Shown here one piece after another: positions 1-64,000 of a stretch of DNA of 64,000 nucleotides. The DNA is from Candidatus Polarisedimenticolia bacterium. GTDB taxonomy: Bacteria > Acidobacteriota > Polarisedimenticolia > Gp22-AA2 > AA152. Both the position numbers and the translations under genes were made by a program. Position 1 is the stretch's first letter. Every line of letters begins with the position of its first letter. The stretch is taken from NCBI GenBank assembly GCA_036004685.1, contig DASYRE010000036.1:124001-188000 (forward strand). The letters are read 5' to 3'. Below the pieces are notes generated by a model. It worked only from the letters and a program-made list of their open reading frames with translations, was not told where the DNA came from and made no database searches.

Positions 1-1534
1 TCTCCCCGGGAACGACCATCGGGCCGGCGGCCAGGAAAATCCCGTAGGGGCGATGCCAGCGAGCCGGCTGCCCTTCGAGGTCGGGCGGCTGGTCCCGCGG
101 GCGTCCCGTCCCGTTCCGGAAGCCGTGATCCGACAGGACGAGAACCAGGCTGGCAGGATCGACCCGCATGAGGATCTCCCCGAGCTTTTGGTCTTGGTCC
201 CGATAGACGGCCTCGATGGCCTTGCGGAATCGGCGGTGATCCGACTCGCTGACCATGTCCATCTTCGGGTCGGCGAAGTGGGCGAAGCGGTGGCTCACCT
301 CGTCGATCTCCTGGTAATAGACGGCGTAAAAATCGGGCTGACCGCGCGCCAGAATGTCGAGCGCCAAGGCGTGATAGGTCCGCCCGGCGGCGAGAATGCG
401 CGTCAGGTGCAGGACCGGATCCCGGGCGGCCAGGGCGGGATCCCGCTTGGCCCGCTTCCGGGCCTCCTCAAGCTCGGCTCGCGTGATCTCCACGAAAGGC
501 CGCAGATCGCTCTCGGTGATCTGCTCCTCCCCCACCCGCAACCGGCCCACGGTCTCGGCGTAGGATTCCGGAAAGGTGGCTCCCGGAAGCGCCGCGTGGT
601 CCGCCGAACCGAACAGCGAATAGGCGACTCGATCCGAGACGAGCGTCCCCTTCACCCGCTCCGCGGGCCAGGTCGCCCACCAGGCTACCACGCCGCAGGT
701 ACGCCCCGCTTCGCTGAAAAGGTTCCAGAGCGCCCGGACCTTACGGGAGGCGGAGGTGACGGGGGTTCGCCGCCCCGTGCCCGGCTCCAGAACGAGGAAA
801 TCGACGACCCCGTGCTCTTCGGGCGGCTTACCCGTGGCGACGGTGGTCCAGAGCAGCGGCGAGAGCATCGGGTCCATCGAGCGCAGGCTCGCCCAGGCGC
901 CGGCTTGCTTGAGCTTCGCGAACGACGGGAGTTTCCCGGCCGCCATCAGAGGGTCGATGATCTGCCAGTCCGCTCCGTCGATCCCGACGAGGACGACTTT
1001 CACGCCGTTCGACGGCTTCGTCCCGGTCGCGGAGGAAGCTCCCGCGCCGGCCGAGCGGCGGATGGTGAGCGACTTGATCCGGAAGCCGTTGGCCAGGGCC
1101 GCCCCGCTGAAACGCTCCTTCATCTCGACCGGAGCTTCCGCGACCTCTGAGCCACTGTGATCGGCCGCCCAGCTGTTCAGCAGAGCCTCGAGGTCGTCCG
1201 CCACCACGGTGGGACCGTTGCGGGGGCCGGCGCGCCCCGCGACCTCCAGGAGCGCTTCCCGCAGCAGCGCGCCTTCGAAATGGACCGACAGGCGGACGCC
1301 GCTCCCCTCGCGGAACAGGAATTCCTTCTCGAAATCGAACTGGAACGGGCCGCTCGGGAAAAGCGTCAGCTGCTGGAGAAACGGCAGTCTGAGATGCAGG
1401 CCCGGCTCGAGGAGAAACATCTTCCCGCCGGCCATCCCGCGCAGCACCCCCAAGGTCCCCGGGGTGACGTGAACCAGGCTGGCTGAGAAGACGAGGACGC
1501 AGAGGACCACCGGGAAAATCCAACGCCGGGACAT
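1..1534 (-). CDS. SPFH-like domain fused to type I phosphodiesterase / alkaline-phosphatase-superfamily hydrolase (C-terminus off window)
   Basis: The gene reads leftward from an ATG at 1532-1534 and leaves the window without a stop, so about 511 residues are visible. Residues 1-22 form a signal or anchor helix. Residues about 23-160 resemble an SPFH/band-7 domain, with a PGTLGV start, LEPGLHLRLPF and a later GFRIKSLTIRR. From about residue 180 it is a type I phosphodiesterase/nucleotide pyrophosphatase: metal site GIDGADW, nucleophile region SPLLWTTVATGK, EEHGVVDF, and a later SDHGF. The expected substrate is a phosphodiester or phosphonate-like bond outside the cytoplasm; the actual substrate is unknown. 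A TATAAT on the minus strand (1541-1546) ends only 6 nt before the ATG, suggesting a leaderless mRNA. The hydrolase call is secure; the SPFH assignment is from motif resemblance. Confidence 0.8.
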   Translation of the reverse strand, partial: MSRRWIFPVVLCVLVFSASLVHVTPGTLGVLRGMAGGKMFLLEPGLHLRLPFLQQLTLFPSGPFQFDFEKEFLFREGSGVRLSVHFEGALLREALLEVAGRAGPRNGPTVVADDLEALLNSWAADHSGSEVAEAPVEMKERFSGAALANGFRIKSLTIRRSAGAGASSATGTKPSNGVKVVLVGIDGADWQIIDPLMAAGKLPSFAKLKQAGAWASLRSMDPMLSPLLWTTVATGKPPEEHGVVDFLVLEPGTGRRTPVTSASRKVRALWNLFSEAGRTCGVVAWWATWPAERVKGTLVSDRVAYSLFGSADHAALPGATFPESYAETVGRLRVGEEQITESDLRPFVEITRAELEEARKRAKRDPALAARDPVLHLTRILAAGRTYHALALDILARGQPDFYAVYYQEIDEVSHRFAHFADPKMDMVSESDHRRFRKAIEAVYRDQDQKLGEILMRVDPASLVLVLSDHGFRNGTGRPRDQPPDLEGQPARWHRPYGIFLAAGPMVVPGE

Positions 1535-1540
1535 GGCGCG

Positions 1541-1546
1541 ATTATA
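1541..1546 (-). promoter_or_regulatory. -10 element TATAAT of the phosphodiesterase gene
   Basis: A perfect -10 hexamer on the minus strand ends 6 nt upstream of the ATG. With a usual discriminator the transcript would start at or next to the start codon. No clear -35 was seen. Confidence 0.4.
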
Positions 1547-1580
1547 CTCGCTTCCCTCGGGGGACGAGGCGGCGGGCGCA

Positions 1581-1609
1581 TTGCATTTGCGCGCCCCCGC
1601 GCCTAGATT
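1581..1609 (+). promoter_or_regulatory. Sigma70-like promoter before the GGDEF-like gene
   Basis: TTGCAT at 1581-1586 and TAGATT at 1604-1609 are separated by 17 bp, about 40 bp upstream of the ATG at 1648. The match is moderate and judged by eye. Confidence 0.4.
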
Positions 1610-1647
1610 GAGAGCTGGGAGCCTTATTCTGGCATGGGAACGCCATC

Positions 1648-2463
1648 ATGAACGCCCTGCTCATCGGAACGCTGGCGCTCGTCCTCGGGGCCGGCTTCCT
1701 CGCCGGATCGCTGGCGGCGCGCCGGCGGATCGAAAGGGAGAAGCGGCGGGCCGACGGCGCCGAGGCGCGAGAGCGCGCCTATTTCTCCGTGATTGAAATC
1801 CTCTCCGGCGGCTTCCGGCAGGAGGGGACGGCGACGCCTTCCGGAAAGAAGCCGCCCGCGGCGGAGGCGACCCTTTCCGGCATCGCGGAAGCGGCGCCCG
1901 CGGCCGGGCCGGCGCCCTCTCGACTTCCCTCCCCGGCCGCGGCCGATTCAGCTTCCGAGAGCCGCTACCTGTTCGTCAGCTTCGAGCAGGAGATCCGCCG
2001 CGCCGAGGCGCAAGGGCGGCCTCTGACCCTGGTCGCCCTGGAAGCCCTCCCCTCCGGCGCCGCGGCCGTCGCGTCGGAGCCCGCGGTCCACGATCGGTTC
2101 CTGCGCGGCGTGGCGCACGCTCTGCGAGGCCAGATGCGGGGATGCGATACCTGCATCCGGCACGCGGCGAGGGACTTCATCCTGGTCCTTCCCGGCGTCT
2201 CCCGAGTGGAGGCGCGGCGCGTCGAGGCGCGCCTGCGCACGGCGCTTCTCGCCGTGAGCGTCGAGCCCCGCCCCGGCACCGAGATCCGGGTCCATCCGGC
2301 GCTGGGCAGCGCCAGCTACCCGGACGATGGGAACAGCTTCGACCAGCTCCTCACCGTGGCCGATCGACGCCGCTCCTCCGACGCCGCTCCCGATCTCCCC
2401 GGCTCTCCTTCGAGCCCGGGCGTCCGAAGCGTCCCCTGGAAGCGCGCCGGCACCCCAAACTAA
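1648..2463 (+). CDS. Membrane-anchored degenerate GGDEF-domain protein
   Basis: 271 aa. Residues about 3-24 are one transmembrane helix followed by a basic stretch (RRRIEREKRR). A Pro/Ala-rich linker leads to a GGDEF-fold domain at about residues 105-245. The FLRGVAHALRGQMRGCDTCIR and LGSASYPDDG segments match the usual diguanylate cyclase frame, including the late 'S-Y-P-D-D-G' strand. Where an active enzyme has (R-Y)-G-G-D/E-E-F this protein has RHAARDF, so both glycines and the catalytic acid are lost. It is probably a non-catalytic regulatory domain. The low-complexity C-terminal tail has no recognisable domain. Confidence 0.75.
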   Translation: MNALLIGTLALVLGAGFLAGSLAARRRIEREKRRADGAEARERAYFSVIEILSGGFRQEGTATPSGKKPPAAEATLSGIAEAAPAAGPAPSRLPSPAAADSASESRYLFVSFEQEIRRAEAQGRPLTLVALEALPSGAAAVASEPAVHDRFLRGVAHALRGQMRGCDTCIRHAARDFILVLPGVSRVEARRVEARLRTALLAVSVEPRPGTEIRVHPALGSASYPDDGNSFDQLLTVADRRRSSDAAPDLPGSPSSPGVRSVPWKRAGTPN

Positions 2464-2500
2464 TCGATTTCGCATGTCCTCAATCCCGTCCCACACAACG

Positions 2501-2640
2501 GTTTGACCCGCGGCGGGTTCCAGCCGACGGGTCCAAACCTGTCTTGAATTCGGCCGCCGATCTATCTTGGCTGGAAAAGCGCGCCGAAGCGCCGCGTACC
2601 CAAACACGACTAACCCTCGCACAGGAGATCCACTGAGAAG
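2501..2640. repeat. Composite, degenerate copy of the intergenic repeat family (long variant)
   Basis: It starts with a hairpin module, TTTGACCCG...CGGGTCCAAA, also present at 4173-4215. It continues into core sequence (gccgatctatcttggctgg, then gcgccgaagcgccgcgtaccca) shared with the intergenic elements at 2692, 4137, 10409 and 16624. Terminal inverted repeats are not clear here, so the copy is probably decayed or truncated. Confidence 0.55.
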
Positions 2641-2691
2641 CTCCCGCGCATAACGACAACCCAGAGAACTCTCGGAATGGCCGAAGAAACG

Positions 2692-2857
2692 AGTGTCGCG
2701 TCTCCGAAATCACGTCAACACCGAGGTCGTCGAGGCGCGCGGGTCGCAAGGCGCGCCGAAGCGCCGCGTACCCACAGCGGTACGCAAGCGAGGCGCAACG
2801 CAGCGACCCGGGATGGATCGACGACCGAATGTCACGTGATTGAGGAGACGCGACACC
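2692..2857 (+). repeat. MITE-like intergenic element, copy 1
   Basis: About 166 bp. The left end reads GTGTCGCGTCTCCGAAATCA; the reverse complement of the right end reads GTGTCGCGTCTCCTCAATCA, so the terminal inverted repeats are nearly perfect. The centre holds the hairpin GCGTACC-cacagc-GGTACGC. The orientation of the core is the same as copy 4 (16624) and opposite to copies 2 and 3. No ORF with gene-like character is encoded. Confidence 0.85.
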
Positions 2858-2934
2858 ACCTTGCGTGGTTCCTCCGAGACGTGTAACTTATCGGCCGGTG
2901 AAATCGGGCCCACTTTGAACAAGGAGGAGAGAGG

Positions 2935-3720
2935 ATGTTCTGCCCGCTCTGCGGCAAGGAGATCCCTGAGGCCTACGCGGGAGTGCGCTGTCCTTCCTGC
3001 GGCGGATCCCTCACGGCCGGCGCGGCCGGAGGCGGAGGCCCCGTCCCGCCTTCCGCTCCCGCCCCCGGCGGGATTCCGTGGGAGAACCGGGCGAGCCTGG
3101 GGTTTTTCCCGGCCTTGCTTCAGAACATCCGTTCCTGCCTGTTTGAGCCCGACTCGTTCTTCGGCAGGATGCCGAAGCGGGCGAATCTCGGCTCGGCCCT
3201 CGGATACGTGGCTCTCCTGGGCTGGGTCGGTGTCGTAGCAGGCTCCCTCTGGGACCTGGCGCTGCGGGAGCGCGCGCTGGACTTCGCGCGCAGCATGGGG
3301 TTCGATCTCCCTCAGCAGACCCTTTCCCCGGCGTTCCAGGTCGTCGGGCAAATCATGAAAATCGTTCTCGCTCCCCTGTTGGTTCTCATCGTAGTCTTCC
3401 TGTGGTCGGGCATTCTGCACGTCTGCCTCTGGGTCTTCGGAGGAGCGCGCGAAGGATTCGAGGCCACCGTTCGCGTCGTCTCCTATGCGTGGGGAAGCGC
3501 CGCGCCTTTCTATCTCGTGCCGATCTGCGGCGGCTTCGTGGCGCTCGTCTGGTCTCTCGTCGGCCAGATCATCGGCCTGGCGAAAGCTCACGAGATCCCT
3601 CCCGGCAAGGCAGCCGTGGCCGTCCTGCTCCCCCTGGCGCTCTGCTGCGTGGTGGCAGGAATCTGTATCCTGCTGTTCGCGGGCATCTTTTTCGCGGCGC
3701 TCAAGGGCGGCGGCGCCTGA
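2935..3720 (+). CDS. Zinc-ribbon plus Yip1-family membrane protein
   Basis: 261 aa. The N-terminus has a zinc-ribbon with two CxxC pairs (FCPLCGK and RCPSCGG). A Gly/Pro linker and five hydrophobic segments follow, with the spacing of Yip1-domain membrane proteins; the polar IPPGKAAVAVLLP loop near the C-terminus is typical. Function in bacteria is not established. An AAGGAGG-type site lies just upstream of the ATG at 2935. The stop overlaps the start of the next gene (TGATG), so the two are cotranslated. Confidence 0.8.
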   Translation: MFCPLCGKEIPEAYAGVRCPSCGGSLTAGAAGGGGPVPPSAPAPGGIPWENRASLGFFPALLQNIRSCLFEPDSFFGRMPKRANLGSALGYVALLGWVGVVAGSLWDLALRERALDFARSMGFDLPQQTLSPAFQVVGQIMKIVLAPLLVLIVVFLWSGILHVCLWVFGGAREGFEATVRVVSYAWGSAAPFYLVPICGGFVALVWSLVGQIIGLAKAHEIPPGKAAVAVLLPLALCCVVAGICILLFAGIFFAALKGGGA

Positions 3721-4136
3721 TGCGAATCGTCCGCGTCGCGCCCGCACCGGGAAGCGTCCCCTACTCTGCCATCTTCGGGGTCATCGCCCTGCTGGGCGCG
3801 GCCGCCGCGTGGCTGCGGATGCAGCTCCCCTTGGAATGGATCCCTTCCTTGTGCCCCCTGCACAGCCTCACCGGCATCCCCTGTCCCGCCTGCGGCTCGA
3901 CCCGGGCCCTCGCCGCTCTCGCCGCCGCCCATCCGCTGGTGGCGCTGGCGGACAATCCCCTCGTCGCGGTGCTGGCCCCCGGCGCCGTCGTCCTCGGCCT
4001 CGTCACGGCCGCCTGCCGCCTCGCCGGATGGCGTCTCGCCCTGCTTAGGCTGGAGCGACGGGAAGAGGCCGCCGCCCGCGCGGCCGTGGCGCTCCTCATC
4101 GGGGCGAACTGGCTCTACCTCATCGCCTTCCGCTGA
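3720..4136 (+). CDS. DUF2752 family membrane protein
   Basis: 138 aa, starting at the ATG overlapping the upstream stop. It has three predicted membrane helices. Between the first two lies the family signature, cysteines in IPCPACGSTRALAAL, preceded by SLCPLHSLTG. The role of the family is unknown; it is often found beside Yip1-like or CD225-like membrane proteins, as here. Its TGA stop is immediately followed by the end of an intergenic repeat element. Confidence 0.85.
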   Translation: MRIVRVAPAPGSVPYSAIFGVIALLGAAAAWLRMQLPLEWIPSLCPLHSLTGIPCPACGSTRALAALAAAHPLVALADNPLVAVLAPGAVVLGLVTAACRLAGWRLALLRLERREEAAARAAVALLIGANWLYLIAFR

Positions 4137-4300
4137 AGTGTCGTCCGCGGAATCCCGTTACATTGAGGCGGATTGACCCACGTCCGGGTTCCGGCCGCCG
4201 GGTCCAAACCGCTCCTAATCCGGCCGTCGATCCATCCCGGCTCGCAACATCTCGCTTGCGTACCACGCGGGGTACGCGATGCAGCGCTGTGCCATGCGCT
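4137..4300 (-). repeat. MITE-like intergenic element, copy 2 (long variant, right end decayed)
   Basis: It begins directly after the DUF2752 stop codon with AGTGTCGTCCGCGGAATCCC, close to the family's terminal repeat. It carries the extra TTGACCC...GGGTCCAAACC hairpin module at 4173-4215, then the shared core gtcgatccatcccggctcg and the hairpin GCGTACC-acgcgg-GGTACGC. The right inverted repeat is barely recognisable. The boundary near 4300 is approximate. Confidence 0.7.
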
Positions 4301-4371
4301 CCAGGCGCGGCGTGACAATGGCCGATCGGCCATGCTAGATTGCGCCTTCAGAACCTGGAATATCTCTCCAG

Positions 4372-6048
4372 ATGCGGCGGGCTCCCGACGTGACGCGATC
4401 TCCCCTCAAGCGCTTTGACGTGCCCAGCAGCTGGTCCGCGGGTATTCTCAAAGCCCTCGTCGCAATCGCCCTGCTGGCGCACGCTTCGCTGACGATTCGC
4501 GGGCGCGAGAAGCTCGCTGATTATCCTCTGGCCGACGATCCCTTCTATTCCTTCGCGGTCGCCCGCCACGTCGCGCTGGGCCAGGGAATCACCATCGACG
4601 GCACGACCGCCACGAACGGTTTCCAGCCGCTCTTCACCTTCGCGACGGTACCTTTCTTCTGGCTCGCCGGCGAGGACCGCTACGCGCCCCTTCGGTATGT
4701 CTGGATTCTCGAGTTCGCACTGTGCGCGGCGACCGCCTTTCTCCTGGGGCACATCGGGCGAGACCTGCTGCCCCGGGAAGACCAGCAAAGACGGACGACC
4801 GTCTTCCTGACGGTGGCTCTGCTTTATCTGGGCAGCGCCGACATCCTGCTCGAGCATTACAACGGGCTCGAGACCGGATGCCTTCTCTTCTTCCTCGCCC
4901 TCGTCTGGCGGGTCTACCAGTTGGGCTCGGAGGGGAGCGGCACCCTCTGGGCGCTCGGGGCCATCCTCGGACTCGTGGTGCTCACGCGAGTCGACGCCGT
5001 CTTCCTCGTCATCGTGATCGCCGCGCACCGGTTGCTGAAGCGGGGGGCGGGCGGATGGCTCCGGCGCCTCCGGGAGGCGGCCATCCTCTCGGGGGTTCCG
5101 TTCCTCATCTCGGCTCCCTGGTGGATCTACAACTACGTCTATTTCGGGTCCCTGATGCCGACAAGCGGCCAGGCTGAGACGGCCTGGGGTCTCTCCTGGT
5201 CGAAGATCCGCTCAACCCTGTGGGCGTTTGGTGAGGACGGCTTCCCCGCAGCCTACACAGGACGTTACAAGAGCATTCCGACCGATTTTCTGCAGCTCCT
5301 TCTGGGGATTCTGGTCGTCTGGCTCGCCATCCGGGGTTTCCGGCGATTCGGGGATCCGGCGTCCCGAAGAACCCGGAGAGGACTCGCCTTCGGCGGGTAC
5401 CTGCTCCTCTCTTGCGCGATCCTCGCGGCCTGGTACGCCCTCTCGAGCTGGGCGATCCATTTCTATCCCCGGTACCTTGCTCCGCTTCTGCTGCTCAGCA
5501 CGCTGGCTTTCGGCTGGATGTGCGTCACTTTGCATGAGACCAGGCGCTGGATCGTTCTCTTGATTGGCGCCGGGCTGGCGGCGGAGGTGGTGGTGATATG
5601 CGCCGCCCTGGAAACGAAGTGGATCTTCCTCGGCAACGTCTGGCACGACCAGCAGCTTCCTCTGGTCCAGCGGTCCGTGCCCACCGGAGAGCTGGTCGCC
5701 GCGGGCCAATCCGGGGCCCTCGGCTATTTCCGGGATCGAGTCGTGAACGTCGACGGCAAGGTGAACGCCAAGGCCCTCCGCTTCCAGGACACGATGTGGA
5801 ACTATCTGGATGCCGAAGGGGTCCGATGGTTCTGTGATTGGGAGAGCTATGTCTTCCAGTACCTGGGCAAGAAACCGGAAGAGCATGGATGGAAACTCGC
5901 GGGGACGAGCGGCAGGTTCTTTCTCTATCGCCGGGATGTCGACCGATCCGCGGGCGCGCCTCCAGGGCCGGCTCGGGCGGCGCCCACGGGAGCTCCCCCG
6001 CCTCCGGATCGAGCCGCAGTGGGCGCCGGCGGTGGGGTTCCAGAGTAA
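4372..6048 (+). CDS. GT-C type membrane glycosyltransferase (ArnT/PMT-like)
   Basis: 558 aa with about ten hydrophobic segments. The first periplasmic loop has an acidic pair in LADDPFYSFAVARHVALGQG followed by TTATNGFQPLF, the usual layout of lipid-phosphate-sugar-dependent GT-C transferases. These move a sugar from a polyprenyl-phosphate carrier to an acceptor outside the membrane. The C-terminal part (from about residue 430) is a soluble domain, ending in a Pro/Ala-rich tail that may be poorly conserved. No sugar-nucleotide genes are nearby, so the acceptor cannot be guessed. Confidence 0.75.
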   Translation: MRRAPDVTRSPLKRFDVPSSWSAGILKALVAIALLAHASLTIRGREKLADYPLADDPFYSFAVARHVALGQGITIDGTTATNGFQPLFTFATVPFFWLAGEDRYAPLRYVWILEFALCAATAFLLGHIGRDLLPREDQQRRTTVFLTVALLYLGSADILLEHYNGLETGCLLFFLALVWRVYQLGSEGSGTLWALGAILGLVVLTRVDAVFLVIVIAAHRLLKRGAGGWLRRLREAAILSGVPFLISAPWWIYNYVYFGSLMPTSGQAETAWGLSWSKIRSTLWAFGEDGFPAAYTGRYKSIPTDFLQLLLGILVVWLAIRGFRRFGDPASRRTRRGLAFGGYLLLSCAILAAWYALSSWAIHFYPRYLAPLLLLSTLAFGWMCVTLHETRRWIVLLIGAGLAAEVVVICAALETKWIFLGNVWHDQQLPLVQRSVPTGELVAAGQSGALGYFRDRVVNVDGKVNAKALRFQDTMWNYLDAEGVRWFCDWESYVFQYLGKKPEEHGWKLAGTSGRFFLYRRDVDRSAGAPPGPARAAPTGAPPPPDRAAVGAGGGVPE

Positions 6049-6163
6049 TGGCTCAGACTGCGCCAGGAGCCCGGCCGCCGTTGACCTGCCCGCCGGCCTG
6101 CGGGTAGACTTGAGTCTTCTATCATCTCAACGCCACCGCCCGCTCGCAAGGGAACGTGCGCCC

Positions 6164-7330
6164 ATGGAAGCGTCCCAATCCTCTCCGGCCCCGAAGCCGC
6201 CTCCCGAGCTGGCCTCGCTGCGGATTCGGCGCGACGCCGAAAGGCCGAAGCGTCCAACCGCCTGGCTGATCGCGGCCTCCGTGGCGGCGGTGGCGCTGGC
6301 CGTGGGCGCCTACTTCGCCGCCTCCGTCTTTTTCGGGGCCGTCGCCGTGGAGAAGACGACGGCCGCGCTGGTCACGCAGGGTCAGGCGCTGACCCTGCTC
6401 ACCGTTTCGGGCTACGTCGAGGCCGAGACCCGGGCCGATCTGTCGCCCAAGATCACCTCCCGAATCACCCAGCTCGCCGTCACCGAGGGATCCCGCGTCC
6501 GCAAGGGGGACGTGATCGCCCGGCTCGATCACACCGATCTCGACGCCCAGCTCGCCGACGCGCAAGCGGCCTGGAAAAACGCCGACTCCGACCTCCGGCG
6601 CAAGCAGGCGCTCGAGCGGCAGGGGCTGGCCACGCAGGCCGACCTCGACGCGGCGACCGCCGGCGAGTCGACGACGCGGGCCCGCGTGAATTACGTCCGG
6701 GCTCTGCTCGACTACACGGTGCTGCGGGCCCCCTTCGACGGAGTCGTCGTGGCCAAGCGGGCGCACGTCGGCGAGGCGGTCTCGCCGTTCGGCTCTCCGG
6801 GACAGGGCTCCTCCAACGGAGGCGCCATCGTGACGCTGGTCGATTTCTCCACGCTCTACGTGGGCGCCGACGTGAACGAGAGCAACCTGTCACGCCTCGC
6901 GCCGAGCCAGCCGGCCGAGATCGTCCTTGACGCCTACCCCGACCATACCTACCATGGCGCCCTCAAGCAGATCATCCCCTCGGCCGATCGGCAGAAAGGG
7001 ACGGTCAAGGTCAAGGTGGCGTTCCAGGATCCCGACGAGAAGATCCTTCCCGATCTCTCGGCCCGGGTGAATTTCACGTCCGAGGCGACCGCCGGGAAGC
7101 CCGCGAAGCCGACGGTGCAGGTCCCGAAGAGCGCCCTGGTCACGCGGGACGGAAAGCCGGGCGTCTTCCTGATTCAGGCAGAGCGGGCCCGCTTCCGGGC
7201 GGTCGTGACCGGCAAGGAACAGGAGGGGGCGGTGGAGATCCAGGAGGGGCTGCTCGGCGGGGAGTCGCTGGTGGCCGACGCGGCCCGGCTGGAACTGTCC
7301 GACGGGACGAGAATCCGGATCAAGGAATGA
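6164..7330 (+). CDS. HlyD/MacA-type periplasmic adaptor subunit
   Basis: 388 aa from the ATG at 6164, chosen because the upstream frame is not conserved-looking and overlaps the previous gene. One N-terminal transmembrane helix (about residues 32-54) is followed by a lipoyl/barrel-sandwich half (VSGYVEAETRADLSPKITSR) and a short alpha-hairpin (QAAWKNADSDLRRKQALERQ). A second lipoyl half (VLRAPFDGVVVAKRAHVGEAV) and a beta-barrel/membrane-proximal domain complete it. It links an inner-membrane ABC exporter to the outer membrane. It is the first gene of a four-gene export operon. Confidence 0.88.
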   Translation: MEASQSSPAPKPPPELASLRIRRDAERPKRPTAWLIAASVAAVALAVGAYFAASVFFGAVAVEKTTAALVTQGQALTLLTVSGYVEAETRADLSPKITSRITQLAVTEGSRVRKGDVIARLDHTDLDAQLADAQAAWKNADSDLRRKQALERQGLATQADLDAATAGESTTRARVNYVRALLDYTVLRAPFDGVVVAKRAHVGEAVSPFGSPGQGSSNGGAIVTLVDFSTLYVGADVNESNLSRLAPSQPAEIVLDAYPDHTYHGALKQIIPSADRQKGTVKVKVAFQDPDEKILPDLSARVNFTSEATAGKPAKPTVQVPKSALVTRDGKPGVFLIQAERARFRAVVTGKEQEGAVEIQEGLLGGESLVADAARLELSDGTRIRIKE

Positions 7331-7364
7331 AAGCCCGGGAAAGACGAGAAGAAGAGGAGGGCGC

Positions 7365-8081
7365 GTGAGCCAGCACCAGATCGTGATCGAGCATGTCTCG
7401 AAAGTCTACCGGCGGGACGCCATCGAGATCCCGGTCCTCGAGGACATCAACCTGACCGTCGAGCCGGGGGAGTTCCTGGCCCTGATGGGCCCGTCCGGAT
7501 CCGGCAAGACCACCCTGCTGAACCTGATGGCCGGGATCGACAAGCCGACCCGCGGACGCATCCTCGTCGGCGAGAGCGAAGTCTCCGCGATGGGGGAGGG
7601 AGATCTGGCGCGCTGGCGGGCCGACCATGTCGGATTCATCTTCCAGCTCTACAACCTGATCCCGGTCCTGACCGCCTTCGAGAACGTCGAGCTGCCGCTG
7701 CTCCTCACCCGGCTCTCCCGCAAGGAGAGGCGCGAGCACGTCCAGACCGCCCTCGGGATCGTCGGGCTCGGGGATCGGATGGACCATTACCCGCGCCAGC
7801 TCTCCGGCGGGCAGGAGCAGCGGGTGGCGATCGCGCGGGCCGTCGTCGCCGATCCCGCCATCCTGGTGGCGGACGAGCCGACCGGCGACCTCGACGCCAA
7901 GAGCGCCGACGAGATTCTGCACCTGCTCCGGCGGCTGTCGCAGGAGTTCAAGAAGACGATCGTCATGGTGACCCACGATCCCCGCGCCGCGGCGGTGGCC
8001 GGAAGGATGGTCCACCTGGACAAGGGGGTCCTGACGCCGGCGAGCCCCGAGGAAATGACCCAGGCGGGGACGCGGCGATGA
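7365..8081 (+). CDS. ABC transporter ATP-binding protein (LolD/MacB type)
   Basis: 238 aa, GTG start at 7365 preceded by GAAGAGGAGG. Walker A is GPSGSGKTT, the Q-loop lies in [10 protein letters not shown], the signature is LSGGQEQR (usual LSGGQQQR), Walker B is ILVADEP followed by TGDLD, and the H-loop is VTHDP. This is the energy subunit for the two FtsX-like permeases that follow; its stop overlaps the next start (ATGA). The best match is the MacAB/DevBCA/LolCDE exporter group that moves lipoproteins, lipids or peptides outward. Confidence 0.92.
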
Positions 8082-9238
8082 AGTTCTTCCGGCTCGTCTG
8101 GAAGAACGTCTTCCGCAAGAAGACCCGGGCGTTCCTGACGATCGGCTCGATCGTCCTGGTCCTCGTCCTGATCGTCGTGCTGGTCTCCCTGCTCAACGCC
8201 CTCTCGGGCGACGCCGCCCTGGGGACGCTCGGGGCCACACGGATCGTCGTCCAGCACGCCACCGGGCTCGCGAATTTCATGCCGCTGGCCTACCGGCAGA
8301 AGATCGAGCAGGTCCCCGGCGTGATCGCGGTCGCTCCGGAAATCTGGTTCGGGGGGACCTACATCGACCAGCGGGCGCAGAACTTCTTCGGCCAGCTGTC
8401 GACCGACCCCGAAGTCTGGCCGGTGCTCAACGCCGACGTGGAGATTCCCGCCGACCAGCTCAAGGCCTGGCAGAGCGAGCGCGACGCCTTCATCGCAGGG
8501 CAGCAGCTCATCGATCGCTATCACTGGAAGCTCGGTGACCGGATTCAGATCAAGGGGTCCTACGTCCTGATGGATCTCGACCTCGTCCTGCGCGGCATCT
8601 ACAAGGGGCGCGACGAGTCGAACATCTTCTTCCACAACAAATACCTGGAGAACTCCTGGGCCGGGCGCTCGTCGACCACCGGGATCTTCTTCCTGCGGGT
8701 GAAGACGCCCGACGACGTGCCGCGGGTGACCGAGGCGATCAACTCGATGTTCGAGAACAGCGACGCTCCGGTGAAGGCGATGCCGGAGAAGGAGTTCAAC
8801 CTGCAGTTCCTGGAGATGATGGGGAACGTCAAGATGCTGGTGCGCTCGATCTCGATCATCGTCCTGCTCACCGTCGTCCTGATCACGGCCAACACGATGG
8901 CGATGAGCGCCCGGGAGCGGGTCACCGAGATCGCCGTCATCCGGGCCCTCGGCTTCCGCCAGGGCCAGGTCCTGGCCCTCATCCTGGCGGAGGCGATGGT
9001 GCTGGCGATCCTCGGCGGGATCGCCGGGGTGGCGTTCGCTTTCCCCTTCACCGCCGTGCTGGTCGAGGGGATGAAACACTCGCCCGTGGCGACGTTCGCC
9101 TACAACTTCCGCGTGTCGGCGACCACGATCCTGATGGCGCTCGCCGCTTCGGTCGCGATCGGGACGATTGCGGGCTTCGTCCCCGCGATCCGCTCCTCGC
9201 GGGTCCGGATCGTCGACGGCCTGCGCAAGGTGGTGTGA
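8078..9238 (+). CDS. FtsX/MacB-like ABC transporter permease 1
   Basis: 386 aa with one N-terminal transmembrane helix (about residues 18-42), a large periplasmic MacB_PCD domain, and three C-terminal helices with the FtsX motif region (TVVLITANTMAMSARERVTEIAVIRALGF). It is translationally coupled to the ATPase upstream (4-nt overlap) and to permease 2 downstream. With permease 2 it probably forms a heterodimer. Confidence 0.9.
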   Translation: MKFFRLVWKNVFRKKTRAFLTIGSIVLVLVLIVVLVSLLNALSGDAALGTLGATRIVVQHATGLANFMPLAYRQKIEQVPGVIAVAPEIWFGGTYIDQRAQNFFGQLSTDPEVWPVLNADVEIPADQLKAWQSERDAFIAGQQLIDRYHWKLGDRIQIKGSYVLMDLDLVLRGIYKGRDESNIFFHNKYLENSWAGRSSTTGIFFLRVKTPDDVPRVTEAINSMFENSDAPVKAMPEKEFNLQFLEMMGNVKMLVRSISIIVLLTVVLITANTMAMSARERVTEIAVIRALGFRQGQVLALILAEAMVLAILGGIAGVAFAFPFTAVLVEGMKHSPVATFAYNFRVSATTILMALAASVAIGTIAGFVPAIRSSRVRIVDGLRKVV

Positions 9239-9239
9239 C

Positions 9240-10412
9240 ATGGCCGTCCCGCTGAAGTACAACCTCCGCAACCTGTTCGTCCGGAAATTCTCCACCGGGA
9301 TGACGATCCTGGGCGTGGCGCTGGTGGTGATGGTCTTCCTGCTGGTCCTGTCGCTCGCCGAGGGAGTGCGCAAGACGCTGACGACGAACGTCTCCCCGTT
9401 GAACGTCGTGGTGATGCGCGTCGGGGCCCAATCGGACGTCCAGAGCTTCATCGAAAACGAGCGCTTCGCGGTCATTCAGGGGCTCCCCGGGATCGCCCGG
9501 GACGCGCAGGGACAGCCGCTGGTCTCCCCGGAGGTGGTGCCGCTCATCAACGTGCCGCGCAAGGACGGCAAGAAGACGAACGTCGTCGTGCGGGGCGTGC
9601 TGCCGGCCGCCTTCGGCCTGCGCCCGATGCGCATCGTGGAAGGCAGAATGTTCCGGGAAGGGACGAGCGAGGCGATCGTCTCGCGCCGCACGCAGCAGCG
9701 CTTCGCCGGCATGGAGATCGGCGACACCGTCAAGGCGGGCAGCGAGAAGTGGACGATCGTCGGGGTGTTCGACGCCAACGGCTCGCCGCAGGACTCGGAG
9801 ATCTGGGGCGACCTCCATGACGTCCAGTCGCAGTCGAAGCGCACCGGTGGCTATTCGATCGTCCGGGTCCGCACCCCCGATCGCGCCGCACGCGATCGCT
9901 TCATCGCCGCGGTCAAGGGCGACCAGCAGGTGAAGCTCGACGCCAAGCCGGAAGACGTCTATTACGCCGAGCAGATGGGCACGGCGAAACCGCTCCAGTT
10001 CCTCGCCTACTTCGTCGGCATCCTGATGGCGGTGGGAGCTTCCTTCGGAGCCATGAACACGATGTACGCGCAGGTCTCAGCCCGGACCCGCGAAGTCGCG
10101 ACGCTGCGGGCGCTCGGCTTTAGGCGCTGGTCGATCCTCGCCTCCTTCATACTGGAGTCGGTCCTGATCGCCCTGATCGGCGGGGCGGTCGGGGCGGCGC
10201 TCGCCGTCGGCATCGTCAACACCGTCCTGAGCGATCCGACCGGCACCAACAACTTCAACACCTTCGCCGAGATCCTCTTCAACTTCCGCCTGACCCCCGA
10301 GCTGATCGCCGGCGGCATGGTCTTCTCCCTCGCCATCGGCCTCTTCGGCGGCTTCTTCCCCGCCGCCCGCGCGGCGCGCCTCAAGATCGTCAACGCGTTG
10401 CGGGAAGCCTAG
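9240..10412 (+). CDS. FtsX/MacB-like ABC transporter permease 2
   Basis: 390 aa from the ATG at 9240, one base after the stop of permease 1. It has the same topology: an N-terminal helix, a periplasmic domain of about 230 residues, then three helices with SARTREVATLRALGFRRWSI and a final ARAARLKIVNALREA. The TAG stop at 10410-10412 lies within the CTAG that begins the adjacent MITE-like element. The native C-terminus may therefore have been altered by the insertion. Confidence 0.9.
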   Translation: MAVPLKYNLRNLFVRKFSTGMTILGVALVVMVFLLVLSLAEGVRKTLTTNVSPLNVVVMRVGAQSDVQSFIENERFAVIQGLPGIARDAQGQPLVSPEVVPLINVPRKDGKKTNVVVRGVLPAAFGLRPMRIVEGRMFREGTSEAIVSRRTQQRFAGMEIGDTVKAGSEKWTIVGVFDANGSPQDSEIWGDLHDVQSQSKRTGGYSIVRVRTPDRAARDRFIAAVKGDQQVKLDAKPEDVYYAEQMGTAKPLQFLAYFVGILMAVGASFGAMNTMYAQVSARTREVATLRALGFRRWSILASFILESVLIALIGGAVGAALAVGIVNTVLSDPTGTNNFNTFAEILFNFRLTPELIAGGMVFSLAIGLFGGFFPAARAARLKIVNALREA

Positions 10413-10578
10413 TGTCGCGTCTCCGAAATCCTGTTACATTCGACCGTCGATCCATCCCGGCTCGCTGCGTTGCGCCTCGCTGGCGTACCGCGTTGGGTAC
10501 GCGGCACTTCGGCGCGCCTTGCCATCCGGGCGTTTCGACGGTCTCGGTGTTAACATAGTTTCTGAGACGCAACACTAG
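10409..10578 (-). repeat. MITE-like intergenic element, copy 3 (best preserved)
   Basis: 170 bp, with CTAG at both outer ends. Left terminal repeat: AGTGTCGCGTCTCCGAAATC. Reverse complement of the right: AGTGTTGCGTCTCAGAAACT. The central hairpin is GCGTACC-gcgttg-GGTACGC. The element core is inverted relative to copies 1 and 4. It overlaps the last codon of the permease gene. Confidence 0.88.
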
Positions 10579-10615
10579 CTCGACGAGCGCTTCTCTTCGG
10601 CGAATCTCCCCTGTC

Positions 10616-12784
<2,169 letters not shown>

Positions 12785-12940
12785 GGGGGGTCCTCTTGAT
12801 ATTGGAGTAGCGCAGAAAAAAGTAACCGATTCCGGGGCAGTGGGTCAATCCCGGCGTCTTCATGCCCCTGGCTTTTTTTTCGTGATGGCAGCGCGGAAAA
12901 ACCAGCCGATTCGGGGGGGGTCGGGTCGATGGCGCGGACG
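12785..12940. other. Intergenic region with an imperfect direct repeat
   Basis: Two related stretches of about 40 bp (near 12813-12852 and 12891-12930) share an A-rich run followed by a CCGATTC-G-rich segment and a GGGTC(A/G)AT. No gene or clear terminator was recognised here. Confidence 0.4.
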
Positions 12941-13303
12941 TTACAGCTCCCGGTCGGGATCGTCTCCCCCCAGCTCCAGGTGGAAGCGGTGCAGGAATCG
13001 ATGGACCACGGGAGCCATCAAGACCGCCACGATCGACAGGAAGGCCACTCCGGAGAAAAGGGCATAGGCGGAGGCGAACAGCTTGGCTCCCGCGGTCCTC
13101 AAGGGGTCGACCGGCCCCATGCCGGTGAGGATCATGGATGCGTTCAGGAGCGCGTCCATCCAGGCGAGATCGGCGCAGAAGTGATAGCCGAGGACGCCGA
13201 TCCCGAGCGAACCGCTAATCAACCCCGCCGAGAGCAGCACGGATCGAAAGACGCGCCGCAGGAACACGTCTCTGGGAAGCAGGCGCGGGAGGTGAGGCTT
13301 CAT
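12941..13303 (-). CDS. Small two-helix membrane protein, ion-channel-like
   Basis: 120 aa. Two hydrophobic helices (about residues 20-42 and 72-95) flank a short re-entrant-like segment, NASMILTGMGPVDPL. It ends with RFLHRFHLELGGDD. The arrangement and the pore-loop position recall two-helix potassium-channel pore domains, but the canonical TVGYG filter is absent. The fold is therefore an inference and ion selectivity cannot be predicted. Confidence 0.6.
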   Translation of the reverse strand: MKPHLPRLLPRDVFLRRVFRSVLLSAGLISGSLGIGVLGYHFCADLAWMDALLNASMILTGMGPVDPLRTAGAKLFASAYALFSGVAFLSIVAVLMAPVVHRFLHRFHLELGGDDPDREL

Positions 13304-13368
13304 GGCGGGAAGAATAGAGTGGAGCGGGAGGAACGGTCAAATCGACTCGGCCGTGAGACGGCCCGGCT

Positions 13369-15015
13369 TCAGGCTGCGTCGATCTTGAGGTTGTTGCGCT
13401 CCAGGAGCGCTCGGAACTCCGACTTGGAGACCGACTTGAAGTAGGCCTCCTTCGGCGTGACCAGCCCCTTCTGCACGACATCCATCAAGGCGTCGTTGAG
13501 CGTGCACATCCCGAGCCCCTTCCCCGTCTGCATGATGGAGGGGATCTGGAAGGCTTTCCCTTCGCGAATCAGGTTGCTGACGGCCGGCGTCACCAGCAGC
13601 ACCTCCAGCGCCGCGATCCGGCCTCCTCCCTTCTTCTTGCAGAGTGTCTGCGACAGAACCCCCTTGAGCGACTCGGAGAGCATCGTGCGGACTTGGTTCT
13701 GCCGGTCCGCCGGGAACTGGTCGATCATCCGATCCACCGTGGAGGCGGCCGTGTTGGTGTGCAGCGTTCCGAACACCAGGTGCCCCGTCTCCGCCGTCTC
13801 GATGGCGATGGCGATCGTCTCCAAATCGCGCATCTCCCCCACCAGGATGCAGTCGGGATCCTCACGCAAGGCGGCGCGCAGCGCTTCCTTGAACCCCTCG
13901 GTGTGCGTCCCCACCTCGCGCTGGTTGAGCAGGCACTTCTGGTTGCCGTGCACGAACTCGATCGGATCCTCGATCGTGATGATATGGCCGGTCCGGTTCC
14001 GGTTGATGTAGTCGATCAGGGCCGCGAGCGTGGTCGACTTTCCCGAGCCGGTCGGCCCGGTGACGAGAACGAGCCCCTTGGAGAGCTCGCAGAGCTGCAG
14101 GATGTGCTTGGAGAGGCCGAGCTGCTCGGCCGTCGGGACCTTCGAGGGGATCTGGCGGAAGACGCCGCCCACCCCCATCCGGTCCACGAACAGGTTGCAC
14201 CGGAAGCGCGCCGCGCCGGGGATCTCGTAGGCAAAATCGGTGTCGTGCCGTGTCTCGAACTCTTCCCGCTTGATCCGCGGGGTGATGGAGAAGAGGAGCT
14301 CGCGGACCTCCGCTTCCGGCATCGGGGCGGCCTCCCTCAGCGGAACCATGTCGCCGTCCCGGCGGAAGAAGGGGGCGGTCCCGGTGCACAGGTGCAGGTC
14401 GGAGCACCCTTCCCGGACCATCCGCGTGAGAAGCTCCTCCATGGCCTGGGTTCCCCCCGCCCTCACCGGAGCCGCTGCGGCCGCCATCGGCGGCGCGGCT
14501 CTTCCCGCTTCAGGCTCGGCGGAATCGGATAGCGGTGAGGACCGGCCCGCTTCATCGTCCACGATGGTCGAAAGGAGAGGGCTGCGGTGCCGCGGGTCGT
14601 GACGGGAATCGGAAGCGGCCGGAATCGCCGGGTTCGACTCCTGTGCCGGCGCGGGCGAGATCTTGTCCCCGGCGCTTTGGGCCGGTCCTGCGGCCTCATC
14701 CTCGAGCCCGTCGCCGAGCATCGGGATGGCGCGCAGGCGCAGCGTTCCCCGGCCTCGCTCCACCCGGACTTTCACCGATCCCGAAGGCGAGGAATAGGGG
14801 AATTCATGGCTGCCGTCCTCCGACGCGGCGGTGGCGAGGTGACCCGGGAGGATCTCCCGAAGCAACGATTCCACCTGCTGCCGGGTGGCCGCCTCGGCCG
14901 AGACGGAACGCCGGCTCTCCCCGATCGCCAGGGTAACTTTCTCCCCTGGCGCCACGATCAGCTCCTGGGCGCGGTACTTGTAGATGGTGAGGATCAGGCG
15001 GTCGATCAGGGCCAT
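13369..15015 (-). CDS. PilT/PilU-like type IV pilus retraction ATPase with N-terminal extension
   Basis: 548 aa, against about 350-380 usual for PilT. Residues about 1-95 form an extra domain (MALIDRLILTIYKY...VKVRVERG), followed by a Pro/Ser/Ala-rich linker to about 190. The ATPase core then has SDLHLC, Walker A GPTGSGKST, Asp box IITIEDPIEF, Walker B ILVGEMRDLETI and His box HLVFGTLHTN. The PilT AIRNLI motif is AVSNLIRE here. It would power retraction of a pilus or a related machine. No other pilus genes are present; the only partner is the overlapping upstream gene. Confidence 0.9.
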   Translation of the reverse strand: MALIDRLILTIYKYRAQELIVAPGEKVTLAIGESRRSVSAEAATRQQVESLLREILPGHLATAASEDGSHEFPYSSPSGSVKVRVERGRGTLRLRAIPMLGDGLEDEAAGPAQSAGDKISPAPAQESNPAIPAASDSRHDPRHRSPLLSTIVDDEAGRSSPLSDSAEPEAGRAAPPMAAAAAPVRAGGTQAMEELLTRMVREGCSDLHLCTGTAPFFRRDGDMVPLREAAPMPEAEVRELLFSITPRIKREEFETRHDTDFAYEIPGAARFRCNLFVDRMGVGGVFRQIPSKVPTAEQLGLSKHILQLCELSKGLVLVTGPTGSGKSTTLAALIDYINRNRTGHIITIEDPIEFVHGNQKCLLNQREVGTHTEGFKEALRAALREDPDCILVGEMRDLETIAIAIETAETGHLVFGTLHTNTAASTVDRMIDQFPADRQNQVRTMLSESLKGVLSQTLCKKKGGGRIAALEVLLVTPAVSNLIREGKAFQIPSIMQTGKGLGMCTLNDALMDVVQKGLVTPKEAYFKSVSKSEFRALLERNNLKIDAA

Positions 15016-15533
15016 CGATCGCCCTCCTCTCCTCCCGCCTCGAGCGCTTCGACTCGCACGATTCTCCGCTTGTTGATCAAGTGGGCCAGCCCGTCTGCAC
15101 GTACGATGAGGAACCGATCGCCGGTGTTCAGGAAATCGATGAGGCGCCGCCTCCCCTCGGGCATCAGGAACTGCACCGTTCCGCGCACTTTGGTCCAGTC
15201 CTGGAGGACGAGCTCCACCAGGACCTTGGCGACCGCCTCGGCCTCGGCGCCCCCTGAGGACTCCTCGGCGGGGAATTCGACCTCGGCCTCGACCGACAGA
15301 GCGGTGACCGAATCGCGATGCAGGAGTACGAACCTGTCGGGGGGCTCGACCGCCGGAAAGAAGGGGCGGGAGCCGTTCAACAGGTCGCTCGGCTTCTCGG
15401 GGCCGCTGTGGTTCTCAGCCCGATCGCCGAGGAAGAGCTTGACCACGTTCCGGGGCTGGCCCAGCAAGGAGACTTCGGCGGCAACCTCGCGCTTCGGAAT
15501 CCGGTATTCGGAGAGGAGGGTGAAGGGCGACAT
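15006..15533 (-). CDS. Uncharacterised protein coupled to the PilT-like ATPase
   Basis: 175 aa, no signal peptide or membrane segment. It is rich in beta-type sequence, with SPFTLLSEYRIPKREVAAEVSLLG at the start and TVQFLMPEGRRRLIDFLN near the end. The C-terminus overlaps the start of the PilT-like gene by 10 nt, so the two are cotranslated. It is not recognised as a known family. A role in assembling or localising the ATPase is a context-only guess. Confidence 0.7.
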   Translation of the reverse strand: MSPFTLLSEYRIPKREVAAEVSLLGQPRNVVKLFLGDRAENHSGPEKPSDLLNGSRPFFPAVEPPDRFVLLHRDSVTALSVEAEVEFPAEESSGGAEAEAVAKVLVELVLQDWTKVRGTVQFLMPEGRRRLIDFLNTGDRFLIVRADGLAHLINKRRIVRVEALEAGGEEGDRWP

Positions 15534-15748
15534 CGTTCAATCCCCGAGTCGTGAGACGGGCTTCTTCCGCTCGCATTAAGTTAGTGCCCGGGACGGGATT
15601 GTGCCACCCCGTCCTCCGGACCGTTTCGGGCGCAGAATCGGGGCCTGAACGCTTTTGTAACGGGACGGGGGCAGGGAGAGAGGTGGACAGATGGAGTCGA
15701 TTGGGCACGCATTGGCTCGTGTTGGAGCACCGATCGCCATATTCCGGC

Positions 15749-15777
15749 TTTACCGCCCTGGGGGACCGATTTATAGT
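15749..15777 (+). promoter_or_regulatory. Sigma70-like promoter of the peptidase E gene
   Basis: TTTACC at 15749-15754 and TATAGT at 15772-15777 are separated by 17 bp, ending about 40 bp before the ATG at 15819. The bases just after the -10 (AGTGTCCGCGGAAT) resemble the outer end of the MITE-like element copy 2, possibly by chance. Confidence 0.5.
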
Positions 15778-15818
15778 GTCCGCGGAATGCCTCGTCTCCG
15801 AATCAGGGGGCTCCTGCC

Positions 15819-16532
15819 ATGCAACGGTTGCTGCTCATCAGCAATTCCACCCAGCACGGGGGCGGCTATCTCGACCATTGCGAGGCGGAGCTCCGTGATT
15901 TCCTGGGCCAGGCGAGCCGGATCGTCTTCGTCCCCTTCGCGCTTCACGATCGCACCACGTATGCCGACCTGGCGCGCCGGCGGTTCCGCGCTTTGGGCAT
16001 CGAGGTCAGCTCGCTGCACGAGTCGCCCGATCCCCAAGATGCGGTCCGCCAAGCTCAGGGAGTCTTCATCGGGGGGGGGAACACCTTCCGCCTCCTGGAG
16101 GCGCTGTACCGGCTCGATCTCCTCGGCGTCATCCGGCAGCGGGTGGAGGCGGGCGCTCCGTACGTCGGCGCGAGCGCCGGATCGAACGTCGCCTGCCTGA
16201 CGATCAAGACGACCAACGACATGCCGATCGTGCAGCCGCCGAGCTTCGACGCGCTGGGCCTCGTGCCGTTCAACATCAATCCTCACTACCTCGATCCCGA
16301 CCCCGCCTCGACCCATCAGGGGGAGACGAGGGAGGAGAGGATCCGCCAGTTTCACGAGGTGAACGACCCGCCCGTCGTGGGGCTGCGCGAGGGAACGATG
16401 CTGCGCGTCGAAGGATCCCGAATCACCTTGAAAGGATCGCGGGAGGCCCGGATCTTCATCAAGAACCGGGAGCCCCGCGAGGCTTCTCCGGGTGATTCGC
16501 TCGATTTCCTCCTTTCCGGCGCGCCGACCTGA
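15819..16532 (+). CDS. pepE: Peptidase E (alpha-aspartyl dipeptidase, S51)
   Basis: 237 aa, the usual length of PepE. It has GGGNTFRLLEAL near residue 87, the nucleophile Ser in GASAGSN, and the His region NINPHYLDP. It hydrolyses Asp-X dipeptides in the cytosol, outside the reach of most other peptidases. The C-terminal ISNS start and the FVPFALHD segment also match the family. It is a single-gene unit with its own promoter upstream and an intergenic repeat element downstream. Confidence 0.92.
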   Translation: MQRLLLISNSTQHGGGYLDHCEAELRDFLGQASRIVFVPFALHDRTTYADLARRRFRALGIEVSSLHESPDPQDAVRQAQGVFIGGGNTFRLLEALYRLDLLGVIRQRVEAGAPYVGASAGSNVACLTIKTTNDMPIVQPPSFDALGLVPFNINPHYLDPDPASTHQGETREERIRQFHEVNDPPVVGLREGTMLRVEGSRITLKGSREARIFIKNREPREASPGDSLDFLLSGAPT

Positions 16533-16623
16533 GCCGGCTTCCCTCCCGCCGTCCTCCTCTGCGACCGGGCCGACTTGAATCCCGCCGCCCCGCTGGACGA
16601 GAATCCTGCCTTCGACGAGGCCG

Positions 16624-16788
16624 GTGTTGAGTCTCGGAAATCACGTTAACATCGAGGCCGTTGAGGCGCCCGGATGGCAAGGCGCGCCGAAGTGCCGCGT
16701 ACCCAATGCGGTACGCAAGCGAGGCGCAACGCAGCCAGCCGGGATGGATCGACGGCCGAATGTAACGGGATTTCGGAGACGCGGCACC
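16624..16788 (+). repeat. MITE-like intergenic element, copy 4
   Basis: 165 bp. The right terminal repeat, read inward, is GGTGCCGCGTCTCCGAAATC; the left end is GTGTTGAGTCTCGGAAATCA. The centre has GCGTACC-caatgc-GGTACGC. Core orientation is the same as copy 1. It sits about 90 bp downstream of pepE and about 90 bp upstream of the M13 peptidase gene. Confidence 0.87.
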
Positions 16789-16876
16789 CAGTCCTGAAAT
16801 TTCGGGAAACTCGTCCCGTAACTATCCGTACTATCCTTATCCATATTCCGTCGATAGGAGACCGAGAGGAGTAACG

Positions 16877-18907
16877 ATGATGCGCACCCTGGCGACTGTT
16901 CTTGTCCTGGTTTTCGGCGCGGGCGCGGCGGCCTTCGCAAGCTCCGAGCCGCAGCACGGCGTTTACGCGGAGGACCTGAATCGCAGCGTCGATCCCTGCA
17001 GCGACTTCTTTGAATACGCCAACGGCGCCTGGCGCGCCGCGAACCCCATCCCCGCCTCCATGACCCGATGGAGCCGCCGCTGGGCTTCCGGGGAGTCGGC
17101 CAAGGAGCAGCTCCGGGGCATTCTCGATGAAGCCTCCCAGAAGAAGGGCCTGAAAAAGGGAGCCGTGGAGCAGCAGATCGCCGATTACTACGCTTCTTGC
17201 ATGGACGAGCCACGGATCGAGCAGGCCGGCATCGCCCCGATCCGCCCGCTGCTTTCCGAGATCGACGCGATGAAAGGACCGGCCGATCTGCAACGGATGA
17301 TCGGGCGGTTCCAGACGCTGCAGATTCCCGTCCCCTTCGGCGTGCGATCCGCCTCCGACAACCACGACCCGGGCCGCGTCATCGCTGACGTCTACGCCGC
17401 CGGCCTGGGGCTGCCCGACCGCGATTACTACTTCAAGCCCGAACCGCGCTTCCAGGAAGCCCGGGAGAAATACCAGGCTCACGTGGCCGCGATGTTTCAT
17501 CTCTCCGGCACCGAGGAGGCGGCGGCCCAAGCGGCGGCGCAGACGGTCTTCGAGTTCGAGAAGAAGCTGGCGGCGGCCTCGCTCGACAACGTCGCCTTGC
17601 GGGACCCCCGGGAAACCGACCACAAGATGACGTTTGTCGCCCTGGAGCACCTGGCGTCCCACTTCGATTGGAGCGGCTTCTTCCGGAGCGCGGCGCTGCC
17701 GAAATCCGACCTGAACGTCCAGGAGCCGAAGTTCGTGCAGGAGGTCGAGCGCCGCCTGACCGCTTCGCCGCTGCCGGAATGGAAGACCTACCTCAAGTGG
17801 CAGCTCCTGCACTCCGCCGCCGGCGCCCTCTCGACTCCTTTCGTGAACGAGGACTTCGCCTTCTACGGCAAGTATCTGGCCGGAGCGGGAGAGCTGAAGC
17901 CGCGCTGGAAGCGCTGCGTGGAGTCGACCGACGCCGACCTCGGCGAGGCGCTCGGGCAGAAATACGTGGAAAGGCACTTCCCTCCCGCCGCGAAGGCCCG
18001 CATGCAGGAGCTGGTCAAGAACCTCCTGCTGGCGATGCGAGAGACGATCGAGCACCTGGAGTGGATGGGGGCCGACACCAAGAAGAAGGCCCTGGAGAAG
18101 ATCTCCACCTTCAACCCGAAGATCGGCTACCCCGACAAGTGGAAGGACTACCGCAAGGTGGAGATCCGGCGCGACTCATTCTGGGCCAACACGGCCGCCG
18201 GGCGGAAGTTCAACGTGGCGGACGACTGGGCGCAGGTCGGCAAGCCCGTGGACCGCGGCCGGTGGGGCATGACGCCGCCGACCTCGAACGCCTATTACAA
18301 TCCGCTGCTGAACGAGATCGTCTTTCCCGCGGGGATCCTCCAGCCCCCGGCGTTCCGGATGGACGCCGCGGACGCGGTGAATTACGGGGCGATCGGCGTC
18401 GTCATCGGGCACGAGATCAGCCACGGATTCGACGACCAGGGGGCCCAATACGATGCCCAGGGGCGCTTGCAGAATTGGTGGACCGCGGAAGACCTGCGCG
18501 GCTTCCAGGCGCGCACCGCGTGCGTCGTCAACCAGTTCGACGGCTACTTCATCGAGCCGGAGATCCACCACAACGGGAAGCTCGTCCTCGGAGAGGCCAT
18601 CGGAGATCTCGCCGGAGCGAAGATCGCCTACCGCGCCTACCAGATCTCGCAACAGGGAAAACCGCCGGCACCGCCGGTCGACGGCCTCACGCCGGACCAG
18701 CAGTTCTTCGTCGCCTGGGGTCAGTTCCGGGGAGACGAGATCCGCCCCGAGACGCAGCGGATGATGATCCAGGGAGATCCGCACCCGATCGCGAAGTACC
18801 GGGTCATCGGGCCGCTGTCGAACCTTGCCGATTTCCAGAGAGCATTCGGCTGCGCGGCCGACGCTCCCATGGTCCGTCCGGCGGCGAGCCGCTGCGAGGT
18901 GTGGTGA
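16877..18907 (+). CDS. M13 family zinc metallopeptidase (neprilysin/PepO-like), secreted
   Basis: 676 aa with a signal peptide (MMRTLATVLVLVFGAGAAAFA). The N-terminal DLNRSVDPCSDFFEYANGAW is the family start signature. Zinc site: VIGHEISHGFDDQG gives HExxH, and GEAIGDLAGAKIAY supplies the third ligand Glu and the Asp. A substrate-side NAYYNP element and the terminal SRCEVW (CxxW-type end) are intact. It cleaves oligopeptides outside the cytoplasm. An AGAGGAG site precedes the ATG. Confidence 0.95.
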   Translation: MMRTLATVLVLVFGAGAAAFASSEPQHGVYAEDLNRSVDPCSDFFEYANGAWRAANPIPASMTRWSRRWASGESAKEQLRGILDEASQKKGLKKGAVEQQIADYYASCMDEPRIEQAGIAPIRPLLSEIDAMKGPADLQRMIGRFQTLQIPVPFGVRSASDNHDPGRVIADVYAAGLGLPDRDYYFKPEPRFQEAREKYQAHVAAMFHLSGTEEAAAQAAAQTVFEFEKKLAAASLDNVALRDPRETDHKMTFVALEHLASHFDWSGFFRSAALPKSDLNVQEPKFVQEVERRLTASPLPEWKTYLKWQLLHSAAGALSTPFVNEDFAFYGKYLAGAGELKPRWKRCVESTDADLGEALGQKYVERHFPPAAKARMQELVKNLLLAMRETIEHLEWMGADTKKKALEKISTFNPKIGYPDKWKDYRKVEIRRDSFWANTAAGRKFNVADDWAQVGKPVDRGRWGMTPPTSNAYYNPLLNEIVFPAGILQPPAFRMDAADAVNYGAIGVVIGHEISHGFDDQGAQYDAQGRLQNWWTAEDLRGFQARTACVVNQFDGYFIEPEIHHNGKLVLGEAIGDLAGAKIAYRAYQISQQGKPPAPPVDGLTPDQQFFVAWGQFRGDEIRPETQRMMIQGDPHPIAKYRVIGPLSNLADFQRAFGCAADAPMVRPAASRCEVW

Positions 18908-18937
18908 TCCGGCCGGCGCCGGGCCGGTGGCCGCTGC

Positions 18938-19666
18938 TTAGCGGCCGATCTCGACCGCCAGCGAGACGAAGCCCTGCACCTCGAGCGTCCCGGGCTCGAC
19001 GGGCGTGGACGCGGCCTGGTCCTTGACGAGCATCTGGCGCGCCTCGGCGAACATCGGCCGGGGCGCCTGTCCCCCTTCCTCCACCTGAAGGATACGGACG
19101 ATCTTCACCCCCAGCGCCGAGGCGAGCGCCTCCGCCTTTCCCTTCGCCTGGAGCGCGGCCTCCCGCAGCGCCTGGTTCCGCACCGGCTGATCGTCTTTCA
19201 GCGTGAAGCGCAGCGCCTGAACGTTGTTGGCGCCCGATCGCGTGGCCAGGTCGATGATCCGCCCCACCTGCGGCAGATCGGGCGTCTTGACCTGTACGAC
19301 GTTGCTGGCCGTGTAGCCCGAAATCGTCGGCTGCCCCCCTTCCTTCGGATAGCGATAGTTGGGGCTCAGGGAATAGCTGATCGTCTTGATCTCGGCCCGG
19401 GGCCCGAGCACCTTGCGCATCTCGGCGAGGACGGCGTCCTGCTTCTGGGCGTTCTGAGCCGCCGCGGCCTGCCCCGTCGGGGCCTGCGTCACGACCCCGA
19501 TCTCGATTTCGGCCTGATCGGGCTTCGCCTGGACGGTCGACTCGCCGGAAACGCGGATCGTCGGCCGGACCGGCTTGTCGGCCGCATCCTGAGCGACAGC
19601 CGCGGGGATCGGAACGCCGAGCGCGGCGAACGCCAGGCTCGCGGCCAGGCGCTTCAGACTCGTCAT
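18938..19666 (-). CDS. SIMPL-domain (DUF541) periplasmic protein
   Basis: 242 aa with a signal peptide ending near AVAQDAA. The SIMPL domain starts at IRVSGESTVQAKPDQAEIEIGVVTQ and runs to the end; the NYRYPKEGGQPTISGYTASN segment is characteristic. Related proteins are periplasmic or outer-membrane associated and have been linked to oxidative-stress tolerance, but molecular function is unclear. AAGGAGG precedes the ATG. It is convergent with the M13 gene, with only 30 bp between stops. Confidence 0.88.
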   Translation of the reverse strand: MTSLKRLAASLAFAALGVPIPAAVAQDAADKPVRPTIRVSGESTVQAKPDQAEIEIGVVTQAPTGQAAAAQNAQKQDAVLAEMRKVLGPRAEIKTISYSLSPNYRYPKEGGQPTISGYTASNVVQVKTPDLPQVGRIIDLATRSGANNVQALRFTLKDDQPVRNQALREAALQAKGKAEALASALGVKIVRILQVEEGGQAPRPMFAEARQMLVKDQAASTPVEPGTLEVQGFVSLAVEIGR

Positions 19667-19882
19667 GGGTTTTCCCTCCTTGGAGTGCGGACCGTCCGTC
19701 GAGACTCGAGCCGTCTACGACCACCGCGGGTGAAGCAGGATAGCGCCCGAAGAAGGCGATGTCCATCGTGGGAGGCCGGGAAGAAAAATCAGGAAGGCGC
19801 AGCGGGGCGCGGGGGAACGGCTCGAAGCTGCGGGGCGCCCGCCACCCTGCCCGTGAGCCGGCGAGCGCCCCGCATGGCTACG

Positions 19883-20272
19883 TTACGGCACCCAGTAGGT
19901 GTCGTACCCGTAGTAGCTGTAAATGCTCTCTCCCCAAGTGCGGTCGGCGAAGTCAGGCCAGCGACCTTCCTTCTCGAACCCCGGGGCGTTCTGCAACTTT
20001 TCCTTGTCCACGTTGAGAATCAGCTTGTCCTCCCCGGCGTGGTGCTCGAACGCCTGCCACGGAATGGCGAAAAGCTTGTTGCCCATTCCCAGGAACCCGC
20101 CGAAGGAGAGCACCGCGTAGGAGACGCGGCCGTCTTCCGCGTCCAACACCATATCCTGGATCTTGCCGAGACTCTCGTTCTGGCGGTTGACGACCTCTTC
20201 GCCGAGCACCTTCGATGCCTGAACCGCGCCCCCGTTGGGCCGGGACGTCGTCCGCCTCGTCGCTTCCCGCAT
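19883..20272 (-). CDS. PRC-barrel domain protein
   Basis: 129 aa. The PRC barrel spans about residues 15-85: ASKVLGEEVVNRQNESLGKIQDMVLD, then GRVSYAVLSFGGFLGMGNKLFAIPW. A short tail is rich in aromatic residues (SIYSYYGYDTYWVP). Such stand-alone proteins are usually cytosolic and abundant under stress; no specific partner is known. AGAAAGGAG precedes the ATG. Confidence 0.88.
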   Translation of the reverse strand: MREATRRTTSRPNGGAVQASKVLGEEVVNRQNESLGKIQDMVLDAEDGRVSYAVLSFGGFLGMGNKLFAIPWQAFEHHAGEDKLILNVDKEKLQNAPGFEKEGRWPDFADRTWGESIYSYYGYDTYWVP

Positions 20273-20439
20273 GCTCGCTCCTTTCTCTTTTGCCTCGCCG
20301 GCACGCGCGCGTCAAAAAGGATTGGCCGAACGCAAATCAGGATAAGCAGCGGAATCGGCGGGTGCGATAGGGTTTTGACCCCATCCGATTTTCCTGACGC
20401 GCTGGAGGAGGGATCGGCCGGGCGGCGGAGGAAGGAGTA

Positions 20440-20751
20440 CTACTTCTTGCCGCGCTTCACTTCCTTGATGCGGACTTCCTGCCGGGAGAGAGCGGACTCG
20501 CGGTCCCGCCGGTAGGCTTCCTCGAGCTTCTCGAGCGCCTCGGGATCATGCCCGGCCGCGCGGTGCTCCGAGCGGAAAAGGATTTCCCGCTCTGCCAGCT
20601 TGGCCTCCGTTTCGCGGCGAATCTGCGCGATCCGCTCCTTCTGGCGGGGGGAGAGCTTCTCGGGAGCGGTCGATTTCGACCCAGACTTCTTGTCCTTGCT
20701 GCTGAGCTTCTCGATCGCCAGCTCGTAAGCCGATTTCAAACGGTCATTCAT
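20440..20751 (-). CDS. Small charged coiled-coil protein, uncharacterised
   Basis: 103 aa from the ATG at 20751; an in-frame ATG 12 codons upstream (20787) would add MRDFDLGRYEDT. I prefer the internal start because MNDRLKSAYELAIEKL resembles the beginning of similar small proteins. It is rich in Lys, Glu and Arg, predicted mostly helical with coiled-coil propensity (RQKERIAQIRRETEAKLAEREI). No domain was recognised. Confidence 0.65.
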   Translation of the reverse strand: MNDRLKSAYELAIEKLSSKDKKSGSKSTAPEKLSPRQKERIAQIRRETEAKLAEREILFRSEHRAAGHDPEALEKLEEAYRRDRESALSRQEVRIKEVKRGKK

Positions 20752-20916
20752 CGTATCTTCGTATCTTCCGAGGTCAAAGTCGCGCATCGGAGAATCGTGG
20801 GAGCGAGGAGAATAAACCCTGGACGCGCCCTTGTCTACCCGGGTTCGCGGTTTCCGGGGGAAAGGCGAGGATCCAAAGGCCTGGTGGAGACGCGCGTCTT
20901 GACGGCGAACCCGGGC

Positions 20917-21291
20917 TCAAGAAGCGCCGGCGCGCCTCACCGCCTTTTGCGGCACCTCCGGAACGAGGCTGGCCCAGGCGCTGACCTTCGGGATGAAGGC
21001 GTCGGCGCCGCTGCGCAGCGCCGCCAGCCGGTAGACCGGCTCGGTCTGCTCCGCCATGATGACGATCTGGACGTTCTTTCCGGTTTTCTTGATCATTGCG
21101 GTCGCTTCCAGGCCGCTGACCCGCGGCAGCGTCATCTCCATCAGGACAAGGTCGGGCTGAAACTCTCGGGCCAGGGCGACCGCCTCCTCGCCGTCCGCTG
21201 CCTCCCACACCTCTTCGACCTCGCCCCCTTGGAGAAGCTGCCGGATAGCATTGCGGAACCCAGGATTCTGATCGGCAATCAGGATGTTCAT
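20917..21291 (-). CDS. Stand-alone response-regulator receiver domain with Glu in place of the phospho-acceptor Asp
   Basis: 124 aa, one receiver domain and no output domain. The phospho-site strand reads PDLVLMEMTLPRVSG, where the acceptor Asp of a normal receiver is Glu. The first acidic pair is DQ rather than DD (ILIADQN), and the switch Thr/Ser region reads IVIMAEQ. The conserved Lys is kept (FIPKVS). It is probably not phosphorylated, possibly a constitutively active-like or protein-interaction module. No histidine kinase is adjacent. Confidence 0.8.
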   Translation of the reverse strand: MNILIADQNPGFRNAIRQLLQGGEVEEVWEAADGEEAVALAREFQPDLVLMEMTLPRVSGLEATAMIKKTGKNVQIVIMAEQTEPVYRLAALRSGADAFIPKVSAWASLVPEVPQKAVRRAGAS

Positions 21292-21411
21292 GCGAGTCCC
21301 CCTTTTTCGAAGACGGCATTATGCGCTTGGGGGCGGCGACGGCAGTATGGGGTGTTCACCCCAAACCGCTATCCGGCGGGCCTCTTCCGGGATAGGGATC
21401 TCGCCCTGCCT

Positions 21412-21534
21412 TCAACACCTCACGTAGCCGAGCATCCAGAACACCACGAGGAAGATCAGGATGGTGGACAGGCATCCGCCGCCGAGCTTCCAGGCCGCGA
21501 CGCCCGCCAGCAAACCGCGAAGAGGACCCTGCAT
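21412..21534 (-). CDS. 40-residue hydrophobic small protein
   Basis: The reading frame from the ATG at 21534 encodes 40 aa with a basic N-terminal segment (MQGPLRGLLAGVAAWKLGGG) and one transmembrane helix (CLSTILIFLVVFWMLGYV), ending RC. A strong GAAGGAGG site lies 7 nt before the ATG, which argues that it is translated. Too short for most gene callers. It is probably a single-pass inner-membrane protein of unknown function. Confidence 0.7.
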   Translation of the reverse strand: MQGPLRGLLAGVAAWKLGGGCLSTILIFLVVFWMLGYVRC

Positions 21535-21930
21535 GGACGACCTCCTTCAATGAGAGTTGTCGATCACAGTACTCTGGCTCCCGCGGCCGCGAGCGACAAC
21601 TCCGAATCTCCCTGCATTCTCGGTAGGGAATCCTCCGCGGTGTTTTCCCTACAGCGAATCACGTAGAGATCTCTCCTCGCAAATCGATGTCCAAAATTCG
21701 TCCTTCGATTACAAGAATGGTAGGTTCTTTAGGCAAACGGCTGGCGGGCTGGATCCACTCGCGATGGCCCGATTCCCTCTTTGGATGTTTGGAATGAGTC
21801 GCTTAAAGGCGAAGATCTCCCGGCGAAGCGAGGCGAAGGGCGGGGCCATGGTCGGCATGGATCCTGCTGTTGATGTCAAACTTCTTACAACTCTCAATTG
21901 AGCGGGCCGTCATTTCCCGCAGGAGGTCCC
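21535..21930. other. Intergenic region, lower G+C than surroundings
   Basis: About 400 bp between the divergent 40-aa gene and the coiled-coil protein gene. It is visibly richer in A/T around 21640-21900, as expected for a double promoter region. No convincing ORF or RNA structure was recognised. Confidence 0.4.
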
Positions 21931-23118
21931 ATGATAGGCAAAACACTCGACACACGGGCCGCCGAAGGACGTTCGGCGTCGATGGCGCGTTTCGGCCTCG
22001 CCGCCGCGGCGATCTTCATGGTGCTCGGCTTTGGAACGATGAGCTGCGCGAGAAAGGGGCCGGGGACCGCGAAGACCCCCGATGAGCTGCTCACCCAGCT
22101 CAAGGAGGACCGTTCCGAGATCGACAAGACGACCGACACCATGATGAAGCGGATCGACACGTTCAACGCGTCCCGCAAGCCGGGTGAGACGCAGCTGCAG
22201 TTCAGCGAGATCTTCAGCCAGGATTTGAGCCCCGAACAGCGTGACGTCCTCAACAATCTCGTGGCGGAGGAGAAGGACGTCTCCTACAAGGCCCTCCTTC
22301 AGAAGATCATCGCCGACCGGGACACCATCCGGGGACTCCAGGAAAACGTGATGCGCCTGGAGCAGAACCTCTCGGACAAGTTCGTGGTCGTGAAGCACGG
22401 CGACAAGCACCGCGACCTGGCCATGGCCTTCCTGACCCAGGAGAAGCAGGTCGACCCGGAGAAGTCGAAGACTCTTCTCTCCCAGATCGACCTGAGCGAT
22501 GAGCTGCTGCCGGGCAACAAGGTGTGGTTCTTCTACGATCCGAAGCAGGACGTTTTCCGCACGTACGTGACCCAGGGTGAGGCCGGCCAGACCCCGCTCG
22601 CGGTGCGCCGGGCCAAGCAGCGCCAGCTCATCCAAGAGCGGGACACCTTCAAGAGCGAGCGGGACGTCGCGCAGGCGGAAGTCTCGACGCTGCAGGTGAC
22701 CAAGGCCGACCTCGAGTCGACCAAGTCCCAGCTCGAGACCGACAAATCCCAGCTGGAGACCGCCAAGGCCCAGCTCGAAAGCGAGATGGCGACGCAGCAG
22801 AACAGCCTCTTCTACCACGCCGCGGACGTGCGGACGCTGAAGGATCAGGGAGTCCTCAGCTCGGTCCTCCAGCGCGTGGAGAACGTCAAAGGCGTCCAGT
22901 ACGACGAATCGATCGATCTCCGGGAAGGGTCCACGATCAACCTGGATTCGCAGACCTTCGGCCTGACCGAGATTCGCAAGGTGAAGGTGCTTCCGGCGAT
23001 CTACCAGGAGGGCAGGGACTTCACGATCGAGACCGATCAGGACCGCCACAGCGCCCGGGTAAAGATTCTCGATCCCGATCTCTTCAAGGGCAAGGAGGTC
23101 CTGCTGATCGTCAGCTAG
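21931..23118 (+). CDS. Exported coiled-coil protein with LysM-like segment
   Basis: 395 aa from the ATG at 21931 (AGGAGGT 4-10 nt upstream; an in-frame start 33 nt earlier lacks this site). One N-terminal hydrophobic segment ends in TMSCARKG, so it may be a lipoprotein. Residues about 145-210 (VVKHGDKHRDLAMAFL ... LLPGNKVWFFYD) have LysM-like order. A heptad-repeat coiled coil with tandem KSQLETD units (about 245-290) follows, then a C-terminal beta-rich domain. It may tether the envelope to peptidoglycan, but no family was recognised. Confidence 0.65.
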   Translation: MIGKTLDTRAAEGRSASMARFGLAAAAIFMVLGFGTMSCARKGPGTAKTPDELLTQLKEDRSEIDKTTDTMMKRIDTFNASRKPGETQLQFSEIFSQDLSPEQRDVLNNLVAEEKDVSYKALLQKIIADRDTIRGLQENVMRLEQNLSDKFVVVKHGDKHRDLAMAFLTQEKQVDPEKSKTLLSQIDLSDELLPGNKVWFFYDPKQDVFRTYVTQGEAGQTPLAVRRAKQRQLIQERDTFKSERDVAQAEVSTLQVTKADLESTKSQLETDKSQLETAKAQLESEMATQQNSLFYHAADVRTLKDQGVLSSVLQRVENVKGVQYDESIDLREGSTINLDSQTFGLTEIRKVKVLPAIYQEGRDFTIETDQDRHSARVKILDPDLFKGKEVLLIVS

Positions 23119-23149
23119 AGCCGTCCCCGCTCGCGGGACGTCTTTCTTC

Positions 23150-23193
23150 AAGGCGCGCGCCATCGTTTCGTGAGGCGCGCGCCTTGTTTTTTG
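23150..23193 (+). terminator. Rho-independent terminator
   Basis: A perfect 12-bp stem (AAGGCGCGCGCC / GGCGCGCGCCTT) with a 12-nt loop is followed by GTTTTTT, 31 bp after the stop of the coiled-coil gene. It is among the clearest terminators in the window. Confidence 0.92.
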
Positions 23194-23203
23194 GCGGGGA
23201 CGG

Positions 23204-23398
23204 CTACTTGTTGAGGTTGATGTTCTTCGAGGCGCCGGCCGAGACGGCCCACATCCAGCCGACTCCGACGGCGATGACGCAGCCGATGACAACCCAGGTC
23301 GCGCCGATCCTTTGAAGAAGCTTCAGCTTCCAGAGTGCGGCCAGGACGCCCCCCAGGAACAGGAGGTACCCGACGAGATACAGATTGAAGTACTTCAT
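23204..23398 (-). CDS. Two-helix small membrane protein downstream of the RMD1-family gene
   Basis: 64 aa from the ATG at 23398, preceded by GGAGGTGCGC. Two transmembrane helices (NLYLVGYLLFLGGVLAALW and TWVVIGCVIAVGVGWMWAV) are joined by a basic turn (KLKLLQRIG). It lies 50 bp after the stop of the DUF155 gene and is read in the same direction, so it is probably cotranscribed. Function is unknown. Confidence 0.75.
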   Translation of the reverse strand: MKYFNLYLVGYLLFLGGVLAALWKLKLLQRIGATWVVIGCVIAVGVGWMWAVSAGASKNINLNK

Positions 23399-23448
23399 GC
23401 GCACCTCCCGGACGGACCCGGCGAACCCGGAATCCAGGTTGCAGATGC

Positions 23449-24273
23449 TCAGCGCATCAACGACCAGATAAAAACCAGCACTTCGATGAAGATCAGCAGC
23501 AGGATCGCCAGCTCGAGCTGCACGGTCCGGCGGTGGTTGAGCAGGTTCATCAGCATCGAGCTCATGTCGGTGAAGTAGACGACTTTCTCCTTGATGGCGG
23601 AGAGCCGCTCCTCCAGATCGAAGAAATCGTAGAGCTGGCTGTCGAGGCGCTCCAGCATCTCGCTTTCCCACGTCTCTGGCGGCTTGTCGAAGAGCGTGAG
23701 GTTGGCCAGTACGGACGAGCGGACCTGAAGGGCGAAACCGATGGCGCGCAGGACCTCTTTCACCGGAAGGCGCAGCCGGCCGCTGGCGTGGAGGCAATTC
23801 ACCACGGGCTCGAAGCGGCGAAGCGCCGCGGCCACCACCTGCTCGATGTGATCCAGGGCCACCGACTGGGCGACGGTGAGCGAGATGATGGTCATGCGGT
23901 CCAGAGTCAGCTCTTTGAGCCGCACCTCGTTGAAGGTGACCGCGCTCTCGCCCGCCCCGACCAGCACTTCGATCTCCTCCTCCATCTTCGTGTCGGGCGA
24001 GTCTCCCATGACCAATCCGACGTCGGCGAGGAAGTCTCTCTGAGTGCGGTCGGTGCACTTCCAGAACACGACCGAGCCGAATTTCGTCAGGACGGCATAG
24101 CTGCCGCGCACCGGCTCGGTCACCAGCGGATCGGCGGCCAGCACCGGGTAATGGGGATGGCGCGCCCGGAAGCTCTTGAGGTCGACCTGCCCTTCGAGGT
24201 AGACGGCCCGCACGCGGACGCGTTCCGCCGCCTCGGGCCGGAAGGGAAGCGTGACGTTCGGGACGATCGACAT
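23449..24273 (-). CDS. RMD1/YagE family (DUF155) protein
   Basis: 274 aa from the ATG at 24273 (GGGAGG upstream). The family core is present: GSYAVLTKFGSVVFWK, then a long helical region, and the terminal block EERLSAIKEKVVYFTDMSS with a C-terminal transmembrane helix (LAILLLIFIEVLVFIWSL). Eukaryotic relatives (RMND1) are mitochondrial membrane proteins needed for translation; the bacterial role is not settled. The extended upstream frame has no sign of coding. Confidence 0.85.
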   Translation of the reverse strand: MSIVPNVTLPFRPEAAERVRVRAVYLEGQVDLKSFRARHPHYPVLAADPLVTEPVRGSYAVLTKFGSVVFWKCTDRTQRDFLADVGLVMGDSPDTKMEEEIEVLVGAGESAVTFNEVRLKELTLDRMTIISLTVAQSVALDHIEQVVAAALRRFEPVVNCLHASGRLRLPVKEVLRAIGFALQVRSSVLANLTLFDKPPETWESEMLERLDSQLYDFFDLEERLSAIKEKVVYFTDMSSMLMNLLNHRRTVQLELAILLLIFIEVLVFIWSLMR

Positions 24274-24480
24274 GGGTCGCGGCGCCTCCCGGGTCGCGGA
24301 GCGGCGAAGCCGGAGCCAAGGAACTTGGTTGACCTGTCGATCCTCGTGATTATCGATCGCGATGTCAACAGCCGGCGCCGGCGCGTGCGATCCGGCCCCA
24401 AACGGTCCCCTCCGGAAGCGCGGCGCCCCCGAAGCGACTCCCTCCTTACGGTATACTGACGGGACTCTGGGAGTGTCTCC

Positions 24481-25281
24481 ATGAAGCGTCGCTGGAACGT
24501 CTCCGCCTGGGCGGGATTCGGGACGGTCCTGGTCGCCTTCCTGACCTACGTCCCGGTCTTCACGCGCTTTCCGATCACGCGCGACTTCCCCTGGGCCAAT
24601 CTGCTCCTCTTTGGCGCGGGTCTGGCGATCCTGGCCCGCGGGCTGGGCCGCGCCTATCGCGAGCCGCAGCTCTATCGCGGCAGGGTTTTCGCGCCGGTCT
24701 TGATGGGTCTGGGGGTTCTCATCCTCGTCTTCTTCTGCTACGGCGTCCTCGTCGCGTCGCGGCAGCTCCCCGTCTCGTCCGGCGCGCCGCACGTCGGCTC
24801 GCCGGCGCCTGATTTCACCCTGCCCGATCAGGACGGCCGGAGCGTCTCCCTCTCAGCGCTGCTCGGCCACGAGGGTGGAGAATCGCTCCAAGGAGCCCTC
24901 CTCATCTTCTATCGCGGCTATTGGTGACCCTTGTGCAACTCCGAGTTGCGGAGTTTCGAGGAACGCCTCGGGGACTTCGATCGGCGGCGGGTCCGCCTGC
25001 TCGCCATCAGTGTCGATCCGCCGGAGGTCAATCGCCGACACCGCCAGGAGCTGGGATTCAGCTTCACCTTCTTGTCCGACCCGAACGCGGAGGCGATCCG
25101 GCGTTACGATCTCCTTCATGCGGGGGGCGGACCGGATGGAAAGGACATCTCCCGGCCCGCCGAGTTCCTGGTCGACTCGAGCGGGACGATCCGTTGGGTC
25201 AATCTCACCAGGTCGATCACCGTGCGGGCGCGCCCTGAAGAAGTCCTGAGCGCGATCGACCGCCTTCCCCCGGGCAGATGA
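24481..25281 (+). CDS. Membrane-anchored peroxiredoxin-like selenoprotein (in-frame TGA read as selenocysteine)
   Basis: 266 aa if the TGA at 24925-24927 (codon 149) is read through. Three hydrophobic segments (residues about 8-95) anchor the protein, followed by an AhpC/TSA-type redoxin domain (GSPAPDFTLPDQDG ... LLIFYRGYW-U-PLCNSELRSF). The TGA falls exactly at the peroxidatic Cys of the W-C-P-x-C motif, and Cys152 supplies the second position. The frame continues intact for 117 codons with clear homology-like content (LLAISVDPPEVN, FTFLSDPNAEAIRRY, AEFLVDSSGTIRWVN). A hairpin 16 nt after the TGA fits a bacterial SECIS. It would reduce peroxides at the membrane. A nonsense mutation or base error is the alternative. 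Stop overlaps the next gene (ATGA). Confidence 0.85.
24937..24955 (+). promoter_or_regulatory. SECIS-like stem-loop in the peroxiredoxin coding sequence
   Basis: AACTCC pairs with GGAGTT over 6 bp with the 7-nt loop GAGTTGC, whose first base is G. The loop begins 16 nt after the TGA, within the window reported for bacterial SECIS elements. A competing fold (GCAACT/AGTTGC) is possible, so the exact structure is uncertain. Confidence 0.6.
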
Positions 25282-26378
25282 TCGGGGCCACCGCCATGAA
25301 ACGGCGCCAGACGTTCCCCAGGAGGCTGTCGGTGAAAAAAAAGGTGAAAAAAAAGAAGCTCGGCGGCGGCAAGCCGCTCCCCGGTCAGATGCTCGACCTC
25401 GTCACCGGCTACTGGGTCTCCCAGCTCGTCTACGTGGCGGCCAAGCTGGAGCTTGCCGACCGCCTCGCGAAAGGCCCCAAGACCGCCGCCGATCTGGCGG
25501 CGGAGACCGGCGCGAACCCGATCGCCCTGCACCGTATCCTGCGGGCTCTCGCCGGCGTGGGGGTCTTCAAGGAGACCGCCGGCGGCCGCTTCAAGCTGAC
25601 GCCGCTCGCCGGCACGCTGAGGACCGGCGTCCCCGGCTCGATGCGCGATTTCGCGGTGATGATGGTCGAAGACTACAACTGGGAGGCCTGGCAGGACATC
25701 CTCGAAAGCGTTCGCAACGGCGAGGCGGCCTTCCCGAGGGTCCACGGGATGAAGATCTTCGAGTACTACGAGAAGCACCCCGAGAAGGGAGGCGATTTCG
25801 CCCGCGCGATGTCGAGCCTCTCGGGCACTGAGAACCCGGCCATCGCGGCGGCCTACGACTTCTCGGCGCTGCGCACTCTGGTCGACGTCGGGGGCTCCCA
25901 GGGCCACCTCCTCGCGGAAATCCTGCGCCGCAACCGCCGCCTGAGGGGAGTTCTCTTCGACCTGCCGCACGCCGTCGAGCGCGCCAAGGCGGCGCCGTAT
26001 CTCAACGCGAAAGGGCTCCACGGCCGCATCGAGTTCGTGGCGGGAGATTTCTTCCGGGGAGTGCCCGAAGGGGCCGACGCGTACATCATGAAGTACATCC
26101 TGCACGACTGGGACGACTCCCTCTGCACGAAGATCCTGAAGAGCTGCCGGGAAGCGCTGGCTCCGGGCGGCCGGGTGCTGGTCGTGGACACGGTGGTGCC
26201 GCGCGGCAACGCCCCCCACTGGGGAAAGCTCCTGGACGTCAACATGCTGGCCATGACGGGAGGGCGCGAGCGCACCGCCTCCGAATTCCAGGATCTCCTC
26301 GCCGGGGCCGGCTTCCGGTTGAAGAGGATCGTTCCAACCGCCTGCCCGCTGAGCATCGTCGAGGGCCGGGCCGCCTGA
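25278..26378 (+). CDS. S-adenosylmethionine-dependent O-methyltransferase (plant/bacterial OMT family)
   Basis: 366 aa. The N-terminal dimerisation/winged-helix part begins after a Lys-rich segment (LSVKKKVKKKKL). The Rossmann fold starts with LVDVGGSQGHLLAEIL, followed by LFDLPHAVERA, a GRIEFVAGDFF acidic strand, and DAYIMKYILHDWDD, the family motif. Relatives methylate hydroxyl groups of small aromatic or polyketide molecules; the substrate is unknown. The start overlaps the peroxiredoxin stop (ATGA); an ATG six codons later (25296) is possible. Confidence 0.87.
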   Translation: MIGATAMKRRQTFPRRLSVKKKVKKKKLGGGKPLPGQMLDLVTGYWVSQLVYVAAKLELADRLAKGPKTAADLAAETGANPIALHRILRALAGVGVFKETAGGRFKLTPLAGTLRTGVPGSMRDFAVMMVEDYNWEAWQDILESVRNGEAAFPRVHGMKIFEYYEKHPEKGGDFARAMSSLSGTENPAIAAAYDFSALRTLVDVGGSQGHLLAEILRRNRRLRGVLFDLPHAVERAKAAPYLNAKGLHGRIEFVAGDFFRGVPEGADAYIMKYILHDWDDSLCTKILKSCREALAPGGRVLVVDTVVPRGNAPHWGKLLDVNMLAMTGGRERTASEFQDLLAGAGFRLKRIVPTACPLSIVEGRAA

Positions 26379-26406
26379 CGGCCCTGCCTGACTCCGGGGT
26401 TTTTCC

Positions 26407-27324
26407 GTGCCGACCGAATTGATCTACCGTTTCGGCCCCTTCGAGTTCAACCCGCAAAGCGGCGAGCTTCATCGCGACGGGGTGCGGATGAGCCTCGAGC
26501 CGCAGCCCGCCAGGGTTCTGGCGTTTCTGCTATCGAAGCCGGGGCAGGTCGTCTCCCGGGAGGAGCTGCAGCGGCACGTCTGGGGCTCCGGCACGTTCGT
26601 CGATTTCGAGCGCGGGTTGGCCTACTGCATCGCCCAGGTCCGGTCGGCGCTCGGGGATTCGGCCAATTCCGCGACGTACATTCGGACCCTGCCCCGCCGC
26701 GGCTTCCAGTTTCTGGCTCCGGTCCGCGCCGATCCGCCCGGAGAGCCTCGGCCGGACCCGCCAGAGCCCCAAGACTCCGGGTCGCGCCGGGTCTTGCCCC
26801 ATGCCCTGGCCGCGCTGCTGCTTCTCGCAGGGGGGGCCGCGCTGGCCGCCGGCCTGTGGCGGGGCGGCGCTCTCGGCCACCTCTTCGCCCGGCCGACGAT
26901 TCGGCTGGCGGTCGCGGCCTTCGACAACGAAACGGGGAACCCCGCGCTGGATTCCGCCTCCCGCAGCCTCTCCGACGCGGTGGTCGCCCGCCTGGCGGAG
27001 CTGAGCCCCGGGCGTCTGGGAGTCATCGGGAATGCCGCCATCCTGCAGCGCTTGCGGACCTTCCGGGACGTGAAGGAAATCGGCCGCGACCTCCACGCCG
27101 ACTACGTCGTTCTGGGCCAGCTCCAGCATCGGGAAGAGAAAACCCGCGTCATCGTCCATTTGATCCGCTCCGAGGACGAGACCCATCTGTGGGCCCGCCG
27201 ATTCGATCGAACCGGAGCCGACTGGCTCGTGCTTCAATCCGAGATCGCGGAGGCGGTTGCCGGCGCGGTCCGCAATTCTCTGCTGCGACCTCCCTCCCCT
27301 GCGGCTCTGCCGCTCGACTCCTAG
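26407..27324 (+). CDS. ToxR/CadC-like membrane winged-helix regulator with periplasmic TolB-N-like domain
   Basis: 305 aa, GTG start at 26407. Residues about 5-100 are an OmpR-type winged helix (PFEFNPQSGELHRDG, VSREELQRHVWGSGTFVDFERGLAYCIAQVR, YIRTLPRRGFQF). One transmembrane helix follows at about residues 120-145. The periplasmic part (IRLAVAAFDNETGNPALD ... GQLQHREEKTRVIVHLIRSED) resembles a TolB amino-terminal/FlgO-like domain. It may sense the envelope and bind DNA directly. Target genes cannot be assigned. Confidence 0.85.
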   Translation: MPTELIYRFGPFEFNPQSGELHRDGVRMSLEPQPARVLAFLLSKPGQVVSREELQRHVWGSGTFVDFERGLAYCIAQVRSALGDSANSATYIRTLPRRGFQFLAPVRADPPGEPRPDPPEPQDSGSRRVLPHALAALLLLAGGAALAAGLWRGGALGHLFARPTIRLAVAAFDNETGNPALDSASRSLSDAVVARLAELSPGRLGVIGNAAILQRLRTFRDVKEIGRDLHADYVVLGQLQHREEKTRVIVHLIRSEDETHLWARRFDRTGADWLVLQSEIAEAVAGAVRNSLLRPPSPAALPLDS

Positions 27325-27452
27325 CTGCTAAGCCCGAGCTCATCCCGCCGCGTCCCTCGGATCGCCTTCATCCTTTCCTCATGCCGTCCTGCAGGGTGAT
27401 TCCCGCGCGGGTCGCGTAATCTCCGATCTCTTGTTCACTTTGGGAGGCCACC

Positions 27453-28265
27453 ATGAGCCGCATGGATCGTCGTTCTCTCCTCAAGTCGAGCGCGCTGCTG
27501 CTGTACCCGGTGCTGAATGCCACGATTCCCGCGGCCGCTGCGGGGCCGGCGCCGCCTGCGGGGCAGCCCAAGGACGGCGGCGTGCACGAGCTCTACCCGA
27601 CGCAGGATCCCGAGTTGGTCCGGGAAATGGTCGGCGTCTCGCATTTCAGCCTGGAGAAGGTCACCGCGTTGGTCGAAAGCCGCCCGACACTCGCCCGGGC
27701 TTCCTGGGACTGGGGCTTCGGCGACTGGGAAACGGCCTTGGGGGCGGCATCACACATGGGGCAGCGGGAAATCGCCCGTTTTCTGATTTCGCGCGGAGCG
27801 CCGCCGACGATTTTTTCGGCCGCCATGCTGGGCCAACTCGAGGTGGTCCAATCGATCGTCGGGGCTCTCCCGGGGATCGAGCGCGTCAAGGGACCCCACG
27901 GCATTCCGCTGGTCGATCACGCGACCGCGGGCGGCGCGGCGTCGGTGGCCGCATTTCTCAAGACTCTCGATACCGCGGGAAGCGAAAGGCCTCTCGAGCC
28001 CCTTGCGGAGCGGGAGGCGAAGATGCTGTGCGGCGATTACGTCTTCGGAAAGGGGCCGCGGGATCGCTTCGAAGTCACCTTCGCCGACGCCCGGCTCGGG
28101 ATCGCCCGGACGGGCGGAACGCGGCGGTTCCTCTTTCATCGCGGCGGCTTCGATTTCTATCCCGCGGGGGCGGAGTCGGTCCACATCCGCTTCACCGTTC
28201 GCGACGGCCGGGCCACCACGCTGACGGTGGACGATTCCGGATCGCTCCGGGCAGTCCGGTCCTGA
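27453..28265 (+). CDS. Ankyrin-repeat protein with twin-arginine-like signal
   Basis: 270 aa. The N-terminus (MSRMDRRSLLKSSALLLYP) looks like a Tat-type signal, with RR followed by a hydrophobic stretch. Three or four ankyrin units lie at about residues 60-160 (ETALGAASHMGQREIARFLISRG and neighbouring repeats). The C-terminal part from about residue 180 is beta-rich (GGTRRFLFHRGGFDFYPAGAE). It is probably an exported protein-interaction module. GGGAGG precedes the ATG. Confidence 0.8.
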   Translation: MSRMDRRSLLKSSALLLYPVLNATIPAAAAGPAPPAGQPKDGGVHELYPTQDPELVREMVGVSHFSLEKVTALVESRPTLARASWDWGFGDWETALGAASHMGQREIARFLISRGAPPTIFSAAMLGQLEVVQSIVGALPGIERVKGPHGIPLVDHATAGGAASVAAFLKTLDTAGSERPLEPLAEREAKMLCGDYVFGKGPRDRFEVTFADARLGIARTGGTRRFLFHRGGFDFYPAGAESVHIRFTVRDGRATTLTVDDSGSLRAVRS

Positions 28266-28361
28266 GCGCCGTCGGGGAAACGGCCAACGGCGGCTCCGGG
28301 GCGCGCTACAGCCCTGGGGGAGCGGCGGCGAGCCGAGCGGGGCCTTGAGGTTTCGGGAGGG

Positions 28362-30971
28362 CTACCGCGGGGGGTTCCTTTTCGCCCGGGCCACGAGGAC
28401 GTCGAAGGCGGGATCGCCGCGCAGGACCGCGAGGTCGGAGTCGCGCATCATCACGTCCCAATGCGAATATCCGTGCGACACCGCCTCGTCGAGCCGGCGG
28501 AGGGCCTGGGCGCGATCTCCCTGCAGGGCGGCGAGACAAGCGAGGTTGTAGTAGACCTTGGTCGTGTCGGGATGGTCCGGCCCTACGGTGCGCAGGTCCC
28601 CCTCGAGCGCCTTCCGATACATCGACTCCGCTTCGGCGTATCGTCCCTGCATGAGGTAGATGTTGCCCAGGTTGTTGTAGCTGGAGAGCGTCTCGTGGTT
28701 CTGGTCACCCAGGATGCGGCGGCGCTTCTCGAGAATTTGCAGGTCGATGGCCTCGGCCTCCGCGTACCGTCCCTGGCTGTCGTACAGGTTCGCGAGCTGG
28801 TTCATCACCTCCAGAGCCATGGGGTGATCCTCACCCAGTACGCGTCTTTCCCGCTCCAGCGTGTCACGGAACAGTTTCTCGGCCTCCTCGTACCGCCCCT
28901 GCGCTCTGATTGCAATTCCCAGGTTCTGCATCGTCGCCATCGTGAAGGGATGATCTTCCCCCAAGATACGCCCGTATCTCTCGAGCACCTCCCGGTAGAG
29001 CTTCTCCGCTTCGGGGTATCTCCGCCTCTCGAGTGTGAGGATCGCCAGGTCGTGCAGGGAGCCGATCGCTTCGGGATGATCCTCTCCGAGCGAGGCGCGC
29101 CGCGCCTCGAGGACCCGTCGCATGATTTTCTCCGCCTCGTCGAGGCGCCCCTGCTGCATGGTCATCTGGGCCAGACCGCTCATCGAGAATAGCGTGTCCC
29201 GGTGGTTCTCCCCATGGAGCGCGCGCCGGATTACGAGGACATGCGCGTAGAGCTTCTCCGCTTCGGAGTAGCGGCTCTGGAGCCCGTACAGGAAGGCCAG
29301 ATTGTGCATCGAGACGAGCGTCTCGTCGCTTTTCTCGCCCAGGAGCCGTCGGCGGGTCTCGACCGATTTCTCCAGGAGCGGCTCGGCCTTCCTGTAGAGG
29401 CCTAGGTTCGTATAGACGTTTCCCATTGTCATCATGAGCTGCGCCTGGACCTCGGGCTCCTTCGAGAGATCCTTCTCGATCTTGTCGACGCCCCGATCCA
29501 GGATCTCCCGCGCCGTGACCGAATTCCCGCGCGCCTCGCCCGGATCCGACACCTTGAACAGCCCCGTCAGGAACTCCGAGACCCGCGCGGCCCGGTTGCG
29601 CTCCCGGGCGATTCGCCGGGCCTGGACCGCCATCACGACGGCAAAACCGGCGAGGCCGATCAGGACCAGGGCTGCAAAGGTGACTCCGGCGCGGTGCCGC
29701 CTGATGAACTTCCCGGCGCGATAACCGGCGCCGGGCGGCCCCGCCAGGATCGGCTCGTCCCGCAAATGGCGGGAGATGTCGGCGGCCATCTCGGAAGGGG
29801 ATCCGTACCGGCGCCGGCGGTCCTTCTCCAGCGCCTTCATGGTGATCCAGTCGAGATCCCCCCGCAGCTGGCTCGCCAGCTTCCCGGGCTCCGTTCGTCG
29901 GCTCTTCGCCGCCTCCGTCGAGGCTTCGCCCATCGAGCTGATCCGGGTGCTGGGCCGGGGGGGATCCACTTCCCGGATCCTCCGGAGTATCTCGTCGAAG
30001 CCCGCCTGCCGCAGGTCTTGCGGATCGAACGGGAGTGCGCCGACCAGGAGCCGGTAGAGAAGCACCCCGAGCGCGTAGACGTCGGTTCTCGTATCGGTGT
30101 CGGGCCCCCCGAGATCCGCCTGCTCGGGGCTCATGTACTCCGGCGTTCCGATCAGGACGCCCCGCTCGGTGAACATGGTCCGCTCGGTCAGCCTTTCTCC
30201 CGTCGCCTTCGCCACTCCAAAGTCGATGATCTTCGGGATGGGTTTGCCGTCCTGGATCGCGACCAGGACATTCGAGGGCTTGAGATCGCGGTGGATGACC
30301 CCTTTCTGGTGGGCGTGCTGCACTCCCTCGCACACCCGCATGAACAGCTCCAGCCGGTCGCGCGTCGAGAGGCGCTCGCGGTCGCAGTAGGCGGTGATGC
30401 GCTCCCCCTCGACGTACTCCATCACGAAATAAGGGGCGCCGCGCGGCGTCTCGCCGGCCTCGAAGACGCGGGCGATGGCGGGATGGTCCATCCGCGCCAG
30501 CGCCTGCCGCTCCGCTTCGAAGCGCGCCACGACCTGGCGGGTGTCCATCCCCGCCTTGATCAGCTTGAGCGCCACCTGCCGCCGCAGCGGCGCCGTCTGG
30601 CCCGCGAGCCAGACCTCGCCCATCCCTCCCTCCCCGATCTTCCGGAGAAGACGATAGGGGCCGAGGCTTCCTCCGGGCTGTAAGCCGGAGCCCGGTGGGC
30701 CCGGCGATGCACTTTCGCTTGACGAATCAAGGGAGCTCGTCGGCTGAGGCGGAGAATCGAGGAAAGGGGCGGCGGGGGAAAGCAGCGGCTCATCAAGGAT
30801 GCCGCTCGGCTTGCTGGATGATTCGAGGAGCTGGCTGACGCGGGTTTTCAAATCGGCATCTTCGCCGCACGCCGCGTCGAGATACTCCGCGCGCTTCCCG
30901 GGCGGAAGCTCCAGCGCTTCCTCGAAGATCGAGAAGATGCGGCGCCAGCGCTCCGGCGTTTCCTCTGCCAC
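28362..30971 (-). CDS. Transmembrane serine/threonine protein kinase with C-terminal TPR array
   Basis: 869 aa from the GTG at 30971, chosen because AGGAGGAGG sits 7 nt upstream; the open frame extends 23 codons further. A short N-terminal helical region precedes the kinase (about residues 120-410): IGEGGMGEVWLA, ALKLIK, VIHRDLKPSN, IIDFGVAK, GTPEYMSPEQ. One transmembrane helix (AGVTFAALVLIGLAGFAVVM) follows, then about nine TPR-like units typical of the ...EAEKLYREVLE... kind. This PknB-like architecture is common in Acidobacteriota. It probably signals on envelope state. It is divergent from the sdh operon. Confidence 0.93.
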   Translation of the reverse strand: MAEETPERWRRIFSIFEEALELPPGKRAEYLDAACGEDADLKTRVSQLLESSSKPSGILDEPLLSPAAPFLDSPPQPTSSLDSSSESASPGPPGSGLQPGGSLGPYRLLRKIGEGGMGEVWLAGQTAPLRRQVALKLIKAGMDTRQVVARFEAERQALARMDHPAIARVFEAGETPRGAPYFVMEYVEGERITAYCDRERLSTRDRLELFMRVCEGVQHAHQKGVIHRDLKPSNVLVAIQDGKPIPKIIDFGVAKATGERLTERTMFTERGVLIGTPEYMSPEQADLGGPDTDTRTDVYALGVLLYRLLVGALPFDPQDLRQAGFDEILRRIREVDPPRPSTRISSMGEASTEAAKSRRTEPGKLASQLRGDLDWITMKALEKDRRRRYGSPSEMAADISRHLRDEPILAGPPGAGYRAGKFIRRHRAGVTFAALVLIGLAGFAVVMAVQARRIARERNRAARVSEFLTGLFKVSDPGEARGNSVTAREILDRGVDKIEKDLSKEPEVQAQLMMTMGNVYTNLGLYRKAEPLLEKSVETRRRLLGEKSDETLVSMHNLAFLYGLQSRYSEAEKLYAHVLVIRRALHGENHRDTLFSMSGLAQMTMQQGRLDEAEKIMRRVLEARRASLGEDHPEAIGSLHDLAILTLERRRYPEAEKLYREVLERYGRILGEDHPFTMATMQNLGIAIRAQGRYEEAEKLFRDTLERERRVLGEDHPMALEVMNQLANLYDSQGRYAEAEAIDLQILEKRRRILGDQNHETLSSYNNLGNIYLMQGRYAEAESMYRKALEGDLRTVGPDHPDTTKVYYNLACLAALQGDRAQALRRLDEAVSHGYSHWDVMMRDSDLAVLRGDPAFDVLVARAKRNPPR

Positions 30972-31040
30972 GATCGGGCCTCCTCCTGCTCCGGGGAACG
31001 CAGGATAGCCGCCACGGCGCACGCTGTCCATCCGAGCCAA

Positions 31041-31432
31041 AGGACTGGCTCACCGATGAGCGCCCCCCGGACACCGCCACGGTGAAAAGTTTCACGAGTT
31101 TTCTGACTCGACCGGACAATCTGAATCACCACGCCTTCCCATGCCAATGCGTCGCTGGCCTTTCGGATCTGCGGGGGGATAGCGTGCCGCAGGACTCGTC
31201 ACCGGTGGCCCGGCTCATCGGAGGTCGGCGGTCGATTCGCTTCGGGGGCAGGCGGGCTCCGTCGCCTCCGATGCCGAGTCGGAGCCGGCCGGGCGGAACG
31301 TGGGGAAACGCCACCGCTCCGTGCTTGCCAGCCTTGGCGCCCGGGGGCAAGTGTCCTATGATAGGGCCCCGCCGGGGTCGAGATCCCCGATGAGCGGGCG
31401 CTCGGCGAGTCTTCGCCCACGAGGGCGGACGC
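31041..31432. other. Divergent intergenic region between the kinase and sdh genes
   Basis: About 390 bp. The only recognisable signal is a promoter for the sdh side near 31334-31362. No ORF or RNA structure of note was seen. Confidence 0.4.
31334..31362 (+). promoter_or_regulatory. Sigma70-like promoter of the sdh operon
   Basis: TTGGCG at 31334-31339 and TATGAT at 31357-31362 have a 17-bp spacer, about 70 bp upstream of the first sdh start codon. Confidence 0.5.
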
Positions 31433-32254
31433 ATGGAGAACGAGGGAATGCCGGACCTCGAAGGGTCGCTCCCCGAGCCTCGTCGCTTCGGCGAGACCAA
31501 GCGTCGTGACGCCTGGTGGCTCGCGCCGCTCCTGACGTTCATCGTCCTTCTCTCCTTCGTCGTCTACGCGACGTGGGCGGCGCTGCAGGGAAATCACTAC
31601 CATTGGGGACCTTACCTGTCCCCCTTCTACTCTCCCGAGATCTTCGGTGAATCGCCCCATGCCTGGTTCGGCGCGAAGCCGGCCTGGTGGCCTTCGTGGC
31701 TCCTTTTCTCGCCGGCGCTCCTGATTCTCTGGGCCCCGGGCGGCTTCCGTTTCACCTGCTATTACTACCGCGGCGCGTACTACAAGGGATTCTGGGCGGA
31801 CCCGCCGTCCTGCGCCGTAGGAGAGCCGCGCCAGCGTTACTGGGGCGAGAGATCGTTCCCGCTGATCCTCCAGAACGTCCATCGCTACTTTCTCTACGTC
31901 GCCCTCCTCTTCATTTTCATTCTCGCCTCCGACGTCTGGAAGGCTCTTTGGTTCGAGGACCCGGGGACCGGTTCGACGCGCTTCGGCCTCGGCGTGGGGA
32001 CGCTGGTCCTCGCCGCCAATGTCTTTCTCCTCGGCGGCTACACGCTGAGCTGCCATTCGCTCCGGCACCTGATCGGCGGGGGCCGCGACGAAGTGGGCAA
32101 GGGGCCGCTGGGCAGGACGCCCTATCGCTGCGTGAGCTGCCTGAACCGCCGGCACATGCTTTGGGCCTGGATGAGCCTCTTCTGGGTGGCCTTCTCGGAC
32201 GTCTACGTCCGCATGCTCTCGATGGGGATCTGGAGCGATTGGAGGATCTTCTGA
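31433..32254 (+). CDS. Succinate dehydrogenase membrane-anchor subunit (Sdh1/actinobacterial type)
   Basis: 273 aa with five hydrophobic helices. It lacks the usual SdhC/SdhD pair and instead resembles the single anchor of the mycobacterial Sdh1 complex, which is also about 273 residues. Cys/His motifs near the last helices (GYTLSCHSLRH and YRCVSCLNRRHM), together with FRFTCYYYRG, fit the membrane-embedded Rieske-type cluster described for that enzyme. It precedes sdhA with stop-start overlap (TGATG), so translation is coupled. The Sdh1 type is inferred from length, topology and motifs. Confidence 0.75.
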   Translation: MENEGMPDLEGSLPEPRRFGETKRRDAWWLAPLLTFIVLLSFVVYATWAALQGNHYHWGPYLSPFYSPEIFGESPHAWFGAKPAWWPSWLLFSPALLILWAPGGFRFTCYYYRGAYYKGFWADPPSCAVGEPRQRYWGERSFPLILQNVHRYFLYVALLFIFILASDVWKALWFEDPGTGSTRFGLGVGTLVLAANVFLLGGYTLSCHSLRHLIGGGRDEVGKGPLGRTPYRCVSCLNRRHMLWAWMSLFWVAFSDVYVRMLSMGIWSDWRIF

Positions 32255-34071
32255 TGGCCGAAGTCCAGGCGCACCAACACGACGTGCTCGTGGTCGGCGC
32301 GGGCGGAGCTGGGTTGCGCGCGGCCATTGAGGCGTCGGCGTCGGGCGTCTCCGTGGGCCTCGTCTGCAAGTCGCTCCTGGGGAAGGCCCACACGGTGATG
32401 GCGGAAGGGGGGATCGCGGCGGCTCTCGCCAACGTCGACGAGCGCGACTCGTGGCAGGTGCACTTCGCCGACACGATGCGCGGCGGGGGCTACCTCAACG
32501 ACTGGAGGATGGCGGAGTTCCACGCCAAGGAGGCTCCCGCTTGCGTCCGGGAGCTGGAGGCCTGGGGAGCCCTGTTCGACCGCACTCGGGACGGCAAGAT
32601 CCTCCAAAGGAACTTCGGCGGGCACCGCTATCCGAGACTCGCCCACGTGGGTGATCGCACCGGACTCGAGATGATTCGCACCCTGCAGGACACCGGCGTC
32701 CATCGCGGAATCGACGTTCACATGGAATGCACCGTCACGTCGCTGCTCAAGGACGGCGACGCCGTCGCCGGGGCGCTGGCCTATGATCGCGAGCGGGGGT
32801 TCTTTCATCTCTTCAGAGCGAAAGCGATCATCCTCGCCACGGGGGGGATCGGCCGGGCGTTCCGGATCACCAGCAACAGCTGGGAATACACGGGAGACGG
32901 CCACGCCCTGGCCTTCGAAGCCGGGGCCGAGCTGATGGACATGGAATTCGTCCAGTTCCACCCTACCGGAATGGTCTGGCCCCCGAGCGTCCAGGGAATC
33001 CTCGTGACCGAAGGAGTCCGCGGCGAGGGAGGCATCCTGCTCAACAAGGACGGGAAGCGCTTCATGTTCGACGACATCCCCGAGAACTACCGCGCCCAGA
33101 CGGCCGACAACGAGGAGGAGGGGTGGCGCTATACGCAGGGGGACAGGAATGCCCGCCGTCCGCCGGAGCTGCTGACCCGGGATCACGTGGCGCGCTGCAT
33201 CATGCGCGAGATCAAGAGCGGCCGGGGAAGTCCCCACGGGGGCGTCTTTCTGGACATCGCCTGGATCCGGCGGAAGATCTCCGGAGCCGAGGAGCGCATC
33301 AAGAAGAAGCTCCCGAGCATGTACCATCAGTTCAAGCAACTTGCCGACATCGACATCACGCAGGAGGCGATGGAGGTGGGGCCGACCACCCATTACGTGA
33401 TGGGGGGGGTGCGGGTAGACCCCGAGACCCAGATGTCGACGGTGCCCGGCCTCTTCGCCGCGGGCGAGTGCGCCGCGGGGCTGCATGGCGCGAACCGGCT
33501 CGGAGGGAATTCCCTTTCCGATCTTCTCGTCTTCGGCAAGCGCGCCGGAGCGTATGCCGCCCGGTTCGCCAAGGAGCGAGGCCTCGGCCAGACCGACGCC
33601 GAAGCGGTCGAGCGCCGGGTCCGCGGGGCCCTGGAGCCCTTTTCGAGGCCGCCCGGCGAAGGAGAAGGCGCCTATGTCATCCAGCGCGATCTCCAAAACA
33701 CGATGCAGGATCTCGTCGGAATCGTCCGCACCGAACAGGAGATGCGGCGGGCGTTGGAGGAAATCGCCTCGCTCGAAAAGCGCGCGGAAAAGGTGCGCGC
33801 CGAGGGAAACCGCCAGTACAACCCGGCCTGGCATACCGCCCTCGACTTGAGATGCATGCTCACGATTTCCGAGGCTATCACGCGCTCGGCTCTCGCGAGA
33901 AAGGAAAGCCGGGGAGCCCACTTCCGCGAGGATTATCCGAAGAAAGATCCGGAGGCGGGACGGTTCAACGTCGTCGTAAAGGCGGCCCCGGACGGCGCCA
34001 TGCTCGTAGAGCGGAGGCCTATTCCCGACATGCGGCCCGATCTCGCGGCCATCGTCAAGGAGCAGGGCTGA
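32254..34071 (+). CDS. sdhA: Succinate dehydrogenase/fumarate reductase flavoprotein subunit
   Basis: 605 aa from the ATG overlapping the previous stop. FAD-binding GAGGAGLRAAIEA near the N-terminus, the flavin-attachment His in GKAHTVMAEGGIAAAL, active-site QFHPTGMV, and VGPTTHYVMGGVRVD with GLFAAGECAAGLHGANRLGGNSL are all in place. It oxidises succinate to fumarate in the TCA cycle and passes electrons to SdhB. The following gene overlaps by one base, again coupling translation. Confidence 0.95.
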   Translation: MAEVQAHQHDVLVVGAGGAGLRAAIEASASGVSVGLVCKSLLGKAHTVMAEGGIAAALANVDERDSWQVHFADTMRGGGYLNDWRMAEFHAKEAPACVRELEAWGALFDRTRDGKILQRNFGGHRYPRLAHVGDRTGLEMIRTLQDTGVHRGIDVHMECTVTSLLKDGDAVAGALAYDRERGFFHLFRAKAIILATGGIGRAFRITSNSWEYTGDGHALAFEAGAELMDMEFVQFHPTGMVWPPSVQGILVTEGVRGEGGILLNKDGKRFMFDDIPENYRAQTADNEEEGWRYTQGDRNARRPPELLTRDHVARCIMREIKSGRGSPHGGVFLDIAWIRRKISGAEERIKKKLPSMYHQFKQLADIDITQEAMEVGPTTHYVMGGVRVDPETQMSTVPGLFAAGECAAGLHGANRLGGNSLSDLLVFGKRAGAYAARFAKERGLGQTDAEAVERRVRGALEPFSRPPGEGEGAYVIQRDLQNTMQDLVGIVRTEQEMRRALEEIASLEKRAEKVRAEGNRQYNPAWHTALDLRCMLTISEAITRSALARKESRGAHFREDYPKKDPEAGRFNVVVKAAPDGAMLVERRPIPDMRPDLAAIVKEQG

Positions 34072-34823
34072 TGACGTCCGCCACGTTCCGAATCTGGCGC
34101 GGGGACGCGCGCGGCGGCGAATTCCAGGACTACTCGACCGAGGTCGTCGAAGGAATGGTCGTCCTGGATGCCATCCTGCAGATCCAGGCGGAGCAGGCGG
34201 GAGACCTGGCGGTGCGCTGGAACTGCAAGGCCGGCAAGTGCGGCTCCTGCTCGGCGGAAATCGACGGAAAACCCCGGTTGATGTGCATGACTCGCCTCTC
34301 CGAGCTTTCGCTGGCGGCCCCCGTGACCGTGGAGCCGATGCGCGCCTTCCCCCGCATCCGGGACCTGGCGTGCGACGTCTCCTGGAACTTCGAGGTGAAG
34401 AAACGAATCAAGCCGTTCAAGCCGCGTCCACCCGACGCGCCGGACGGGACGTGGCGGATGTCGCAGGAGGACGTCGAGCGGGTCCAGGAGTTCCGGAAGT
34501 GCATCGAGTGCTTCCTTTGCCAGGACGTCTGCCACGTCCTGCGGGAGCACCACCGGCACGACGCTTTCATCGGCCCGCGCTTCTTCGTCCACGCGGCCGC
34601 GCTGGAGATGCATCCTCTCGACGTCGAGGATCGGATCGACGAGCTGGGAGCCGCCCAGGGAATCGGCTACTGCAACATCACCAAATGCTGCACCAAGGTC
34701 TGCCCGGAGAACATCACCATCACCGACAACGCCATCATTCCCCTCAAGGAGCGGCTGGTGGACCGCCGCTACGATCCCTTGAAGAAGCTGTGGGACTGGC
34801 TCCGGCCGGCGGGCCGCCCGTAA
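34071..34823 (+). CDS. sdhB: Succinate dehydrogenase/fumarate reductase iron-sulfur subunit
   Basis: 250 aa. The [2Fe-2S] ligands are in WNCKAGKCGSCSAEIDG with a following RLMC; CIECFLCQDVCHV and CNITKCCTKVCPENI carry the ligands for the [4Fe-4S] and [3Fe-4S] centres. It transfers electrons from SdhA to the membrane anchor. The gene order anchor-A-B and the short distances support one complex encoded by one operon. Confidence 0.95.
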   Translation: MTSATFRIWRGDARGGEFQDYSTEVVEGMVVLDAILQIQAEQAGDLAVRWNCKAGKCGSCSAEIDGKPRLMCMTRLSELSLAAPVTVEPMRAFPRIRDLACDVSWNFEVKKRIKPFKPRPPDAPDGTWRMSQEDVERVQEFRKCIECFLCQDVCHVLREHHRHDAFIGPRFFVHAAALEMHPLDVEDRIDELGAAQGIGYCNITKCCTKVCPENITITDNAIIPLKERLVDRRYDPLKKLWDWLRPAGRP

Positions 34824-34833
34824 AGGTTCCGGC

Positions 34834-35343
34834 ATGTTCGAGATGAAACCGATTTCACGCGAAGCGATCCCCGAGGCGCTCCGGAAAGCCGATCGGTATC
34901 GGCTCCTCAGCCAGCCGCGGCAGGCGGAGAGCATCTGCCGCGACATCCTGCAAACCGACCCCGATCGCCAGGAAGCGCTGGTCATGCTTCTGCTGTGCCT
35001 GACGGATCAGTTCGGACGGCCGGGCTTTCACGCGGGGATCAAGGAGGCGCGGGAAGTCCTTGCCCGCCTGCGCGGCGAGTACGATCGCGCCTATTACGAC
35101 GGGATCCTCTGCGAGCGCTGGGGAAAGTCCCAGCTGGCCGGAGACCGACCCGCCCGCGTCGCAGCGGACTGGCTGCGCGAAGCGATGCGCCTCTTCGAGA
35201 GCGCCCAGCCGATAAGTCCCGCGGGCAACGAGGAAGCCATTCTTCACTGGAACGCCTGCGCCCGTCTCATCAACCGCATCGAGGAGTCGGGCGCCTCGGC
35301 CGAGGAAAGCGAGGCCGCTTTCCGGGACGACGCTCCCGTCTGA
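34834..35343 (+). CDS. Small helical TPR-like protein at the end of the sdh operon
   Basis: 169 aa, no signal peptide. Residues about 10-130 are predicted helical with TPR-like spacing (EALRKADRYRLLSQPRQAESICRDIL, QEALVMLLLCLTDQFG). It starts 10 bp after the sdhB stop on the same strand, so probably cotranscribed. It is not recognised as an assembly factor; a role in Sdh is only suggested by position. Confidence 0.65.
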   Translation: MFEMKPISREAIPEALRKADRYRLLSQPRQAESICRDILQTDPDRQEALVMLLLCLTDQFGRPGFHAGIKEAREVLARLRGEYDRAYYDGILCERWGKSQLAGDRPARVAADWLREAMRLFESAQPISPAGNEEAILHWNACARLINRIEESGASAEESEAAFRDDAPV

Positions 35344-35535
35344 GCGGGGCCGTTCCGGCCCGCTTCCTTTTCAGTCTCTGATCCCCGCCGCCCGGGCCGC
35401 TCCCGCCTCCCCTTCCCACGAGCAAGAATTTGATAGCGCGCCGCGCCGGGGTGGCTTACAAAAGCCGCATCGACGGAAACCCGATACGCCGGCCCGGGCC
35501 GGCGTCGTCTTCCCCAGTCTTCGAGGAGGAATCGA

Positions 35536-36200
35536 ATGAGACGAATCATCCTGGCGTCCCTGGCGGCGGCCCTCTTGTGGCCGGCGCTGGCGCGAGCGCA
35601 GAGCGAATCGCCGGCGATGCGCGACGCGGCGGCTCTCTACCGGGCCGGCAGATTCGCGGAGGCGGCGAAGGCCTACGAGACGGTCACGAGCCAGGAGCCC
35701 GACAACGGCACGGCCTGGTACCAGTGGGGGCAGTCGCTCTGGGAGATCGGGGAGACGGCGCGAGCCCTCGAGGCGCTGCAGAAGGCCGATCCGCTCCTGG
35801 CCGGAATGCCGATGATGCAAGCGGGCGTCCGCTTCCGAATCGGCCGCGCCTACGCCCGGCTCAAAGAGCGGGAAAAGGCCTTCGAATGGCTGGGCCGCTC
35901 TATGCTCACTTGAAGGCAGACATCCTGGTGCGCCCCGGCCAGAAGGTGCGCCGCGGAGAGGTGCTTGGCCACGTCGGGAACACCGGGAACGCCGTCGGCC
36001 CCCACTTGCATTTCCAGATCGCTTCGAAGCCGGCTCCGCTCACCGGTGAAGGCCTGCCGTTCGTCATCGATTCCTACGACCTTCTCGGCTACGAGACCGC
36101 GGAGCAGGGCAATTCGGCCGCGTGGCAGCCGCCGGCGGGCCGGGCCGAAATGCGCAAGAAGGAGATGCCGGTCGGCAACCAGGTGGTCCGCTTCGGATCC
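35536..36200 (+). pseudogene. Chimeric remnant: 5' part of a TPR-protein gene joined out of frame to a 3' part of an M23 peptidase gene
   Basis: Residues 1-125 from the ATG at 35536 are an exported TPR protein (signal MRRIILASLAAALLWPALARA, then paired TPR helices) that stops at 35911-35913. In another frame the DNA from about 35902 reads an M23 peptidase C-terminus (YAHLKADILVRPGQKVRRGEV, GHVGNTGNAVGPHLHFQIA, a final NQVVRFG). The two halves belong to different families, meeting at a frame change with no intergenic gap. This looks like a deletion or assembly join. Neither half is complete, so neither is likely functional as such. Confidence 0.6.
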
Positions 36201-36204
36201 TGCA

Positions 36205-36669
36205 TCAGGGCCCATCCGCCCGCCGCGTGCGGCGCTCGGGGCGTGGCCCCTCTCCCACGGCCGGGCGACGCCGCGCGGTCCTTCGCTTCGATCCGCGCGT
36301 CGAGCCGGCCGGCTTCGTGGCCGCGATCCCCAGGAGCGCCTCCAGGCGGCGCAGTGGCTGCCGCGCAGCCCGGAGGCTCTTTCGCTCGAGGTCGCGATAG
36401 AGATTGAGAACCTCCCTTCCCGCCTCGGAAAGCGACGCTCCCCGCCCGCGCCATCGAGACGTCGCCACCAGGGGCGTGGGGAAACAGCGATTCATCGTCT
36501 CCACCAGGAGCCAGGCTCTTCGATAGGACATCCCGAGATCCCGCGCGGCCGCGGTGATGGAGCCGTGGCGCTGGATCGCCTCCAATAAATCCGCCTTCCC
36601 GGGCCCCAGGGCGATCTCCTGGCCGCCGATCAGCCGCCATCGAGGTCGCGCTTCCCACCGCCGCTGCAT
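36205..36669 (-). CDS. modE: Molybdate-responsive regulator ModE, N-terminal domain only
   Basis: 154 aa from the ATG at 36669; the longer open frame reaches upstream beyond the divergent modA start. The winged-helix DNA-binding domain has KADLLEAIQRHGSITAAARDLGMSYRRAWLLVETMN, the ModE signature, then ATSRWRGRGASLSEAGREVL. The usual two molybdate-binding (Mop) domains are missing, so it may not sense molybdate directly. It is divergent from modABC with a palindrome between them. The Arg-rich tail after RRLEALL is not typical. Confidence 0.85.
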   Translation of the reverse strand: MQRRWEARPRWRLIGGQEIALGPGKADLLEAIQRHGSITAAARDLGMSYRRAWLLVETMNRCFPTPLVATSRWRGRGASLSEAGREVLNLYRDLERKSLRAARQPLRRLEALLGIAATKPAGSTRGSKRRTARRRPAVGEGPRPERRTRRADGP

Positions 36670-36742
36670 GCTTTCCTTTCCGACCCTGACGGATCCGGAG
36701 ATGGGCCCGTGGGGCCGAATCTTCGCGCCCGCGATTGCCCTC

Positions 36743-36762
36743 AATATATCCCATGATATACA
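36743..36762. promoter_or_regulatory. Palindrome between modE and modA, candidate ModE operator
   Basis: TATAT-cccatg-ATATA is a perfect inverted repeat in a G+C-rich divergent region. Its A/T arms and 6-bp spacing resemble ModE (Mo-box) operators. It overlaps an in-frame ATG (36753) that would otherwise be a modA start, which favours the downstream start. Confidence 0.5.
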
Positions 36763-36809
36763 ATGCGCGCCTTGCCGAAAACGCCGCTCCGCCGGATCGG
36801 GGGACGCCC

Positions 36810-37592
36810 TTGCGAAGTTATCGCCGGATCGCAGCGTTCTTGCTCCCCGCCGCCCTCGCAGGCGGGCTGGGCGCCGCCGCGCCAAAGCGGCCGATCGAGA
36901 TTTCCGTCTACGCCGCCGCCAGCCTGCGCGACGTCCTCGAGGATCTCGCGCCTCGCTGCGAATCGCAGGTGGGGATCCGTCCGGTGTTCAACTTCGGAGG
37001 CTCCAACGATCTCGCCCGGCAGATTATCGCCGCCGGGAAGGCCGATCTGTTCCTGTCGGCGGACGAGGCCTGGATGGACAAGGTCGCCGCCGCTGGGCTC
37101 GTCGACGGATCCTCCCGGCTCTCCCTGCTTTCGAACCGCCTCGTCGTGGTCGGCCCAGCCGATACGGCCATCGCGCTTCAAGGACCGGCGGACTTGAACC
37201 AGCCGGCAATCCGCCGGCTCGCCCTGGCCAATCCCGAGGCCGTGCCCGCCGGGGAATATGCCAGGGCCTGGCTCGAAAAAGCCGGGCTTTGGGACGCGCT
37301 GCAAGGCCGGATCGTCCCTTCGCTCGACGTCCGCGCCGCCCTGAGCCTGGTGGAAAGCGGCGCCGCCGATGCCGGGGTCGTCTACCGGAGCGACGTCGCG
37401 ATCTCCAGGAAGGTGCGCATCCTGTACGAGGTCCCGGCCGCGGACGGCCCGCGCATTTCGTACGCGCTAGCCGCCTTGAAGGGCCCCGGGGATCCCGCGG
37501 CGGTGCGGCGATTGCTCGCCTGGCTCACCGGCCTGGAGGCGACGCGCGCCTTCGAGCGTTATGGATTCGTCGTGCTGGCGCATCCTTCGTGA
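36810..37592 (+). CDS. modA: Molybdate ABC transporter substrate-binding protein
   Basis: 260 aa from a TTG at 36810, chosen because it directly precedes the signal peptide (LRSYRRIAAFLLPAALAGGLGAAA) and because the alternative ATG at 36753 lies inside the operator-like palindrome. Family motifs: ISVYAAASLRDVLEDLAP, FNFGGSNDLARQI, ADLFLSADEAWMDK, and SGAADAGVVYRSD. It captures molybdate or tungstate in the periplasm. Its stop overlaps the modB start (GTGA). Confidence 0.9.
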   Translation: MRSYRRIAAFLLPAALAGGLGAAAPKRPIEISVYAAASLRDVLEDLAPRCESQVGIRPVFNFGGSNDLARQIIAAGKADLFLSADEAWMDKVAAAGLVDGSSRLSLLSNRLVVVGPADTAIALQGPADLNQPAIRRLALANPEAVPAGEYARAWLEKAGLWDALQGRIVPSLDVRAALSLVESGAADAGVVYRSDVAISRKVRILYEVPAADGPRISYALAALKGPGDPAAVRRLLAWLTGLEATRAFERYGFVVLAHPS

Positions 37593-38260
37593 GCGGAGAC
37601 GCCCTGGTTCCGTTGCTCCTGAGCCTGAAGGTCGCTGCCGCGGCGACCGCGGTCATCCTACCTCCCGGAGTCTTCCTCGGCTGGCTTCTCGCCCGCTACG
37701 ACGTGCGCGGCAAGAGCGTCTTGGAAACGCTGACCGCCCTGCCGCTCGTCCTGCCACCGACGGCGATCGGTTATCTTCTGCTTCGCCTGCTCGCGCGTGA
37801 CGGTCTCTTGGGCGAGCGGACCCTCGGATTCGACCCGGGGCTGCTCCTCACCTGGAAGGCGGCGGCCCTCGCCTCGGCCATCATGGCGCTGCCGCTGGTC
37901 GCGCGCACCGCCCGCGTGGCGTTCGAGCGGGTCGATCCCCGCCTCGAGGCGGTGGCCCGCACCCTCGGGGTCGGCCGCTGGCGCGCCTTCCTCGGCGTCA
38001 CCCTGCCCCTGGCCCGATCCGGCCTTTTGGCCGCGGCGATCCTGGGATTCGGCCGCGCTCTCGGCGAGTTCGGAGCCACGGTCATCGTGGCCGGGAACAT
38101 TCCCGGCCGGACCCAGACGCTGGCCCTGGCGATCTTCAACGACATGCAGGTGGGGCGCGATCGCGAAGCCATGATTCTCGTCGGCATCACCGTCGTCCTG
38201 GCTTTTGCCGCGATCTGGTGCGTGGAGCTTCTCCTGAAGCCGGATCGCAGGGCCGCCTGA
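37589..38260 (+). CDS. modB: Molybdate ABC transporter permease
   Basis: 223 aa, GTG start overlapping the modA stop. Five hydrophobic helices. The cytoplasmic EAA-type loop reads VARTLGVGRWRAFLGVTLPLARSG, and LPLVLPPTAIGYLLL and RALGEFGATVIVAGNIPGRTQTL are typical ModB segments. It forms the channel for the imported oxyanion; the modC start overlaps its stop. Confidence 0.93.
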   Translation: MSGDALVPLLLSLKVAAAATAVILPPGVFLGWLLARYDVRGKSVLETLTALPLVLPPTAIGYLLLRLLARDGLLGERTLGFDPGLLLTWKAAALASAIMALPLVARTARVAFERVDPRLEAVARTLGVGRWRAFLGVTLPLARSGLLAAAILGFGRALGEFGATVIVAGNIPGRTQTLALAIFNDMQVGRDREAMILVGITVVLAFAAIWCVELLLKPDRRAA

Positions 38261-39366
38261 TGCCGGCGCTGCGGATCGACCTGACGGTTCCTCTCGACCG
38301 CTTCATTCTCAGGGTCCGCTGGGAAACGAGCTCTCAGTTCCTGGGAATCTTCGGTCACTCCGGGGCGGGCAAGACCACGATCCTCGAGGTGATTGCCGGC
38401 CTGCGCTCCGATGCGTCCGGGGTGGTCGCCGTCGCCAACCGTCTTTGTCTCGATTCGGAGTCGGGGATCAACCTCCCTCCGGAGCACCGCGGCTTGGGCT
38501 ACGTGCCTCAGGAGGGACTCTTGTTTCCGCATCGCGACGTCCTGGGGAACGTGCTCGCCGGGACGCGCCGCGCGGCAGGATCGCCCCGGCGCCTGGATCC
38601 CGAAAGAGTGCTTCGTGTCCTGGAGCTGAATGGCCTGGAGCGTCGTCCGGTTGGAAAGCTTTCGGGCGGCGAGAAGCAGCGAGTCGCCCTGGCTCGCGCT
38701 CTCTGCTCCGGGCCCAGTCTTCTGCTGCTCGACGAGCCCCTCGCTGGCCTCGACCTGCCGCTGCGCCGGCGGATCCTCCCCTTTCTTCTCCGGGTTCGCG
38801 AGGAGTTCTCGCTGCCGACGATCCTCGTCTCGCACGATCCGACCGAAATCCGGATCCTGTGCGACGAGATTCTCGTTCTCGAAGAGGGAAGAACGCTGGC
38901 CTGCGGCCCGGCGCAGAGAGCCTTCGCGGATCCGAGGGTCTTCCCCATAGCACGGGACGAGGGATTCGAGAACGCGCTGCGGGGGGAGGTGGGGGAAGAA
39001 GAGGAGGGTATGACATGCGTCGCCCTTGCCTCCGGATGCCGGGTTCGCCTGCGCGGAGACGGCCTGGTCCGGGGCCGCAAGGTGATCATCGGACTGCGCG
39101 CCGAGGATCTGATCCTGGCGATCGACCCTCCCCGCGGCCTCTCGGCGCAGAACGTTCTGCCGGGCGTGGTCCGAGAAGTCACGGAGGCGGCGGAGGGGGA
39201 CGGCGTCGAGGCAAGCGTCCCCGTCACGATCGAGCTGGCCGGGACCGGACAGTCAGTCCTCGCATCGATCACGCCCCGCTCCCGCCGGGAGCTGGATTTG
39301 CGGCCCGGTCTTCCGGTCCACCTCGTCTTCAAGGCCCAGGCCTGCCGCGTCCTCGCGGCGCTCTGA
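38260..39366 (+). CDS. modC: Molybdate ABC transporter ATP-binding protein
   Basis: 368 aa. Walker A GHSGAGKTT, signature LSGGEKQRVALARAL, Walker B LLLLDEPLAGLD and the switch His in LVSHDP are intact. The C-terminal region from about 260 is a Mop/TOBE-like domain (RLRGDGLVRGRKVIIGLRAEDLILA), which binds molybdate in this family. It energises import and, with modA and modB, completes the uptake system. Confidence 0.93.
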   Translation: MPALRIDLTVPLDRFILRVRWETSSQFLGIFGHSGAGKTTILEVIAGLRSDASGVVAVANRLCLDSESGINLPPEHRGLGYVPQEGLLFPHRDVLGNVLAGTRRAAGSPRRLDPERVLRVLELNGLERRPVGKLSGGEKQRVALARALCSGPSLLLLDEPLAGLDLPLRRRILPFLLRVREEFSLPTILVSHDPTEIRILCDEILVLEEGRTLACGPAQRAFADPRVFPIARDEGFENALRGEVGEEEEGMTCVALASGCRVRLRGDGLVRGRKVIIGLRAEDLILAIDPPRGLSAQNVLPGVVREVTEAAEGDGVEASVPVTIELAGTGQSVLASITPRSRRELDLRPGLPVHLVFKAQACRVLAAL

Positions 39367-39549
39367 AACCGGGGTAGTATCGTTCCGCCGCCTACCCGTG
39401 ATGGCACAGCGGATGTTCTTGCTTTTGTCGAAACTTTCCGGCTCGCGCAGCGTCCCGCGGTAAAACTCACTCGGTTTGAAGGGAGTTCGTTTCGAGTGTT
39501 ACCGTTCGCAGGATTCGCGCCCCACGGTCAATCATGGAGGAGGACGAAC
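39367..39549. other. Intergenic region between modC and the porin gene
   Basis: About 180 bp. No terminator was recognised after modC. A GGAGGAGGA Shine-Dalgarno site lies immediately before the porin ATG; the porin may have its own promoter here. Confidence 0.4.
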
Positions 39550-40713
39550 ATGTTTGGTGTCGGTCGATCCTGGCGGAGAGCACTCCTCGGCTTGGCGTTT
39601 CTGCTCGCCCTATCCGGTTCCGAGGCGCGCGCCTGGATCACGCTGGCCGAGGGGGAGAAGGGAAAGCTCGAGCTCGAAGCCAGGCTCATGATCTGGGCAG
39701 TCCGCGAGGGGCCCGATTTTCCGTATCCGGCCGGCACTCCGGCCCAGGACGGGAGCACGACCGATTTCATGATTCGCCGGGCCCGGCTCCTCATGCGCGC
39801 GCAATTGTCCCCTCGTCTGGATGGATACCTGCAGTTCGGCCAGGACAACGTCGCCAGCAAGATATTCGCCGAAGACGCCGGATTCCGCGTCAAGGATGCC
39901 TACCTGAATTACAAGCCGGCTGACGCTTTTCAACTGCTCGCCGGACAGTTCAAAGTACCGTTTCTCCGCCAGAACCTTCAAGGGGACTTCGACCTGCTCC
40001 TGGTGGAACGGGCCGGATTGACCGCTCTCCGGCCCGCCCGCGAGGGATCGCGCGACGTGGGTGGGATGGTGTGGGGCAATGCCGGCGGCTTCCAATATCG
40101 CGCCGCGCTCTTCGACGGCTCCGATCAGGAGAGAACGACGAGCCAAAGCTCCCTGCGCGGTTCCACCCGCCTCTCCTGGAACTGGTTCACGCGCGAGACC
40201 GGAGTCAGTTATCCGGGCACGACGCTCGGCGAAAAGCGCGTCCTGCAGTTCGGGATCCAGGGGGATCGGCAGGATCGGCGCCTTGATTCGCGGGACGATT
40301 CGGGTTTTACGACGGAGCTGAGGAATTACCGTTCGCTGGCCGCGGACGTCTACTACGAGGAGCCTTTCACCGGACGATGGTCGCTCACGCTCGAAGGAGC
40401 CTATCTCGACCGGCGGGACGACTACGCCAACCCGGCCTTGAACACCCGGCACATCGACACTTACTACACTCAGGCCGGGCTGCTCCTGCCCGGAGGCGGC
40501 CCGCCGGGCCGCTTCCAGCTCACGGCACGATACGAGAAGCTGGACTCCGATCGCGGAGCCGGGGTCGATTCGATCCGGGCCCGTACGTTCGGGCTCAACT
40601 GGTTTGCGCCGGGCGAGAAGGTGAGGATTCAGACTGATTGGACGCATCGCTCCGAGACGCCCGTGCCGCTCCATAACGAGGAGATTCGCCTGTCGATCGT
40701 CTCGATCTGGTGA
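39550..40713 (+). CDS. Phosphate-selective porin O/P family outer-membrane protein
   Basis: 387 aa from the ATG at 39550 (GGAGGAGGA upstream; the longer frame has no such site). A signal peptide ends near SEARA. The mature part is beta-rich with alternating aromatic strands and the family blocks FMIRRARLLMRAQLSP, GYLQFGQDN, VKDAYLNYKPADAFQLLAGQFKVPF and GSRDVGGMVWG. It ends with W, as expected for a barrel protein. Position after modABC suggests a route for oxyanions, though regulation with mod is unproven. Confidence 0.85.
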   Translation: MFGVGRSWRRALLGLAFLLALSGSEARAWITLAEGEKGKLELEARLMIWAVREGPDFPYPAGTPAQDGSTTDFMIRRARLLMRAQLSPRLDGYLQFGQDNVASKIFAEDAGFRVKDAYLNYKPADAFQLLAGQFKVPFLRQNLQGDFDLLLVERAGLTALRPAREGSRDVGGMVWGNAGGFQYRAALFDGSDQERTTSQSSLRGSTRLSWNWFTRETGVSYPGTTLGEKRVLQFGIQGDRQDRRLDSRDDSGFTTELRNYRSLAADVYYEEPFTGRWSLTLEGAYLDRRDDYANPALNTRHIDTYYTQAGLLLPGGGPPGRFQLTARYEKLDSDRGAGVDSIRARTFGLNWFAPGEKVRIQTDWTHRSETPVPLHNEEIRLSIVSIW

Positions 40714-40728
40714 GGGCCGCGGCTCGGC

Positions 40729-41148
40729 TCACTTGGCGGTCCAGACTATCGCCACCTCCAGCGCCCAGTCCTCCCGGGGATGCCCTCCCCAGGAGGCCTC
40801 GGGCCGTGCCCAGACCGCAAAGGTCCGGCTGAACGCCTTCCCGACCTGAATGCCCGACTTGAAGCTGGAGAATTTCCTCGCGGCTCTCCGGATGCATGAG
40901 ATCGGGCACCAACGAGTAGCTGGTCACCGAGGAAATCTTCCTTCCCAGCAGATGGCTCACCAGCTTGTCTTCGAATCGACGGCGCAGCTCTCGATCCTCG
41001 GCGATGCCCAAAGCGATGACTTTTTCGATCTTCGTTCTTCCGCCCGGGGGCGCATTCCATTGGGCGACGATCTTGATGGGGAAGCCGCCGTGAGCCAAGG
41101 AGCACTCAGCAGCAGCAGAGCCATGACGGCCAAGTATCGGTGCCTCAT
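40729..41148 (-). pseudogene. Frameshifted gene for an exported protein
   Basis: Three reading frames together make one product. The first is a signal peptide from the ATG at 41148 (MRHRYLAVMALLLLSA). The second is a body (AHGGFPIKIVAQWNAPPG, IEKVIALGIAEDRELRRRFED, SVTSYSLVPDLMHPE). The third is a C-terminal part (KSGIQVGKAFSRTFAVWARP ... EVAIVWTAK) ending at TGA 40729-40731. Frame changes lie near 41100 and near 40870. The body resembles small lipoproteins of the DUF4136 type. Two frameshifts suggest inactivation, or base-call errors. Confidence 0.55.
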
Positions 41149-41245
41149 TCCGCTCTGTTCTCCCACAGGACCCAGGCCATGATACGCGTCCACCTCACGC
41201 GCGTCTACCGCCCCGGTGAACTGTGACGAAGCTCGATGACGAGCC

Positions 41246-41280
41246 AAAAAAAAGGCCCGGAGAGAGCTTTTCTCCGGGCC
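41246..41280 (-). terminator. Rho-independent terminator of the 110-aa secreted protein gene
   Basis: On the minus strand, GGCCCGGAGA pairs with TCTCCGGGCC (41271-41280 and 41254-41263) around a 7-nt loop, followed by a run of eight T (41246-41253). Confidence 0.9.
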
Positions 41281-41322
41281 GTGGAAATCAGCTTGGCTCT
41301 GAGACTGGATCTGGCCGGTTTC

Positions 41323-41655
41323 TCAGGAACCCGAGGAACCCGACGCAGGCGTCACCTTGATGTCGCTGATTCCGAGGTGCTCGCCCTTCTCGTTGTCGGA
41401 GCAGGTCAGCGTGACCTTGTCGCCGGGCTTCAGGTTCTTCAAGGTGTCGATGGCCTTGCCCAGGACGGCAGCCGTCTTGGTCTCGCCCGCGTCGGTCTTG
41501 AAGGTCAGCTCTTTGGTATCCACGTTGACCGAAACCACCTCGCCCTTCGCCTCATGGCTCTTGCCGCCCTTGTCGCCGGCCAGGGCCGAGCCCGCCGGAA
41601 CGAGAACCGCCGCCAGGGCGAAAAGAACTGCCGTCATCAACGCCACTTTCCTCAT
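41323..41655 (-). CDS. Small exported beta-rich protein
   Basis: 110 aa from the ATG at 41655, preceded by GGGGAGGT. A signal peptide (MRKVALMTAVLFALAAVLVPAGSALAG) is followed by an OB-like or SH3-like beta segment of about 60 residues (KGEVVSVNVDTKELTFKTDAGETK ... GDKVTLTCSDNEKGEHL). The mature part is rich in Lys and Gly. No family was recognised. It has its own promoter (41777-41805) and terminator, so it is a single-gene unit. Confidence 0.75.
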   Translation of the reverse strand: MRKVALMTAVLFALAAVLVPAGSALAGDKGGKSHEAKGEVVSVNVDTKELTFKTDAGETKTAAVLGKAIDTLKNLKPGDKVTLTCSDNEKGEHLGISDIKVTPASGSSGS

Positions 41656-41776
41656 GCCTACCTCCCCTTCGATTGTGGTTTTCGATACAGGACCCAGCCC
41701 ACCCACTCAAAAGAACTGCAGAAGAAGACTCTTCTAGGCGTCTGACGCCCCTCCTTTCAGTGACCGGGAAGCCGTT

Positions 41777-41805
41777 ACTATACAATCTCGGCCGCCCTAA
41801 GGCAA
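41777..41805 (-). promoter_or_regulatory. Sigma70-like promoter of the 110-aa secreted protein gene
   Basis: On the minus strand TTGCCT (41800-41805) and TATAGT (41777-41782) are separated by 17 bp, leaving a 5' leader of about 115 nt. Confidence 0.6.
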
Positions 41806-41866
41806 AAATTTTCCGCCTGACCGGCTGGAGAGCCGCTCGGGGAGCCTCCCGGCGGGCTATCGTCGT

Positions 41867-42352
41867 CTAGCGACTCGCGTAGCCGGAGCCCGAGGGAGAC
41901 AGAACACTCGCCAGGAGCGCCCCCAGACTCGCGACCGACGTCAGTGTCCTCCAGGCGTGGAAACTCTTCCAGGTCAGGCGCTTCGCCTCGAAGTCTTCGG
42001 GTAGCGTGGCGACGGTCCACCGGCGGATCTCATTGTCGATCGGCACCTCCACCAGCAGAGTGATCAGCAGCGTGGCGAGTAGGAGTCCCAGGCTCGCGAC
42101 CAGGAGGGCGAAGCTCGCGGAACGTTTCGCCGGGTGCAGCCATACCGCTGCGACCAAGAGGAACAGGGCCGAGGGCATGAGGAGCCGCATCGGAACCGCG
42201 ACGTTCGCGATGATCGTCTTCCCGATGTGCAGGAATTCCGCGGGGGAAAACGCCTCGAGCGAGCGCGTGAGCGTGAACCAGGTTCCCCAGAACACGCCCG
42301 TCACCAGGGCCGTCAGCAGGATTCCCGCAAACAAGACGATGCGACGGGTCAT
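41867..42352 (-). CDS. DUF1772 membrane protein
   Basis: 161 aa from the ATG at 42352 (GAGGAGGTCGTGC upstream). Four hydrophobic helices with conserved positions: a GVFWGTWFTLTRSLEAFSP segment after the first helix, FLHIGKTIIANV, and VEVPIDNEIRRW before the C-terminal FHAWRTL. DUF1772 includes anthrone oxygenase-like proteins, but most bacterial members have no known role. It stands alone. Confidence 0.8.
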   Translation of the reverse strand: MTRRIVLFAGILLTALVTGVFWGTWFTLTRSLEAFSPAEFLHIGKTIIANVAVPMRLLMPSALFLLVAAVWLHPAKRSASFALLVASLGLLLATLLITLLVEVPIDNEIRRWTVATLPEDFEAKRLTWKSFHAWRTLTSVASLGALLASVLSPSGSGYASR

Positions 42353-42655
42353 GCACGACCTCCTCAGTCGCGCCTCGACGCTCCAGGCGCAGGCCGCCCG
42401 CGTCGGGGCACCAGGGTCATCAAATCCAACTGTCCTCCGGCCCCTCAACTCGCATTGTGTCGTCCCGGGATGGCGAGGAAAAACGGCAAGGAATGGGGGG
42501 CGGCCCGCGGGTCGACAGGGCAGGCGCGGGCCTATGGCGCTACTCGTGGCGCGCTGGCGTTCCCGCCTCGGCCTTGGGGCGCCGAGTCATGCCCGCACCG
42601 AGCAGCGAGCGCCACCCTCCCTGAACGATGCGCGTTTGCCGCCCCTCCCGAGGCG

Positions 42656-43153
42656 CTAGATCCACCTTCGCACCCTCGCCTTGTAGGCTCGATAGGCGTC
42701 CCCGAACTTCGCTTCCAGATAACGCTCCTCCCGGCGCACCACCCCCCAGTGGACGAGAATCATCAAAGGCACGAGCCACACCAGCGGCCAGACGGCGCCG
42801 ATCAGCAGCGCCAGCCCGGCGTAGAGAGCGGCGAGCGAGAGATAGAGAGGGTTCCGCGTGTAGCGGAATGGTCCGTCGGTGACCATCGCGGTGGCCGGGA
42901 GCTTGGGGTTGATGTTGGTGCCGGCGCGGCGCATCGCCCTCTTCGCCGGAATCGCCAGGGCGCCGCTTGCCGCGATGAGGAAAACGCCGAGCAGCCTGGC
43001 CGGAAGCGAGAGAAGGCGGCCGATGGGAAAGAGGAAATGCATGACCAGACCGATGGCGAAGGCGGTCAAGTAAAGCATGGGCGGAAAAGCGACGACTTCC
43101 GGGGAATCGGAGCTTGGGTCCCGGAGGACGCCGTTCATCGTCGATGGGGCCAT
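42656..43153 (-). CDS. Isoprenylcysteine carboxyl methyltransferase-family membrane protein
   Basis: 165 aa with four hydrophobic segments. The C-terminal half carries the PEMT/ICMT signature TDGPFRYTRNPLYLS and the end REERYLEAKFGDAYRAYKARVRRWI. Members methylate lipids, isoprenoids or proteins at the membrane using S-adenosylmethionine; the substrate is unknown. Only 29 bp separate it from the stop of the prephenate dehydrogenase gene upstream, on the same strand, so the two are probably cotranscribed. Confidence 0.87.
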   Translation of the reverse strand: MAPSTMNGVLRDPSSDSPEVVAFPPMLYLTAFAIGLVMHFLFPIGRLLSLPARLLGVFLIAASGALAIPAKRAMRRAGTNINPKLPATAMVTDGPFRYTRNPLYLSLAALYAGLALLIGAVWPLVWLVPLMILVHWGVVRREERYLEAKFGDAYRAYKARVRRWI

Positions 43154-43182
43154 CAGCGGGGGCCTCCCCGGACGTTACCGGC

Positions 43183-44301
43183 TCATCCCGGCGTTTCGGG
43201 CGTCCGGGTCCTTCCTTCCTCGAGAAGGGAACGGAATCCATCCACATCCTGCGCCCGAATGGAAGCGGTCAGGCGGTCCAGCGCCGCGCGCAAGCGCTCG
43301 AGGGCGGCGGGCGAGTGCGGGTTCTTCGCTTGGATCTCGTAATACACCTCCGGACTCTCGCGAACGACCGCCGCGGCGAGCGATTCCAGCGCGCGAAAGG
43401 AGGTGCTCCGCACCGGGGGCTTCGTCGCGGGCAAGGCGAGGGCGAAAGCGATGGCGGAGGCGTGGGCGAGGCTCAGTAGATCGGCCATGATCCGATCGTG
43501 ATCGACCAGCGGCACGCGGACCAGCCGGGCGGTCGTCGGCTGGAAGAGGCTCTCCACCGTCTCCAGCGTTCCGGAGTCGTCCGTGTCGCAGACCACCACG
43601 TCGGCGTCGCGCAGCAGGTAGGTGGAGGGACCGAACATCGGATGGATCGAGGCGACGCGGCCGCCCGAGCGCTGCAGCGCCCGGATCGGTTCGATCAGCG
43701 GAGTCTTGATGCTGGCGATATCGACCACGACCCCGGAAGGGGGCTCTTGGAGCCAGTCGAGATAGAGCCTGGCTGTAGCGGCGGGAGGGGTGGAGCAGAC
43801 GACGAGATCGGCGGACGGGAGCGCCCGCCGGGTCGCGTCGTTCGTCTCCGCCGGGGCGGCCGGATCGAGGACGCCGGTGCGGAATCCCTGAGCCGAGAGG
43901 AAACCGACCATCCACCGGCCCATCCGGCCGGCCCCTCCCACGACGACCGCCGTCTTCCCCGTTCCGACGGCCGCCAGGCGCAGGTTGTCGTCGTCTTGCG
44001 CCGTCACCGAAGCGCGGATGAGCCCGGCCATGAGCTCCTCCGCCACTGCCGATCCGAGACCCAGCTCCCGGGCGGCCCGGCGCGCACGCTCCACGACGAT
44101 CCTCTCCTGAGCGTAGTCCACCGTGGGGATTCCCCGCCGGCGCTTCAGCTCCCCCGCCCGCCGCGCGAGCGCGACGCGCTGCGCGGCCATCGCCACGAGC
44201 TCCTGATCGATCCGGCTGATGCGATCGCGCAGATCGTCCAGGTTTTCATCCCGCGGCGAATCGGGCGGCAGGGAACCGCTTCCGGAGTCTCTGGATCGCA
44301 T
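43183..44301 (-). CDS. tyrA: Bifunctional chorismate mutase-prephenate dehydrogenase
   Basis: 372 aa from the ATG at 44301 (GAGG upstream). The N-terminal chorismate mutase (AroQ) domain spans about residues 20-105 (LRDRISRIDQELVAMAAQRVALAR, then RRGIPTVDYAQERIVVERA). The dehydrogenase domain follows with the nucleotide-binding VVVGGAGRMGRWMVGFL, DLVVCSTPPAAT, VVVDIASIKTPL and IHPMFGPST. It makes 4-hydroxyphenylpyruvate for tyrosine synthesis. The longer open frame runs across the intergenic repeat and into the next gene and is not coding. Confidence 0.9.
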   Translation of the reverse strand: MRSRDSGSGSLPPDSPRDENLDDLRDRISRIDQELVAMAAQRVALARRAGELKRRRGIPTVDYAQERIVVERARRAARELGLGSAVAEELMAGLIRASVTAQDDDNLRLAAVGTGKTAVVVGGAGRMGRWMVGFLSAQGFRTGVLDPAAPAETNDATRRALPSADLVVCSTPPAATARLYLDWLQEPPSGVVVDIASIKTPLIEPIRALQRSGGRVASIHPMFGPSTYLLRDADVVVCDTDDSGTLETVESLFQPTTARLVRVPLVDHDRIMADLLSLAHASAIAFALALPATKPPVRSTSFRALESLAAAVVRESPEVYYEIQAKNPHSPAALERLRAALDRLTASIRAQDVDGFRSLLEEGRTRTPETPG

Positions 44302-44344
44302 GCATCCGACCTCGTCGGCTCGGACGTCCCGGCCCCCGGCGGCG

Positions 44345-44508
44345 CAAGGGTTGCGCCTCAGAAATCGCCTTAGCCTCGAGGCCGCCCAGAAGGCCGGATG
44401 GCACGCGCCTGATCGCCGGGTGCCCAACGCGGCCCGCCAGCGAGGGCGCGGCTTGCCTGGATGGAACGGCGGACCGGACGTAACGGAATTCCGGACACGC
44501 GACGCTAG
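44345..44508 (-). repeat. MITE-like intergenic element, copy 5
   Basis: 164 bp and more divergent than copies 1, 3 and 4. The right end, read inward, is CTAGCGTCGCGTGTCCGGAA and the left is GGGTTGCGCCTCAGAAATCG; the central hairpin is decayed (GGTGCCC-aacgcg-GCCCGCC). The CTA at 44505-44507 is the reverse complement of the TAG stop codon of the neighbouring START-domain gene, so the element end supplies that stop. Confidence 0.75.
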
Positions 44509-44933
44509 GTCTCGGCGACTTTCTTCAGGTCTTGGAGCATCATCTCCCAGTTCTTCTGCGAATGGTCCCGGGCCTCTTCCGTGCGGTTCTTGTCCTGCGC
44601 CAGCGTGACGCGCGTGCCATTTCCCCGCGGGGCGAGCTCGATGGTGACGGTGTGGTAGTTCTCCGGGTCGTCGCGCATGCCGGAAAGCGGGCTGAAGTGG
44701 CTGTACTCGAGCTTCTGCTCCGGTCTGACGCGCAGGACGACCCCCTTGTCCTCGTAGGCCTTTCCCTTCCACTCTCCGCGCCAGACGATCGGGCTTCCTT
44801 CCCGCCAGTCGGAGTCGACGCGGGCGCCGAACATGTATTGCCGGATCGCCTCGGGGTCGAGAAGCGCCTTCCAAACTTCCTTCGGAGAGGCGTCGATGTC
44901 GGTGGAGGCCTGAGCGATCAAGTTCTTCTCCAT
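44505..44933 (-). CDS. AHSA1/START-fold (SRPBCC) protein
   Basis: 142 aa from the ATG at 44933 (GAGAGGAGC upstream). It has the Aha1-type start QASTDIDASPKEVWKALLDPEAIRQYMFG, then WREGSPIVWRGEWKGKAYEDKG and the C-terminal amphipathic helix (KNWEMMLQDLKKVAET). Members bind hydrophobic ligands or assist Hsp90-like partners; no specific role here. Its TAG stop is the outermost part of a repeat element. Confidence 0.87.
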   Translation of the reverse strand: MEKNLIAQASTDIDASPKEVWKALLDPEAIRQYMFGARVDSDWREGSPIVWRGEWKGKAYEDKGVVLRVRPEQKLEYSHFSPLSGMRDDPENYHTVTIELAPRGNGTRVTLAQDKNRTEEARDHSQKNWEMMLQDLKKVAET

Positions 44934-45222
44934 GGGAGCTCCTCTCGATGGGCCGGGACGGCGCCAAGCGCTCCCGGCAGGCCGTACCCCTCTCATGGCG
45001 AGTCTAGCATGGTCTGTCTGGGGAGCCGGCTTCAAGGCCCTGACGCCGGCGCGCCGAGGAGGGGCAGGGTCTAAAGAGGTGCGCCTGGATGGGCCGGGCC
45101 GCCGGCCGCCCGGCCGCATCTCGGAATCTCAGGCGGGTTGGCCCCGGGCCGCTGCAGGCGGGCGAGCGCCGGATCCCGGCGTCGAAGGAACGAGCCCGCC
45201 GAGGCCGGCCGCGCGCTCCAGA

Positions 45223-45645
45223 CTAACGGACGGAGGCTACATAGTCTTCGGGAAATCCCCGCGCCGACAACACGGCCCGGAGCCGGGCGGCATAGGCCTC
45301 GTTGCGCTCCGAAGGGCCTGGCGGCTCCGCCAGATTGTAACAGAGCGCCGGGACCGCCTCGCCTTCCATCGTGCGCGCCAGGATGGCTTCCGGCAGGTAT
45401 CGCTCCAGCCCGGGGGCCCGGTACAGCCGGGCGATCTCGGGTGCCGGGAGCGCCATCAGCATGCCGTAGGCGCGCCCGCCGGCCGCGGGTACGAGGCTGG
45501 CCCGCGCGCCGATGCGGATCTCGAATCCGTCGACGAAAGCGCGCCGCGGGCGCCTGGGAACCAGCGCTTGCTGGCGGAGAAGCTCCACGTCCATGAACAG
45601 GCCATAGAAGAATATCTCGACCGTTCGTGGAGCGCTATCCGGCAT
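45223..45645 (-). CDS. Gamma-glutamylcyclotransferase-fold protein
   Basis: 140 aa with the family start FFYGLFMDVELLRQQ (usual FxYGx-L), GRAYGMLMAL in the middle strand, and an acidic position in TMEGEAVPALCYNLA. Related proteins act on gamma-glutamyl amines or peptides, but many of this small type have no proven activity. It overlaps the upstream VOC-family gene by 11 nt, so it is translationally coupled. Confidence 0.75.
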   Translation of the reverse strand: MPDSAPRTVEIFFYGLFMDVELLRQQALVPRRPRRAFVDGFEIRIGARASLVPAAGGRAYGMLMALPAPEIARLYRAPGLERYLPEAILARTMEGEAVPALCYNLAEPPGPSERNEAYAARLRAVLSARGFPEDYVASVR

Positions 45646-46132
45646 AGGCCCGCTTGAGCTTGTCGAGGTCGAGCTTCTTCATTTGAAGCATCGCCTTCAT
45701 GGCCCTTTGGGATTTCTCCGCGTTGGAGTCGGTCAGCATCTCGACCAGGACGGTCGGGACGACCTGCCAGGAGAGGCCGAACTTGTCCTTCAGCCAGCCG
45801 CACTGCTGCGCCTTTTCGTCTCCACCCTGAGAGAGCCTTTCCCAATAGTAATCCACTTCGTCCTGCGTCTTGCAATGGACTTGGAGCGAGACCGCTTCGT
45901 TGAACCTGAACACCGGTCCGCCGTTGAGCGCCGTGAATTCCTGCCCGTCGAGCTCGAACGCCACCGTCATCACGGAACCCGGCGGCCGCCGGTGGATTTC
46001 TTGCCCCGCCTCCCCGTAGCGGCTTATCGTCGTGATCTTCGAATTCTTGAAGATGCCCGTGTAGAACTTCGCCGCCTCTTCGGCCTGATCGTCGAACCAC
46101 AGACACGGAGTGATCCTCTGCTTGAGACTCAT
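45635..46132 (-). CDS. VOC-superfamily (PhnB-like) protein
   Basis: 165 aa. It has the family start KQRITPCLWFDDQAEEAAKFYTGIFKNSK, the central VMTVAFELDGQEFTALNGGP and the end-strand GLSWQVVPTVLVEML. It is a paired beta-alpha-beta-beta-beta fold of the glyoxalase/bleomycin-resistance group; many PhnB-like members lack a known substrate. AAAGGAG precedes the ATG. Confidence 0.9.
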   Translation of the reverse strand: MSLKQRITPCLWFDDQAEEAAKFYTGIFKNSKITTISRYGEAGQEIHRRPPGSVMTVAFELDGQEFTALNGGPVFRFNEAVSLQVHCKTQDEVDYYWERLSQGGDEKAQQCGWLKDKFGLSWQVVPTVLVEMLTDSNAEKSQRAMKAMLQMKKLDLDKLKRAYAG

Positions 46133-46274
46133 GATGTTCTCCTTTCGGCCTCGACCAACAAGCTCGCGAGGCTCCGACCGAACCGACCCTCCTTGCCCCC
46201 AGAATAACCCACAAACGCAGAGGCGCCCACGCCTCTCCCGGCCGCTCGAGAGCCGCCTTGTTCGAGGGGTGATC

Positions 46275-46463
46275 TCAGGGAGCCGGCGGGGTCACCGTCA
46301 GGTCGGGCGCCTGCCGGGCGAGGTCCGTCAGACCTCTCCCCCGGCCGCGCAGCGCTTCGCCCGGATAGGCGCGGAGCGCGCCGGTGGTGACGCTCCAGCC
46401 GCGGCGGGGGTCGATGATCTCGCCGCCAAAGCGGGTGATCGCGGCGGGCATGACTCTGGCCAA
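46275..46463 (-). pseudogene. Possible 3' gene fragment between the VOC and M1 peptidase genes
   Basis: A short minus-strand frame ending at TGA 46275-46277 reads SLLARVMPAAITRFGGEIID and then GWSVTTGALRAYPGEALRG, with G/C-rich third positions like real genes nearby. No start with a ribosome site and no family were recognised. It may be the tail of a deleted gene or a chance frame. Confidence 0.25.
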
Positions 46464-46531
46464 GAGGGAAAGGTTGCATGGGCTCGGAGGGGCGACCGGG
46501 CAGCGGACGGGAGCACGCGTCTCGAGCGCTT

Positions 46532-48853
46532 TTATTTGTCGTGAATGAAATCGGCGAGCTGGCTCGCCTCCTCATCGAGACGCACGTCCTTCGGGGTCAT
46601 GGGAACCTTGATCTTGATCTCCGACTCCGCGCTGACGATCGGCTTGCTGACCACGACCGGCTTCTCCTTGCCGAAATCGAAGGCGATGGGGACCAGCAGG
46701 ACCTTGAAGTTCTCCTTGTCTTCCTGCCGGGTCTTGATGGTGACCAGCACTTTTCCGTCGGCATCGGGGGCGGCGGTCCAGGAATAGTGCACCTTCGGGA
46801 TTCCGGTGCCCCGGATCCACTGGTCGAAGAAGGGAAACATGTCGTAGCCCATCAAGCTGCTCGCCTCCCGGGCCAGGGTATCGGTGTTGATGTTGCGCCC
46901 CTTGTACTTGGACTGGATGTTGCCGACGAGCTTTGCGAATTTTTCCCAGCCCATCCAGCTTCGCAGCATGTGCACGACGTACGGCCCCTTGCTGTAGAGA
47001 AGGCCCAGGCGCCATTCGGATCGGTAGGCCGTGGCGATCGTCGCCTCATGCTCGGATTCCGCGGCGAATTTCTTCCAATCCTTTCTCATGGCCGCGAATT
47101 TCTTGGGATCGATCCCTTCGGTGATCAATCCGGCGGAATACTCGGCCCAGGATTCGCTGATCCAATCATCTTCGGAGGCCACCCACCCCACCTGCGTTCC
47201 CCAATACTGATGGGCCAGCTCGTGGAAGAGCACCTGATCGGCCCGCCCTCCCCCGCCGGTTCCGCTCATGACGCCGCTGAGGAACAGGACCCCCGGAGGG
47301 CTCTGGCTGAAGCCCAATCCTTGAGCCATCTCGGTGATGTCCAGATCCGGAGAGGGAAACGGGCCGAAGAGACTCTCATAGGCCTTGATTCCCTGCTGTA
47401 CGTTGTAGAGGATGTTCTCGGGCTTGAGCGCGGGGCCGCCGCTTCCGCCGCGAACGGCGTAGAGACGCAACGCCACCTCCCCCGAGCCTGGCGCCTCTCT
47501 TTGGTAAACGCCATCCGTGGTCACGAACTCCCCGAAGATGAACGAGGGGAACATGACCGGGACGGTGCTCCGCCATTCGCCGCAGTTCATCTTCCCTTCC
47601 TCCCACTCTCTCACCAATTCCCCGGAGCCTGCCGCCTTCAGCGGTTTGGCGATCTTGACCTTCCAATCGAAGGTGTAGCGGCCCCCGTGATCCCCCATCT
47701 GAGGAAACCAGGAATAGGTCGTATAGATCCAATAGGACCGCAGGGTGAGCTGAATGATGGTGTCTTCGGTGATGCCGACTCGTATTTGCGTCTTTTCTCC
47801 CCGGCTCAGGGGCTTGGGCAGGAGGACGAGAAGCTGATGCCACTTGTGAACGTAGGGCAAATCGGCGCCGGAGGCGTCTGCCACGCGGGTCACGGTCACC
47901 GGCCTCCCCTTTTCATCCCACGACGAGGCATCAAGGTTGTTCACCAGATCGAACCGGAGAAGCTTCAAGCCCTCCGTGAGGGATTCCACGGTGACCAGAG
48001 CGTCGATAAGGACCGACTTCGTATTGGGGATCTCGACCGTCATGTCCACGTTGCGAAGCGCCGCGGCGTGCTTGTCGTCCGCCTCCGGCATCAGGTTGTA
48101 GTTTCCCTTCCCATCGTAATCACTCCTCTTGTGGAAGGAGCTCCATGGCTCATAGAGACGCTTACCGGCCGCACCGCCCGATTTTTCGCCCAGGAGAGCG
48201 TTCTCCACGCGGTTTCCCGGCATGTGGCCGAAGTAGATCTTCCGGTTGTCGGCGGTTCTGGCCTCGAGATAGAGGAAATCATGATTCTTCACGTTGCCCA
48301 GCCGGCTTTCCATGAAATCGAGCTGAAAGTCCCCCGAGTTGTAGTCGACCTTGCTGTGCGCTTCCCACGATCCCTGAGCGTCCTTCACGGGGGTCCCGCC
48401 GGCTTTCGCGTCGGACAGGACTTTCTCGCTTCCATCGTCGAAACGAAGCACCGCCTCGGTGATCGGCTCGTCGAACGTGTCCTTGCCGGTCCAACGCTTG
48501 AGAGACTTCTTTTCCGTCGCGTTGGGAAGCGTGACCTTGACGGTTCCCTGTCCTGAGAAGTAGGCGCCGGTAATCACACCTTCGAACGGCTGCGCGAAAT
48601 AGAGCGTCCCGCTTTTCAGCGTCAGATCCATCGCGTCCTTCTGGAAGGCGAGGTTCTCGACGTGCAGCGGGTGATCCAGGTCGAGACCGACGCGGTAGAA
48701 GCCGTTGAAGACCTCTTCGAGACGAGCGGTCTCCGCGGCGGCAGGTCCTTCCGCAGCCCAAGGACCGTCGACCGTGAGCAGCCAGAGTCCGGCCAGCAGG
48801 AGGAAGCAAACCGCGCCTGGGGACGGGAAGAGAAAGCGGGCTGATCTGGGCAT
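46532..48853 (-). CDS. M1-family zinc aminopeptidase-like protein, secreted
   Basis: 773 aa from the ATG at 48853, chosen because GGAGGACGCG precedes it. One signal/anchor helix is at about residues 14-30. The zinc site is HELAHQYW, with the third ligand in SESWAEYSAG after 18 intervening residues. The GxMEN motif of exopeptidases is not recognisable; the equivalent place reads TEMAQGLGFSQSPPG. An N-terminal beta domain and a C-terminal domain flank it. It may be an endo- or oligopeptidase rather than a classical aminopeptidase. Confidence 0.9.
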   Translation of the reverse strand: MPRSARFLFPSPGAVCFLLLAGLWLLTVDGPWAAEGPAAAETARLEEVFNGFYRVGLDLDHPLHVENLAFQKDAMDLTLKSGTLYFAQPFEGVITGAYFSGQGTVKVTLPNATEKKSLKRWTGKDTFDEPITEAVLRFDDGSEKVLSDAKAGGTPVKDAQGSWEAHSKVDYNSGDFQLDFMESRLGNVKNHDFLYLEARTADNRKIYFGHMPGNRVENALLGEKSGGAAGKRLYEPWSSFHKRSDYDGKGNYNLMPEADDKHAAALRNVDMTVEIPNTKSVLIDALVTVESLTEGLKLLRFDLVNNLDASSWDEKGRPVTVTRVADASGADLPYVHKWHQLLVLLPKPLSRGEKTQIRVGITEDTIIQLTLRSYWIYTTYSWFPQMGDHGGRYTFDWKVKIAKPLKAAGSGELVREWEEGKMNCGEWRSTVPVMFPSFIFGEFVTTDGVYQREAPGSGEVALRLYAVRGGSGGPALKPENILYNVQQGIKAYESLFGPFPSPDLDITEMAQGLGFSQSPPGVLFLSGVMSGTGGGGRADQVLFHELAHQYWGTQVGWVASEDDWISESWAEYSAGLITEGIDPKKFAAMRKDWKKFAAESEHEATIATAYRSEWRLGLLYSKGPYVVHMLRSWMGWEKFAKLVGNIQSKYKGRNINTDTLAREASSLMGYDMFPFFDQWIRGTGIPKVHYSWTAAPDADGKVLVTIKTRQEDKENFKVLLVPIAFDFGKEKPVVVSKPIVSAESEIKIKVPMTPKDVRLDEEASQLADFIHDK

Positions 48854-49240
48854 CGCGTCCTCCGATTCGACGCACACGGCTCCTTGAGCCGAAAACCTGA
48901 GGAAGGCCTCCAGCTTACGCAGATACTGGGGCCATGTCCATCTCCGCCGGGCAATACTCGCCGCGCTGGCAGGGAGGGCCGCCACCGCCATTGTCCTCCG
49001 TCGTGGTCAACCTGCGAAGGCCAGACCTGAGTCCCGTACGGGATTCATCGTATAAATAAGCCCGTTTCGCAGTCCAAGTCACCATCCTGCAACGGCGCTT
49101 ACGATTTCTGTAGGCCGCCCTGCCTTCGGCGAATCTGTAACGACTCCAAGTGCATGATACACGGCCATTTTTCCAATGCCTTCCAGGCGGGGCTGAGCGG
49201 CACGTAGTTTGCTCGGATATCGAGCAGGACATGATGAGCC
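48854..49240. other. Intergenic region, no gene seen
   Basis: About 390 bp between two divergently read genes. A somewhat A/T-richer part near 49040-49110 may hold promoters. Nothing else was recognised. Confidence 0.35.
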
Positions 49241-49675
49241 ATGTCCAAGGAGGTCAGGATGAGACGGATACTTCTGGACAGGGCAGGACCAAGGACGATT
49301 TGTCAGGTGCTTCTCGTCCTCGTCATGAGCATGATGATGATTTCGACCGTGACGGCGGCTCCCGGAGGCTCGAAAAGCGGTCGCGTTCAGCGGACGGGGA
49401 ACGAGAGATGCTGGGTCACTCCGGACCCGGTCAACGACGGCCAGCAATACACCGTGTTCGGTTCCGGCTTCACTACGGGTCAGGCCGTGAGCATTTTCGT
49501 CGGTGACGGCTCGATTCTGATGGGAGTCTCCGACAACCTGGGCGTGTTCTCCGCGTGGGACTGGGCCAGCTTCCGTAGTCCCGCGTCCATTACGGTGAAT
49601 GTCTACCCTTCAGGCGATCGGAAGATGACGCTGCTGGCGACCTGCTCGTTCCAGGCGAACGGATCAGCCCAGTAG
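49241..49675 (+). CDS. Secreted small beta-rich protein
   Basis: 144 aa. A signal segment (QVLLVLVMSMMMISTVTA) is preceded by a basic stretch. The mature part of about 95 residues has an immunoglobulin-like strand pattern (CWVTPDPVNDGQQYTVFGSGFTTG, then SVSIFVGDG-like) with two Cys in the mature part that could form a disulfide. It resembles IPT/Ig-type domains only loosely; function is unknown. Confidence 0.65.
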   Translation: MSKEVRMRRILLDRAGPRTICQVLLVLVMSMMMISTVTAAPGGSKSGRVQRTGNERCWVTPDPVNDGQQYTVFGSGFTTGQAVSIFVGDGSILMGVSDNLGVFSAWDWASFRSPASITVNVYPSGDRKMTLLATCSFQANGSAQ

Positions 49676-49708
49676 CCAGACCGGCCTGGACAGCCAGCCG
49701 GGGAAAGA

Positions 49709-49742
49709 AAAGGGGAGGAGCATGGTGCTCCTCCCCTTTCTT
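49709..49742. terminator. Bidirectional terminator between convergent genes
   Basis: A 14-bp stem (AAAGGGGAGGAGCA / TGCTCCTCCCCTTT) with a 3-nt loop. On the minus strand it is followed by TTTTCTTT, and on the plus strand by CTTATT. It serves the 144-aa secreted protein gene (+) and the 651-aa secreted gene (-). Confidence 0.8.
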
Positions 49743-49803
49743 ATTGCACCATCCCGCCTTCTCAAATCGCGAGGCGGAACGGCCGAGCTTGCCAAAGAAC
49801 GGC

Positions 49804-51759
49804 TTACTTTCCTCCCGTGACCGTCGGCGTGCAGACCGTCACCGTCTTCGTGTCGGTCTCGTCCGCGTCGCAGAACTTCGTGGAGTCGGCCCCGTTCGGG
49901 CAGGTCGTCACGTCCTTCGTGACGCCGTTGACCGTGAAGGTGCCGTGACCGATCGCGGTGTTGGTGAAGGTCCCGGGTCCATTGAATGTTGCCGTGCACT
50001 TGAAGACCCATGTCTCGCCCGGCTCCAGGACTCCGTCGCCGTCGTCACCGCTGAAGTAGGCGATGGTCCCTCCATGATCGGTGCACTGCTTGTCCTCGAT
50101 GAAGGGGCTGTTCAGATTCACCGACCCGTCGTTCTTCTCCGAATAGGTGTAGACGACGGTCGTGACGACCGTGGGTGAGGCGGCCTTGGTCAGGGTGGTG
50201 CTCGGTACTTTGACCGTGACGGTCGCCTGCGCCCTCTCCTCCTGGTCGCACGTGGTGGCGGGCGGCGGATTCTGCGGATCGCTGCACCAGGTGACATCCT
50301 TCGTGACACCCGCCACGGTGAACGTACCATGGCCGATCGCGGTGTTCGTGACGTCGCCCGTGATGTTGGTCTTCGTGCAGGTGAAGGTCCACTTCTCGCC
50401 CGGATCCAGGTCGCCGTTGTTGTTGCTGTCACCGCTGGAGTAGCTTACCGGGGAACACTTGTCGTCGGTGACGGAGGGGTCGTTCAGCGCGACGTTCCCG
50501 TCGTTTTCCTCGACATAAGTGTAGGTGACCGAGCCGCCGGAGACGATCTCGGTGGCCGAGGGGGTCTTGCTGAGCTTGGTGCTCGGCCGGCAGGTGTTGA
50601 ACGGGATGACCTCGAAGTCCTTGAGAGTCGCCGTGAACGACTGCGACGAGCGGGTGTGGGGCAGGAAGGTGCTGATGCAGCCTTCGAAGCCGATCGCCGC
50701 CAGGTCGATGCCGACCTCGTAGAACTCCACGGTGTTGACGGTGTTCGTCTGGGTCCCGTCGGCGTTCCGGCAGCCCCAGCCGCCGCACCCGACCGCGGCG
50801 GAGCCGTTGAACCGCTGGCGGACGGCCGCGGTGGTGACGGCATCGACCAACGTGTCGTAGTGAGGAGAGATCTTCTTTCCCGGGTTCTTGACAGGATCGC
50901 AAACCTTGCTTCCGGCGGCCGGGGGGAAGTCCCCGCAGACCCACTTGTGAAGGATGGGGCTGCCGACCCCACCGCCCTGGGTGAAGTCGACTGAAAGCAA
51001 CAGGTCGCCGTCGCTCCGGTGGCCCGAGAACTTTCCCGCGCAGGGAAAATCGGCGGGCTTGCTCCCCGCCACCAGATTGACCGACTCCTGCAGGAACTCC
51101 AGATCGACGTGGCTGTCGCCGTTGTTGACCACCCGCTCGAAGCCGGCGAAGATCTCGTTGACGTCGTCGTTGGTCGGGGTCGCCGGGTTCGGGGGGTCCT
51201 GGTGGCTGATGGCGTAGACGTTCGAGATCTCGTCCTTGTTCGGCACCGAGCCGGTCGCGAAGGTCTCGGTGTTGAGAACGTCGCCGTTCACCTCGGACCC
51301 CACCGCCGTGAACACGGTCGGGTCGCCGGTGCCGCAGCTCGTCACATCAACGGAAAGCGGGTCGACCTTGAACACCGCGGTGACGATCTTGTTGTTCGCC
51401 AAGGCCGCCGCGGTGATCGCCGGCTCAGTGGGGGGCGTCGTCGCGTTGTGGAACACGCCGCCGTCGAAGATGCCGCCGGCGCCGCTGCACTCGACCTTGA
51501 TGCCGCCGGTCACGGCCGTGTTCGTGCAGCTGCGGGGATTCGCGGCCGCTCCGGCGTTCGCCCAGTCGAACGACGAGCCCGCCAGTCCGTCGAAGCCGAT
51601 GTTCGCTCCGACACCGACGATGTTGTCCAGCTCCAGAAACGCCGTCGGCCCCGGGACGTTCACACTCGCCCAGACCACCGCGACCAGGGCGAGCGCCACC
51701 GCGGCCGCGATCGTCGTGATTCCAGGCCGAAGCACCCACTTCGAAACCTTGCCACGCAT
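49804..51759 (-). CDS. Large secreted protein with two C-terminal DUF11-like repeats
   Basis: 651 aa with a signal peptide (residues about 12-33). Residues about 35-400 form an N-terminal region with many Asn/Asp/Gly and several Cys (CGGWGCRN). Two tandem domains follow, each with VTYTYVEENDG-like or VVYTYSEKNDG-like starts, a PGE(K/T)W(T/V)F(T/K)CT core and a TNTAIGHGTFTV(A/N)GVTKDVT end, the DUF11-type extracellular repeat. No anchor was seen. It is probably an extracellular or surface protein. Confidence 0.8.
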   Translation of the reverse strand: MRGKVSKWVLRPGITTIAAAVALALVAVVWASVNVPGPTAFLELDNIVGVGANIGFDGLAGSSFDWANAGAAANPRSCTNTAVTGGIKVECSGAGGIFDGGVFHNATTPPTEPAITAAALANNKIVTAVFKVDPLSVDVTSCGTGDPTVFTAVGSEVNGDVLNTETFATGSVPNKDEISNVYAISHQDPPNPATPTNDDVNEIFAGFERVVNNGDSHVDLEFLQESVNLVAGSKPADFPCAGKFSGHRSDGDLLLSVDFTQGGGVGSPILHKWVCGDFPPAAGSKVCDPVKNPGKKISPHYDTLVDAVTTAAVRQRFNGSAAVGCGGWGCRNADGTQTNTVNTVEFYEVGIDLAAIGFEGCISTFLPHTRSSQSFTATLKDFEVIPFNTCRPSTKLSKTPSATEIVSGGSVTYTYVEENDGNVALNDPSVTDDKCSPVSYSSGDSNNNGDLDPGEKWTFTCTKTNITGDVTNTAIGHGTFTVAGVTKDVTWCSDPQNPPPATTCDQEERAQATVTVKVPSTTLTKAASPTVVTTVVYTYSEKNDGSVNLNSPFIEDKQCTDHGGTIAYFSGDDGDGVLEPGETWVFKCTATFNGPGTFTNTAIGHGTFTVNGVTKDVTTCPNGADSTKFCDADETDTKTVTVCTPTVTGGK

Positions 51760-52486
51760 TGCTTTGCTCCTGATTAGAGACCGGACCGGTCGGTGACATG
51801 AAGTTCACCGCCGGCTCCGGCGATCAAGTCGGTGACTTTAAGCACACTGTGTAAGTGATTCTCTATTGCTTGCAGAACCTGTCCCTGGAACCCACTCACC
51901 CGTCCGGAGCCCGAGATTCCCCCGGGCGCGGGCACACCCTAGCGCCGCAATGCACCCCTCCTTTCACGCTCGCACCCCATTGTGACAGGGAGATCCCCTG
52001 CCTTACCCGGCCTCCGAGCAACGGAGGCTCCACGACGCGACGATCTTCATTGCTGTTTGGGAAGGAAAAGCTAGGCTATTGGGTACGATCAAAGTGCCTT
52101 TCTGTCAAGCAAAATCCAGCGTCAGACTTATAGACGACTTTGAACGTTCCGACAGTGCTCACTGTACGGCGGCTCGTCCCAATTATTTCATTATGGCCTC
52201 ACAGCATCATACTTCCCTCCTGACCCTATTCACCGAAAGAGGCTGTCGAAAGGGGCAAGGGCTTTGGGTGGGGCAAGTGGCCTTTCTCAGGTGAAAATCG
52301 AACAATCTGGAACAATGTCGAACACGATGCTTTACGGCCCGGAGGGGGCAATGGAAGGGGGTGATGCAAGCCGGAACGAGGGAGCAGGAGTCGATGCCCT
52401 GCCTCCGGCAGCTCCCCGGACCTAGCCTGGACTCAACCCCGAAAGGGTCCTGGAAGCGTGGCAAACGAGGGTTTTTCGAACCAGGA
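51760..52486. other. Long intergenic region
   Basis: About 730 bp with visibly lower G+C than the surroundings near 52030-52210. Several short open frames exist but none has a ribosome site plus protein-like composition. No tRNA, small RNA or repeat-family copy was recognised. Confidence 0.4.
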
Positions 52487-52516
52487 TTGACGCCCTTCCT
52501 CGAGTGATGGTCTAAT
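52487..52516 (+). promoter_or_regulatory. Sigma70-like promoter of the 1-Cys peroxiredoxin gene
   Basis: TTGACG at 52487-52492 and TCTAAT at 52511-52516 with an 18-bp spacer lie about 30 bp before the ATG at 52547. Confidence 0.6.
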
Positions 52517-52546
52517 GCTTGAATAACCTAGGAGCAGGAGGACGAC

Positions 52547-53206
52547 ATGGCGCTGAGAATCAACGGCGAGGCCCCGAACTTCACCGCGGAGACGACGCAG
52601 GGTCGCATCACCTTTCACGACTGGGTCGGCGATGGGTGGGCCATTTTATTTTCCCACCCGAAGGACTTCACTCCCGTCTGCACGACCGAGCTGGGATACA
52701 TGGCGGGGCTCAAGCCCGAATTCGAGAAGCGGAGCTGCAAGGTCATCGGCCTGAGCGTGGATCCGGTCGGCGATCACCAGAGATGGTCCAAGGACATCGA
52801 GGAGACCCAGGGTCACGCCGTCAATTTCCCGATGATCGGCGACCCGGAGCTGAAGGTGGCGAAGGCGTACGACATGCTGCCGGAGGAGGCGGGTGACAGC
52901 TCCCAGGGGCGGACCGCAGCCGACAACGCGACGGTGCGCTCGGTGTTCGTCGTCGGGCCCGACAAGAAGATCAAGGCGATGCTGACCTATCCGATGAGCA
53001 CGGGGCGCAACTTCGACGAGGTCCTCCGGCTCCTCGATTCCTGCCAGCTCACCGCCAAGCATAAAGTCGCTACGCCGGTCAATTGGAAGCAGGGGGAAGA
53101 CGTGATCATCGTCCCCGCGGTTTCGGACGACGAGGCGAAGGGAAAATTCCCCGGCGGCTGGAAGTCCCCGAAGCCCTACATGCGGATCGTGCCGCAGCCG
53201 AAATAG
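52547..53206 (+). CDS. 1-Cys peroxiredoxin (Prx6-type)
   Basis: 219 aa with a strong ribosome site (AGCAGGAGG). The peroxidatic Cys is in HPKDFTPVCTTELGYM, followed by KVIGLSVDPVGDHQRWSKDI and DNATVRSVFVVGPDKKIKAMLTYPMSTGRNFDE. The C-terminal extension (DVIIVPAVSDDEAKGKFPGGWKS) defines the Prx6 group. It reduces peroxides in the cytosol. It is a second, unrelated peroxiredoxin besides the membrane one at 24481. Confidence 0.95.
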   Translation: MALRINGEAPNFTAETTQGRITFHDWVGDGWAILFSHPKDFTPVCTTELGYMAGLKPEFEKRSCKVIGLSVDPVGDHQRWSKDIEETQGHAVNFPMIGDPELKVAKAYDMLPEEAGDSSQGRTAADNATVRSVFVVGPDKKIKAMLTYPMSTGRNFDEVLRLLDSCQLTAKHKVATPVNWKQGEDVIIVPAVSDDEAKGKFPGGWKSPKPYMRIVPQPK

Positions 53207-53253
53207 ACTCCCTGCCTTCCGAAAGCAGCCCGCCGCCGCGGGCCGGGCACGTT

Positions 53254-54399
53254 TCAGTTCAGCGCCGGGCTGTCCCAGGAATCGACGAACTCCGGCGCCT
53301 CGGGAAGGTCCCTGGTGCTCCATCGGACTCGATAGACCGGGGCGGCCTTCAGGGGCTTTTCCAGCGCTTCCAGCACCTCCCGAGAGGAAGGCGCGGGCGA
53401 AAAGGCGCGGCGCCGGGCGACAAAGCCTTCGAGGTCGAAGGACGGCTTCGACATCCGCGCCTGCTCGAAGTACTCGGCCACCGGACTCGGAGAGATCCAC
53501 CTGTCCTGCACGCTTCGGAACGCCTCCCAAAGGCTCAGGCCGGGCACGGTAAGCCCGCCGGGGCCCGCCTTCGCGAATCCCTCCACCTCGAGAACGGGCC
53601 CCGGGACGCGGACGGTGAAGGCGGCGGGAAACGGGTCGAATACCAGCCTGGAAAGCTCTTCCTCGGAGTAGGGCGAATCCTCCGGAACCTCGAAGAGACT
53701 CAACACCTCCTCCAGTTCCTTCTTGAAGGGCTCGACAAAGGATTCATCCTCGTAGGAAAGGTCCGCCAATCGCTCGCGCTCCTCATCCGGCAGGAAATCC
53801 CGGAAAATGCTCCCGAAACAGGCGCGGGCCCGCTCGGGACGATCCTCGAGATAGGCGTAGAGCTTGCGGCCGGCTTCGAGATATCGACTGAGGGCGACGG
53901 CCCACCCGTTCATTCCGCGCCTCATCTCCTCCTGTTGCTGGCGCGTCGCCCGGGTGCCCGGCTCAGGGATCAGGGAAAACTCCGTCTCGGCCGGCTTTCG
54001 AGTCACGGTGGCCCGGACGAGCGAATCCGAAAAGAATCGCTGCAGCTTGGCGGCATCGGAGAGAATCACTCGCTGCTCCACACGGCTGATCTCCCCCTGG
54101 GTCCGATCGAGGAGCGTCCGTTGAGCCTCCGGCTCCAGGGATTCCAGCCGGCGGGTCCAGGGATCGTTCCCTTCCAGCGCGTCCCGTCGCGCCGCCTCGA
54201 TTCTCTTCTGCGCCAGGGGACTACTTTTGAATTCGTCCGGACTGGCGATGCGGACGCTCACCCGCACCATCACGCTCTCCCCGGGCAGGAAACGCACTTC
54301 GAGCCTCTCGGTGACCGGTGGCTCGAAACAGGCGAGAGACGACGCGGTCGCCAGAATGGCCAAGATGAGACGATGTCGCAGCAGCGATGCTCTCGCCAT
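53254..54399 (-). CDS. Uncharacterised exported protein
   Basis: 381 aa from the ATG at 54399. The N-terminal segment (HRLILAILATASSLACFEPP) is a signal that may be lipidated at the Cys. The mature part has no Cys-rich or repeat region; it is mixed alpha/beta with an acidic central part (LPDEERERLADLSYEDESFVEPF). The upstream extension of the frame has no ribosome site. The family was not recognised. It is convergent with the peroxiredoxin gene. Confidence 0.65.
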   Translation of the reverse strand: MARASLLRHRLILAILATASSLACFEPPVTERLEVRFLPGESVMVRVSVRIASPDEFKSSPLAQKRIEAARRDALEGNDPWTRRLESLEPEAQRTLLDRTQGEISRVEQRVILSDAAKLQRFFSDSLVRATVTRKPAETEFSLIPEPGTRATRQQQEEMRRGMNGWAVALSRYLEAGRKLYAYLEDRPERARACFGSIFRDFLPDEERERLADLSYEDESFVEPFKKELEEVLSLFEVPEDSPYSEEELSRLVFDPFPAAFTVRVPGPVLEVEGFAKAGPGGLTVPGLSLWEAFRSVQDRWISPSPVAEYFEQARMSKPSFDLEGFVARRRAFSPAPSSREVLEALEKPLKAAPVYRVRWSTRDLPEAPEFVDSWDSPALN

Positions 54400-54579
54400 G
54401 ACGTGCAGGGTTTTCCGATCGCAAAATCCTACGTCGCGGGGGTGACGCACGCGATCCACATCGCCGGGGCGGCGCCCGACCGCCCCGTGATCATTTCCCT
54501 CTTCGGCCTCGGAAAGGGCACGCTGAACGGTCTGCAAATCGTCCGGACGGCATGGGCAGCTGAGCGGCGATTCCTGCTC

Positions 54580-55062
54580 CTATTTCTGCTGCTTCTTCTC
54601 CCACTCCGCCTGGCGCTTTTGCATCTCCTCCGGCGTCAAATCCTCCTTGTGGGTGGCCATCAGCCAATGATGGCCGAAGGGATCCACGACCTTCCCGTAC
54701 CGGTCGCCCCAGAACATGTCGGTCACCGGCATGTTGACCGTCGCGCCCGCGTCCACCGCCCTCTTGAAGAGAGCGTCCACGTCCGGGACGTAGAGAAAAA
54801 TGGAGGCGGTGACGCACCCCGCCGACTGCGGAGACTTGGTATCCGGCGACATCTCGGGAAACTCATCGGAGAGGAAGATCATCGAGTCGCCGATCTTCAC
54901 CTCGGCGTGCATGACCCGGCCGTCCGGCCCGGGCATGGCCATTTTGGTCTCGGCCCCGAAAGCCTTGCGGTAGAACTCGAGAGCGCGCTTCGCGTCTTTC
55001 TGGACGAGATACGGAGTCACGGTGTGGTAACCCTCGGGAACCGGCTTGACGTTCGTCGCCAT
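54580..55062 (-). CDS. VOC-superfamily (PhnB/glyoxalase-like) protein
   Basis: 160 aa from the ATG at 55062 (GGAGGCATATCG upstream). It begins VPEGYHTVTPYLVQKDAKRALEFYRKAFGAETK, with a middle HAEVKIGDSMIFLSDEFPE and an end-strand YGKVVDPFGHHWLMATHKEDLTPEEM. The C-terminal lysine-rich tail (QKRQAEWEKKQQK) is common in this type. Such proteins are often annotated as glyoxalases without proof; substrate unknown. Confidence 0.9.
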   Translation of the reverse strand: MATNVKPVPEGYHTVTPYLVQKDAKRALEFYRKAFGAETKMAMPGPDGRVMHAEVKIGDSMIFLSDEFPEMSPDTKSPQSAGCVTASIFLYVPDVDALFKRAVDAGATVNMPVTDMFWGDRYGKVVDPFGHHWLMATHKEDLTPEEMQKRQAEWEKKQQK

Positions 55063-55298
55063 CGATATGCCTCCATCTTGGCTGTGGGCCTCCACTGAGG
55101 ACGCTGTCTGGGAGCGCTGCATCTTACCTCCGTCTCCGGCAGAAAGGCGAATTCATTCGCTCCAGTCCTCCGCGCCTTCTTGACGTGCCGATAATCTGGG
55201 CACCGCGCGCACCTCGAGTGTCAGTCCTCCGACGAAACGCTGATTGAGCCCGGGGTGGCTGGACGCCGGCGCAATCCGCGCCCATCTTTCTCTATGCC

Positions 55299-56042
55299 AT
55301 GGCATTTCGACGCATTCAGCGGCCTCGCGGCGTTCTGCTGCTCTCTCTCTGTCTCTCCGCCGATCCATTCTCCATGATCTGGGGGCGGATGATTTCACCC
55401 CCGGCGGCCTCCGAACGCTCCCGCGCGAAGGCGGCGCGATCGTCGCGGCGCGCGAAGCCGGAAGCCGGCATCATTCACCGGCTCAAGAAGGGACAGACTC
55501 TGTCCACCCTGTCTCGAGCCTATGGGATTCCCGTGGCCACCCTGGTGTCCGTCAATCGAATCACCGATCCCAATTCGATCCCGGCCGGGTGGCCGATCTT
55601 CGTTCCGGGAGCGCGCCGGGTGTTGGCGATTCAAGGAGATGACGCGCCGCCGTTTGCCTGGCCTCTGGAAGGAAGGATCATGACGCAGTTCAACGCGCCA
55701 GGGGGCAGGCACCACGACGGTATCGACATCGACGGAGAGCTCGGCCAGCAAATCCGGGCCGCGGCGGCGGGCCGGGTCCTCGAGGCCGGGAAGGAAGGCC
55801 GCTATGGAAGCGCGGTTCTCATCGATCACGGCGACGGTCTGGCGACCTTCTACGCTCACGCCAGCAGGCTCCTGGTTCAAACGGGCGACCGGGTCGAGCA
55901 AGGAGAGGCGATTGCCCTGGTCGGCCGTTCCGGAAACGCGCGAGGCACCCATCTCCATTTCGAGGTTCGCCGCGACGGCTGCGCCGTGAACCCGCTGGCC
56001 CTCCTCCCCGACCCGGCGCTCGTCGCGTCCGGACGGCGCTAG
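55299..56042 (+). CDS. LysM plus M23 (LytM) peptidoglycan endopeptidase
   Basis: 247 aa with an N-terminal hydrophobic segment (VLLLSLCLSADPFSMIW). The LysM domain spans about residues 57-105 (IIHRLKKGQTLSTLSRAYGIPVATLVSVNRI). The M23 domain has GGRHHDGIDIDG (first zinc ligands), VLIDHGDGLATFYAH and THLHFEVRR (HxH). It cuts peptidoglycan crosslinks or activates amidases at the cell wall. It stands alone between short intergenic gaps. Confidence 0.92.
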   Translation: MAFRRIQRPRGVLLLSLCLSADPFSMIWGRMISPPAASERSRAKAARSSRRAKPEAGIIHRLKKGQTLSTLSRAYGIPVATLVSVNRITDPNSIPAGWPIFVPGARRVLAIQGDDAPPFAWPLEGRIMTQFNAPGGRHHDGIDIDGELGQQIRAAAAGRVLEAGKEGRYGSAVLIDHGDGLATFYAHASRLLVQTGDRVEQGEAIALVGRSGNARGTHLHFEVRRDGCAVNPLALLPDPALVASGRR

Positions 56043-56189
56043 GACCCGGCTTCCCGCGTCGTTCGCCGGGTCCGATTCCGCTTGCGCCCGGGCTCGGAAG
56101 GCCTATCTTCTCAGGGAGTTTCGACTTGACCGGAACCGGACTGAAATCCGGGCGGAATTCGAGGCGGGAAATCTGAAAGGAGGTTCACC

Positions 56190-56723
56190 GTGCGAGCCGA
56201 TCGAGCATTTACCGTGCGTTTCATCTCCACCTTCACTCCGGACAGGCTGTACCGCGTCTACGCTTGCGGCGATCAACTCGCCTTCGTCAAGATCGGCGGT
56301 CAAGCCGGGGTGGCCGAAGGCGTCGCGGCCCAGTTCGGCCTTTTGGGCGCCCTGGTCCTGGCCTGGTGGAAGAAGCGCAACCGGAACAAGGTTCAGCAGA
56401 CTCTCGCCCAGCAGGACCAACAGGATGTCGAGCTTCTCCTGACTCGCGACCCGAAGAACTTCTCGATTCAGCCGGGCCAGATCGCCCGCGCCTCCATCGA
56501 CCCGCCCGCCATCCTGGGCGCCCACGGCCGGAGCCACGGCAGCTGGAAGGTCGAGGAGACCAATGGCACGAAACGCAGCTTCCAGTTCGAAGAGCTGGCC
56601 GAGATGCGCGAGGCGATGCAGGTCCTTCCCCGCATCCTCGGAGCGGCGCTCACCATCAACGTGAAATGGGACGAGGGCAAGAAGCGCTACACGAAGGCAG
56701 AAGCCGCGGACAAGGCCGCCTGA
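56190..56723 (+). CDS. Uncharacterised cytosolic or membrane-associated protein
   Basis: 177 aa, GTG start with AAAGGAGG 7 nt upstream. Residues about 45-62 (VAEGVAAQFGLLGALVLAWW) are moderately hydrophobic and end in a basic KKRNRNK stretch. The second half is mixed and charged, ending KRYTKAEAADKAA. No known domain was recognised. A GGCTCGG-CTCA-CCGAGCC hairpin follows the stop but lacks a T run. Confidence 0.65.
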   Translation: MRADRAFTVRFISTFTPDRLYRVYACGDQLAFVKIGGQAGVAEGVAAQFGLLGALVLAWWKKRNRNKVQQTLAQQDQQDVELLLTRDPKNFSIQPGQIARASIDPPAILGAHGRSHGSWKVEETNGTKRSFQFEELAEMREAMQVLPRILGAALTINVKWDEGKKRYTKAEAADKAA

Positions 56724-56856
56724 CGGGCTCGGCTCACCGAGCCAGGCTTATAACGGGGCCTTCCCTGCCGAGGCCCAGGGGGAAGGCGGCCGCCAAGCCC
56801 AATCCTGCACCCGGGCTCCTTCACTCCGAGACACACTCAACGCACGCCGCTGCCCG

Positions 56857-59838
56857 TCACGGCAGATTGGCGTCGCGGAGCGGTTCGGACCCGGCAACGG
56901 TTTGCCAGCTCCCCACCGAGCAGCTTCCCCCCGGTCGAACCAGGTAATAGAACCCCGAGCCGGAGGCCGGCAAGTCTTCGTCCGCGAGGGAGGTCGCTGA
57001 CGGGAGGAATCCCGACAAGTCGACCGAATAGCTCGAGAGCTGATTCAGATCGCCTCGGACGAATGCGACGTCGGCGGATCCCGTCCAGGCGAGGGTGGTG
57101 ACGTCCGCCGCGTGAATGCTCTCCCCGAACACGACGGGGCCCTGGTCCGCGTTGGGCAAGTCGGGACAATTGTCGCAGGCATTGAGCACCTGGTCTCCAT
57201 CGACGTCCCAATGCGGCGCGATGTCGAGCGTGGCTGCGGGATCGAGGGCGCTCACGTTCGGCTGGCTTCGCAGCCCGTCGAAGTAATCCGGGTCGTCGAG
57301 GACCCAGAACGGATCGAGCGGCCGCGGGAGGATGCCGAGTGGAAACCGCGTATTGAGGTAGGACTGGAACTCCGCATCGCTCATCCCCGCCACCGACGGG
57401 TCCTTGAAATTGGCCTTCATGTGCTGGAAGTCGAAGACCGACGCAGCCGCCAAGAGATTCCGGAGGTCGGAAAACGACTGCGTGCCCCCCGGCACCGACG
57501 GATCGGTCACATCCACCGCGGCCTGGAAGCCGCATGCGACGCTGCTGACCGTCTCGTAGTCCCCCGGCTTGAGCAGCCCCAGCCAGTCGGGCCTGCCGTA
57601 GAGAGGATCCCCGTCGGCCACCGTCAGGAGCACGTCCTCCTCGGTCGCGTCGATCGGCGCGCGATAGGGCTGCGCCGGGTTTCCTGCGAAGACCGCGAGG
57701 TCCGCGACCATTCCGGCGCGCAAGCTCCCGACCTTGTCGCACCAGTTCAGAGCCCGTGCCGGACTGGTGGTGACCATCTCGATCATCTGCCGATCCGTGA
57801 GGGCTCCCGCCCACACGGTTCCGTTGATCAAGGCGAGGCTCTTGAGCGATGCGAGCAGGTCCTTGTCTCCCGCCGGGCTCCAGTCGGTGCTCAAGGAGAC
57901 GGGAATGCCGCGTTGCACGGCGCCGGGAGCGTCCGCCGTGACGCCGTAGTAGAGGTAGTTGCTCGTCGGGGCGATGATCAGCTTGGCGCCGGCGGCGGCG
58001 ACCTCATCGAGCTGGGCGGGCGTGAGGGCCGAGCCGTGGATGATCACCGTCTCGGAGCGCAGCAGGCAGACGTTTTTCAGGACCGGAAACTCGAGAACCG
58101 CATCCTCCGCGGACCCCTCTCCCAGGTGCACCAGCCAGGCGTCCACCGCGCCCGCCTCCATGTCGGCCACGAGAGCCGGGGCCTCCTGACTCTGGAAGGT
58201 GGAGTCCAGAACGGAAAGGGACCGCTGGCGGATCCGGTCCGTCCCGAAATTCGCGACGTCGACGTTGCGCACCAGGTGGCGCGTGAAGCCCGCGGAAAGC
58301 GGGAAGCTCCCCTGCTCGGTCGTGGTGCCGGCGGCCAGGGCCTTGACTTCCGCATATTTTCCGACCTCCGGCAGGAGATCGTAGTAATTCGGGTCCGTCA
58401 GCAGGTCGTGCGGATAGCGCACGTTCGGCCGGTACGCATCCAGCGAGGTCCAGTCGGAGACGTCCTGCATCAACGACGGAACGTGCCAGGCGGGAATCGT
58501 GTTGAACGTGAGGTGGTCATGGATGTTCATCAGTCCCGGGAAGATCATCCCCCCCGTTTCGATGACGCTCGCTCCGGCGGCGTCGGGAGGCAACGGCTGG
58601 CCCGCGGGAACGACAGCCAGGGCCCGATTGCCCTGGACGTAAACGGCGCCGGGGAAGACCTGCGCGGCCGGCGGAAGCGTCTCGTCCATCGTCACCAGCG
58701 TGCCGGTGAGCACGTACCGTCGGGATTGGAGCGGATTGACGCTGCCCGGAGTGCCGAAGTCCCCGAGCCCGAAGCCGGCGTGCGCCGTGGCCCAGGTAAG
58801 AGCGTCCGAGGTCGGAAGGCGCGGACTCACTCGTTCCAGCGATGCTCCGAAGCTGTCGGTGAACGGGGACCCCGCGTACACGAGACGGTCCTGCTCGACG
58901 TTCGCCGGGTCGATGAGGACGACTTCATCCCCGCTGTTCGACAGGTTGAAATTGCTCCAGACGAGATCTGCCGTGAAGCCGCCGTTGAGCGCCGGATCGC
59001 CCTGGGCCGCAATGACGAGGAACGCTCCGGGCTGAATGGGAACCGGAGCGCCCAAGGGGATGACGTAGGCGTCGAAGTCGTCATCGCGCAAGGTCCACCC
59101 CTGAAGGTCCACGGCCGCCGCACCGGAATTGTAGAGCTCCACGTACTCGCCCGACGCGTCGCCGACGGCCGCGGGGTTGATCATGACCTCGTTGATCACG
59201 ACCGGCCCGCCCGCACGGAACTGGAAGGGCGGTCCCGGCTGGCAGCTCACCGTGCGCGTCGGCGCGTCACATCCCCCTCCGGAGGCGCCGGAGTTCGTGG
59301 GCGTGCCTTCGACTGGCCCGTTCGTCCAGTTGGCGGCCTGGTCTCCTGGTTGCGTCGGATCGACCCGCTGCATCGTCTGCCGCGTCGAGCTGTTCCCGGC
59401 ATACCAGGCATCGACGCGATCCTGGAGCGCGCCGGCGCCGTCGCGCAAGGAGAGGATCTCTCCGGCGTTCTCCAGAGCCCCCGTATAAATCTGATCAGCC
59501 GCGATGCCCGGCACGGTGTTGTCGTCCGTGCGCTCCAGGAGAAAGTAGCCGCCCACCGGGATAGTGCCCGACAGGGCGATGGTGGGAGTTCCGTCGGCTG
59601 AGGCCAGCGTCCACCCGTTCAGGTTGACGGGGCCCGCGGTATTGTTGAAAAGCTCGATCCATTCGTCGTTGGCGCTGGCCAGCGTCCCCATCCAGGCGAT
59701 CTCGTTGGCGACGACCTGACGGACCGCCGTTTCCTGCGCGGCCGCCTCGCCCAGGCCGCATGCCAGGACGCTCAAGAGAAAGAGGGCGAATGCGGCGAGA
59801 CGCCGAAGAGTAATGAATCCGAGAGGTGGATTCTCCAT
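56857..59838 (-). CDS. Secreted protein with two lamin-tail domains fused to an amidohydrolase
   Basis: 993 aa with a signal peptide (residues about 12-35). Two lamin-tail domains lie at about residues 45-140 (NEIAWMGTLASANDEWIELFNNTAGPVNLNGW) and 210-330 (VINEVMINPAAVGDASGEYVELYN). The amidohydrolase starts near residue 370 with GGMIFPGLMNIHDHLTF (metal HxH-like) and contains AGTTTEQGSF, VHLGEGSAEDAV, LIIAPTSNYLYYGV and VSLSTDWSPAGDKDLLASLKSLAL, with the late TTSPARALNW. A C-terminal domain follows. It probably acts on an unknown amide or cyclic substrate outside the cell. Confidence 0.82.
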   Translation of the reverse strand: MENPPLGFITLRRLAAFALFLLSVLACGLGEAAAQETAVRQVVANEIAWMGTLASANDEWIELFNNTAGPVNLNGWTLASADGTPTIALSGTIPVGGYFLLERTDDNTVPGIAADQIYTGALENAGEILSLRDGAGALQDRVDAWYAGNSSTRQTMQRVDPTQPGDQAANWTNGPVEGTPTNSGASGGGCDAPTRTVSCQPGPPFQFRAGGPVVINEVMINPAAVGDASGEYVELYNSGAAAVDLQGWTLRDDDFDAYVIPLGAPVPIQPGAFLVIAAQGDPALNGGFTADLVWSNFNLSNSGDEVVLIDPANVEQDRLVYAGSPFTDSFGASLERVSPRLPTSDALTWATAHAGFGLGDFGTPGSVNPLQSRRYVLTGTLVTMDETLPPAAQVFPGAVYVQGNRALAVVPAGQPLPPDAAGASVIETGGMIFPGLMNIHDHLTFNTIPAWHVPSLMQDVSDWTSLDAYRPNVRYPHDLLTDPNYYDLLPEVGKYAEVKALAAGTTTEQGSFPLSAGFTRHLVRNVDVANFGTDRIRQRSLSVLDSTFQSQEAPALVADMEAGAVDAWLVHLGEGSAEDAVLEFPVLKNVCLLRSETVIIHGSALTPAQLDEVAAAGAKLIIAPTSNYLYYGVTADAPGAVQRGIPVSLSTDWSPAGDKDLLASLKSLALINGTVWAGALTDRQMIEMVTTSPARALNWCDKVGSLRAGMVADLAVFAGNPAQPYRAPIDATEEDVLLTVADGDPLYGRPDWLGLLKPGDYETVSSVACGFQAAVDVTDPSVPGGTQSFSDLRNLLAAASVFDFQHMKANFKDPSVAGMSDAEFQSYLNTRFPLGILPRPLDPFWVLDDPDYFDGLRSQPNVSALDPAATLDIAPHWDVDGDQVLNACDNCPDLPNADQGPVVFGESIHAADVTTLAWTGSADVAFVRGDLNQLSSYSVDLSGFLPSATSLADEDLPASGSGFYYLVRPGGSCSVGSWQTVAGSEPLRDANLP

Positions 59839-60189
59839 GGGTCCACCGGCAGGACGGGCGCGGCTTGGAAGACTTCTGAGTCGGAAACTTGGGTTGATTG
59901 GGGAGGTCTGTCAAGGAGAAATCGGGAAGGGAGGGCAATTGCCCGACGATGTCCGGTCGTCGTCGGAACACGACGATAGTTCCGGGCCCGGCTTCAGGAA
60001 CGAGCGAGCCCGGCGCCCTCTTGGGCGGAGGCGTGATGGTCTCCGCTACGGGGTTCGAGGACGCAAAGACCGCTGCCGCCGGGCGCGCATCGGCGCCGCC
60101 ACGGATCCCGCCGGCCCCTTTCCGGTCAGGGGCTGCCGAGTAATCCCTCGGATCGGGATAGGGAAGAGTTCCGCCGGCGCCGGCCGGCC

Positions 60190-60501
60190 CTACTTCATCA
60201 GCTTCTGAGCCAGGGCGATCGCCTTCCGCATGCCCTTCGTCTCACGCAGTCGCTTCACTTCCGCCTTCTGTCTCGGCTTGAGCTGCCGGATGTAGCCGAT
60301 GTACAGCCCCTGCAGCTTCAGCTGGGCGCGGCGCTTCGGAGAGAGCCTGAGCTTCCTCACGAGGCGGGCCGAGCCGGCGTTTCTCGGGACACGCACCGCC
60401 CTCCGCAGCTTGGGGCTCAGGCGGCGCAGGGACCGATCCATCGCCTTCAGAGTCCGGCGGAGCGTGGCTATCTCACGACCAATCGCGGCAGAAACTTGCA
60501 T
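60190..60501 (-). CDS. Small basic helical protein
   Basis: 103 aa with a GAGGGGGT ribosome site. It is rich in Arg and Lys and predicted helical (IATLRRTLKAMDRSLRRLSPK ... LKLQGLYIGYIRQLKPRQKAEVKRL). It may bind nucleic acid; this is inferred from charge alone. No family was recognised with confidence. Confidence 0.65.
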   Translation of the reverse strand: MQVSAAIGREIATLRRTLKAMDRSLRRLSPKLRRAVRVPRNAGSARLVRKLRLSPKRRAQLKLQGLYIGYIRQLKPRQKAEVKRLRETKGMRKAIALAQKLMK

Positions 60502-60810
60502 CGATTACCCCCTCGCAAGAGTGTGCAATACAGAACAGATCGAATCACTGAGCGGGCGCAAATACTAACCGAGAACCGTGGGAGATTTCAAATAAGAAGT
60601 TCAGTGTCCGCCCGCTATCCGCTCGCTGTCACTCGACTCTCGCGGCCTTCGCATTTCGCCCCGCCAGATTTCGATTGCCCGCGACGTCCCGGAGCGAATT
60701 ACGGCTCGAAGAGCCGGTGGGCCGGCCAACCGGCCGCCCTCGGCGTGAAAGTCCTGCCCAAGGGGGGCCGATGAAAATGGATGGAATGGCCGCGTAGGGG
60801 AAGGCAGGGA
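60502..60810. other. Intergenic region, no gene seen
   Basis: About 310 bp between two genes of the same strand. No repeat-family copy, terminator or convincing short frame was recognised. Confidence 0.35.
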
Positions 60811-61062
60811 TCAGGTTTCGTCCTCGGTCGAATCGGGAGAGGAGTCGCCTTCCGGCAAGTCCTGCCACTCTTCCGGCAGGGCCTGAGGACCCGGCTGAAT
60901 ACCAATCAGGTCGGGATCCTCATCGCCGGGTTGCCGCGAGGCCTTCGCTTCGGTCTTCGCCCGGCGATTCGCCACCTTGTCCTGCTGCTTTTGCTGCCGG
61001 GCGAGCTCTTTCCGGCGCTTCTTGAAGCTCGGTCTCGATTTTTTCCCCAGGTTGTCCTCCAA
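60811..61062 (-). CDS. Small charged protein, uncharacterised
   Basis: 83 aa from a TTG start at 61062. The N-terminal half is strongly basic (KKSRPSFKKRRKELARQQKQQDK) and the C-terminal half acidic (EEWQDLPEGDSSPDSTEDET). A disordered, possibly nucleic-acid-associated protein is likely. The start codon is uncertain because no ribosome site is clear. Confidence 0.55.
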   Translation of the reverse strand: MEDNLGKKSRPSFKKRRKELARQQKQQDKVANRRAKTEAKASRQPGDEDPDLIGIQPGPQALPEEWQDLPEGDSSPDSTEDET

Positions 61063-61139
61063 GCATCCAGTGTAGGGCCGGGAAGGAGCGGGATTGACGG
61101 CGCTTCAGAGACGGCGCACGCCGTGATGGAGCACGGGCG

Positions 61140-61343
61140 TCACAGGACGCGCACGTTCATCGCGGCGGGTCCCTTCTTGCCCTCGCCGATCTCGAACTCG
61201 ACGTTCTGCCCTTCCGTGAGGCTCTTGAAGCCCTGGCCGTCGATCGCGGAGCTGTGTACGAAAACATCCTTGGAGCCGTCATCGGGACTGATGAAGCCGA
61301 ACCCTTTTTCCACGTTGAACCACTTCACTTTGCCTTTCACCAT
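61140..61343 (-). CDS. Cold-shock protein (CspA family)
   Basis: 67 aa from the ATG at 61343 (ATGGAGGTCG upstream; 12 extra codons are possible). RNP1-type [22 protein letters not shown] and RNP2-type motifs are intact, as is [15 protein letters not shown] at the start. It binds single-stranded RNA and DNA and acts as an RNA chaperone. Confidence 0.95.
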
Positions 61344-61486
61344 CGACCTCCATCTGCGTTCTGTCTCTTGATCCGACAAGCAATTTCAGTGCCGACGCCA
61401 CCGCGGCGCCGTGTCCATAGCGGCATGCAAGGATTCGTGGCTCATGCCGCAGCCTATGCGAGTCTCCCGGGTTCGTCAAGGCGGCC

Positions 61487-63214
61487 CTAGCTTCGTTCCT
61501 CCTCGGGGGCGCTCCAGCGGCGAAACCGGACGCCGGCCGGGGTTGCGGCGGGCGCCCGGGCCGGATCCTCGATGGCTCCAAGCGGCGCCGGCGATTTCCG
61601 CCGGATCGCGTGGGCCGTCTTCAGCATGCCATAGCGGCTCACGAGGTAATTGCGCGCGGCGTGCGACAGAAAAGCGGGCAGATCCCATTCGGCGCCCCGG
61701 AAACGCCGGCGGATGCATTCCATGGAGTAGGCCTCGCGCAGAAAGTAATAGTAACCCTCCTGCAGCTGATCCTCGGTCATCCGTTTCGGACGAAGGAGGA
61801 CGTGGGCGCCGTCGAACAGGGGCCAGTTGTAGTCCATGGCGACGTCCGAGTCGGCCGGGCAGCGGGCTCGCGGCAGGAAATCACCGCCGGCGAGCGCGTC
61901 CCGGAACGTCCCCGTTCCCGGATAGGGCTGAATGATGTTGGCGACCACGAAATCGATGCCGCAGGCTTCGATGAACTCGAGCGTTCGATCAAAGATGGAG
62001 GAATCGTCCCCATCCAGGCCGAACACGAACGCGCCCATGACGTTGATCCCGGCGTCGTGCACGCGCCTCACGCGCTCCCCCATAGTCCGGGTTTCATTCG
62101 ACCATTTGCCGAGGCCGTCGATGGCGGTCTGACTGACCGACTCGATCCCCAGGAACAGATCGCGGCAGCCGCTCCGGTGGGCCAGCGCAAGAAGCTCCGG
62201 CTGGTCGGCCAGGTCGATCGTCAGCTCGGCCGCCCAGCGGCGTCTGAGGGGTTGAAGCGCCTGGCAGAGGGCGCGGAAAGATCCGGCGGCGTTGTAGAGA
62301 TTGTCGTCCCAGAAGAAGAACTGGCTGGTAAAGCCCGGGCCCATCCGGGCGATGAGCCGTTCGCCGTACCGGGAGCCGAAGACCGGCAGCTTGACGAGAG
62401 TCTTCAGGACCTGGTTGTAGAGGCCCGGACCGATCCGATCGATGGTCTCCCGCGTGAAGGCCGGACCCTGGGCCGCGATCTCCTCGACCACGTCGGCGAC
62501 GTCCCGGTTGCGCACCGTTTCGCCGTTGGTCAGGAATACCGCGCAGAAATGACAATCGAGCTTGCAGCCGCGGGCGAACGTGGTCGAGGCGACGATCTGC
62601 TGCGGGCGCGACCTCAGGGAATCCCAAATCCCCATGTCGAGGGCCAGGGACCCTCGGGAACGGATCCGCGCGAAGGGGGCGCGGTAGAGCGCCCGAACCG
62701 GTTTGCCCGCCTGGACGTCGGCCAGAAGCTCCGCGGCGGCCCACTCTCCCTCGCCGGCGACCACGGCGTCGACGTGCCCGAACCGGGTCGCCTCGTCGGG
62801 GAGGGCCGAGGCGTGGGGCCCGCCGAGGACGACCGTGACGCGCCTTCCGGCCGCGGCGTACGCCGCGCGCGCCTCGCGCGCCCGCCGATACGCTTCACGG
62901 ACCGAATCGGTATAGGCGGTGATGAACAGGACGTCCTGGCCGCCGCGAGAGCCCTGGAGCTTTTCGCTCAGAATCTGCTCGAACGAAATGGGGCCCTCAA
63001 TCTTGTCGTGCTGCACCGCCACGCGGGTCGACTCACTGAGTATCCCGTTCTTGCGCAGAAAGCCGACCAGGTAAGGGAAACCGATCCCCGGGCTGCGGAC
63101 GAAGGGGCCGACCGAATGCTCCAGCCGCCCCAGCAGACCACGGCCGCGAAAAGGACGGTCCACCACATAGGAGTCACGGGGGGTGAGACAGACGAGATTC
63201 TCGATGGCCGACAG
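61487..63214 (-). CDS. B12-binding-domain radical SAM protein
   Basis: The frame from GTG 63166 gives 559 aa. The in-frame sequence upstream (ENLVCLTPRDSYVV) also looks native, and CTG at 63214 with GAGAGGAAATC before it is a plausible non-canonical start. Residues about 75-155 form a cobalamin-binding domain (VLFITAYTDSVREAYRRA ... VVLGGPHASALPD). The radical SAM core has CKLDCHFCAVF, the CxxxCxxC iron-sulfur site, then DLFLGIESVSQTAIDGLGKW and the GAFVFGLDGD segment. It probably does methylation or rearrangement chemistry on an unknown substrate. Confidence 0.88.
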   Translation of the reverse strand: MSAIENLVCLTPRDSYVVDRPFRGRGLLGRLEHSVGPFVRSPGIGFPYLVGFLRKNGILSESTRVAVQHDKIEGPISFEQILSEKLQGSRGGQDVLFITAYTDSVREAYRRAREARAAYAAAGRRVTVVLGGPHASALPDEATRFGHVDAVVAGEGEWAAAELLADVQAGKPVRALYRAPFARIRSRGSLALDMGIWDSLRSRPQQIVASTTFARGCKLDCHFCAVFLTNGETVRNRDVADVVEEIAAQGPAFTRETIDRIGPGLYNQVLKTLVKLPVFGSRYGERLIARMGPGFTSQFFFWDDNLYNAAGSFRALCQALQPLRRRWAAELTIDLADQPELLALAHRSGCRDLFLGIESVSQTAIDGLGKWSNETRTMGERVRRVHDAGINVMGAFVFGLDGDDSSIFDRTLEFIEACGIDFVVANIIQPYPGTGTFRDALAGGDFLPRARCPADSDVAMDYNWPLFDGAHVLLRPKRMTEDQLQEGYYYFLREAYSMECIRRRFRGAEWDLPAFLSHAARNYLVSRYGMLKTAHAIRRKSPAPLGAIEDPARAPAATPAGVRFRRWSAPEEERS

Positions 63215-63436
63215 TAGGATTTCCTCTCAGAGCGTGTCCCCACCCGGGGACCGGGCCGCCACTGTACAGCGCGGCGCCGAGAAACACAACCCCTTATTGA
63301 TGTGGGAGGTGGGCAGATCTCGTGGAGGCTCAAATCTCTTGCCCTTTCCCGGGAGGAGGCGTACCCTTTCCGAGATACTCATTGCATCCTCAAGAGGGTC
63401 CAGCAGACGTCCGGATCCTTTCGGTTGGATCTGTCG

Positions 63437-64000
63437 ATGAACCCTGACGAGAGGGCCGACTCCCTTCGCGAGACGATGCCGCATGCTCCGAAGCCCAAAG
63501 GAGGATCCGGGTCCGGAACGCGCGGATTCCGCGAGATCGGCGTCGAGGTCATCCCAGTCCAGCCGTCGGGCGCGCAAAAACCTCTCCTGTGCGGCAAGAG
63601 CTGGCTTCCATGCGCGAATACCTCCAGTCGATGATCGAGCAGCAGGACGCCGCGAATGAAGAGCTGCGCTCGGCCAACGAGGAATTCATCTCGAGCAACG
63701 AGGAGCTGGAGACGTCCAAGGAAGAACTGCAGTCGACGAACGAAGAGCTGACCACGGTCAACGAGCAGCTCCAGCGCCGTACGCAGGAAGTGGAGCGGCT
63801 CAACAGCGACCTCGTCAACCTGCTCACCAGCACGAACCTACCGATGATCATGGTGGGTGTCGATCTCCGCATCCGGCGCTTCACTCCTGCCGCCCAGAAG
63901 CTGATGAACCTCATCGCCGCCGACGCCGGGCGTCCCCTCGAGGACATCAGGCCGGCCAACCTCGTCCCCGATCTTGCGGCGGTCATCAAAGAGGTGATCG
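63437..64000 (+). pseudogene. 5'-degraded remnant of a CheB/CheR-type hybrid sensor, off window
   Basis: From about 63437 the frame reads DSLRETMPHAPK ... REIGVEVIPVQPSGAQ, like the end of the CheR-linked linker in CheB/CheR fusion proteins. A frame change follows. From 63589 another frame has VRQELASMREYLQSMIEQQD, long coiled-coil repeats (NEELRSANEEFISSNEEL) and a PAS-like domain (LRIRRFTPAAQKLMNLI). The CheB methylesterase and CheR methyltransferase domains are missing upstream, where an intergenic gap begins. The gene continues past 64000, so its C-terminus is unknown. Confidence 0.6.

Follow-up and report, generated by a model that had tools for sequence, protein, structure and literature searches.

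The window analysed here comprises 64,000 nucleotides of contig DASYRE010000036.1 from a Candidatus Polarisedimenticolia bacterium and contains on its plus strand a redoxin gene whose reading frame, extending from an ATG at 24481 to a terminal TGA at 25279-25281, is split by an in-frame TGA at 24925-24927 with 117 sense codons after it. The Pfam model AhpC-TSA spans the internal TGA (residues 105-239, E 2.5e-28) and scores better than the Redoxin model (PF08534), which also matches the protein (E 4e-15). The sequence itself and the Pfam match across the TGA thus confirm the frame, the coordinates and the 117 codons of redoxin given in an earlier, sequence-only reading of this DNA. The G+C content by codon position is alike on both sides of the TGA (0.68/0.49/0.85 vs 0.67/0.50/0.81). 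Ordinary ORF calling breaks the gene into two ORFs, just as had been expected of standard annotation. The locus has the following features:

24481..25281, plus strand: proposed selenoprotein gene, complete, 266 residues including Sec149, terminal TGA at 25279-25281 (from orthologues)
24481..24756, plus strand: N-terminal anchor with three predicted TM helices at about residues 9-27, 38-56 and 73-91 (from hydropathy in 17 homologues, structure model and alignment)
24781..25278, plus strand: redoxin domain of the AhpC-TSA / AhpE-PrxQ fold (from Pfam, structure model, fold and residue alignments)
24925..24927, plus strand: in-frame TGA, read as Sec149 of a UPLC motif (from frame reading and homologue comparison)
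24934..24936, plus strand: Cys152, putative second redox residue, aligned with the peroxidatic Cys of peroxiredoxins and invariant in the anchored family (from alignment)
24937..24955, plus strand: bSECIS-like hairpin, stem 24937-24943 with 24949-24955 and loop 24944-24948 (from folding and covariation)

The active-site motif reads FYRGYW-U-P-L-C-N-S-E-L. Downstream, the start ATGA of an O-methyltransferase gene (Methyltransf_2, 25278-26378) shares bases with the redoxin gene's terminal TGA, a pairing that is not kept in relatives; on the other side, a DUF155 (RMND1-like) gene at 23449-24271 on the minus strand is oriented divergently. There is no conserved gene neighbour: the neighbouring genes of the window never adjoin the redoxin in relatives, so that no substrate, electron donor or partner can be named from the gene context.

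Homologues were collected in scans at the family, class and phylum levels, and 31 matching loci together with L025 were read in detail. Every one of the closest matches in these scans contains a TGA, and among the loci read it occupies the active-site codon in all but L129 (genome G087), a non-anchored redoxin with TGC (Cys) in a genome that has SelA, which is a possible case of Sec/Cys exchange. The anchored set consists of 20 sequences including the window protein and, with L154 from a Binataceae MAG, of 21; L106 and L119, in which the anchor is incomplete or shifted, and the divergent L125 were kept apart. Anchored homologues are 28-65% identical and come from several families as well as from one Deltaproteobacteria and one Binataceae MAG. 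The TGA is found at the same codon in 21/21 anchored sequences read and Cys in none of them (0/21); Cys occupies this column in 21 related redoxins. Arg145, Gly146, Trp148, position 149, Cys152 and Glu155 are invariant in an alignment of 18 sequences. For the codons after the TGA, a comparison of the window gene with seven near homologues revealed dN values of 0.21-0.37 and dS values of 1.03-1.55 in six pairs, with saturation in the seventh. As the substitutions there are mostly synonymous, this part of the frame is under purifying selection.

A scan of 195 genomes from the L025 phylum detected no further anchored form, its two TGA-less matches stopping short of the anchor, and plasmid records gave redoxin matches only below 80% query coverage and at about 30-35% identity. 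Non-anchored redoxins with UGA at the active site were also observed in the phylum of the window gene (L113-L115, L123, L124, L126-L128 and L130-L132); several of them have signal-like N-termini, and L113 continues into a long repeat-like C-terminal part. At L119 (G108:C292:18759-19543) the anchor and the redoxin domain lie in different frames, which is probably due to a frameshift or an assembly error.

The source genome (3.84 Mb, 100% complete) encodes the whole selenocysteine machinery for which the sequence-only reading had advised a search, namely a tRNA-Sec with anticodon TCA (75.1 bits, cut-off 47), SelA (563.9 bits), SelB (302 bits, with the C-terminal part in the same frame) and SelD (369 bits). 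The selD gene (L158, G000:C8:40973-41899) carries an in-frame TGA of its own (SSGG-U-AAK), and the selenophosphate synthetase of this organism is therefore likely itself a selenoprotein. A second UGA redoxin (L157, G000:C58, ~18341-18914) has a signal-like N-terminal segment and the TxxU peroxiredoxin motif FPKAFTGGUTSE, in which the UGA sits at the canonical peroxiredoxin position, unlike that of the window gene. The genome thus combines complete Sec machinery with at least three UGA genes (the window redoxin, selD and L157). Another redoxin match, L156, ends at an ordinary TGA stop and was rejected as a selenoprotein. In two other genomes (G035 and G036), a selD with its own UGA adjoins an anchored Sec redoxin (L144, L145) in divergent orientation.

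At the level of the phylum, we surveyed the co-occurrence with SelA in 396 genomes, scoring up to six candidates per genome, with the position of the TGA examined just at the loci read in detail. SelA is present in 252/396 genomes as background, and 67/396 have a TGA-holding redoxin match. SelA was found in 62/67 of these genomes, vs 9/17 genomes with a TGA-less redoxin match (Fisher p 4e-4); compared with the background, the enrichment has a p of 8e-9. The five of the 67 genomes without a SelA match are represented by assemblies of 75-93% completeness.

The hairpin downstream of the UGA (AACUCCG-AGUUG-CGGAGUU) has a stem of 7 bp, which begins 10 nt after the TGA, and a 5-nt loop beginning 16-17 nt after it. 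The sequence-only reading had described a bacterial SECIS with a G-first loop of 7 nt: the hairpin exists, is conserved and shows compensatory changes, but its loop has 7 nt and a leading G only when the closing G-C is not counted as paired. Taken alone, the window hairpin has a folding z of -2.8 and a synonymous-recoding p of 0.08, which is not significant; what makes the hairpin significant is that it is conserved and covaries between species. In the clade with the GAGUU-type loop (n=13), 4/7 pairs are changed on both sides (for example CCUCG/CGAGG in L122 and CGCUG/CAGCG in L127), none of the 500 shuffles reaches the observed value in any of the five measures, and the covariation signal is lost when the partner is shifted by 1-3 columns. 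The hairpin of a second clade is of another type, with a GGN loop located 22 nt behind the UGA; its covariation score was reached in 0/500 shuffles, though its count of double-change pairs lacks significance (122/500), and this type also occurs at four additional loci from the L025 phylum. The median hairpin score is 17 in Sec sequences vs 8 in Cys homologues (p 2e-8), and the combined synonymous-recoding p is 3e-16 for Sec sequences vs 0.16 for Cys homologues, values that are overstated because related sequences are over-counted. As a class, the Cys homologues are without such hairpins, although about 3/21 have one by the same test. Rfam assigned no named SECIS family to the site. We conclude that a conserved SECIS-like hairpin follows the UGA, and it is predicted to be bound by SelB.

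With the complete Sec machinery, an in-frame UGA that is conserved and replaced by Cys in other homologues, and the downstream hairpin, the locus has the hallmarks of a bacterial selenoprotein gene, and the probable selenoprotein of the sequence-only reading holds. We infer with hardly any reservation that selenocysteine is inserted at UGA 24925-24927, and assign a probability of about 0.93 to the reading that the product is a Sec-containing, membrane-anchored redoxin, a figure that covers neither of the activities discussed below. The two broken ORFs could also point to an ordinary Cys redoxin that has become a pseudogene by a nonsense mutation or a base-call error, but 20 further anchored homologues, taken from separate assemblies, and many non-anchored redoxins share the TGA, and this conservation across species, together with the selection downstream and the intact machinery, makes this explanation extremely improbable. 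Equally improbable is a real termination at the TGA, with a functional anchor protein of 148 residues and a separate downstream ORF from TTG 24931. Both ORFs do exist, but the redoxin fold would be cut at its active site, the two halves share one frame across the TGA in the homologues read, and selection acts on both sides. Even more remote is a genome-wide reassignment of TGA to Trp or another residue, for which nothing more than the open frame speaks: TGA terminates the window gene itself and another redoxin gene of the genome, tRNA-Sec and SelB are present, and redoxins sharing the FYRGxW motif have Cys at the aligned residue and never Trp.

The Sec-containing redoxin reading includes a membrane anchor. 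Three hydrophobic segments were found by hydropathy in 17/17 sequences tested, and the structure model contains helices at residues 7-22, 38-60 and 67-94, which bears out the N-terminal three-helix anchor proposed before. The loop after the second segment contains 3-6 Arg/Lys and the loop after the first one 1-2 (17 sequences). Following the positive-inside rule, hydropathy and charge make an N-in anchor with an outward-facing redoxin domain quite probable. No reliable Pfam family covers the anchor (DUF2721 in 1/18 members). The motif FPxTRDFPWxNL is conserved after helix 1. In a tree of the redoxin domain, the anchored sequences fall into two groups with modest support, and the shared FPxxRDFPWxNL motif suggests one origin of the anchor.

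The structure model of the window protein has a high-confidence fold (pLDDT 92.4), and the nearest folds are Bcp4, AhpE and PrxQ with TM values of ~0.8-0.9 of the target. The TGA had been placed at the position of the peroxidatic Cys, which has to be revised, since alignment to solved peroxiredoxins puts Sec149 on the Thr/Ser of [TS]xxC(P) and Cys152 on the peroxidatic Cys. According to the same alignment, the catalytic Arg column is occupied by Pro226, with an Arg one residue earlier, and is nearly invariant in the family. Compared with peroxiredoxins (PxxxTxxC/U), the protein shares the fold, but its W-U-P-x-C motif does not have the peroxidatic residue at the last TxxC/U position, and the aligned column lacks the catalytic Arg; the PF00578 domain with UxxC is that of a Prx-like thiol:disulfide oxidoreductase. 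Because Sec149 stands at the Thr/Ser position and Pro226 at that of the Arg, the site is closer to that of WCxxC thioredoxin-like proteins than to a peroxiredoxin site.

Judged from these positions, a thiol:disulfide oxidoreductase activity has slightly better than even odds, a peroxidase activity in which either Sec or Cys152 attacks is plausible but somewhat below them, and disulfide exchange is favoured by a small margin. The membrane-tethered U-x-x-C peroxidase proposed earlier therefore stands as to the tether and the UxxC, and the peroxidase is only one of two possible activities, as Sec149 replaces the Thr/Ser and Cys152 the peroxidatic Cys. More specifically, that proposal takes the protein as a true peroxiredoxin with a peroxidatic Sec149 and a resolving Cys152. 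The AhpE/PrxQ fold agrees with it, and Sec selenolates readily reduce peroxides; the residue alignments at positions 149, 152 and 226 and the separate TxxU peroxiredoxin of the same genome, with its UGA at the canonical place, speak against it and leave it a tentative option. As its Sec occupies the TlpA/thioredoxin-like position within a peroxiredoxin fold, the enzyme is not necessarily a peroxidase.

For the Sec-containing anchored redoxin we propose that the hairpin immediately 3' of UGA 24925-24927 directs SelB and Sec-tRNA to decode this codon as selenocysteine, giving an AhpE/PrxQ-fold domain on three N-terminal TM helices that most likely faces the periplasm. Sec149-Pro-Leu-Cys152 would be the working pair: the Sec selenolate may attack an oxidised substrate, either a protein disulfide or a hydroperoxide, Cys152 would resolve the Sec intermediate as a selenenylsulfide, and a membrane or periplasmic thiol donor would then reduce it.

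ResA/TlpA thiol-disulfide oxidoreductases, which have an anchor of one helix, are likewise membrane-tethered and outward-facing with a WCxxC-type motif, and the profile of the anchored family matches ResA structures at 1e-17, but they use Cys and belong to a different redoxin branch, in contrast to the three-helix anchor and Sec of the window protein. AhpE (1xvw), Bcp4 (3hjp) and archaeal PrxQ (2cx3) have the fold in common with it at 24-31% identity, but are soluble Cys proteins with [TS]xxC and the catalytic Arg, whereas the window protein is anchored and has UxxC and Pro. The TxxU-type Sec peroxiredoxin PrxU (NF040737), an enzyme of Eubacterium acidaminophilum cited in PMC13188914, shares the peroxiredoxin fold and an active-site Sec, but its Sec occupies the peroxidatic position, three residues further on, and the window protein reaches a score of 20 against a cut-off of 270. 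No NCBIfam model passes its cut-off; the best match is the SelL-related redox protein NF040769 (41.5 bits, cut-off 120).

Redoxin selenoproteins with UxxC are known by prediction as "Prx-like thiol:disulfide oxidoreductase" and "Redoxin family protein", and the accessible text of the papers concerned makes no mention of a membrane anchor (PMC13188914, PMC9312934, PMC1794560, PMC2398784). Going by that text, the Prx-like thiol:disulfide oxidoreductases (PF00578, UxxC/UxxU; PMC13188914, PMC1794560; cf. "Prx-like 1", PMC2398784) have an AhpC-TSA domain with Sec first in UxxC, as here, and their members are predicted (PMC13188914). Their Cys homologues outnumber the Sec forms, as in the marine set of "Prx-like 1" with 225 Sec vs 2,740 Cys forms (PMC2398784), whereas no anchored Cys form was found here. 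The Redoxin family selenoprotein (PF08534, UxxC; PMC13188914), as described there, is probably identical to "Prx-like 3" of PMC2398784 and has the same motif; compared by description, it differs in that AhpC-TSA outscores Redoxin in the window protein. An anchored selenoprotein of the UxxC redoxin type is not described in the open-access journal papers searched. The Prx-like UxxC oxidoreductase is thus a known kind of selenoprotein, and the anchored, apparently Sec-only architecture is new with respect to these papers.

In our estimation, the odds are even that these proteins make up a widespread family, so far without a name, of redoxins that face outward on a three-helix anchor and occur in the selenocysteine form only. 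If so, a large bacterial phylum would use selenium in the redox chemistry of its envelope, no Cys counterpart with this architecture would exist, and such a Sec-only family would be hard to detect for methods that rely on Cys/TGA pairs. A gene class that is almost certainly real is cut in two by standard annotation across a whole bacterial group. A TGA-holding redoxin match in 67 and SelA in 252 of the 396 genomes suggest that Sec-based redox proteins are in common use in the phylum. Cys twins exist for most selenoproteins, and a family without them would lend itself naturally to testing what selenium offers beyond sulfur.
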